A stretch of DNA of 35,183 nucleotides, taken from the NCBI GenBank assembly GCA_017379015.1, contig JAFNXN010000001.1, forward strand, positions 1 to 35,183, written 5' to 3'. The notes beneath the pieces are model-generated. The model did no database searches and was not told where the DNA came from. It saw only the letters and a list, made by a program, of their open reading frames with translations. Positions within the stretch are counted from its first letter, which is position 1, and each line of letters begins with the position of its first letter. Below, piece after piece: positions 1 through 35,183 of the stretch. This stretch comes from Alistipes sp. GTDB lineage: Bacteria > Bacteroidota > Bacteroidia > Bacteroidales > Rikenellaceae. A program made the position numbers and the translations under genes.

Positions 1-534
1 AACAACCTTGAACTCCATAGTCTTGTCTACGTATACATCGTAGTCGCGGATAGGCTTAACGTCGATCTGTGAGCCTGGCAAGAATGCCTCGATGCCGAAT
101 ACGTCGACAATCATACCGCCCTTAGTGCGACACTTAACGTAACCCTTGATGATCTCGTCGTTGTTAAGAGCCTCGTTAACACGATCCCAGCTCTTGAGCT
201 GACGAGCCTTCTTGTGAGAGAGTGACAACTGGCCACCCTTATCCTCTACCGACTCAACGTAAACCTCAACCTTCTCGCCTACAGTCAAGTCAGGGTTGTA
301 ACGGAACTCGGTTGCTGCGATAAGGCCCTCAGACTTATAGCCGATGTTAACAGTGATCTCGCGCTTGTTGATCTCGGTAACAGTACCCTCAACAACCTCA
401 CCTACTGCAACATTCGACAAGGTCTTACCATAAGCCTCCTCGATAGTCTCCTTCGACTGGTCGTACAAGTTAAGGTCATTCTCGAACGCATTCCAATCGA
501 AATTCTCGTTCGCTACAATTTTGTTCTGCTCCAT
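1..534 (-). CDS. rpsA: 30S ribosomal protein S1, N-terminal part (cut by window edge)
   Basis: The reading frame is open from the ATG at 534-532 to the left edge, giving the first 178 residues with no stop. The protein starts MEQNKIVANENFDWNAFEND, a start typical of Bacteroidota S1. The first S1 (OB-fold) repeat covers about residues 43-110 and includes the GEVVEGTVTEINKREITVNI segment. A second repeat begins near residue 125. S1 binds mRNA on the 30S subunit and helps initiation, which matters in a phylum that largely does without Shine-Dalgarno pairing. The rest of the gene lies outside the window. Codon choice is strongly biased, as expected for a highly expressed gene. A long AT-rich leader with its own promoter lies upstream (535-672). 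Confidence 0.95.
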   Translation of the reverse strand, partial: MEQNKIVANENFDWNAFENDLNLYDQSKETIEEAYGKTLSNVAVGEVVEGTVTEINKREITVNIGYKSEGLIAATEFRYNPDLTVGEKVEVYVESVEDKGGQLSLSHKKARQLKSWDRVNEALNNDEIIKGYVKCRTKGGMIVDVFGIEAFLPGSQIDVKPIRDYDVYVDKTMEFKVV

Positions 535-640
535 AATGGAATTAGTTTTTGCGATACAATCGCTCGTTAAAAGTTAATAAATTAAAAGTTTCGCACCTCA
601 CATACGCACGCAACATCATGCGTACGCGAAAAAATGCCCG

Positions 641-672
641 CAAAGGTACATATTTTTTTTGAACAAAAGCAA
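641..672 (-). promoter_or_regulatory. rpsA promoter (Bacteroidales type)
   Basis: On the minus strand there is an exact TAnnTTTG -7 box (TACCTTTG, 648 down to 641). A TTG (672-670) lies 21 bp upstream as a possible -33 box, with a TTTTG just inside it. The predicted start near 636 leaves an untranslated leader of about 100 nt. That leader contains a small hairpin, ACGCA/TGCGT at 608-612 and 619-623, which might take part in S1 self-regulation; that last point is conjecture. Confidence 0.6.
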
Positions 673-742
673 CATCCCACAATATTTTTTCAATTTTATA
701 TAGTCGCCACACCACGATAGAGCATTTTTTGAATTATTGCAC

Positions 743-750
743 TATCTTTG
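743..750 (+). promoter_or_regulatory. -7 box of the lipoprotein gene
   Basis: TATCTTTG matches the Bacteroidota -7 consensus TAnnTTTG and sits about 35 bp before the start codon. No good -33 TTTG is seen at the expected 19-21 bp upstream, although that region is T-rich. Confidence 0.55.
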
Positions 751-785
751 CCCACGCTTTAGAACACTAAAATTGTATGTATAAT

Positions 786-1250
786 ATGAGAGTATTACGT
801 TTATTAATCAGCGCATTGGTTCTCGTTGTAGCCACCTCGTGCGAGGATACGTTTCAGCCAATTAAGAGCTACCCCACGTTGGAGAGCATTGCTGATACTA
901 AGTGGTATAGCTACGATGCCACAACCAACACCTACTACGACATCTACTACGAAGCGTCGACAGGACACATGGATGGCTTCGACTCTGCGGAGCGCACAAA
1001 CAAGATTTCGGAGCGCACCTTTAGCTACACCTTCACCCCTGCTGCTGGCGGCTTAGATGCCATCGTAAACCTAAGGTTTGAGGACAATGCACAACTCTAC
1101 GGCGGCATCCTCATCCCCAAGGGAAATATTCAGATTAACAACCACGAGGTATATATCATTCAGCTCTACGAGCTTACGGCAAATGGCGAGGAGATAGCCA
1201 AGGACGAGAATGGTAATATCAAATCGACACTCCAGATGTGGATGGAGTAA
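786..1250 (+). CDS. Small lipoprotein of unknown function
   Basis: I do not recognise the family. The N-terminus is a lipoprotein signal: positive residues (MRVLR), a hydrophobic stretch, then ATSC with the lipidated Cys at residue 19 followed by EDT. The mature part is about 136 residues, rich in Tyr/Thr and alternating polar and hydrophobic residues, which suggests a small beta-barrel or beta-sandwich like the lipocalin-type lipoproteins common in Bacteroidota. No catalytic motif is visible. An ATG at 777 in the same frame would add MYN; 786 is preferred because it gives a cleaner signal peptide. The gene has its own promoter (743-750) and ends at a bidirectional terminator, so it is probably monocistronic. 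Confidence 0.75.
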   Translation: MRVLRLLISALVLVVATSCEDTFQPIKSYPTLESIADTKWYSYDATTNTYYDIYYEASTGHMDGFDSAERTNKISERTFSYTFTPAAGGLDAIVNLRFEDNAQLYGGILIPKGNIQINNHEVYIIQLYELTANGEEIAKDENGNIKSTLQMWME

Positions 1251-1256
1251 AACAAT

Positions 1257-1283
1257 AAAAGCGAGCCCTTGAAGCTCGCTTTT
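1257..1283. terminator. Bidirectional intrinsic terminator
   Basis: A perfect 10-bp stem AAAAGCGAGC (1257-1266) / GCTCGCTTTT (1274-1283) with a 7-nt loop. It has A-runs on the left and T-runs on the right, so it can end both the rightward lipoprotein transcript and the leftward TPR-gene transcript that converge here. Confidence 0.85.
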
Positions 1284-1303
1284 ACTTATTATATGTGAGT
1301 TGA

Positions 1304-2278
1304 TTACTTCACGGGAGCAGTAAGCTGCTGCACTACCGAACGAGCACTCTCAACGCTCTTACCAGCAGTCACCTGACGGAAGGCTGCGATAGCCTGGTTC
1401 TTCATAGCCTCAGCATTTGCCGAGCCCTCGATCTTCTCATTGTAGGCAACACCTGCGAGGTAGTGAATATCGCTACGACCCTCATCAGTAGTCTGAGCTG
1501 CAAGTGCCTCCTCGTACATCTCGATCATCTTGTTGAAGTCGCGCTTGCCATAGTATGCCTGCATGATAACCTTCTGAGCCATAGCTGCATTAGGAAGCTG
1601 CTCAGCCATAGCGATGATGCCATCATAGTCGTTAGCCATCTGAAGCTTAGCCACCTCGTTGTTGGTGTACATATCCATCTTAGCATGAGCCTCAGCGATT
1701 GCCTCGCCGAACTTATCAGGGTTGAGCGATGCGATCTCCGATGCGATCTGCATACCCTCCTGATATCTATCGCTCTTGAAGAAGCTCTCTGCGAGGTTCA
1801 ACGCCATTGTTGTGTTACGCTTGTCGGCAGCATAACCCTTTGAGAACACCTCGATAGCAGTAGCATAATCGCCAGTGTTGAATGCCTCAGCACCCTTAGC
1901 CTCGTAGCACTTACCCACAAACTGGCGGTTCTTATTAGCGTCAGAGACGTTGTCGTAGAGCTCAGCAGCATCGGCAGCCTGAGTAAAGTAGCCAATAGCA
2001 GTGTCATAGTCCTTAGCGTTGTAGGCACGACCACCAAGCATATTGTAGCACACTACGATATACTTCTTAGCACCAGCAAAAGCCTTCTCCTGGTTTGCAT
2101 CTGGCTCCTCAATGTCGTAATAGTTGTCGATCACTGAGTTGAGCTGCTCGATAGCCTCGACAAGGTTACCCGCCTTAGCATTTGCCGCACCCTGCTGGAA
2201 TGTAGCCACGATGTCAGTCTGGGCGAAGAGTGTTGTTGCGCCAACAAGGGCCACAACAGTCAAAAATAGTTTTTTCAT
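1304..2278 (-). CDS. Secreted tetratricopeptide-repeat (TPR) protein
   Basis: A 324-residue protein with a signal peptide (MKKLFLTVVALVGATTLFAQ, cleavage after AQ), so it is exported to the periplasm or outer envelope. The mature part is alpha-helical and carries TPR-like repeats, for example GNLVEAIEQLNSVIDNYYD, KDYDTAIGYFTQAADAAELY, GDYATAIEVFSKGYAADKRN and DRYQEGMQIASEIASLNPDK. Such proteins act as scaffolds for other envelope proteins; no partner can be named from the context. It is flanked by terminators or gaps and converges on the lipoprotein gene. A weak -7-like box (TGGCTTTG, 2334-2327, minus) lies upstream. Confidence 0.8.
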   Translation of the reverse strand: MKKLFLTVVALVGATTLFAQTDIVATFQQGAANAKAGNLVEAIEQLNSVIDNYYDIEEPDANQEKAFAGAKKYIVVCYNMLGGRAYNAKDYDTAIGYFTQAADAAELYDNVSDANKNRQFVGKCYEAKGAEAFNTGDYATAIEVFSKGYAADKRNTTMALNLAESFFKSDRYQEGMQIASEIASLNPDKFGEAIAEAHAKMDMYTNNEVAKLQMANDYDGIIAMAEQLPNAAMAQKVIMQAYYGKRDFNKMIEMYEEALAAQTTDEGRSDIHYLAGVAYNEKIEGSANAEAMKNQAIAAFRQVTAGKSVESARSVVQQLTAPVK

Positions 2279-2382
2279 AGTTAATTAGTATTGTTTAGTT
2301 TTAGTATTCGTCGATGTCAAATATGGCAAAGCCAAGCGCAAATTTAAAACTTTTTTCCTTCTTACACACTATTTTATACCAA

Positions 2383-2844
2383 TTATTTACGCAACGTAGC
2401 AAAAAAAGAGCTCATCAACGCCTCGCACTCCTCTCGAAGCACGCCTGATATGACCTCCGTTCGAGGGTGCATGATACGCTCCGAGAAGGTTGAATATCCG
2501 CGCTTAGGGTCCGAAGCACCATATACCACACGCCCTATCTGGCTCCATGCCAACGCACCACCACACATCACACATGGCTCAACGGTAACATACAACGTAC
2601 ACTCTGGTAGGTACTTACCACCCAGCGTCGACATAGCTGCCGTAAGTGCCTGCATCTCAGCATGTGCCGTAGCATCGGAGAGTGTCTCGACAAGATTGTG
2701 TCCTCGGCCTATCACCCTACCTCCAGCCACAACCACAGCACCAATGGGCACCTCTCTTTTAGCTAACGCTAGGCGTGCCTCATTTAGTGCTAAACGCATA
2801 AATTTTTCATCCTGCTCTACCGACATCTTAATTTTTTCTGCCAT
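2383..2844 (-). CDS. tadA: tRNA-specific adenosine-34 deaminase
   Basis: A zinc cytidine/deoxycytidylate-deaminase-family protein of 153 residues, the usual size for TadA. It shows the zinc and catalytic motif HAEMQAL (His ligand and proton-shuttling Glu) and the PCVMCGGAL motif with the two Cys ligands. TadA converts A34 to inosine in the wobble position of tRNA-Arg(ACG), which is essential in most bacteria. Assignment to TadA rather than guanine deaminase rests on the N-terminal pattern FMRLALNEARLALAKREVPIGAVVV and the EVISGVLREECEALMSSFF tail. It is divergent from aspS, with overlapping promoters in the 91-bp gap. Confidence 0.92.
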   Translation of the reverse strand: MAEKIKMSVEQDEKFMRLALNEARLALAKREVPIGAVVVAGGRVIGRGHNLVETLSDATAHAEMQALTAAMSTLGGKYLPECTLYVTVEPCVMCGGALAWSQIGRVVYGASDPKRGYSTFSERIMHPRTEVISGVLREECEALMSSFFATLRK

Positions 2845-2872
2845 AACTTTTAAAAGTTAGTTGAAAAATTAT

Positions 2873-2880
2873 TATCTTTG
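2873..2880 (+). promoter_or_regulatory. aspS -7 promoter box
   Basis: TATCTTTG matches TAnnTTTG and lies 55 bp before the aspS ATG. The expected -33 region near 2848-2853 is only a T-run. The box faces a minus-strand box at 2888-2895. Confidence 0.6.
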
Positions 2881-2887
2881 TGGGTTA

Positions 2888-2895
2888 CAAAGTTA
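2888..2895 (-). promoter_or_regulatory. tadA -7 promoter box
   Basis: On the minus strand this reads TAACTTTG, an exact TAnnTTTG match, 43 bp before the tadA ATG. It is only 7 bp from the oppositely directed aspS box, so the two polymerase footprints must overlap. Confidence 0.5.
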
Positions 2896-2935
2896 CAAAA
2901 AAAGCTGAATACACGAAATTAAACAACAATATACT

Positions 2936-4693
2936 ATGTACAGAACGCATAATTGCGGTGAACTCCGCATTGAGAATGTAGGCCAGGAGGTAGTCCTCTC
3001 GGGTTGGGTACAGAAGGTACGTAACCTCGGCGCAATGGCATTCATCGACCTTCGTGATCGCTATGGCATCACACAGATTACCGTTGAGGAGCACTCCTCA
3101 GAGGCTGTCAAGGCAGTCGCTGCGGAGGTAGGTCGCGAGTATGTCCTACAGGTTAAGGGTAAGGTTATCGAGCGATCGTCGAAGAATGCGAAGATCGCCA
3201 CTGGCGACATCGAGATCACTGCCAGCGAGCTTAAGATCCTTAATCGTGCCGTGACACCTCCATTCACCATCGAGGAGGAGTCTGATGGTGGCGACGACCT
3301 ACGCATGAAGTATCGCTACTTGGACCTTCGCCGTCCACCACTTCAGCGCGCCATGATCCTACGTCACCGCATGGCACAGGCCGTACGTCAGTTCCTCGAC
3401 AAGGAGGGCTTCCTCGAGATCGAGACACCATACCTTATTAAGTCTACACCCGAGGGCGCACGCGACTTTATCGTGCCTTCGCGCATGAACCCTAACCAGT
3501 TCTACGCCCTACCACAGTCGCCACAGACCCTCAAGCAGCTGCTTATGGTTGCGGGTTACGACCGCTACTTCCAGATCGTGCGTTGCTTCCGCGACGAGGA
3601 CCTTCGCGCCGACCGTCAGCCCGAGTTTACACAGATCGACTGCGAGATGTCGTTCGTAGAGCAGGAGGACGTACTCGAGATCTTCGAGCGTTGGGCACGC
3701 TACATGTTCAAGGAGGTTATGCAGATCGAGTTCGCAGAGCCATTCAAGCGCATGCCTTGGATCGAGGCTATGGAGAAGTATGGTTCGGACAAGCCAGATT
3801 TGCGCTTCGGCATGACATTTAGCGACATCACCGACCTAGCACATGGCCACGACTTTACGGTGTTCGATTCAGCTGAGTATATCGTTGGCTTCGCTGCCGA
3901 GGGTTGCGCGTCATACACCCGCAAGCAGATCGACGAGCTCACCGAGTTTGTTAAGCGTCCACAGGTAGGTGCTAAGGGCCTTGTATGGATCCGCGTTGAC
4001 GAGGCTGGCAACGTTAAGTCATCTATCGACAAGTTCTTCTCGGCTGACGACCTGAAGGCTATTGCCGAGCGCGTAGGTGCAAAGAGTGGCGACATGATCT
4101 TCATCCTCTGCGGCGAGAAGTTCAAGACCCTCACACAGCTCTGCACACTACGTCTTGAGGTTGCCGAGCGACTTGGCTTGCGCGATCCTAAGAAGTTCGC
4201 ACCACTATGGGTTGTCGACTTCCCAATGTTCGAGTGGGACGAGGAGACACAGCGTTTCTACGCTATGCACCACCCATTCACCTCGCCAAAGCCCGAGGAT
4301 GCAAAGTACTTCGACACTGGCGAGCTAGGCAAGATGCGTGCTAACGCCTACGACTTCGTATGTAACGGCACAGAGATCGGCGGTGGCTCGATCCGTATCC
4401 ACGACGCAGAGCTTCAGGCTAAGGTCTTCGATGCTCTTGGCTTCACACCAGAGGCTGCCGAGGAGCAGTTTGGCTTCTTGATGAATGCCTTTAAGTATGG
4501 TGCACCCCCACATGGTGGTCTAGCATTTGGCTTCGACCGTCTATGTTCTCTGTTCGGTGGTTCAGACTCTATCCGCGACTATATCGCCTTCCCAAAGAAC
4601 AATGCTGGTCGCGATGTTATGCTCGACGGCCCATCACCAGTTGCACAGGCCCAGCTCGACGAGTTGTTCCTCTCGCTGGTTAAGCCCGAGTAG
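2936..4693 (+). CDS. aspS: Aspartyl-tRNA synthetase
   Basis: A class-II synthetase of 585 residues, the normal size of the bacterial-type enzyme. An N-terminal OB-fold anticodon-binding domain comes first ([19 protein letters not shown]). The class-II core follows, with motif 2 ([18 protein letters not shown]), the GAD insertion domain in the middle, and motif 3 ([10 protein letters not shown]) near the C-terminus. It charges tRNA-Asp with aspartate in the cytoplasm. The long bacterial form with a GAD domain can be discriminating or non-discriminating; whether this one also charges tRNA-Asn cannot be decided here. The gene is strongly codon-biased and monocistronic, with its own promoter and terminator. 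Confidence 0.96.
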
Positions 4694-4717
4694 ACCGACA
4701 ATACTACTACACACACT

Positions 4718-4749
4718 GACCTGTCCAACGTTGGGCAGGTCTTTTTTTT
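4718..4749 (+). terminator. aspS terminator
   Basis: Stem GACCTGTCC (4718-4726) / GGGCAGGTC (4733-4741) with one G-T pair and a 6-nt loop, followed by eight T residues. A classic rho-independent terminator 25 bp after the stop codon. Confidence 0.92.
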
Positions 4750-4809
4750 GTGCCGAGGGTTGACATATCAGAGTTGCTACAACAGAGAGCAGAGAAGATA
4801 ATAGATATA

Positions 4810-4982
4810 AAATGGAACTGCCCCACTTTTGGTGGGACAGCTCACGGACACAAACAATCTTAACTTTACACTACTAATTTTTTACACCAATTTTTACATC
4901 TTTCTTTAGTTCACTTAGATTTCGTTTTATATCTTTATAACCCTTTTTACGTATTAGGTTTTTAGCCTTCTTTATTTGTTTC
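4810..4982 (-). ncRNA. Candidate small RNA
   Basis: A well-formed minus-strand promoter (4988-5019) should start a transcript near 4982. Reading left, about 140 nt of A-rich sequence end in a hairpin, CTGTCCCAC/GTGGGGCAG (4840-4832 and 4826-4818) with loop CAAAA, followed by a partly T-rich tail. No ATG lies in a useful frame. One frame is open for more than 35 codons and would give a Lys-rich peptide (for example KKGYKDIKRN), but it has no proper start. Either a non-coding RNA of about 170 nt or the remnant of a small gene. The tail after the hairpin is not a strong T-run, so the 3' end is uncertain. Confidence 0.35.
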
Positions 4983-4987
4983 TGGTG

Positions 4988-5019
4988 CAAATATATGGCG
5001 AAAAAATCAATGTTGCAAA
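4988..5019 (-). promoter_or_regulatory. Consensus promoter with no gene downstream
   Basis: On the minus strand, -33 TTTG (5019-5016), a 20-bp spacer and -7 TATATTTG (4995-4988). This is one of the best-formed Bacteroidota promoters in the window, yet the next minus-strand gene (tadA) is 2 kb away, beyond aspS. Confidence 0.6.
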
Positions 5020-5504
5020 TCAAAAATTATTATTGCGCTATAGGCTTAGCTTATAATGCGGCTATTTTATGGGGTTATTACATTATATCTCTTCTTTTTT
5101 TGAATATATCTTCAATCAACACTCATCAAATATCAACCTATTTTATCAGCATAAACACCGCGTTATCAGTGGCTTATATTTTATTGCAAGCTCAAAAAGA
5201 GAGCTCGAAAATAAAAATTTCGAGATTGTGATAAAAAAATACAAAAAAAATTTGTGCGCAACGATATTTGAAGCCCAAATAGGAGGTTATGTAGCGATCG
5301 TCGCCACCAACTGAAGAGCAAAGGCTGAGTGTGGCAATGGCTCAAATTTGGGTGCGAGGATAAGATGGCTACTCAGTGATTTTGGATAGTTCACAATGGC
5401 GAATATCGCAAGTTTCCACAATACTCAGCTCATCTCACAATAGCCTCGATTTTGCTCCAATTATCCACATTGCACACAACAATGTTAAATTTTGAATAAA
5501 AAGT

Positions 5505-5535
5505 TTTGCGATTATTGAAATAATTTGTACTTTTG
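5505..5535 (+). promoter_or_regulatory. lipA promoter
   Basis: -33 TTTG (5505-5508), 19-bp spacer, -7 TACTTTTG (5528-5535). It fits the consensus exactly and lies 28 bp before the lipA ATG, which implies a leader of only about 24 nt. Confidence 0.75.
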
Positions 5536-5563
5536 CATCAATTGGAAAAAAGTGAACTTAAAA

Positions 5564-6454
5564 ATGCCGAAGGTACGAGAACAATACGAGCATCTGCGTA
5601 AGCCCGATTGGCTGAAGATTAGCTTGCGAAGCACTGCTAACACTGCGGAGGTTGAACAGATCGTCGAGGGACGCTGTCTGCATACGATATGCAGCAGTGG
5701 TATGTGTCCCAACAAGGCGGAGTGTTGGAGTCGTCGCACTGCAACATTCATGATCCTTGGCGATATTTGTACTCGTAATTGTCGCTTCTGCGCCACGACA
5801 ACAGGTCGTCCACTGCCCCCCGATGAGGCAGAACCCGACAAGGTTGCCGAGAGCGTGAAGCTAATGGGCCTAAAGCATGTTGTTGTCACATCAGTTACAC
5901 GTGACGACCTCGAAGACCATGGTGCTGCAATCTGGGCACGCACCGTCGAGGCAATACGCCGTGATAACCCAGAGGCAACCATAGAGCTCCTTATTTCCGA
6001 TATGGATGCCCGCACCGAGCTTATCGATCAGGTGTTGGCATCGCGTCCCGACATTGTGGGACACAACATCGAAACCGTCGAGCGACTCACCCCTGAGGTG
6101 CGTTCGCGTGCTAAGTATCGCACGTCGCTACGCACGTTGAAGCATATTGCTGATAGTGGTGCAGTTGCCAAGAGCGGACTGATGGTCGGATTGGGCGAGA
6201 GTGAGGAGGAGATAATCCAGACGTTGCGCGACCTACGCGAGGTGGGTGTGAGCATCGTAACTCTTGGCCAATATCTTCGACCTACCAAGGAGCACTATCC
6301 TGTCAAGGCGTATATCACTCCTGAAAAGTTCGAAGAGTACCGACTCATAGCTCTTGAGATGGGTTTCAGCTATTGTGCGAGTGCACCATTGGTGCGTTCG
6401 TCATATTTGGCAGATGCCGCCCTTGAAGCTGTGAAAAAGGTATGTACGAAGTAG
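5564..6454 (+). CDS. lipA: Lipoyl synthase
   Basis: A radical-SAM enzyme of 296 residues that inserts two sulfurs at C6 and C8 of the octanoyl chain on lipoyl domains. The auxiliary-cluster motif C-x4-C-x5-C is at residues 43, 48 and 54 (CSSGMCPNKAEC). The radical-SAM motif CxxxCxxC is at 69, 73 and 76 (CTRNCRFC). The C-terminal RSSY motif, whose Ser ligates the auxiliary cluster, is present (LVRSSYLAD). The ATG at 5564 is chosen because upstream in-frame codons lie inside the promoter. It overlaps lipB by 13 bp, so the two are translationally coupled and together supply lipoate to the 2-oxoacid dehydrogenase and glycine-cleavage complexes. Confidence 0.95.
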   Translation: MPKVREQYEHLRKPDWLKISLRSTANTAEVEQIVEGRCLHTICSSGMCPNKAECWSRRTATFMILGDICTRNCRFCATTTGRPLPPDEAEPDKVAESVKLMGLKHVVVTSVTRDDLEDHGAAIWARTVEAIRRDNPEATIELLISDMDARTELIDQVLASRPDIVGHNIETVERLTPEVRSRAKYRTSLRTLKHIADSGAVAKSGLMVGLGESEEEIIQTLRDLREVGVSIVTLGQYLRPTKEHYPVKAYITPEKFEEYRLIALEMGFSYCASAPLVRSSYLADAALEAVKKVCTK

Positions 6455-7131
6455 AGATCAGAGATTTACAGACTATGGCGTATGGCGAGTGCTGGGATTT
6501 ACAGCGTTCGCTATTCGACGCATTGTGTCGTAAGAAGCTCGATAAGAGCTTTACGGAGGATGAGCCCCGAGGCACAATCCTTATAGTTGAGCACCCTGCA
6601 GTATACACCCTAGGCAAGAGTGGCGACGCTCATAATATGCTCTGCACCGAGGATTATCTTCGAGGTCTTGGTGCCGAGTTCCACCATATCGACCGCGGTG
6701 GCGACATCACCTTCCACGGTCCAGGGCAGCTTGTTTGCTATCCCATTATTGACCTCGATGCAATAGGTCTTGGAGTAAGACGTTATATTGATGCACTCGA
6801 GCAGACGATTATCGACCTTGCGGCGGAGTATGGCATAGATGCCCACCGTTCGGAGGGTGCTTCGGGTGTATGGATCACCCGCCCAGGCAATAGACTCGAG
6901 AAGCTATGTGCTGTTGGCGTGCGCGTGTCGCACGGCGTGACGATGCACGGCCTGGCGATGAACGTCTCAACGGACCTTAACTGGTTTCACCTTATCAACC
7001 CATGTGGCTTCACCGATCGCGGTGTATGCTCTCTTACGACGCTCACAGGTCGCGACGTAAGCATGGAGGAGGTTAAGCCAAAGTTTATACATCACCTAAC
7101 GAAAAATTTAAATGTTAAATATAAAAAATAA
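6442..7131 (+). CDS. lipB: Octanoyl-[acyl-carrier-protein]:protein N-octanoyltransferase
   Basis: A 229-residue LipB of normal length. It moves octanoate from acyl carrier protein to a lysine on lipoyl domains, the step before LipA. Family motifs are visible: RGGDITFHGPGQLVCYPI, the lysine-containing KLCAVGVRV segment and the NPCGF motif with the catalytic Cys. The start codon lies inside the lipA 3' end (13-bp overlap). recJ follows after 5 bp, so lipA-lipB-recJ look like one transcript ending at 9002. Confidence 0.94.
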   Translation: MYEVEIRDLQTMAYGECWDLQRSLFDALCRKKLDKSFTEDEPRGTILIVEHPAVYTLGKSGDAHNMLCTEDYLRGLGAEFHHIDRGGDITFHGPGQLVCYPIIDLDAIGLGVRRYIDALEQTIIDLAAEYGIDAHRSEGASGVWITRPGNRLEKLCAVGVRVSHGVTMHGLAMNVSTDLNWFHLINPCGFTDRGVCSLTTLTGRDVSMEEVKPKFIHHLTKNLNVKYKK

Positions 7132-7136
7132 ACGTT

Positions 7137-8897
7137 ATGCCCATAGAGAAAAGATGGGTTGTCAAGCCACAGGGCGAGCGTTCTACGGTCGAGGCATTAG
7201 CCACGCAGTTGAGAATGTCGCCAGTGTTGACAAACCTACTGGTTCAGAGGGGCATAGACACCGTCGAGAAGGCTCAAAAATTCTTCTCACCATCGCTTCG
7301 CGACTTGCACGATCCGTTCCTAATGAAGGACATGGATCGCGCCGTAGAGCGCATCGAGAAGGCTGTGAAAGAGGGCGAAAAGGTAATGATCTATGGCGAC
7401 TACGATGTCGATGGAACAACTGCCGTAGCACTTGTTTACAAATTCTTAAGCCAGATCGGACACAAAAATTTGTTGTTCTACATTCCAGATCGATATGTCG
7501 ATGGTTATGGCATATCAATCCGCAGCATCGACCATGCTGTACGTAAAGGCGTCAAGCTGGTCATAGCTCTGGACTGCGGCATCAAAGCTGTCGAAAAGGT
7601 GGCCTATGCCAAAGAGAAGGGCGTAGATTTCATCATCTGCGACCACCACTTGCCCGCCGAGGAGATACCTCAGGCTGTGGCAGTATTAGATCCTAAGCGC
7701 AACGACTGCAACTATCCCTTCGATGAGTTGTCGGGATGTGGCGTTGGCTTTAAACTTGTCGAGGCTTATGCACGACGCAACAAGATCCCATTCCGCGAGA
7801 TCGAGCATCTTCTGGATCTGTTGGTTGTCAGCATCGCCTCAGATATTGTGCCTCTTGTGGACGAAAACCGCATATTGGCATACTACGGACTTCGCAAGCT
7901 CAACTCGCAGCCTTCGAAGGGACTACTCTCGATAATCAAGATTTGTGGCCTTGAGGACCACAACATCACTATCGACGACATCGTCTTCAAGATCGGTCCT
8001 CGCATCAATGCGGCGGGTCGTATGCGTATGGACGAGGATAACGAGAACGCTGCACCTTCGGGAGGTCATGCTGCCGTAAGCCTTCTTATCGAGGGTAACG
8101 AGCAGGAGGCGGCAAAGTTTGGTGAGGTCATAGACTCTTACAACCAGGACCGCAAGAGCATCGATCGTAATGTTACGCAGGAGGCTCACGACTATGTTGA
8201 GTCGAACTCCGAGCTTAAGGCGAAGAAGAGCACGGTGATATACAACCCCAAGTGGATGAAGGGTATTGTCGGCATCGTGGCATCGCGACTCATCGAGACC
8301 TACTACCGTCCTACGGTGGTGCTCACCAAGTCGAACGGCTTTGTCACTGGCTCAGCACGCTCGGTAGCTGGTTTCGACCTATATCAGGCTGTGGAGTCGT
8401 GCTCTGATCTGCTTGAGAACTTCGGTGGACACATGTACGCCGCGGGACTTACGATGAAGGAGGAGAACGTGGAGGCCTTCACAAAGCGTTTCAACGACTA
8501 TGTGGAGCAGAATATCGACCCAAGCATCCTTGTGCCTCAGGTCGACATTGATAGTGAGCTACTCTTCTCGGAGATTACCGACGAGTTCTACCGTCAGCTC
8601 AACGCCTTCCAGCCCTTTGGTCCTGGCAACACATCGCCAGTCTTTATGACCACAGGAGCAAGCAACCGAGGCGACGCAAAGCTTGTTGGCGTGGAGTGCG
8701 ACCATCTGCGCATGGACCTCATGCAACGACAGAAGCCTCACACGACGATCCCCGCGATTGCATTCCAGCAGCCTACACACTACGAGTGGGTACGTGCCGG
8801 AAAACCGATTTCTGTATGCTATCAGATTGTCGAGAACCACTATCGCGGAACAGTGTCAAAGCAGCTAAGAGTGAAGGATATAAAGCCCGAACACTAG
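7137..8897 (+). CDS. recJ: Single-stranded-DNA-specific exonuclease RecJ
   Basis: A 586-residue DHH-superfamily nuclease, a usual RecJ length. Motif I YGDYDVDG is at residues 86-93 and the DHH motif (CDHH) at 168-171. The DHHA1 part carries FGGHMYAAG around residue 430, and an OB-fold C-terminal domain follows (FQPFGPGNTSPVF). RecJ degrades single-stranded DNA 5'-to-3' in recombination and mismatch or base-excision repair. It starts 5 bp after lipB; there is no known functional link to lipoate, so the grouping is probably transcriptional only. A strong terminator follows. Confidence 0.94.
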   Translation: MPIEKRWVVKPQGERSTVEALATQLRMSPVLTNLLVQRGIDTVEKAQKFFSPSLRDLHDPFLMKDMDRAVERIEKAVKEGEKVMIYGDYDVDGTTAVALVYKFLSQIGHKNLLFYIPDRYVDGYGISIRSIDHAVRKGVKLVIALDCGIKAVEKVAYAKEKGVDFIICDHHLPAEEIPQAVAVLDPKRNDCNYPFDELSGCGVGFKLVEAYARRNKIPFREIEHLLDLLVVSIASDIVPLVDENRILAYYGLRKLNSQPSKGLLSIIKICGLEDHNITIDDIVFKIGPRINAAGRMRMDEDNENAAPSGGHAAVSLLIEGNEQEAAKFGEVIDSYNQDRKSIDRNVTQEAHDYVESNSELKAKKSTVIYNPKWMKGIVGIVASRLIETYYRPTVVLTKSNGFVTGSARSVAGFDLYQAVESCSDLLENFGGHMYAAGLTMKEENVEAFTKRFNDYVEQNIDPSILVPQVDIDSELLFSEITDEFYRQLNAFQPFGPGNTSPVFMTTGASNRGDAKLVGVECDHLRMDLMQRQKPHTTIPAIAFQQPTHYEWVRAGKPISVCYQIVENHYRGTVSKQLRVKDIKPEH

Positions 8898-8959
8898 CAG
8901 AGAACCCAAGATTGTAGGGGACAAAGATAGCAGAGGGCCCGAGAGAGGGGCTATTACAA

Positions 8960-9002
8960 AAAGAAGTGCCGTCAATGAGATAATCATCGACGGCACTTCT
9001 TT
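8960..9002. terminator. Bidirectional intrinsic terminator after recJ
   Basis: A perfect 14-bp stem, AAAGAAGTGCCGTC (8960-8973) / GACGGCACTTCTTT (8989-9002). The 15-nt loop has some further internal pairing. A-rich on the left and T-rich on the right, it serves recJ (rightward) and the converging minus-strand operon that ends at 9029. The rest of the 8898-9028 gap holds nothing else I can see. Confidence 0.9.
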
Positions 9003-9028
9003 GTCATGGGGGGCGCAAAGAGGATACT

Positions 9029-9751
9029 CTACGCAAGACTACGTATTCTCACCTCGCACACACCCTCAAGCATCTTGCTGAGTGCCTCGACATCTGTCGG
9101 CTCATCAACCTGACCATAATGGTAGGGATAGTAGATGGTTGGCTTTACCGCCTTGACAGCCTCAACAGCCTGCTCAGGAGTCATGGTATATGGCTGATTA
9201 ACACAGATAAAGGCTATGTCGATATTCTTCAACGCGCGAAGCTCCTCGGTAGGCTCCGTATCGCCCGATACGTAGATACGCACATCGTCGTCGAGCGTGA
9301 TGACATATCCGCAATCCTCTCTCTCCTTTGGATGGAACTGCAACTGATGCGATGAGGTGTTATAGGCGGCTATCGCCTCAACCTTAATATCGCGGCATGG
9401 CTCAGCCTTAGAGCCTGGCAGCATCGTAAAGCAGTTGCCCTGAAAGCCCTCGGCAGAGCTCTTATCAAGGAGTATTGATGTCTCAGCGGTGTAGAGGCTC
9501 TCGATGGCAGCCATGTCAAAGTGGTCGTAATGAGAGTGTGTGACAAGGATGACATCAGCCTTTGGAAGCCTCTCATAATCGGCATTCTCCATAACGGGAT
9601 CGACATATATTCTGCGTCCTTCATACTCTATGGCTATCGAGGCATGCGCAAAGAATGTTAGCCTTAACTTATGATCGCGAATAGTTAGCTCATCGGTTTG
9701 ATATGTTGGCTCCGATTTTTTCGCTCCAAACAACTTACTTATCAGTGACAT
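9029..9751 (-). CDS. Metallo-beta-lactamase-fold hydrolase (UlaG-like)
   Basis: A 240-residue protein with the zinc-binding HxHxDH motif THSHYDHF. It lies in the context typical of the UlaG-like / L-ascorbate-6-P lactonase-like branch: HASIAIEYEGRRIYVDPV before it and a later YVSGDTEPTEEL. There is no signal peptide, so it is cytoplasmic. Members of this group hydrolyse diverse esters, lactones or phosphodiesters, and the substrate cannot be inferred. It is the last gene of a minus-strand group, 4 bp after the alpha/beta hydrolase gene and 26 bp before the shared terminator. Confidence 0.85.
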   Translation of the reverse strand: MSLISKLFGAKKSEPTYQTDELTIRDHKLRLTFFAHASIAIEYEGRRIYVDPVMENADYERLPKADVILVTHSHYDHFDMAAIESLYTAETSILLDKSSAEGFQGNCFTMLPGSKAEPCRDIKVEAIAAYNTSSHQLQFHPKEREDCGYVITLDDDVRIYVSGDTEPTEELRALKNIDIAFICVNQPYTMTPEQAVEAVKAVKPTIYYPYHYGQVDEPTDVEALSKMLEGVCEVRIRSLA

Positions 9752-9755
9752 AGGC

Positions 9756-10727
9756 TCAATATTTTATATTATTAACAAAATCGACAATAGTACTCACAAG
9801 ACCATCGGTTAATGGTGCCTTTGCATTAACGTAGATGTTGACCACCTGCTCGACACGATCTTTAGAGTTAAAATCCTTGAGCACGTGGGTCATACGTTCA
9901 AAGGTAATATGCTTGGCATTAGGTGCTACCTCAGCAATGCGGTCGCCATTATCCGTAGATACCTGGATGTCGTTGCCACCCGTTATAACGAGCATAGGCA
10001 GCGAGATACCACGTGCAAGCTCTGCGGGCTCGTACCTCATATTGCTGATGAGGAATGGCTGCACCGTAGGATGGAAAAGCGATAGCAACTCCTTTGGAAT
10101 ATCTGCCTCAGGGACCATCTCACCACTCTTAAGGCGAGTGAGGATCTTGCTCGACAGCACCACAAGCGACATATACTGCGGCATGAGCTGCTGATTAAGC
10201 TGCTTGAGGAGTATCTTATCCATAGCATAACCTGGGGCACATAGGAGCACCACGCCATCAAGAGGACAACCCTCGCGACTAGCAGCCACAAGCGAGATAA
10301 GACCTCCCTCGCTATGTCCCGCCATGATAACACGCCTAAAACCCTTATCACGCAGATAGTTAGCACACTCTAGCGCATCATCCACAAAGTCGTCAAATAC
10401 TAAATTGGGGATCTCCGCAGGATCAATCCTACTTGCTCCAATGGCACGCTTATCGTAGCGCAACACCGCAAAGCCACTCTCAACAAGTGCATGGGAAAGC
10501 ATCTTGTAGCTATACGTATTGAGGTTGAGCTGCGAATTGCCGTTGCGATCGGTAGGTCCTGACCCAGCAACGATAACTAGAGCTGTATCACTACCCTTCT
10601 CGGGTTGTGCAAGTGTTGCATAGAGCGTACCCCAGCTACACGAGATGCCAACCTCCACCTCGACACTCTGCGCAAAGAGAGGAAGTGAGAGGGCGAGCAT
10701 AATAAAAAGTAGTGTTATCCTTCTCAT
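9756..10727 (-). CDS. Secreted alpha/beta hydrolase (serine esterase-like)
   Basis: 323 residues with a signal peptide (MRRITLLFIMLALSLPLFAQ). The alpha/beta-hydrolase core shows the oxyanion region IVAGSGPTDRNGN, the nucleophile elbow GHSEGG, a likely acid in TGGNDIQV and a catalytic His in FERMTHVLKDF. It resembles the periplasmic hydrolases found widely in Bacteroidota; the substrate is unknown, with an acyl or peptide ester likely. The ATG at 10727 is preferred over one 51 bp upstream, because only the shorter form begins with the signal peptide. It lies 13 bp after xerD and 4 bp before the metallo-hydrolase gene, indicating one operon. Confidence 0.85.
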   Translation of the reverse strand: MRRITLLFIMLALSLPLFAQSVEVEVGISCSWGTLYATLAQPEKGSDTALVIVAGSGPTDRNGNSQLNLNTYSYKMLSHALVESGFAVLRYDKRAIGASRIDPAEIPNLVFDDFVDDALECANYLRDKGFRRVIMAGHSEGGLISLVAASREGCPLDGVVLLCAPGYAMDKILLKQLNQQLMPQYMSLVVLSSKILTRLKSGEMVPEADIPKELLSLFHPTVQPFLISNMRYEPAELARGISLPMLVITGGNDIQVSTDNGDRIAEVAPNAKHITFERMTHVLKDFNSKDRVEQVVNIYVNAKAPLTDGLVSTIVDFVNNIKY

Positions 10728-10740
10728 AATCAATACCAAC

Positions 10741-11646
10741 TTAAAGTTTAACATCTGCAAACGAATCCTCAACGACACGCCCCAAGCGGTGCGAGTCGAG
10801 ATGGGTATAAATCTCCGTTGTCACAATACTCTCATGGCCCAACAGCTCCTGCACCTGACGGATGTTAGCACCTCCCTCAAGTAGGTGGGTAGCGTATGAG
10901 TGACGCAGGGTGTGGGGGCTAATCTGCTTATCTATACCAGCATTTAGTGCCGCACTACGTATTATGTTAAAGACCATGACACGCGTAAGTGGCATGCCAC
11001 GATTATTCAAGAATAGCGTCTGCTCGGATCTAAACTTAGGCAATCTATGCTCCATGTAGAGCTGTATCTTGTCGCGTGCCGCCGAACTTACCGGAACAAC
11101 ACGCTGCTTATCGCCCTTGCCAACAACACGAATAAACCCCTCACCAAAGAAGAGGTCACTAAGACGCAGCGTCACAAGCTCCGAGACACGAAGCCCACAC
11201 GAGTACAACACCTCGACAATGGCACTATCACGGCACCCCTTCGAGGTATTAATATCGAATGTGGCAAGCATAGCATCGATCTCCTGGAGAGTGAGCGTAT
11301 CGGGGAGCATACGACTAGGCTTCGGCGACTTGACAAATTCGGTTGGCAGTTGCTCAATACGATCGCTGAAAAGCAGATAGTTGTAGAGGCTCTTGATGCC
11401 ACTCAAGCGTCGTGCCTGCGACGAGCCACTACGACCCTTATCATAGAGCCAGCCCATGTAACGCTCAATCATCACACCCTCAACACCCTCAGGAGCAACA
11501 CCATACCAACGAAGAATATAGTGCATAAACTCGTCGAAATCGCGTCGATAAGCATCCACACTATTTTGCGATAGACGCTTCTCAAGACGAATATAACGAA
11601 GGTACTCCTCTCTAATTTTCTCCCACTTTTTAGCGCACTCTGCCAT
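10741..11646 (-). CDS. xerD: Tyrosine recombinase XerD
   Basis: 301 residues, the normal XerC/XerD size. An N-terminal SAM-like core-binding domain ([20 protein letters not shown]) is followed by the catalytic domain. That domain carries Arg in SCGLRVSEL, Lys in [13 protein letters not shown], the HxxR box ([12 protein letters not shown]), His in LLGHESI and the nucleophile Tyr in TTEIYTH. It works with a partner recombinase at dif to resolve chromosome dimers; XerD rather than XerC is a best guess from overall similarity. The start is placed at [10 protein letters not shown]; an in-frame ATG 36 bp upstream would run into the divergent prmA promoter. First gene of the xerD-hydrolase-metallohydrolase group. 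Confidence 0.92.
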
Positions 11647-11654
11647 ATTATTTC

Positions 11655-11732
11655 TATCTTTGCCGTCGTATAAGACGGTCACTCAACATGGGCCTCATAG
11701 CATTAATGAGCTGCCCAGGTGATGAATCATCA
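11655..11732 (+). repeat. Leader element, copy 1 (promoter, palindrome, small peptide frame)
   Basis: This segment is similar to 33491-33567. It begins with a TATCTTTG -7 box (11655-11662). Next comes a palindrome, CCGTC/GACGG (11663-11667 and 11674-11678), then CAACATG and a frame reading MGLIALMSCPGDESS from 11688. In the RNA, GGGCCTCAT (11690-11698) can pair with ATGAG (11706-11710) plus GCCC (11713-11716), sequestering the start codon. Unlike the other copies, the frame has no stop and runs on, in phase, into prmA. Confidence 0.6.
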
Positions 11733-11740
11733 ATACCCTA

Positions 11741-11765
11741 TTGTATCTCAGGTGTAAAGATACAA
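11741..11765 (+). other. Hairpin in the prmA leader
   Basis: An 8-bp inverted repeat, TTGTATCT (11741-11748) / AGATACAA (11758-11765), with a 9-nt loop, followed by AAATTATTTT. It is too AT-rich for a strong terminator but could act as a leader structure between the small frame at 11688 and the prmA start. Confidence 0.35.
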
Positions 11766-11807
11766 AAATTATTTTACATAATATCACGCATAACCAATAT
11801 TTTGACC

Positions 11808-12668
11808 ATGAAGCGATACGTAGAACTATGCTTCGAGTGCGACACACTCGACAAGGCTGAGATTGCGACAGCCTTCCTTGCCGACTACGCCACCGAGAGT
11901 TTCGACACGCGCACCACGGAGAGTGGAGTGAACCTTCTTGTATATATCGCACAAGAGGAGTGGATGGCATGCCGCGAGGAGGCAATTCTCTCTATTGCCG
12001 AATATGGTCGTCTTGTGGAGGAGAGGGAGATCGAGACGGAGAATTGGAACGCCCGCTGGGAGGAGGAGAGCTTTCACCCTGTAGTTCTTGAGAATGTGGG
12101 TTGCAAGGCTCAACGCGTGGTAATACGCGCTCCACACCATAGTGTTGACATCGACGACAATAGCATCGATGTTATAGTATCGCCACAGATGTCGTTTGGC
12201 TCGGGACACCACAACACTACGCGCCTTATGTGTCGTCATATACTATCGACCGAACCACTAGATAGCCTTCTTGACGTGGGTTGTGGCACAGGCGTACTCT
12301 CGATAGTTGCCCTAAAGAGCATTGCCCAACAAGCTGACGCCATCGACATAGATCCTTGGTCGACAACAAGTGCTGAGGAGGCAGCTAGGCTCAACGGCAT
12401 AGAGTCACGCCTAAGGATTATCCTCGGCACAGTGGAGCAAATCGCGGGCAGGAGCTACGATATGGTGGTGGCAAACATCAATCGCAACATAATACTCAAT
12501 GATCTAGATCGCTATGTTGAGGCTCTCAACGAGGGTGGTTATCTGCTACTTAGCGGCTTCCTTGAGCAGGATTGCGACACGATACTACGTGCCACTGCAA
12601 CTCACAATCTACGCCTCGTAGATACCCTTTCAGATGAGGGGTGGGTGGCTCTCAAACTACAAAAATAG
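11808..12668 (+). CDS. prmA: Ribosomal protein L11 methyltransferase
   Basis: 286 residues. The C-terminal class-I SAM-dependent methyltransferase domain has motif I LLDVGCGTGVLSI, an acidic motif II (AIDIDPWS) and the PrmA-type ANINRNI motif in place of NPPY. The N-terminal domain positions L11. PrmA trimethylates several amines of L11 in the cytoplasm. The start MKRYVELCFE matches normal Bacteroidota PrmA. An upstream ATG at 11688 is in the same frame with no stop and would add 40 residues, but those belong to the repeated leader element and are probably not part of the enzyme. The WbqC-like gene follows after 12 bp. Confidence 0.93.
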   Translation: MKRYVELCFECDTLDKAEIATAFLADYATESFDTRTTESGVNLLVYIAQEEWMACREEAILSIAEYGRLVEEREIETENWNARWEEESFHPVVLENVGCKAQRVVIRAPHHSVDIDDNSIDVIVSPQMSFGSGHHNTTRLMCRHILSTEPLDSLLDVGCGTGVLSIVALKSIAQQADAIDIDPWSTTSAEEAARLNGIESRLRIILGTVEQIAGRSYDMVVANINRNIILNDLDRYVEALNEGGYLLLSGFLEQDCDTILRATATHNLRLVDTLSDEGWVALKLQK

Positions 12669-12680
12669 GATCTGCAGATT

Positions 12681-13283
12681 ATGATTATACTACCATCACT
12701 ATATTTTGGCTCTACGGAGTATTGGACAGCCATCGTCAAGGGTGGCGACGAGGTGGTCATCGACCTTGGAGAGAACTATGTGAAGCGTTCGGAGCGCAAC
12801 CGCACGGAGATAATGACCGCCGGTGGTGTAATGCAACTATCGGTACATCTTGAGCGAGCAAACCGACCACGACAGCCTATGCGTTCGATGCGCATCGACT
12901 ACTCGAAACGTTGGCAACATCAGCACCTCATAGCGATGGAGTCGGCATATCGCTCCTCACCCTACTACGACTACTATGCCGACCGCTTTACGAAGCTCTA
13001 CCAGCGCGAGTGGCACTACCTCGTAGACCTAAACCTTGCAACTCTCGAGGAGGTCTGCTCCCTGCTTAAACGCCCCATGCCACGCCTCTCGGAGAGCTAT
13101 ATCGAGGCATCAGAGAGCGATATAGACCTGCGCACAAAGCAGCGCGCGACAGAGTTTGTTGCCGCACCATACATTCAGGTATTTAGCGATAGGTTTGACT
13201 TCGCACCTAGACTCTCGATATACGACTTGCTGATGTGCGAGGGTCCCGCAACTAACGAGGTACTCGCATCTTGTCGACTCTAA
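12681..13283 (+). CDS. WbqC-like family protein
   Basis: 200 residues. The N-terminal LPSLYFGSTEYWTAIVKGGD and the following NRTEIMTAGGVMQLSVHLER are typical of the WbqC-like family, with conserved aromatic and His residues such as WQHQHL and SPYYDYYAD. Some members lie in O-antigen clusters, but the Bacteroidota versions usually stand apart from them, and no biochemical role is established to my knowledge. It is co-transcribed with prmA. Its 3' end overlaps the converging GH2-like gene by 32 bp, with no terminator between them. Confidence 0.8.
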   Translation: MIILPSLYFGSTEYWTAIVKGGDEVVIDLGENYVKRSERNRTEIMTAGGVMQLSVHLERANRPRQPMRSMRIDYSKRWQHQHLIAMESAYRSSPYYDYYADRFTKLYQREWHYLVDLNLATLEEVCSLLKRPMPRLSESYIEASESDIDLRTKQRATEFVAAPYIQVFSDRFDFAPRLSIYDLLMCEGPATNEVLASCRL

Positions 13284-15255
13284 GCGTAACTGAGTCACGA
13301 CATACGCCAGCAGCGTCGTAGAGGCGCACAACACTCTCATCGTCGATGCGTACCGAGTGTGCCTCCCACACTACGGGCGACACGGCACTAAGCGAAACGC
13401 TCTCACCATCGACCGTAAGAAGTGGCTCCGACGAGCAGTAGACTTTGATTGTTTGCTGCTCCTCGCATCGATTTGACCAACGACGCTCCGCGATATAGTA
13501 GGTAGGCTCGCTCTTATTCCACAGCGCGCGATAGAGGTAGAATATATCCTTTCGTCGCTGATGATCAAAATCGACAATACCAGAGTAGCATATACCTTGT
13601 GGGCGATACATCGAGGCGTAATCGTACATATTATCGATCCACGTACCCCAGAATATTGCAGCCTCCGAGAGTAGCGACGAGTAACTCTCATGCATAATGG
13701 TATTAGTACGCTCGGGGCGGAACCAACTATCATACTCCATGCGTCGAACAATATCTGCCACATGATCTATTGCCCCCTGCTCGCCATAGCATACTCCATA
13801 ACGTAGCTCGCTAAAACGCTTATTATCCTTAAGCTGGCGACACCACACACGAATATCCTCATACGAGCCACGCAACCAACCAACATTTTGACGTAGCACA
13901 ATAAGATCGGTCACAAAGTTAATGTCGCCATCCGAGTTGCTACACCCTACCGTAGGGCGCGACGGATCAATCTCGTGTGCTATATCGTTGAGTTCCTTAA
14001 CATAACACACAACATCATCGCCCATCTGGCTTACAAAGTTAAAGACACCCCACATAACCACAGATGGGTGGTTGTAGTTCTGGTAAATCACCTCACGAAG
14101 CTGCTCAAAGCCATTGTTGCGATACTGCATCGTTGGGTAGTAACATATATCGGCAAAGAGCACCGAGTTGCGAGCAAAGGGCGAGTCGATCCACACCATC
14201 ATACCCTCCTTATCACACTCATTGTAGAGCGTAGGAAGATGCGGACCGATCACAGATCGAAGTGCCGTAGCACCCATCTCGCGAATATCGCTCAGATCCT
14301 CAAGCAGATGACTCTCGGTAAGTGCCATGCCGCAGCCCTTGCGGTCGTGAGCTAAGTTAACGCCACACACATCAACACTCTTGCCATTGATACACAGCCT
14401 GTTATCGTCGCCAATTGTCACCGACCTAAAGCCAGTCTTAAAGCGTACCACATCACTAGGCTTAGCGATATCGCCTAGATATACCTCGACAGTATACAAA
14501 TATGGATGCTCGGGGCTCCAAAGCTCAGGATAGTCGATACTAAACGGCAGCTCCAAGAGATGATCCTTAACACTCTTCTCAGTCTTGGTCGTATAGCTCT
14601 TCACCTCATACCCGTCGACACCCACAAAGCGCACCATAACGGGGTGATTGCCCGCATCGAGGGTCGAGACATGCACCTTGACCGTACCCGACACACGTGA
14701 CTCCTTGACATCCTTCTGCACCACAAAGACACCATCCGACGAGTAGAACGTTGGCGATATTATGTTACGATTCGTAACAATTAGCTCCACATCGCGATAG
14801 ATACCTCCGTAGAGGTCGTAGTCCGTCGAGATGGGTAGCATTCCGCTATGGTGGTTATTCGACACCACCACACGAATAGAGTTGGTCTCGCCATAGCGCA
14901 CCTTGTCGGTGATCTCCACGGTAAATGCCGTATAAGGACCAGCGTGCTCGGTAACGTAAGAGCCATTCACAAAGAGGGTTGCGATGTCGCTCACACCACC
15001 AAAGCGCAAGAATAGTCGCTTGCCTCGAAACTCATCAGGGATGCGTATCTGACGCTGATAGTACGCCGTAGCTTGCTCAATTCCATCAAGACTCCAGCTA
15101 TGAGGTAGCGACACCACCTCGGGCTCAAATCTTCCCTCGGACATAATACTAAAACGCCAGCTATCGTTAAGCGGGTAGTGCGTACGTGTAGAGGGCTCTG
15201 CAGCCGAGAGAAGTGTTGCTAAAAAGAGTGATATTATTGTTAAAAAGAGTCGCAT
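13252..15255 (-). CDS. Secreted glycoside hydrolase family 2-like protein, probably catalytically inactive
   Basis: 667 residues with a signal peptide (MRLFLTIISLFLATLLSAA), so periplasmic or exported. The order matches GH2 enzymes: sugar-binding jelly roll (about 25-180), immunoglobulin-like domain (about 190-290), then a TIM barrel (CGVNLAHDRKGCGMALTESH, HPSVVMWGVFN, WGTWIDNMYDYAS). Key active-site positions differ from the family. The usual acid/base ...W-x-x-x-N-E reads N406-F407. The usual nucleophile motif S-E-Y-G reads C489-Y490-G491-E492. The RTAHYPH-type motif reads RSVIGPH. It may bind glycans without cleaving them. The frame is intact, so it is not an obvious pseudogene. The start at 15255 is chosen for the signal peptide. 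It has its own promoter (15276-15283). Confidence 0.8.
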   Translation of the reverse strand: MRLFLTIISLFLATLLSAAEPSTRTHYPLNDSWRFSIMSEGRFEPEVVSLPHSWSLDGIEQATAYYQRQIRIPDEFRGKRLFLRFGGVSDIATLFVNGSYVTEHAGPYTAFTVEITDKVRYGETNSIRVVVSNNHHSGMLPISTDYDLYGGIYRDVELIVTNRNIISPTFYSSDGVFVVQKDVKESRVSGTVKVHVSTLDAGNHPVMVRFVGVDGYEVKSYTTKTEKSVKDHLLELPFSIDYPELWSPEHPYLYTVEVYLGDIAKPSDVVRFKTGFRSVTIGDDNRLCINGKSVDVCGVNLAHDRKGCGMALTESHLLEDLSDIREMGATALRSVIGPHLPTLYNECDKEGMMVWIDSPFARNSVLFADICYYPTMQYRNNGFEQLREVIYQNYNHPSVVMWGVFNFVSQMGDDVVCYVKELNDIAHEIDPSRPTVGCSNSDGDINFVTDLIVLRQNVGWLRGSYEDIRVWCRQLKDNKRFSELRYGVCYGEQGAIDHVADIVRRMEYDSWFRPERTNTIMHESYSSLLSEAAIFWGTWIDNMYDYASMYRPQGICYSGIVDFDHQRRKDIFYLYRALWNKSEPTYYIAERRWSNRCEEQQTIKVYCSSEPLLTVDGESVSLSAVSPVVWEAHSVRIDDESVVRLYDAAGVCRDSVTLRVDKMRVPR

Positions 15256-15275
15256 AATAGGTATTTTGTTAGGTG

Positions 15276-15283
15276 CAAATATA
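15276..15283 (-). promoter_or_regulatory. -7 box of the GH2-like gene
   Basis: Reads TATATTTG on the minus strand, an exact TAnnTTTG match, 20 bp before the ATG. Back-to-back with the cvpA promoter. Confidence 0.55.
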
Positions 15284-15304
15284 CAAATAAACAAAAAACA
15301 TTGC

Positions 15305-15312
15305 TAACTTTG
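15305..15312 (+). promoter_or_regulatory. cvpA -7 box
   Basis: TAACTTTG matches TAnnTTTG, 29 bp before the cvpA ATG. It probably starts the cvpA-rsgA-trmH-aminotransferase transcript that ends at 18888. Confidence 0.6.
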
Positions 15313-15341
15313 CACAATAATAAATATAAATTTTGACAGTT

Positions 15342-15989
15342 ATGATAGACATCATCGTTATAATATGCCTCGTCTGGGCACTCATCCTAGGAATTAAGCG
15401 TGGATTTGTTGCCCAGCTATGCCATCTCATCGGCTTATACATGGCACTGCTCATTGCGCCAAAGTATGCCACCGAAGTAGGCGCACTAGTCATGGACGAC
15501 CCTGGCAAGGCATATCTCGCAGGGTTCATTCTAATCGTTGCAGCAGCTGCCGCACTGGTCTGGATCATAGCCCCACTCATCAAAGCCATAATCATCTGGC
15601 GACCCATGAAGGGCATTGACGCTCTGCTTGGTGCTCTGCTCAACGTGGCACTTACCGTGGTTATCATATCAGCCCTATTCTCAATATTTGATCGCATCAA
15701 CATCAGCCCCAACATCCGCCAAGAGGCTCTTGCAGAGATTGTTGAGAATCACAGCGAGGGGGATATTCGCCAGAGGGTGACGGCACTTAGCCAAGCCGAT
15801 ATAGATGGTGAGATGCGCCAATATTTCGAGCATAAATATGTCGATTACACGACCCTTGAGGAGTCAATATGCTTCTACCCGCTAGCCGAGCTAGGCACAA
15901 AGCTAATACCCTCGATTCGCTTTTTTGACGAGACGATACGCCAAGAGGCTGAGAGGGCGATTAACGAGCAGATATTCTTCAATTTTTAA
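15342..15989 (+). CDS. cvpA: CvpA-family membrane protein
   Basis: 215 residues with about four transmembrane segments in the first 120 residues (DIIVIICLVWALILG, LIGLYMALLIA, AGFILIVAAAAALVWII, LLNVALTVVIISALFSI). The family signature GIKRGF near the N-terminus and the amphipathic KGIDALLGALLN stretch are present. The C-terminal third is soluble. CvpA is needed for colicin V production in E. coli and supports envelope stress tolerance in several bacteria; the mechanism is unknown. The ATG at 15342 is chosen because earlier in-frame codons are non-ATG. First gene of a four-gene run. Confidence 0.85.
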   Translation: MIDIIVIICLVWALILGIKRGFVAQLCHLIGLYMALLIAPKYATEVGALVMDDPGKAYLAGFILIVAAAAALVWIIAPLIKAIIIWRPMKGIDALLGALLNVALTVVIISALFSIFDRINISPNIRQEALAEIVENHSEGDIRQRVTALSQADIDGEMRQYFEHKYVDYTTLEESICFYPLAELGTKLIPSIRFFDETIRQEAERAINEQIFFNF

Positions 15990-16001
15990 TCCTCGCTTAC
16001 G

Positions 16002-16928
16002 ATGGAACAGCATCAGACCGAAGGCATAGTAATAAGCTCCACCGGCAGCTGGTACGAGGTAGCTACCGAGGCTGGGGTGCTCAACTGTAGAATACGTGGA
16101 CGTCTACGTCTTAAGGGCATACGCTCCACAAATCCCGTCGTAGTAGGCGACAGAGTCATTGTCGAGCCAGACGGCGAGAGCAGTGTCATTGTAGGCATCA
16201 TCCCACGACGCAACTACATCATCCGCCGCGCCTCAAACCTCTCGAAGGAGTCCCATATCATCGCTGCAAACCTCGATCAAGCACTGCTTATCGTCACCCT
16301 CCACTCGCCAACCACACCGCGAGAGTTTGTCGATCGCTTCTTGGTGACGTGCGAAGCCTACAAGGTGCCTGTGACCATTGTGCTGGGCAAGGCCGACATA
16401 CTCAGCGAGGAGCATGCCGATGAGGCGGAGGAGTTCACGGCAATATATGAGGATGCTGGCTACCGCGTTATGCGCCTCTCGTCGATAACGGACGAGGGTG
16501 TCGAGGAGATCCGCGCGATGCTCCGCGATCGCACCACGCTTGTTGCGGGCAACTCGGGAGTTGGCAAGTCGACGTTGGTAGGCTCAATAGACCCTTCGCT
16601 CGACATTCGCACGGGCGAGATCTCGGAGAGTCACCACAAGGGTAAGCACACCACCACCTTCTCGACGATGTATGCCCTCGAGGGGGGATATATCATCGAC
16701 ACCCCCGGCATCAAGGGCTTCGGACTTATCGACATCGAGGGTCGCGAGCTCTGCCGCTACTTCCCCGAGATGATGCGCCTCTCACCCTCGTGTCGCTTCT
16801 ACAACTGCACACACACCCACGAGCCGGGCTGTGCCGTCACTGAGGCTGTGAAGGAGGGCCGTGTGGCGTGGTCGCGCTATGATAGTTACCTGAAAATCCT
16901 AGACGAAGATGACAAATATCGCAAGTAG
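16002..16928 (+). CDS. rsgA: Ribosome small-subunit-dependent GTPase RsgA
   Basis: 308 residues. An N-terminal OB-fold (GIVISSTGSWYEVATEAGVL) comes before a circularly permuted GTPase domain in the order G4 (VLGKADIL), G1 (GNSGVGKSTL), G3 (DTPGIKGF). The C-terminal zinc finger is CRFYNCTHTHEPGC. RsgA checks and matures late 30S subunits and dissociates when GTP is hydrolysed. It lies 12 bp after cvpA, and its last 20 bp overlap the start of the TrmH-type gene, which suggests translational coupling of two ribosome/RNA-maturation genes. Confidence 0.95.
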   Translation: MEQHQTEGIVISSTGSWYEVATEAGVLNCRIRGRLRLKGIRSTNPVVVGDRVIVEPDGESSVIVGIIPRRNYIIRRASNLSKESHIIAANLDQALLIVTLHSPTTPREFVDRFLVTCEAYKVPVTIVLGKADILSEEHADEAEEFTAIYEDAGYRVMRLSSITDEGVEEIRAMLRDRTTLVAGNSGVGKSTLVGSIDPSLDIRTGEISESHHKGKHTTTFSTMYALEGGYIIDTPGIKGFGLIDIEGRELCRYFPEMMRLSPSCRFYNCTHTHEPGCAVTEAVKEGRVAWSRYDSYLKILDEDDKYRK

Positions 16929-17631
16929 ACTGCGCACCGAGCCCCATAGCGAGGAGTGGATGCGCGAACGTCTTGAGTACATGACACAATTTCTCACCGA
17001 CGAGCGTCGTGAGGTGCTGCGCCGCACAGCCGAGAGACGCACCCACTACATGCGCATCTTGACCGAGAATATGTTCCACCCGCAGAATGCCAGTGCCATC
17101 ATGCGCCACTGCGAGGCATTCGGCATCCAACAGATACACACCGTTGAGGATCGCTGTAAGTTTGACCCCTCGGTGAATATCGTGCGAGGCACACAGAAGT
17201 GGGTAGACGTGGAGCACCACGACACCACGCGTGATGCCCTCGCAGCACTCAAGAGCGAGGGCTACCGCATCGTAGCCACAACACCCCACCGTTGCAGCTC
17301 CACGCCCGAGACCTTTGACGTTACAAAGGGTAAGTTTGCCCTCGTCTTTGGCACAGAGCACGCCGGCATCTCGGACGAGGTGATCGAGGCCGCTGACGAG
17401 TTCTTGATGATTCCGATGTGTGGCATGGTCGAGAGCCTGAACGTATCAGCATCGGCTGCCATCCTCATCTACATGCTCTCGGAGCGTATTCGCCAGACGG
17501 TTGATGGCTGGCAGCTCACCCCCGAAGAGCAACTTAGACTCCTCACCCGCTGGACAATATCCTCTGTTAGGGACTTCGAGGGCATCCTTCGTCGTGCCGA
17601 GCAGAGTGGCAAACTAACCGTTGAATACTAA
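16909..17631 (+). CDS. TrmH-type tRNA/rRNA 2'-O-ribose methyltransferase (SPOUT)
   Basis: 240 residues. The SPOUT knot motifs are clear: motif 1 HPQNASAIMRHCEAFG, motif 2 LVFGTEHAGIS and motif 3 IPMCGMVESLNVSASAAI. The whole length and the extended C-terminal region (LTPEEQLRLLTRW) fit tRNA (guanosine-18-2'-O)-methyltransferase TrmH better than the shorter TrmL or the longer RlmB. The target nucleotide cannot be proven from sequence. The start ATG at 16909 lies inside rsgA (20-bp overlap). The aminotransferase gene follows 6 bp later. Confidence 0.88.
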   Translation: MTNIASRLRTEPHSEEWMRERLEYMTQFLTDERREVLRRTAERRTHYMRILTENMFHPQNASAIMRHCEAFGIQQIHTVEDRCKFDPSVNIVRGTQKWVDVEHHDTTRDALAALKSEGYRIVATTPHRCSSTPETFDVTKGKFALVFGTEHAGISDEVIEAADEFLMIPMCGMVESLNVSASAAILIYMLSERIRQTVDGWQLTPEEQLRLLTRWTISSVRDFEGILRRAEQSGKLTVEY

Positions 17632-17637
17632 CACTTT

Positions 17638-18831
17638 ATGATACTACGTAAACAGTTTTTGGAGCATGTCGGACAGACCTCGCCATCGCCCATGATGGTT
17701 GAGGTGGAGCGCGCCGAGGGCTCATTCTTCTACACCCCCGAGGGCAAGCGATACTTCGACCTTGTGGCGGGTGTCTCGGTGAGCAACGTGGGTCACGCCA
17801 ACCCCGATGTTGTGCGTGCCGTGCAGGAGCAAGCCGCTAAGTACATGCACGTTATGGTCTATGGCGAGATGGTCGAGCGTCCCCAGGTTGAGTATGCACG
17901 CCGCATAGCCGAGCTACTCCCAGGCAACCTTGATTGCGTCTACTTTGTCAACTCGGGTGCCGAGGCTGTCGAGGTGGCCCTGAAGCTCGCCAAGCGATAT
18001 ACGGGTCGCACGGAGCTAATATCGATGCGCCGCGCCTACCACGGTTCGACACACGGCGCAATGTCGATGATGGGCACACCCGAGGGCGAGGAGTGGAAGT
18101 CGGAGTTTAGACCTCTACTACCCGATGTTAAGTCCATAGAGTTCAACTCGTTCGAAGATCTACAACAGATCACCCAGCGCACCGCAGGCGTGCTCTGCGA
18201 GGTGGTGCAGGGCGAGGCGGGCGTTAGGCTTCCAAACCCTGAGTGGCTACGCGCCTTGCGCGCACGATGTAGCGAGGTGGGCGCACTGCTCATCTTCGAC
18301 GAGATACAGACTGGCATGGGACGCACAGGCAAGATGTTTGCCTCGACAAAGTATGGAGTAACGCCAGATGTTGTCTGCCTAGCTAAGGCTTTTGGTGGCG
18401 GAATGCCCCTCGGAGGCGTAGCGGCAAATAGAGAAGTTTTATACTCTTTTACCAATAATCCTTGTCTTGGGCATATCACCACGTTTGGTGGTCATCCCGT
18501 ATGTTGTGCTGCAGGACTTGCCGCGCTTAACTACCTAATAAACAATAATATTGTCGACAGCGTAGAGCGTAAGGGAGAGCTATTCGAGGAGCACCTAAAG
18601 CACCATCCTCGCATCTTAGAGATTCGCCGTTCGGGACTTTTGCTCGCGCTAGAGCTTGGCAAACCCGAGTACCTATATCGCCTCATGGAGATCTTCAAGG
18701 AGGAGGGCATCATGAGTGACTGGTTCCTCTACTGCGACACGGCGTTCCGCATCTCTCCACCCCTCACCATTTCGGAATCCGAGATCGAGGAGTGTTGCGA
18801 GATTATTACTCGCTCGCTAGATAGATTGTAG
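17638..18831 (+). CDS. Class-III PLP-dependent aminotransferase
   Basis: 397 residues. The PLP-binding features of the acetylornithine/4-aminobutyrate/ornithine group are present: FVNSGAEAVEVALKLAKRYT, AYHGSTHGAMS, the LLIFDEIQTGMGRTGK acidic motif and the LAKAFGGGMPLGG segment with the Schiff-base lysine. The exact substrate is unclear. No arginine-biosynthesis gene lies nearby, so acetylornithine is not supported by context. A short patch (about 18430-18470) is more AT-rich than its surroundings, but the frame is intact. It is the last gene of the cvpA-rsgA-trmH run and ends at a strong terminator. Confidence 0.85.
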   Translation: MILRKQFLEHVGQTSPSPMMVEVERAEGSFFYTPEGKRYFDLVAGVSVSNVGHANPDVVRAVQEQAAKYMHVMVYGEMVERPQVEYARRIAELLPGNLDCVYFVNSGAEAVEVALKLAKRYTGRTELISMRRAYHGSTHGAMSMMGTPEGEEWKSEFRPLLPDVKSIEFNSFEDLQQITQRTAGVLCEVVQGEAGVRLPNPEWLRALRARCSEVGALLIFDEIQTGMGRTGKMFASTKYGVTPDVVCLAKAFGGGMPLGGVAANREVLYSFTNNPCLGHITTFGGHPVCCAAGLAALNYLINNNIVDSVERKGELFEEHLKHHPRILEIRRSGLLLALELGKPEYLYRLMEIFKEEGIMSDWFLYCDTAFRISPPLTISESEIEECCEIITRSLDRL

Positions 18832-18845
18832 GTTACAAACTCAAC

Positions 18846-18888
18846 AAAAAACGATAGTCTGCAAATGCCACGCAGACTATCGTTTTTT
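18846..18888. terminator. Strong intrinsic terminator before the dcw operon
   Basis: A perfect 17-bp stem, AAAAAACGATAGTCTGC (18846-18862) / GCAGACTATCGTTTTTT (18872-18888), with a 9-nt loop and a T-run. It insulates the cell-wall operon from the upstream genes. Confidence 0.95.
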
Positions 18889-18939
18889 CATGCCAAAATA
18901 TTTCCACACGGAGGCGGGCTGAAATTGACAAATTTTTAC

Positions 18940-18947
18940 TACCTTTA
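18940..18947 (+). promoter_or_regulatory. Probable rsmH -7 box
   Basis: TACCTTTA differs from TAnnTTTG by the last base. It lies 37 bp before the rsmH ATG and is the best candidate for starting the dcw transcript. A TTG at 18925-18927 is too close to be a standard -33 box. Confidence 0.45.
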
Positions 18948-18984
18948 CGCCGTTAATTTTACTTATAGTAAAAGCGTCCGAAAA

Positions 18985-19893
18985 ATGAGCAACGAAACAT
19001 ACCATATACCCGTGATGCTAGAGGAGTGCATCGAGGCTCTTGCGATCAAGCCCAATGGCACCTATATCGACCTTACGATGGGCGGTGGAGGCCACACGCG
19101 CGAGATACTCAACCACCTCGGCACAGAGGGTAGACTCTACTCCTTCGACCAGGATCCCGATGCCGAGCGCAACGCACCCGATGACGAGCGTCACACCTTC
19201 GTAGCCTCGAACTTCCGCTTTGTGCGTGGCGCGATGCGTCTGCGTGGCGTGGAGCAGGTAGACGGCATCTTGGCAGACCTAGGCGTTTCGTCGCACCACT
19301 TCGACGCTAAACACCGCGGCTTCTCGTTCCGTGGCGAGGCACCCCTCGACATGCGTATGAACACCCGCTCGAAGCGCACGGCAGCCGACATCGTAAATAG
19401 CTACGACAAGGATGCCCTAGCGAAGATCTTTGCCGACTATGGCGAGCTAGACACCACATGGAAGATTGCCAACTGCATAGAGCGCGCACGAGCCATCAAG
19501 CCCATAGAGACCACTGCCGAGCTAGTCGAGGCTGTGAAGCCATGCACCCCACCCAAGGATGAGTCGAAGTTTCTCACCAAGCTCTTCCAGGCGTTGCGCA
19601 TAGAGCTCAACGGCGAGATGGAGGCACTACGCATGGCTCTCGAGCAGAGCCTCAAGCTACTAAAGCCCGAGGGTCGTCTTGTGATCATGTCGTACCACTC
19701 GCTCGAAGATCGCATCGTGAAGAACTTTATGCGCAGCGGCAACACCGAGGGGCGCATCGAGAAGGATTTCTTCGGCAACACAACCTCCAAACTAAAGGTC
19801 GTTAGCCGCAAGGCGATCATCCCCACAAACGAGGAGATTGAGCGCAACCCACGCTCACGCAGTGCCAAGCTACGTGTAGCCGAGAAGATTTAG
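18985..19893 (+). CDS. rsmH: 16S rRNA (cytosine-1402-N4)-methyltransferase
   Basis: 302 residues, normal for RsmH (MraW). The N-terminal HIPVMLEECIEAL, the SAM-binding IDLTMGGGGHTREIL, the ADLGVSSHHFD motif and the C-terminal YHSLEDRIVKNF motif are all diagnostic. It methylates N4 of C1402 in 16S rRNA. The start MSNETYHIP is chosen because the upstream in-frame extension runs through the -7 box and the terminator. It is the first gene of the division/cell-wall operon; mraZ, which normally precedes it in Bacteroidales, is absent. Confidence 0.95.
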   Translation: MSNETYHIPVMLEECIEALAIKPNGTYIDLTMGGGGHTREILNHLGTEGRLYSFDQDPDAERNAPDDERHTFVASNFRFVRGAMRLRGVEQVDGILADLGVSSHHFDAKHRGFSFRGEAPLDMRMNTRSKRTAADIVNSYDKDALAKIFADYGELDTTWKIANCIERARAIKPIETTAELVEAVKPCTPPKDESKFLTKLFQALRIELNGEMEALRMALEQSLKLLKPEGRLVIMSYHSLEDRIVKNFMRSGNTEGRIEKDFFGNTTSKLKVVSRKAIIPTNEEIERNPRSRSAKLRVAEKI

Positions 19894-19916
19894 ACCTTAG
19901 CCTTACACCACCGACA

Positions 19917-20471
19917 ATGACAAGCAACGAAGAGAGATATACCCCCGAAGAGGAGAGCTTTGACCCAGAGGGCATCGCCGAGCGTCGCCGCCAAGAGCAG
20001 GAGGAGGAGCTGCGCCGTCGCATACGTCGCGAGATAATCCGAGTATCCGAGTCGGAGGATGAGGACGAAGAGCTAGACAAGGAGCGTCAACGCCTCGCCG
20101 AGGAGGAGGCGGAGCGCAAGGCTGAGGCTGAGCGCGAGCGACGTCGCCAAAGTTCGATATTGATCAACATCTTCACCGGAGGATTTCTTTCGAGCCACAG
20201 CGCATCGATCTACTACCGCATGTTGATTGCCATCGCCATCATGTGCTTCGTATGTATCTTCCTTACGTTTATGTCGCTAAATGCCGACCGCGAATATTCG
20301 CAGCTCGACAAGCGTGCAGGACTGCTTCGCGAGCGCGCCATCCTCTTTGAGGAGCTTCGCTACGACATCTCGACACGCGAGAATGTAGATAAGATCCTCG
20401 AGCTTCACAACATTGAGCTTGTCGAGCTCGACAGAGATAGCCGCGTGATACGTAGCCATGCCAACGAATAG
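19917..20471 (+). CDS. ftsL: FtsL-like septal protein with a long charged N-terminal tail
   Basis: 184 residues with a single membrane segment at about 102-120 (MLIAIAIMCFVCIFLTFMSL), a short periplasmic coiled-coil (DRE...LDKRAGLLRERAILFEELRYD), and position between rsmH and ftsI. These fit FtsL, the bitopic divisome protein that partners FtsB/FtsQ and activates FtsW/FtsI. Sequence similarity in this family is always weak, so the call rests on topology and gene order. The cytoplasmic part is unusually long: residues 1-80 are almost all Glu, Arg, Lys, Asp and Gln and are likely helical or disordered. The next gene starts 31 bp later. Confidence 0.75.
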   Translation: MTSNEERYTPEEESFDPEGIAERRRQEQEEELRRRIRREIIRVSESEDEDEELDKERQRLAEEEAERKAEAERERRRQSSILINIFTGGFLSSHSASIYYRMLIAIAIMCFVCIFLTFMSLNADREYSQLDKRAGLLRERAILFEELRYDISTRENVDKILELHNIELVELDRDSRVIRSHANE

Positions 20472-20502
20472 ATAGAGTAACCCATTACAGCCCAATAGAA
20501 GA

Positions 20503-22776
20503 ATGGCAGAGAAGAGAAATAGACCCAGCAACGCCAAGGAGGACATCATCAACCGAGTATATGTCCTCTACGCCATTTTCATACTCTTGGGTCTGTGCAT
20601 TGCAGCACGCCTCGTCTGGATTCAGGTTGCCGACAAACGCGTAGAGCAGCATATCGAGGTGATGAACAACAACATCCGTAAGATCGAGACGCTATATGCA
20701 CATCGTGGTGCAATACTCACGCGCGATGGTGAGCCACTAGCCATGACCAACCGTCGCTACCAGCCTATATTCGACTTCAAATCGCAGGGCATGAGCACGG
20801 AGTTTCACAAGAAAGATCCTGCAAAGATACGTCGCGAGCTACGCCTACTGGCCAACCAGATGGCACTATTCTTCAGCAAGAGCGATGCCGCCAAACATGG
20901 TTACACATATCGCACTGCCGACCAATACTATGACTTCTTCATCGAGAAGCTCGAGGCAGAGAGGGATAATCGAAATGTCTTGATATTTCCACGTACCGTG
21001 GTGCGCGACGAGTGGGAGATGATGCGTCGTAACTTTCCGGTTATCAACCGCAGCCTCGGCGGCGTGTATGAAGTGGAGGATAGAGATATTCGCATTCGCC
21101 CCTACGACGATCTTGCCCTACAGCTTATCGGCGAGTGCCGAGGCGAGAAGGCGACAATACCCTACGACACCGTCATGCGCTACGATCGAGATAGCAACCT
21201 TGTGCCGAAGGTGCTCTATCGCGACACTATCCTACGCCGCACCACAGCTGTTGAGAAGATTTACGACTCGCTACTAGCTGGCGAGAATGGCTTCAACGTC
21301 CAGCAGCGCATTGCCAATGGCTTTTGGGTGAATATCGACGACCCAAGCAACCGCAAGCCTACCGATGGACACAACGTGGTTACGACCATCGATGGCGACC
21401 TCCAACAGATAGCCACCGAGTCTTTGCGTCGCAAGCTCGAAGAGGAGCAGGCATCGTTTGGTGTTGCCATGGTCATGGAGGTGGCGACAGGAAATATGCT
21501 CTGCTTGGTCAACCTCAGCTCGGGCGTGGTACGAGGCACCGACTATCAGGAGAGGATCAACCATGCCATGCGCACGCGCCTAACACCAGGATCTACCTTC
21601 AAGCTAGTCTCGGCAATGGCACTTCTTGAGATCGGAGGTGGCACGATCAACACCAAGGTTAACGTCCCCGACAGGGTGGCCAGGGTGGGCAGACGCGATG
21701 TGCGCGACGAGCATACGATGCGCGATGAGGATGGCGACCAGATTACTCACCCCACACTGATGGACGGCTTTGCCCACTCCTCAAACATCTACTTCTCAAA
21801 GGCGATATACGACCGCTTCAAGGATGACCCCTCGAAGTTTACAAGCTACCTCGAGAGTCTGCTCTTCAACAAGGATATCGGTCTGTCGCAATATGGTGCT
21901 AAGATAGGCAGAGTACCATCACCCGCCTCTGACACATGGCGTGTCAATGGTGGTCCAGATCTGGTATTCCCACAGATGGGCTACGGATATGTTGTTGAGA
22001 TACCCCCAATCCAAACCCTCACATTTTACAACGGCATAGCCAACCGAGGCAAGATGGTGGCACCACGCTTTATCGACCGACTGGAGCATGATGGCGTTGT
22101 CACCGAGGTGCTACCAACCGTAACACTTATCGAGAGGATGTGCTCGGAGCAGACCGTCAACGACCTCTTCAAGTGCCTCAAGGCAGCTGCGACACCCGAG
22201 CGCACAAGCTTCAAACTTAGAGGACTACCCGTGAATATCGGTTGTAAGACGGGTACAGCCCAGCTATGGGGCGATTTCTCGTCGGTTGCCAAGGCTGACC
22301 TCAAGAGCTTTACAGAGGGATTGGGTAATGGCGAAAACCAACATAAGTACTATTTCGGCTCGCTCGTTGCGGTGATGCCAATCGAAGATCCGAAGTACAC
22401 CATCATGGTGGCAGTAGCCAAGGAGAAGACCACTTCGCACCCAACATACTACGGCATCAGCCTCTCGGCAGAGCCTATGTGTGACATCATACACTTCATC
22501 TACAACAACTACCCCACGCTGCACGCCTCAGTTGAGCCAACTGGCGTTACCCACACGCCGACGATGCTCAAGCGCGATCACACATCGGTGGGCAGCGAGG
22601 CGGGCTACGTACCAGATGTTGTTGGCATGGGACTCGCCGATGCCCTCTATCTGCTCGAGCAGCAGGGACTTAGCGTAACTCACACGGGCGTAGGACGTGT
22701 GAAGAGTCAGAGCATAGAGCCCAATACCCCCATTACACCGCACGTAAATAGAGTACACATTACTCTTGGACTATAA
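20503..22776 (+). CDS. ftsI: Septal peptidoglycan transpeptidase (class-B PBP, FtsI/PBP3)
   Basis: 757 residues. An N-terminal membrane anchor (about 15-40), a class-B dimerisation/pedestal domain, and a transpeptidase domain with the three active-site motifs: SxxK as STFK with nucleophile Ser364, SxN as SSN in HSSNIYF, and KTG at 582-584 (CKTGTAQ). A C-terminal PASTA domain follows (YVPDVVGMGLADALYLLEQQ to the end), as in many Bacteroidota FtsI proteins. It cross-links septal peptidoglycan in the periplasm, paired with FtsW encoded downstream. The start ATG gives MAEKRNRPSN with a short cytoplasmic tail. Confidence 0.94.
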   Translation: MAEKRNRPSNAKEDIINRVYVLYAIFILLGLCIAARLVWIQVADKRVEQHIEVMNNNIRKIETLYAHRGAILTRDGEPLAMTNRRYQPIFDFKSQGMSTEFHKKDPAKIRRELRLLANQMALFFSKSDAAKHGYTYRTADQYYDFFIEKLEAERDNRNVLIFPRTVVRDEWEMMRRNFPVINRSLGGVYEVEDRDIRIRPYDDLALQLIGECRGEKATIPYDTVMRYDRDSNLVPKVLYRDTILRRTTAVEKIYDSLLAGENGFNVQQRIANGFWVNIDDPSNRKPTDGHNVVTTIDGDLQQIATESLRRKLEEEQASFGVAMVMEVATGNMLCLVNLSSGVVRGTDYQERINHAMRTRLTPGSTFKLVSAMALLEIGGGTINTKVNVPDRVARVGRRDVRDEHTMRDEDGDQITHPTLMDGFAHSSNIYFSKAIYDRFKDDPSKFTSYLESLLFNKDIGLSQYGAKIGRVPSPASDTWRVNGGPDLVFPQMGYGYVVEIPPIQTLTFYNGIANRGKMVAPRFIDRLEHDGVVTEVLPTVTLIERMCSEQTVNDLFKCLKAAATPERTSFKLRGLPVNIGCKTGTAQLWGDFSSVAKADLKSFTEGLGNGENQHKYYFGSLVAVMPIEDPKYTIMVAVAKEKTTSHPTYYGISLSAEPMCDIIHFIYNNYPTLHASVEPTGVTHTPTMLKRDHTSVGSEAGYVPDVVGMGLADALYLLEQQGLSVTHTGVGRVKSQSIEPNTPITPHVNRVHITLGL

Positions 22777-22800
22777 ACGAAAAAAAGATAACTTCAGATA

Positions 22801-24261
22801 ATGAGACTACTAAGCACACTACTCGGCAATCTCCGAGTGCTAAACAACGTTGAGCTAGATCCCGAGATCAGCGCGCTCGAATATGACTCCCGCAAGGTTG
22901 AGGCAGGCAGCTGCTTCTTCGCCGTTGTGGGTAGCGCAAGCGACGGTCACAACTATATTGAGTCAGCCATTGAGCGCGGCGCACGCGCCATTGTATGTCA
23001 GCGTCTTCCTGAGCACCTCAACAAGGATGTGGCATACGTTCTAATTGAGGATAGCAACATCGCCATGGCGGCTATGGCGGCAGCCTTTTACGGCAACCCA
23101 TCGCAAAAGCTGAAGCTCGTAGGTGTTACTGGCACTAATGGCAAGACCACCACCGCAACACTCCTCTTCGACATGTTCATGGCAATGGGACATAAGGCTG
23201 GCCTTATCTCCACGGTAGTATATCGCATTGGCGAGCGCAGCATAGACTCGACACACACAACACCCGACTCAATACGCCTCAATAAGATGATGCGCGAGAT
23301 GGTAGACGAGGGTTGCGAATACTGCTTCATGGAGGTGTCGTCGCACGCTGCAGCACAGCATCGCATCGACTATCTACACTTCACCGGAGCTCTCTTCACC
23401 AACCTCACACACGACCACCTTGACTACCACGGCACATTCAAGGAGTATATACGTGCCAAAAAGTCATTCTTCGACTCACTCGACAAGGGTGCGTGGGCTG
23501 TGGTGAACATCGACGACCGCAACGGAGAGGTGATGGTGCAGAATACACGTGCCAAGGTCTATCGCCTATCGCTACGCTCCATGGCCGACTACCACACACG
23601 CCTCATAGAGCTTATGCCCGATGCCATGCAGCTCGACATGGCGGGTCACGAGCTATGGGTGAAGTTCACCGGAAGATTCAACGCCTACAACCTAACGACG
23701 GTATATGCCGCAGCAACGCTCCTTGGCATCGACAAGATGGAGGTGCTCACCACACTATCGACACTTAGCCCCGTGAGTGGTCGCTTCGAGACCATCGTGG
23801 CGGATGACCGCACGATGGCTGTTGTAGACTATGCCCACACCCCCGATGCTTTGGATAATGTGCTTCAAACAATCGAGGAGGTGCGTGGGCCTCAGCAGCA
23901 GCTCTTCGTGGTTTGTGGCTGTGGTGGCGACCGAGACCGCACAAAGCGTCCCGAGATGGCCCAAATAGCAGTGCGCTACGCCACAACAGCAATCTTCACC
24001 TCGGACAACCCTCGCACCGAGAGTGCCGAGGCTATCCTCGACGACATGGTTGCGGGTGTAGGCGAGGCGCGTAACTACCTGCGCATCACCGATCGTCGCG
24101 AGGCAATACGCACCGTAGCAATGCTGGCAAAGCCTGCCGACATAATACTTATAGCGGGCAAGGGCCATGAGGATTATCAGATCATTGGCACTGAGAAACA
24201 CCACTTCGATGATCGCGAGGAGGTGCGCAAGGCATTTGACACAACACATAACAGACGATAA
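22801..24261 (+). CDS. murE: UDP-MurNAc-L-Ala-D-Glu:meso-diaminopimelate ligase
   Basis: 486 residues, the usual MurE length. The ATP-binding GVTGTNGKTTTATL is around residue 108-121. HTTPDS, VSSHAAAQHR and the ligase-family THDHLDYHGT are present. The DNPR motif (SDNPRTESAEAIL, about 402-405) is the signature for meso-diaminopimelate as the amino acid added, so peptidoglycan is the DAP type. It acts in the cytoplasm on UDP-MurNAc-dipeptide. It lies 24 bp after ftsI and 39 bp before mraY. Confidence 0.95.
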   Translation: MRLLSTLLGNLRVLNNVELDPEISALEYDSRKVEAGSCFFAVVGSASDGHNYIESAIERGARAIVCQRLPEHLNKDVAYVLIEDSNIAMAAMAAAFYGNPSQKLKLVGVTGTNGKTTTATLLFDMFMAMGHKAGLISTVVYRIGERSIDSTHTTPDSIRLNKMMREMVDEGCEYCFMEVSSHAAAQHRIDYLHFTGALFTNLTHDHLDYHGTFKEYIRAKKSFFDSLDKGAWAVVNIDDRNGEVMVQNTRAKVYRLSLRSMADYHTRLIELMPDAMQLDMAGHELWVKFTGRFNAYNLTTVYAAATLLGIDKMEVLTTLSTLSPVSGRFETIVADDRTMAVVDYAHTPDALDNVLQTIEEVRGPQQQLFVVCGCGGDRDRTKRPEMAQIAVRYATTAIFTSDNPRTESAEAILDDMVAGVGEARNYLRITDRREAIRTVAMLAKPADIILIAGKGHEDYQIIGTEKHHFDDREEVRKAFDTTHNRR

Positions 24262-24300
24262 CCCCACAACTAGTTTAATACCCAATAAAAACCTATTTTT

Positions 24301-25545
24301 ATGTTCCACTGGTTACTTAACTACCTCGATCGAAACACCGATCTTCCAGGCATGCGCATCGGTGAATATATATCGTTTAGATCGGCAGCTGCCATCATCC
24401 TCTCGCTTCTGATCGTAATCTTCATGGGTAAGCGCATCATACGCTACCTGCGTCGCAAGCAGATTGGTGAGGATATTCGCGACCTCGGACTAGAGGGTCA
24501 GCTACAGAAGAAGGGCACACCGACGATGGGTGGTCTGATAATTCTTCTCGCCATACTCGTACCCGTACTCCTCTTTGGCGACCTCTCAAACATCTACATC
24601 CAGCTACTCATCATCTCTACAGTGTGGCTCGGATTTATTGGTGGTCTTGACGACTACATCAAGGTCTTCCGCCATAACAAAGATGGTCTTAAGGGTCGCT
24701 TCAAGATTGTTGGACAGGTTGGCTTAGGTATCATCGTAGGCACAACAATGTGGCAGTCGGAGAACATCATCATTCACGAAAAGAGCTTTGAAACAGCTAC
24801 ATACGAGGTTGTAGACAGCGCAACAGGCGAGATAGACACTCGCACCGTGAAGTATGTTGCTGCGACCACGCCCGATAAGTCGGCAAAGACCTCTATTCCA
24901 TTCCTCAAGGATACGGAGCTAAACTATAACCTACTCACCGGTGGCAACGACACGCTAGCATGGCTTGTCTACATCATCATCGCCATCTTCGTGATCACTG
25001 CCGTGTCGAACGGTGCAAACCTCACGGATGGCATAGATGGTCTGCTCACCAGCGTCTCGGTGCCAATAGTCCTAGTTCTAGGTATATTAGCCTACCTTTC
25101 GGGACACCTTATCTACTCGGACTACCTCAACATCATGTATCTGCCTGATAGCGGCGAGATGGTTGTCTTCGCAGCTGCCTTCGCAGGAGCCCTTGTTGGT
25201 TTTCTGTGGTACAACTCATTCCCCGCACAGATCTTCATGGGCGACACAGGCTCACTAACCATAGGTGGTCTTATAGCGGTGTTTGCCCTCTGCATCCGCA
25301 AAGAGCTTCTACTGCCACTGCTCTGCGGCGTATTCCTCGTCGAGGCACTATCGGTGATGGTGCAGGTGGCATACTTCAAATATACGAAGAAGAGGTATGG
25401 CGAGGGACGACGCATACTACTCATGTCGCCCATACACCACCACTACCAGAAGAAGGGCATCTTCGAGACTAAGATTATGATGCGCTTCTTCATCATCTCG
25501 TTGCTGCTCTCGGCACTCACACTCGTAACACTTAAGATCCAGTAA
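24301..25545 (+). CDS. mraY: Phospho-MurNAc-pentapeptide transferase
   Basis: 414 residues, an integral membrane protein with about ten segments. The magnesium/active-site aspartates are in GGLDDYIKV and GANLTDGIDGL, and the HHH loop is in MSPIHHHYQKKG. The KKGTPTMGG motif is present near residue 70. It transfers phospho-MurNAc-pentapeptide to undecaprenyl phosphate to make lipid I. Residues about 155-215 form a polar insertion (for example EVVDSATGEIDTRTVK) compared with the shorter proteobacterial enzyme; I believe such an insertion is common in Bacteroidota. A 12-bp gap precedes murD. Confidence 0.95.
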   Translation: MFHWLLNYLDRNTDLPGMRIGEYISFRSAAAIILSLLIVIFMGKRIIRYLRRKQIGEDIRDLGLEGQLQKKGTPTMGGLIILLAILVPVLLFGDLSNIYIQLLIISTVWLGFIGGLDDYIKVFRHNKDGLKGRFKIVGQVGLGIIVGTTMWQSENIIIHEKSFETATYEVVDSATGEIDTRTVKYVAATTPDKSAKTSIPFLKDTELNYNLLTGGNDTLAWLVYIIIAIFVITAVSNGANLTDGIDGLLTSVSVPIVLVLGILAYLSGHLIYSDYLNIMYLPDSGEMVVFAAAFAGALVGFLWYNSFPAQIFMGDTGSLTIGGLIAVFALCIRKELLLPLLCGVFLVEALSVMVQVAYFKYTKKRYGEGRRILLMSPIHHHYQKKGIFETKIMMRFFIISLLLSALTLVTLKIQ

Positions 25546-25557
25546 AACCCACACATT

Positions 25558-26928
25558 ATGAAACGCAAGATAGTTGTTCTGGGTGGCGGTATCTCGGGCT
25601 ACGGCTCGGCCATCCTTGCTAAGAAGAAGGGCTTCGACACATTCCTTACCGATATGGGCAAGATTGCCGACAGGTTTAAGGCACGCCTCGATGAGTGGGG
25701 CGTGGAGTACGAGGAGGGGGGACACACCGAGGAGCGCATATTGGATGCTAACGAGGTGATCAAGTCGCCAGGCATTCCCGACACAGCACCTATTGTCAAG
25801 AAGTTGCGCGAGCGTGGCACACCCATCATCTCGGAGATTGAGTTTGCCAGCCGCTACAAGGGCGTAGCGAAGACCATCTGCATCACAGGCTCGAATGGCA
25901 AGACCACAACTACGTCGCTCATCTACAAGATCATGGTCGACGCGGGACGTAAAGTGTCGCTTGGTGGAAACATCGGCGAGAGCTTCGCCTACTCGGTAGC
26001 TACCGATCGCTACTTCTGGCACGTGCTGGAGCTTAGCTCGTTCCAGCTTGACGGATGCTTCAAGTTTAAGGCAGACATAGGTCTGCTGATGAACATCACA
26101 CCCGACCACCTCGACCGCTACGACTACAAACTGGAGAACTATGCTCGCTCGAAGATGCGCATTACGCAGAACCAGACAGCCTCGGACTGCTTCATATACT
26201 CGGCAGACGACCCCGTAACGCAGCAGATGCTCTCGGAGATGGACTCTGAGCTACGTGGCCGCCAGCTCCCATTTGCCATCAACTGCGCCATAGCCAGTGG
26301 CGACGGCGATGCGGTGCTTGAGGGTCACCACTTCACGGCTACGGTAGGCAAGAAGTCGGTAACCATCGACACGCGAAAGATGCAGATCGAGGGCATGCAC
26401 AACATCTACAACGCCATGGCAGCTGCGCTAGCCACCCTAGCTGCGGGCATCGACCCTAAGCAGATCAAGCGTTCGATATATGAGTTTTCGCCCGTGGAGC
26501 ATAGACTAGAGCCAGCGGGTACGAAGAACGATATTCAGTGGATCAACGACTCGAAGGCCACCAACGTGGACTCGGTGTGGTATGCTCTTGAGAGCATGAA
26601 GCGTCCTACGGTATGGATTGCCGGAGGCACGGATAAGGGTAACGACTACACCCCTATCAAGGAGTTTGCACGTCGCAAGGTGAAGGCTCTGGTGTGTATG
26701 GGCTTGGACAACGAGAAGCTTGTGCGCGAGTTCACGGGCATAGTACCCGTTGTGCGCAACTGCAACACGTTTGAAGATGCAATGAAGGCGGCTAAGGAGC
26801 TTGCCACAAGTGGTGACACGGTGCTCCTCTCGCCAGCATGCGCGAGCTTCGACCTCTTCCGCAACTATGAGGATCGCGGACGAAAGTTCAAGGAGTGGGT
26901 TAAGTCAAACGTATTAAACGAGGAGTAA
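25558..26928 (+). CDS. murD: UDP-MurNAc-L-alanine:D-glutamate ligase
   Basis: 456 residues. An N-terminal Rossmann domain (KIVVLGGGISGYGSAILAKK), an ATP-binding ITGSNGKTTTTSLI around residue 110, NITPDHLDRYD, and the C-terminal INDSKATNVDSVWYAL motif are all typical of MurD. It adds D-Glu to UDP-MurNAc-L-Ala in the cytoplasm. Three bases separate its stop from the ftsW start, so coupling is likely. Confidence 0.95.
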   Translation: MKRKIVVLGGGISGYGSAILAKKKGFDTFLTDMGKIADRFKARLDEWGVEYEEGGHTEERILDANEVIKSPGIPDTAPIVKKLRERGTPIISEIEFASRYKGVAKTICITGSNGKTTTTSLIYKIMVDAGRKVSLGGNIGESFAYSVATDRYFWHVLELSSFQLDGCFKFKADIGLLMNITPDHLDRYDYKLENYARSKMRITQNQTASDCFIYSADDPVTQQMLSEMDSELRGRQLPFAINCAIASGDGDAVLEGHHFTATVGKKSVTIDTRKMQIEGMHNIYNAMAAALATLAAGIDPKQIKRSIYEFSPVEHRLEPAGTKNDIQWINDSKATNVDSVWYALESMKRPTVWIAGGTDKGNDYTPIKEFARRKVKALVCMGLDNEKLVREFTGIVPVVRNCNTFEDAMKAAKELATSGDTVLLSPACASFDLFRNYEDRGRKFKEWVKSNVLNEE

Positions 26929-26931
26929 ACG

Positions 26932-28236
26932 ATGTTTTGGAGCAAGGGTGATAAGGCAAAAAAGCGAGGAACAGCAACGCCAGCAAGCGAGGCATCCAAG
27001 AGAGCCAAGGGTATGAAGCCAGAGGAGTCACTCCCCTCTTCACGCATATTCGAGGGCGACCGCACACTGTGGATCATATTCACCGTGCTGCTTGTCATCT
27101 CGATACTTGTGGTCTACTCCTCAATGGCAAAGATGACCTACGATGCCACACTGAAGATGTCACTCTTCGACGCACTCCAAAAGCAAGTGGTCTTTGTGAT
27201 TGGTGCTGTGATGCTTATCTTCATAGTACACAAGATTGACTATAAGGTCTATATGCGATGGACCTACCTCTTCTATCTGATATGCATAATATGTACCGTG
27301 GCAACCTACTTTATTGGCGAGAAGACCAACGAGGCGGCGCGCTGGCTGAGCATAGGTCCTATCAAGTTTCAGCCCTCCGAGGCCCTCAAGATTGCCACCA
27401 TCCTAACCCTAGCACGCGTCATGGAGTCGCGCCAGGCGACAATCAACACGCTGAAGATAATCCCCACGTCGTTTAGGCTTAGGTCGCCAAAGCAACGCGA
27501 GATTATACGCAAAAACACAATACCGCTGCTTGGTCCTGTACTGCTATCGTGCATAGTGATCGTTCCGGCACACACCTCGTCGGCACTCATCGTATTTATC
27601 ATCTCGATTATCATGCTCTACATCGGACGTGTGAACCTAGGTGAGATAACGAAGTTCTGCCTCGTGATAGGCCTAATCGGTGCGCTGGGCCTAGGAGCTA
27701 TGGAGGCTGCGGGTGCTGGACGTATCGACATTGCGAAGAGGCGTATTGAGAGATGGGGCAACGAGTGGTTTGGCTCAACCGAGGCACGTAGCATAAGCGA
27801 TATATCCGACACGCAGCGCGCCCTCATAGCCATCCACAATGGCAAACTTGTGGGAGAGGGTGCTGGACAGAGCACCTCACGAGTGCTTGTCACACACCCC
27901 GAGAGCGACTACGCATACGCCTTCTTCGTATCGGAGTATGGCATAATCCTAGGTCTAATACTCATGCTGCTATACATCTGGATATTCTTCCGAGCCATGG
28001 ATATTGGACAGCAATGCACCACGCCATTCCCAACGTTGATGACACTAGGACTGGGACTGCTCATAACAGCACAGGCACTGCTACACATCCTCGTGCAGGT
28101 GAACTTTCTACCCGAGACAGGACAGATCCTGCCATTCATATCGCGTGGAGGATCCTCGCTGCTGCTATCTACCCTATCGCTGGGCATGATCATCAGCGTA
28201 AGCCGCACAAACCATAACAAGAGATTACAACGATGA
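26932..28236 (+). CDS. ftsW: Septal peptidoglycan glycosyltransferase FtsW (SEDS family)
   Basis: 434 residues with about ten membrane segments and a basic cytoplasmic N-terminus of about 45 residues (KGDKAKKRGTATPASEASKR). SEDS signatures include RWLSIGPIKFQPSEALKIA, the conserved region around LVGEGAGQSTSRVLVTHPES and the C-terminal LPFISRGGSSLL motif. Placement next to ftsI and murD supports FtsW rather than RodA. It polymerises lipid II at the septum together with FtsI. Its stop codon overlaps the start of the S4-domain gene (ATGA). In a normal dcw cluster murG would come next; it is not here. Confidence 0.93.
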   Translation: MFWSKGDKAKKRGTATPASEASKRAKGMKPEESLPSSRIFEGDRTLWIIFTVLLVISILVVYSSMAKMTYDATLKMSLFDALQKQVVFVIGAVMLIFIVHKIDYKVYMRWTYLFYLICIICTVATYFIGEKTNEAARWLSIGPIKFQPSEALKIATILTLARVMESRQATINTLKIIPTSFRLRSPKQREIIRKNTIPLLGPVLLSCIVIVPAHTSSALIVFIISIIMLYIGRVNLGEITKFCLVIGLIGALGLGAMEAAGAGRIDIAKRRIERWGNEWFGSTEARSISDISDTQRALIAIHNGKLVGEGAGQSTSRVLVTHPESDYAYAFFVSEYGIILGLILMLLYIWIFFRAMDIGQQCTTPFPTLMTLGLGLLITAQALLHILVQVNFLPETGQILPFISRGGSSLLLSTLSLGMIISVSRTNHNKRLQR

Positions 28237-28652
28237 GTGAGATACGTTTAGATAAATACCTCTGGGCAGTAAGAATATTCAAGACACGAAGCGACGCTGC
28301 CGATGCTATACGCCTCAACCGCGTGATGGTAAACGATGCCTATGCCAAGCCTTCGCGCGAGGTGAAGATAGGCGACCGCATCACAATACGTCGCGAACGA
28401 GTGACCTATAGCTATAAGGTGCTTGAGCTTGTGTCGAGCCGCCAACCAGCTAAGAATGTCCCCACCTACTGTCTAAACTGCACGCCACAGGAGGAGCTGG
28501 ACAAGCTCAACCCTCCACGCGAGACAATATTTGTGTTCCGCGAGCGAGGCATGGGACGTCCTACGAAGAAGGATCGACGCAACATAGATGCACTGATGGA
28601 TGGCTTCTATGTGGATAGCTCGATAGATGATTTTGATGATGATGAAGATTAA
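28233..28652 (+). CDS. hslR: S4-domain RNA-binding protein (Hsp15/HslR-like)
   Basis: 139 residues. The S4 RNA-binding fold occupies the first 60 residues (RLDKYLWAVRIFKTRSDAAD, NRVMVNDAYAKPSREVKIGD). A basic stretch GMGRPTKKDRRNIDALM and a very acidic tail (SSIDDFDDDED) follow. Hsp15 binds free 50S subunits carrying nascent chain-tRNA and helps recycle them. Its start overlaps the ftsW stop by 4 bp, so it is translationally coupled to a division gene, an arrangement outside the classical dcw order. leuS follows after 25 bp. Confidence 0.85.
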   Translation: MSEIRLDKYLWAVRIFKTRSDAADAIRLNRVMVNDAYAKPSREVKIGDRITIRRERVTYSYKVLELVSSRQPAKNVPTYCLNCTPQEELDKLNPPRETIFVFRERGMGRPTKKDRRNIDALMDGFYVDSSIDDFDDDED

Positions 28653-28677
28653 TTAACAATAAATATATATATAGATT

Positions 28678-31437
28678 ATGGAGTACAATTTTAAGGCCAT
28701 TGAGCAAAAGTGGCAAAAGAGATGGAGCGAGGAGGGCACTTATCGCGTAGATGTGGATGCCTCGCGCCCAAAGTTCTATGTTTTGGATATGTTCCCATAC
28801 CCATCGGGTGCGGGTCTTCATGTAGGTCACCCACTTGGATATATTGCATCTGACATCTACTCGCGATACAAGCGTCAGTCGGGCTTCAACGTGCTTCACC
28901 CTATGGGTTACGATGCCTTTGGTCTGCCTGCTGAGCAGTATGCCATTCAGACAGGTCAGCATCCCGCAGTAACCACCGAGGAGAACATTGCACGCTACCG
29001 TTCGCAGCTCGACAAGATAGGTTTCTCGTTCGACTGGTCACGCGAGGTGCGCACATGCGAGCCTGAGTACTACCACTGGACACAGTGGGCATTCCTCGAG
29101 ATGTTCGACCACTGGTACAACAACCTCACCCAGAAGGCTGAGCCTATCAGCGCACTTAAGACACACTTCGAGAAGCATGGTACTGAGGGTATCGACGCCG
29201 CCGAGACCACACACCTTAAGTTTACTGCCGAGGAGTGGAACGCCATGACCGAGGCTGAGCGCGAACAGACATTACAGAACTACCGCCTAGCATTCCGCGC
29301 CGACACCATGGTGAACTGGTGTCCAGCGTTGGGCACAGTGCTTGCCAACGACGAGGTTAAGGAGGGCTTGTCGGTACGTGGTGGTCACCCTGTAGAGCAG
29401 AAGCGCATGAAGCAGTGGCTACTGCGTGTTACTGCCTACGCTCAGCGTATGCTCGACGGCCTTGAAAGACTAGAGTGGAGCGAATCGCTCAAGGAGATTC
29501 AGCGCAACTGGATTGGTCGCTCGGTAGGTGCTCAGGTATTCTTCGATGTAGCTGGCTCGGAGCGCAAGCTCGAGATCTTCACCACACGTCCTGACACTAT
29601 ATATGGCGTTACGTTCATGGTTATTGCCCCTGAGCATGAGTGGGTTATGGAGCTTACAACAGAGGATAACCGCGAGGCTGTAGAGGCATACATCGCCGAG
29701 ACTAAGCGTCGCTCGGAGCGCGAGCGTATTGCCGACACTAAGCGCGTAAGTGGCGTGAAGACAGGATCTTACGCAGTTAACCCATTCACCGGTCGCGAGA
29801 TTCCTATCTACATCTCCGACTACGTGCTTGCAGGTTATGGTACTGGTGCTATCATGGCTGTTCCTGCTCACGACTCACGCGACTACGCCTTTGCACGTCA
29901 CTTCGGCTTGGAGATCATCCCTGTTGTCGAGGGTGGCAACCTTGAGGTTGAGTCTTACGACGCTAAGGAGGGCAAGGTGATCAACTCAGAGATCATCAAC
30001 GGCATGGACGTGAAGGATGCTATCCACTTTATGTTTGAGGAGGTGGAGCGTCGCGGCTTGGGTAAGAAGCTCATCAACTACCGTCTGCGCGATGCTATCT
30101 TCTCACGTCAGAGATACTGGGGCGAGCCATTCCCAATCTACTATAAGGATGACGTGGCATATCGCCTCACAGACGAGGAGCTTCCATTGCAGCTTCCACC
30201 AATCGAGAACTTCGGTCCTACGGAGGCTGGTGAGCCACCATTGGCACGTGTCGAGGGCTGGCACAATAGCGAGGGTCACCCCTACGAGCTATCTACGATG
30301 CCTGGCTTTGCAGGCTCTTCGGCCTACTACTTGCGCTACATGGACCCACACAACAACAAGGGCTTGGTGGGCAAGGAGGCTAACGAGTACTGGCGCAATG
30401 TAGACCTCTATGTAGGTGGTATCGAGCACGCCACAGGTCACTTGATGTACTCACGTTTCTGGAACATGTTCCTCTACGACCTCGGCTACGTATGCGAGGA
30501 GGAGCCATTCAAGAAGCTTGTAAACCAGGGTATGATCCAGGGTCGCTCGAACTTCGTATATCGCATCGTTGGCACAAATAAGTTCGTATCGCTAGGTCTT
30601 AAGGGCGAGTACGACACTCAGGAGATTCACGTTGACGTGAACATCGTCAAGAACGATATTCTCGACCTTGAGGCCTTCCGCAAGTGGCGTCCTGAGTTTG
30701 CCGATGCCGAGTTTGTGTTGGAGGATGGCAAGTATATCTGCGGCTGGGCTATCGAGAAGATGTCGAAGTCGATGTTCAACGTTGTAAACCCAGACTATAT
30801 CGTAGATGCCTACGGTGCCGACACATTGCGTATGTATGAGATGTTCCTCGGTCCTTTGGAGCAGTCGAAGCCTTGGGATACTAACGGTATCGACGGCGTG
30901 CATAAGTTCTTGCGCCGCTTCTGGGCTAAGTTCTACTCGCGCGATGGCGTGCTTCTCGTAAACGACGAGAAGGCAACAGCTGCCGAGCTAAAGACACTAC
31001 ATAAGACCATCAAGAAGGTGGGCGAGGATATCGAGAACTTCTCATTCAACACCTCGATTGCAGCCTTCATGATCTGCCTCAACGAGCTTGGCGACTGCTC
31101 GAAGCGCGAGATATTGGAGCCTCTAACAGCTCTCATCGCACCATTTGCGCCACACATCGCCGAGGAGCTTTGGCACGAGGCTTTGGGCAAGACAACAACA
31201 GTCTGCGATGCAGAGTTCCCTAAGTTCAACGCAGAGTATCTTGTTGAGAACTCATTTGAGTACCCAGTGATGATCAACGGCAAGCTCCGCTTCAAGCAGG
31301 AGTATCCTCTCGACATGGCGCAGGAGGCAATCCAGCAGCAGATCGTCGAGACCGAGGGCGCACGTAAGTGGCTCGAGGGTAAGCAGCCTAAGAAGATCAT
31401 CGTTGTTAAGGGCAAGATTATCAACATCGTGATGTAA
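28678..31437 (+). CDS. leuS: Leucyl-tRNA synthetase
   Basis: 919 residues, class-I synthetase. The HIGH motif appears as HVGH at 48-51 ([13 protein letters not shown]) and KMSKS at 694-698. The editing (CP1) domain includes [14 protein letters not shown] and [12 protein letters not shown]. The C-terminal anticodon and extension domains are complete. The enzyme charges tRNA-Leu and edits mischarged isoleucine or norvaline. Codon use is strongly biased. It ends with TAATG, so the last base of its stop is the first base of the next gene. Confidence 0.96.
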
Positions 31438-32033
31438 TGCGACAGTTTCTCTCGATGTCGGTCTTTGCCGGTCTGCTTATCGGTGTTGCTGGCCTTGTCT
31501 ACCTTCGTGTAGGCGGGCTGGCAGGTGCCGTGCTCTTCGCCTTTGGACTCTTGTCGGTGGTTATGTGCCGCGCGCAGCTCTACACTGGCAAGGCGGGCTA
31601 TCTACCCTATCGTGAGTCGTGGCGACTAGTACCCATGCTACTGGGCAACGCCGTAGGATGTATGGTGGCAGCAGTCATCGCAATCTATGTGGCTAACGAG
31701 AGCGTCGCGAGCAACCTCGACACGATAGTTGCATCACGCCTCGGCGCATCGTGGCACGCACTCACCGTCACATCCATTGGCACGGGACTCATCATGACCC
31801 TCTCGGTATATGGCGCACGTAAGGGGCACTACCTACCACTGCTTTTTGGCGTTCCGGTCTTTATCATGTGTGGTCTACCCCACTGCGTCGCCGATGCCTT
31901 CTACTACTCGCTAGCCCTACTTCTTGGCAAGTTCGACATAGCAATGCTCGGCGCATGGGTGTGGGCAATCGTGGGTAACTACATTGGCTGCAACCTTCCT
32001 CGATGGTTTATGGCAGAAGAGTTTGAGGGATAG
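31437..32033 (+). CDS. Compact formate/nitrite-transporter (FNT)-like membrane protein
   Basis: 198 residues, almost entirely hydrophobic, with about six segments that match the FNT pattern. TM1 is FAGLLIGVAGLVYL. The second segment ends in LYTGK (family LFTGN). LLGNAVGCMVAA is TM3-like. The motif GLPHCVADAFYY has the central His of the FNT channel (family GFEHSVANM). GNYIGCNLPRW is close to the end. Typical FNT proteins have about 270 residues, so this is a shortened form with small loops. Substrate could be formate, nitrite, hydrosulfide or another small monovalent anion. It overlaps leuS by one base and is probably co-transcribed; repeat unit 1 (32102-32155) is the likely terminator. Confidence 0.7.
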   Translation: MRQFLSMSVFAGLLIGVAGLVYLRVGGLAGAVLFAFGLLSVVMCRAQLYTGKAGYLPYRESWRLVPMLLGNAVGCMVAAVIAIYVANESVASNLDTIVASRLGASWHALTVTSIGTGLIMTLSVYGARKGHYLPLLFGVPVFIMCGLPHCVADAFYYSLALLLGKFDIAMLGAWVWAIVGNYIGCNLPRWFMAEEFEG

Positions 32034-32101
32034 AACAGGGAGAGCTGGTAGAACTACCTCGCTTAGCACCACGACAATTTGTTGTTAGATCAACACTCGG
32101 C

Positions 32102-32155
32102 AAAAATGCCACCGATGGGTAGTACTTGGAGGTACGTCCCATTGGTGGCATTTTT
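32102..32155. terminator. Repeat unit 1 hairpin, probable terminator of leuS and the FNT-like gene
   Basis: An 18-bp stem (32102-32119 with 32138-32155) with one G-T pair. A-rich at the left base and T-rich at the right (TTTTTTG), so it can terminate transcription from both sides. An inner GTAC/GTAC pairing (32122-32125 / 32132-32135) surrounds the loop TTGGAG. Confidence 0.75.
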
Positions 32156-32242
32156 TGTTAGGGGCAGGAGATTACTCCTTATTACATTAGAGTCAATTTG
32201 TTGTTAGAAGGCGTTAGATGTGGTGCCACGTCGAAATTGAAA

Positions 32243-32278
32243 CGGATGGGGGAATACTTGGGCGTATTTCCCCATTCG
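32243..32278. repeat. Repeat unit 2 hairpin
   Basis: A 15-bp stem, 32243-32257 with 32264-32278 (two G-T pairs), loop TTGGGC. No T-run follows, so it does not look like a terminator. Confidence 0.7.
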
Positions 32279-32373
32279 TAGCAATGAGCTTGGTAAAGCA
32301 GATGACACCTTATCACAGCAAAGAAAATTTGTTGTTAGAAGGCGTTAGATACAACGCTCGGCGAATTTCGAGG

Positions 32374-32405
32374 CGATGGGCTGTACTTAGGCGTACTGCC
32401 CATTG
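32374..32405. repeat. Repeat unit 3 hairpin
   Basis: A 13-position stem, 32374-32386 with 32393-32405 (one T-T mismatch, one G-T pair), loop TTAGGC. No T-run follows. Confidence 0.7.
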
Positions 32406-32488
32406 ACGAGATAATTTGCTAGCGGCAGTAGATGACGCCTTATCACAGCAAATTTGTTGTCAGAAGGGTGCCGAGTGCTACACTCGGC

Positions 32489-32541
32489 AAAAATGCCACC
32501 GATGGGTAGTACTAAGCGTACGTCCCATTGGTGGCATTTTT
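32489..32541. terminator. Repeat unit 4 hairpin, probable bidirectional terminator
   Basis: The 18-bp stem (32489-32506 / 32524-32541) is the same as in unit 1. A second hairpin sits just left of it, TGCCGAGTG/CACTCGGCA (32469-32477 / 32481-32489). With A- and T-runs at the base it can end the leftward transcript from 32579-33385. Confidence 0.65.
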
Positions 32542-32578
32542 TGTTAGGGGCCGCAATCGACCCCTTATCACAACAAAT

Positions 32579-33385
32579 TTATCCTTTTAGCCACTTAAAA
32601 CGTGCAACCGAGTAGATCGGCACGAACGGAAGGAGGAGTGGTGTGCGCTTAATGTATAGTTGAAAGTTGGGATCATCGCCATAGACCTCGCTTTGACGAA
32701 GCTCGAGACGACGCGCCCCGCTAAACATCACATAGATAATTCCGACATAACCTAGGGAGGCTATAACCCACTGGGCAACAGAGCAGTAAGAGCCGAAGCA
32801 TATCACAAAGCTACCACTCCACATAAGGATCTCGCCAAAATAGTTGGGGCAACGAACGATACGATAGAGACCACTGTCGACATAACGATGAGGATTGGCC
32901 CTCTTGGCAACACTCTTCTGGGCGTCAGAAACAATCTCGATAGCCACGCCGAGGGTAACAATAGCAACACCAATCCACGCCCATACCTCGCTTACAGATG
33001 CAAGGCGCGAGGCGTTAAAGAGGTAGAAGCTAACAGGACTCATCTGACCAACATAAAGCAGGGCGCACATAAGCCATATCATAAGCATTGTGGAGAGCGG
33101 CTTCTTAGTTGCAACATCCGGCTGATAGAGTATCTTACGATAAGAGGCTGAGCGTCGCTCGCGAATAAAGAGGTATAGAGATAGACGAAGACCATAGATA
33201 AACAACACCCCACACAGAATGATAGTTGGGAGCGTCAACTGCTCAATAAAGATCACGACAATAGCTACAGAGAGTGTGGAGATAGACAACCCGTAGCCGA
33301 TGCTAAAGAAGTAGATGAAGTAGACCCATCCAACAGATGATGTGATAAAGGATATCAGAAGAAGAATTAATAAATAACCCATCAT
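32579..33385 (-). CDS. DUF1295 membrane protein (steroid 5-alpha-reductase/isoprenylcysteine methyltransferase-like)
   Basis: 268 residues with about six or seven membrane segments. The C-terminal GLYRIVRCPNYFGEILMW motif followed by a conserved EL...Y motif (RRLELRQSEVYGDDPNFQLY) is the DUF1295 signature, distantly related to steroid 5-alpha reductases and membrane methyltransferases. The reaction of bacterial members is not established; NADPH-dependent reduction of a lipid is possible by homology only. Two consecutive ATG codons start the frame (33385 or 33382). It reads away from the duplicated leader region at 33414-33580, with its 3' end inside the tandem repeat array. Confidence 0.82.
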   Translation of the reverse strand: MMGYLLILLLISFITSSVGWVYFIYFFSIGYGLSISTLSVAIVVIFIEQLTLPTIILCGVLFIYGLRLSLYLFIRERRSASYRKILYQPDVATKKPLSTMLMIWLMCALLYVGQMSPVSFYLFNASRLASVSEVWAWIGVAIVTLGVAIEIVSDAQKSVAKRANPHRYVDSGLYRIVRCPNYFGEILMWSGSFVICFGSYCSVAQWVIASLGYVGIIYVMFSGARRLELRQSEVYGDDPNFQLYIKRTPLLLPFVPIYSVARFKWLKG

Positions 33386-33413
33386 TACTAAGGTTTTATA
33401 AAATTAGTGTAAA

Positions 33414-33478
33414 TAGTTTCGCCCCTCCCACACATACGCCTCACATCACTTATGAGCCCCTCAAGTGATGAATACTAA
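33414..33478 (+). repeat. Leader element, copy 2 (degenerate)
   Basis: It lines up with copy 3 but lacks the promoter palindrome, and its -7 box is imperfect (TAGTTTCG, 33414-33421). The peptide frame is kept: from an ATA codon at 33434 it reads I-R-L-T-S-L-M-S-P-S-S-D-E-Y and stops at 33478. The ATG start is lost, although the internal Met codon at 33452 could serve. It probably arose as a tandem duplication with copy 3. Confidence 0.55.
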
Positions 33479-33490
33479 ATACTTTTTCCT

Positions 33491-33498
33491 TATCTTTG
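33491..33498 (+). promoter_or_regulatory. -7 box of leader copy 3
   Basis: TATCTTTG, an exact match, immediately followed by the palindrome CCATCA-TAA-TGATGG (33499-33513). The palindrome overlaps the expected transcription start, so it could be an operator or the 5' hairpin of the RNA. Confidence 0.6.
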
Positions 33499-33522
33499 CC
33501 ATCATAATGATGGACCTTCAAC

Positions 33523-33567
33523 ATGAGCCTCAAGTCGCTTATGAGCCCCTCAAGTGATGAATACTAA
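33523..33567 (+). CDS. Tiny conserved peptide frame (14 residues)
   Basis: ATG at 33523, product MSLKSLMSPSSDEY, stop at 33565. The same pattern occurs at 11688 (MGLIALMSCPGDESS) and, without ATG, at 33434. Codons differ while residues stay: Leu6 is CTT here and TTA at 11703, and Ser5 is TCG here and TCA in copy 2. That points to selection on the peptide, though RNA pairing (CTCA/TGAG and GAG/CTC) is an alternative. Promoter and palindrome lie 24 bp and 9 bp upstream. Function unknown; it could be a leader peptide or a stand-alone micro-gene. Confidence 0.4.
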   Translation: MSLKSLMSPSSDEY

Positions 33568-33578
33568 ATACTTTTTCC

Positions 33579-33586
33579 TATATTTG
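33579..33586 (+). promoter_or_regulatory. -7 box of the ygbA-like gene
   Basis: TATATTTG, an exact match, 18 bp before the ATG at 33605. It lies at the end of the 42-bp repeat, in the same relative place as the box at 33491. Confidence 0.5.
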
Positions 33587-33604
33587 TGCATAAAATATTA
33601 CAAA

Positions 33605-33898
33605 ATGAGTAAAATAGATAGGGAAAAGCGTATTGTATCAAAGATGATTGCCCTCTACTGTCGCCATAAGCTTGGAGCAAAAGAGATGCCAGAGGAGTAC
33701 AAGATGCTTGAAGAGTATGCACACAAGAGGTTGAATGGATGCAAATTTCAGGAGCAGAAGCCGGCATGCAAGCGTTGCACGATACACTGCTACAAGCCCG
33801 ACATGCGCGAAAAGATACGCGAGATAATGCGCTGGGCAGGACCTCGCATGATAATATATGACCCGATAGCAGCCATTCGCCACCTAATAAATAAGTAG
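33605..33898 (+). CDS. ygbA: YgbA-like protein (nitrous-oxide-stimulated promoter family)
   Basis: 97 residues. The Cys-rich core with spacing CKFQEQKPACKRCTIHCY, followed by KPDMREKIREIMRWAGPRM, is the family signature. E. coli YgbA is slightly longer and is regulated by the nitric-oxide sensor NsrR; its biochemical role is poorly known, and the four Cys suggest a metal site. The ATG at 33605 is chosen because the upstream in-frame extension would start inside the leader repeat. It is separated by 4 bp from the acetyltransferase gene, which overlaps msrA, making a likely three-gene stress operon. Confidence 0.8.
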   Translation: MSKIDREKRIVSKMIALYCRHKLGAKEMPEEYKMLEEYAHKRLNGCKFQEQKPACKRCTIHCYKPDMREKIREIMRWAGPRMIIYDPIAAIRHLINK

Positions 33899-33902
33899 TA
33901 AT

Positions 33903-34526
33903 ATGAGAGAGATAGACCCCAAAACAACGTCACGAGCCAAGGCATTCGACCTATGGATGAAAGCCCCAATGCCGATGGTTACGATGACAAAGACATTCGA
34001 CATCACGCACCTACGCCGACTCTCAAAGCGTAAGGGTGTAAAGCTCAATATGCTGATGTGCTACGCAGTGGTCAAGGCTGCTTCGGCATTCAAAGAGTTC
34101 TATATGCTCCCCGTAGGCGACAAGCTAATGGTGTTTGACAACCTGGCGATAAACACCATCGTGATGACCAATGATGGCGGCATAAACACCTGTGACATAC
34201 CCTTTTGCGAGGATATACACACATTTGAAAAGGAGTATCTGCGACTCACGCGCGAGGCAAGTTGCAGCGAGGGCGACATAACCCTCGACGAGAGCTACAT
34301 GGTGATAGGCTCCTCGGCACTGACAAAGTGCGAACTCGACTCGGTGGTGAATGTCTATGCTGGATTTTGGAACAACCCCTTTGTCGTGTGGAGCAAATAT
34401 CGCAAAGGGTGGTTTAAGACTACGATCTCGCTATCGTTCCAGTTCCACCACACGCAGATGGACGGGCCTATATCAACAGGCTTTCTGAACAAGCTACAAG
34501 AGGTAATGAATAATATTGAGTACTAA
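33903..34526 (+). CDS. CatA-like (chloramphenicol acetyltransferase-family) O-acetyltransferase
   Basis: 207 residues, close to the 213-220 of classical CAT enzymes. The C-terminal active-site pattern HHxxxDG is present (FHHTQMDGPISTGFLNKLQE, His 182-183), as is the N-terminal F-D-I-T...N-M-L-M-C-Y-A segment equivalent to the trimer-forming part. Several substrate-pocket residues differ from known resistance enzymes. Chromosomal CAT-like proteins of Bacteroidota often have unknown acceptors, so chloramphenicol resistance should not be assumed. The stop shares a base with the msrA start (TAATG). Confidence 0.75.
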   Translation: MREIDPKTTSRAKAFDLWMKAPMPMVTMTKTFDITHLRRLSKRKGVKLNMLMCYAVVKAASAFKEFYMLPVGDKLMVFDNLAINTIVMTNDGGINTCDIPFCEDIHTFEKEYLRLTREASCSEGDITLDESYMVIGSSALTKCELDSVVNVYAGFWNNPFVVWSKYRKGWFKTTISLSFQFHHTQMDGPISTGFLNKLQEVMNNIEY

Positions 34527-35032
34527 TGACCAAGGAGATATATTTGGCTGGAGGGTGTTTCTGGGGCACAGAGCACTACTTCAAGCAGATACGTGGTGTT
34601 GTGGCAACAAGCGTAGGATATGCCAATGGCACAACAGTAGCACCCACATACGAGGAGGTCTATACTGACCGTACCGGATATGCGGAGTGTGTACACGTCG
34701 TCTACGACCCTGAGATCGTAGGGCTCGAACACCTAATAAAGATGTTCTTCCGATCGATAGACCCTACATCGCTAAACCAGCAGGGCAACGATTGTGGCAC
34801 GCGCTACCGTACTGGCATATACTACACCGATAAGCAGGATTTGGAGATCATCGAGCCTATATACAACGCCGTAGCAGATGAGCTTGACGAGCCTATTGCA
34901 GTTGAGCTACAGCCGCTAGAGAGATTCTACGATGCCGAGGAGTACCACCAGGACTACCTGGATAAGCACCCCACGGGCTATTGCCATATACCTATGGCAC
35001 TGATGCTAATGGCAAAAGAGTCAAACAGATAA
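34526..35032 (+). CDS. msrA: Peptide-methionine (S)-S-oxide reductase
   Basis: 168 residues, a single-domain MsrA. The catalytic motif GGCFWG has its Cys at residue 11. Downstream conserved features are SVGYANG, PTYEEV, the GNDCGTRYRTGIYY region and the C-terminal EYHQDYLDKHPTGYC, which carries a resolving Cys near the end. It repairs oxidised methionine in the cytoplasm. It is translationally coupled to the acetyltransferase gene and is the last gene before the palindromic element at 35040. Confidence 0.94.
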   Translation: MTKEIYLAGGCFWGTEHYFKQIRGVVATSVGYANGTTVAPTYEEVYTDRTGYAECVHVVYDPEIVGLEHLIKMFFRSIDPTSLNQQGNDCGTRYRTGIYYTDKQDLEIIEPIYNAVADELDEPIAVELQPLERFYDAEEYHQDYLDKHPTGYCHIPMALMLMAKESNR

Positions 35033-35039
35033 CGGATAT

Positions 35040-35160
35040 GAGAGTGAATAAAAAGTGTATTTTGTCGTTACGCTTGCCCTCAAAATGCTCATTTACGCTT
35101 TAGTAAACTCCGCTTTTTCGGGCTTCGCAAGCCTAAAACTACATCTTTTTATTCACTCTC
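35040..35160. mobile_element. MITE-like foldback element (121 bp)
   Basis: Perfect 16-bp terminal inverted repeats, GAGAGTGAATAAAAAG (35040-35055) and its complement at 35145-35160. The interior continues the palindrome imperfectly: TGTA/TACA, TTTT/AAAA, GCTTG/CAAGC and GCCC/GGGC. The tip is TTTAC-GCTTTA-GTAAA (centre about 35100). No coding capacity and no clear flanking target-site duplication. Non-autonomous transposon-derived or REP-like palindrome. It could also terminate the msrA transcript. Remaining bases to 35183 hold nothing recognisable. Confidence 0.6.
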
Positions 35161-35183
35161 TAAGGGGGCTGGCTAAGTTACTT

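Follow-up and report, generated by a model that had tools for sequence, protein, structure and literature searches.

Short repeats that probably move into gene promoters and rebuild them in Alistipes-group bacteria

Background

Elements of the IS200/IS605 type transpose as single-stranded DNA and insert beside a short target without target duplication; they carry a hairpin near their end, and small derivatives of them exist. Promoter sequences are also reportedly copied to new places in the genome, a process associated with Matus-Garcia et al. under the names 'mobile promoters' and promoter propagation. REP/REPIN sequences with RAYT transposases (PMC8049555) share with the repeats described below that they are short, non-autonomous intergenic hairpin repeats present in many copies. 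Within the Bacteroidales, the same order as the bacteria considered here, the BrickBuilt MITE of Porphyromonas gingivalis is likewise intergenic, holds tandem repeats within a small mobile element and has promoter activity; its 23-nt repeats lie between a leader and a tail, and its terminal inverted repeats resemble those of the IS5 family (PMC4596501). In the Bacteroidota, the primary-sigma promoter consensus combines a -7 box, TAnnTTTG, with a -33 box of the TTTG type (PMC7366714).

The sequence considered here, called the window throughout, is a stretch of 35,183 nucleotides from an Alistipes sp. (Rikenellaceae; assembly GCA_017379015.1, contig JAFNXN010000001.1), the source genome being a 1.71-Mb draft in 41 contigs that is 78% complete. 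A preliminary description had taken two look-alike regions of the window, one before prmA and one before a ygbA-like gene, for a repeated promoter-leader element encoding a conserved micro-peptide. The repeated element stood and proved far wider than noted, while the encoded peptide fell away, its motif being present in 2 of 130 units. In our judgement the two sites are quite probably copies of a short, repeatedly inserted DNA element and not tiny genes. The best explanation, held with good confidence, is that they belong to non-autonomous mobile repeats of about 87-89 bp that enter and rebuild promoters in Alistipes-group bacteria. No description of this repeat family was found in searches of the open-licence PMC literature (including PMC4596501, PMC8049555, PMC7366714, PMC5704250, PMC6316836 and PMC5729914).

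Results and discussion

Copies of the repeat within the window

The two look-alike regions are present as first written, and both are recovered by an independent profile built from 38 units of other genomes with the window rows excluded (Table 1). The similarity of the two copies exceeds chance. When the covariance model introduced below was run over the whole of the source genome, 11 matches were obtained at E<=1, with the two window copies scoring best; the third was a partial copy before the full ygbA unit (E 9.2e-4), absent from the preliminary description, and the remaining eight were weaker. Activity of the unit in this host is doubtful, there being two good copies, one of them with a decayed right box.

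Table 1. Positions of the repeat units and neighbouring features in the window
Feature	Position	Strand	Basis
Left (native) -7 promoter box TATCTTTG of prmA	11655..11662	+	Direct reading; 14 unit-free congener loci have it at the equivalent place
89-bp unit inserted into the divergent promoter of xerC and prmA; right end decayed	11663..11751	+	Window-free profile matches 11655-11748, E 1.4e-8; unit-free congeners have TATCTTTG-n-AAAGATA
Palindrome CCGTC..GACGG, immediately 3' of the -7 box	11663..11678	+	Direct reading; pairing stays complete in 11 variants at other sites
Right-hand -7 box TATCTCAG of the prmA unit, decayed	11744..11751	+	Alignment with intact units; L021 has TATCTTTG at the equivalent place
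-7 box of divergent xerC (putative function)	11755..11762	-	Direct reading and congener loci
prmA (PF06325)	11808..12668	+	Pfam; translation likely starts at ATG 11808
Partial tandem copy, right part of unit	33432..33490 (59 nt)	+	92% identity to 33521-33579; covariance-model match 33414-33498
-7 box TATCTTTG preceding the full ygbA unit	33491..33498	+	Direct reading
Complete 88-bp unit preceding the ygbA-like gene	33499..33586	+	Window-free profile matches 33491-33586, E 1.7e-17
Palindrome CCATCATAATGATGG (CCATCA..TGATGG) of the ygbA unit	33499..33513	+	Direct reading; folds as a DNA hairpin
Right-hand -7 box TATATTTG, 18 nt upstream of the ygbA start	33579..33586	+	Direct reading
YgbA_NO family gene (PF11756)	33605..33898	+	Pfam

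Structure and distribution of the unit

When the ygbA copy was used to search 180 genomes of the genus, it uncovered a repeat family that is dispersed and often in tandem. Each unit consists of a palindrome that directly follows a Bacteroidota -7 box (TAnnTTTG), a variable middle, and a new putative -33/-7 promoter. Across twenty regions, the order within arrays was TTTG, palindrome, variable middle, CAAGTGnTG or similar, a T-rich spacer and TAnCTTTG. Among 112 distinct candidates, for which a hairpin and a following -7 box had been required, 53 were 87 nt and 24 were 88 nt in length. A second unit type with a different middle (alignment A2; loci L129, L150, L162, L187 and L229) was identified in genomes including Alistipes sp. 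Zagget8 and A. montrealensis, L150 and L187 belonging to A. montrealensis kh20.

A covariance model (R1) was built from a 40-unit alignment in which two rows came from the window. It gave matches at E<=0.01 in 35 of the 180 genomes, the source genome included, with a best E below 1e-8 in 24 of them. Copy counts from R1 are lower bounds, with at most 23 candidates scored per genome, and some of the genomes with weaker matches, such as G086 with its 19 weak matches, are to be taken as candidates. Among 80 of 109 stretches listed, 72 belonged to Alistipes sp., Rikenellaceae bacterium or Alistipes montrealensis. Of 101 arrays (101 sources), 65 contained one scored unit and 36 contained two to five; arrays read directly held one to three full units. 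Several arrays (L282, L287, L288, L302, L315 and L105) lie at or near contig ends, where short-read assemblies may break and leave copy number underestimated. Four stretches were located on viral contigs. Viral spread of the units was rejected, since the two stretches examined had neither full pairing nor the right end.

Filled and empty sites

Nine loci of genome G059 were compared with the sister genomes G073 and G201 by searching with their joined flanks. Contiguous empty sites were found in the sisters for six of the nine (L106, L107, L108, L265, L268 and L269); at L263 and L266 only one flank matched, and L264 gave no contiguous site. At the loci with empty sites the insert measured 87-89 bp, or 174 bp for a double unit, and its junction with the native -7 box falls within the TTTG or immediately behind it. 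The apparent movement of the units is well supported by this comparison of filled with empty sequences. Two further intergenic repeats, each in multiple copies, were noticed in the left flanks of L106 and L264; G073 and G201 matched them many times (at 30-110 and 301-410 of the query).

The boxes on either side of the insert indicate which one is native. At L106 both sisters have TATATTTG, which is also the left box of the filled site, whereas its right box is TATCTTTG. The empty sisters and the left side have TATCTTTG at L265 and at L107, where the right box is TACCTTTG and TAACTTTG, respectively. At these three loci the left box is thus the sister's native one and the right box differs, which speaks against target duplication there and for a unit that brings its own box. 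L268 leans toward a native left box (G073 has TAACTTTG and G201 has TATCTTTG, and the unit stands between TATCTTTG on the left and TACCTTTG on the right), and L108 and L269 do not discriminate between native and carried box. The target site duplication typical of a MITE of a DDE transposon was not seen at L106, L107 and L265, the other loci being non-deciding. One case is contrary: L334, the insertion that G201 shares at the L265 locus, is flanked by TACCTTTG left and right although the empty sister has TATCTTTG, so that its left box must be assumed to have changed later or to have undergone conversion. The same contrast in left boxes is seen in a second pair, L113 (G073) and L333 (G201). No terminal inverted repeats, the other mark of such a MITE, were seen by eye on the alignments, the left palindrome being unlike the right end. 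Occupied loci found in more than one species, namely those of prmA, dnaG and a gene of 205-208 aa, may reflect old inheritance.

Placement before genes and promoter boxes

Excluding the two window arrays and seven others with too little flank, an open reading frame of at least 80 aa started on the same strand within 120 nt of the array's right end in 82 of 92 arrays (median 25 nt), compared with 32 of 92 in a mirror control. Ten scanned downstream proteins belong to unrelated housekeeping families: DnaG, a LMW phosphatase, Obg, a class-II aldolase, TGT, P5C reductase, an EF-Tu/EF-G type GTPase, a queuosine synthesis protein, Rpe and PTPS. Units also occur before a DUF1295-like gene (L270 in G059, L335 in G201), the divergent neighbour of ygbA in the window, so that in intergenic regions of the DUF1295-like/ygbA type the units of other species face the other gene.

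The box TATCTTTG fits the TAnnTTTG pattern. In scored arrays, this pattern was found in 96 of 97 right boxes and 60 of 68 left boxes (one miss being a row without flank), counts that are biased by end effects of the covariance model; the difference between left and right fits selection on the gene-proximal box. A TG lies 18-21 nt upstream of the right -7 box in 118 of 127 units against a shuffled mean of 27, the units being related and not independent. The unit's -33 box is mostly ATG or GTG, with TTG in 17 of 127. Before the left -7 box a native TTG -33 is modestly enriched (14 of 68, shuffled mean 8.5).

In 14 congener loci (L015-L018, L020, L022-L024, L026, L028, L029, L034, L035 and L038) xerC and prmA are separated by a short TATCTTTG-n-AAAGATA spacer. 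This arrangement has the appearance of a bidirectional promoter, whose two -7 boxes are pushed apart by the prmA unit of the window (11655-11763), and the xerC leader would become 89 nt longer as a result. Judged by eye, unit-like inserts are present at this promoter in L021 and L025, and L027, L030, L032, L033 and L036 have partial or decayed-looking ones, while L307 (G189) has two units there. An integron attC-like reading of L021 was dropped by eye, most units being without AAC/GTT cores.

The putative leader peptide

According to the micro-peptide reading, the frame beginning at CAACATG and ending in DE is translated and regulates the downstream gene, to which it is fused in frame at prmA. 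Both window copies do encode M-x-L-x-x-L-M-S-x-x-x-D-E, with a Leu codon pair, CTT and TTA, that differs at two bases just as first reported. The ygbA copy, with its ATG at 33523, reads M-S-L-K-S-L-M-S-P-S-S-D-E-Y-stop, and the prmA-side frame from CAACATG is indeed open into PrmA (ORF 11688-12668, from ATG 11688). Single DNA folds gave some pairing around the ATG of the window copies. However, 2 of 130 units have the motif, namely the two window copies, and 4 of 130 have an ATG at the corresponding position; in 12 of 130, an ATG somewhere within positions 15-34 opens a run of at least 13 sense codons. The two-base Leu codon difference had been taken to favour selection on the peptide, yet the 11 differences between the window copies fall 6/2/3 on codon positions 1/2/3, without third-position bias. 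With up to three mismatches, the leader pattern occurs in the source genome only at the two window places, and the search of related genomes that had been suggested yielded 10 looser matches in 9 of 149 other genomes, none of the 10 after a -7 box. The conserved leader micro-peptide was rejected on the motif count, the start-codon count, the 6/2/3 spread and the placement of the looser matches, and we regard it as extremely improbable.

The open frame into PrmA can be compared with the 14 compact leaders, in which the PrmA frame has a stop within the leader in 9 and is open back to the -7 box in 5. Since a compact leader frame is open in 5 of 14, the open frame in the window is unremarkable, and the fusion looks like chance. 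The nearest homologs of PrmA align from residues 1-4 when translation starts at 11808, which is weak evidence as the query itself began there. Open frames through units, such as the one into PrmA, can be spurious, and care should be taken with them in annotation.

The palindrome and readings as RNA or operator

The palindrome lies at the left end of the unit and is typically GCATCATAATGATGC or a compensated variant of it. Its core, TCRTAAYGA, is symmetric, nearly invariant in the alignment and placed over the expected start site. Rows of the 40-unit alignment had been chosen for Watson-Crick palindromes, which biases its covariation count; an unbiased count came from a scan of the species genomes with a pattern in which the core was fixed, four pairs were left free and pairing was not required. 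Full Watson-Crick pairing was found in 79 of 84 distinct named Rikenellaceae sites, in 11 different sequences; of their 336 free cells, 331 were Watson-Crick, 4 were G-U and 1 was a mismatch. Sites in other organisms were fully paired in 2 of 8 cases (19 of 32 cells). Another -7 box at about the unit distance followed in 65 of the 84 Rikenellaceae sites and in none of the 8 others. The earlier observation that the two window palindromes (CCGTC..GACGG and CCATCA..TGATGG) differ in sequence with pairing kept holds well beyond these two sites. Palindromes after a -7 box without a recognisable unit were seen at L131, L196 and L123, and may be remnants or an independent 5' hairpin.

Compensating changes of this kind would also be expected of a small RNA or attenuator leader. 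In that reading each unit is a transcription unit whose RNA forms a 5' hairpin, a second stem and a U-run and controls the gene that follows. Within units, the middle and right parts show weak complementarity (mean -8.87 kcal/mol for own pairs and -7.85 for swapped ones, reached in 20 of 5000 permutations), and the nine sequences of the second unit type have a predicted closed stem before the T-run. Against this, the consensus fold of the 40 units contains the 6-pair palindrome only, three of the four varying pairs are outer ones that, should the -7 spacing of B. thetaiotaomicron hold here, would fall 5' of the transcription start, G-U pairs occupy only 4 of 336 cells, and the ten downstream genes are without a common theme. 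The window has no Rfam match at gathering score, and four other loci gave a single sub-threshold match (E<=0.1) located outside the units. A terminator reading of the T-run found little support, most units of the first type having no strong terminator stem by eye or in the consensus fold; it may yet hold as part of the RNA reading. A structured leader RNA is possible but disfavoured, and we consider it very unlikely. Both the scarcity of G-U pairs and the location at the expected start site speak for a hairpin or cruciform, and the palindrome would act as DNA and not as RNA.

A palindrome over the start could alternatively be the operator of a transcription factor, the units being the spread sites of a regulon. 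The nearly invariant, symmetric core at the expected start site agrees with this, as do the promoters of L131 and L196, which carry the palindrome without a recognisable unit. The arms, however, change symmetrically even within one genome, G059 having palindromes of the GCATCA, GCGTCA, CCATCG, CCATCA and ACATCA types, which fits recognition of shape and not of sequence. Moreover, whole 87-bp insertions stand before unrelated genes and are absent from sister species at the same genes. We give the operator little credence.

Turnover and subfamilies

Sequence identity was compared among 130 units from 18 genomes. Mean identity was.908 within an array (51 pairs),.745 between loci of the same genome (641 pairs) and.589 between genomes (7693 pairs), and none of 300 shuffles of the genome labels reached the same-genome mean. 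That mean varies between genomes, for example.790 in G178 and.499 in G189. Lineages amplify their own, genome-specific subfamilies.

A model of insertion and the question of the enzyme

In the mobile-repeat model, a unit oriented like the gene would enter a native TAnnTTTG -7 box, either within its TTTG or immediately behind it. At the right end the unit supplies a -33 box of the TG type, then a T-rich spacer and a TAnCTTTG of its own, so that the gene would keep a promoter near its start, and this restoration may be why insertions are tolerated. Units would then multiply in tandem as lineages amplify their subfamilies. Both boxes presumably drive transcription, and the palindrome would be recognised as a hairpin or cruciform by an enzyme acting in trans. 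Transcription from the boxes and transposition of the units are both deduced from sequence.

No mobilising enzyme was found for the units, nor was a longer autonomous copy seen in the loci read. Y1_Tnp (PF01797) was detected in 2 of the 180 draft genomes (G076 and G151), neither of them among the 35 that bear units; a search for Y2_Tnp detected 0 of 180, and likewise 0 of 14 controls. One refinement of the mobile-repeat model would have the unit moved by a tyrosine recombinase of the CTnDOT type, with TAnnTTTG as the core site. The CTnDOT integrase prefers GTANNTTTGC targets. That target has the same letters as the -7 box, and a box common to both ends of the unit is what a crossover core would lead one to expect. 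This target was, however, not found in the literature searched, a double-stranded circle of 87 bp would be very small, and by eye the unit has no inverted core partner. We consider such a recombinase unlikely. More far-reaching is the tentative idea, which we find rather doubtful, that the units represent a new class of promoter-dwelling mobile DNA. As a single-stranded hairpin, such an element would invade active promoters where the -7 region is melted, heal each insertion with its own -33/-7 boxes, build tandem promoter arrays and depend on an enzyme outside the known hairpin transposases.

If the mobile-repeat model is correct, selfish DNA in compact genomes would break a promoter only where the element supplies a replacement. 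The start sites and leader lengths of many core genes would be altered (prmA, xerC and ygbA here; dnaG, obg and tgt elsewhere), and promoter copy number would be variable, so that expression could drift through tandem gain and loss. It would also raise the question of which enzyme moves a hairpin repeat without the usual family of hairpin transposases.

Comparison with known elements

REP/REPIN sequences differ from the Alistipes unit in that the latter contains a promoter, sits at a -7 box facing the gene and occurs in genomes in which no Y1 transposase was detected. With respect to BrickBuilt, the Alistipes unit is 87 bp in length, has no terminal inverted repeats that could be seen, and inserts exactly at the -7 box. 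Like IS200/IS605 elements, the unit appears to insert by a short target without duplication and has a hairpin near its end; in contrast to them, its hairpin borders immediately on the target, which is a promoter box, and PF01797 was not found in the unit-bearing genomes. Compared with mobile promoters, the Alistipes unit is a defined element: it has a palindrome, enters at an exact point, grows in tandem and occurs at sites that can be found both filled and empty.
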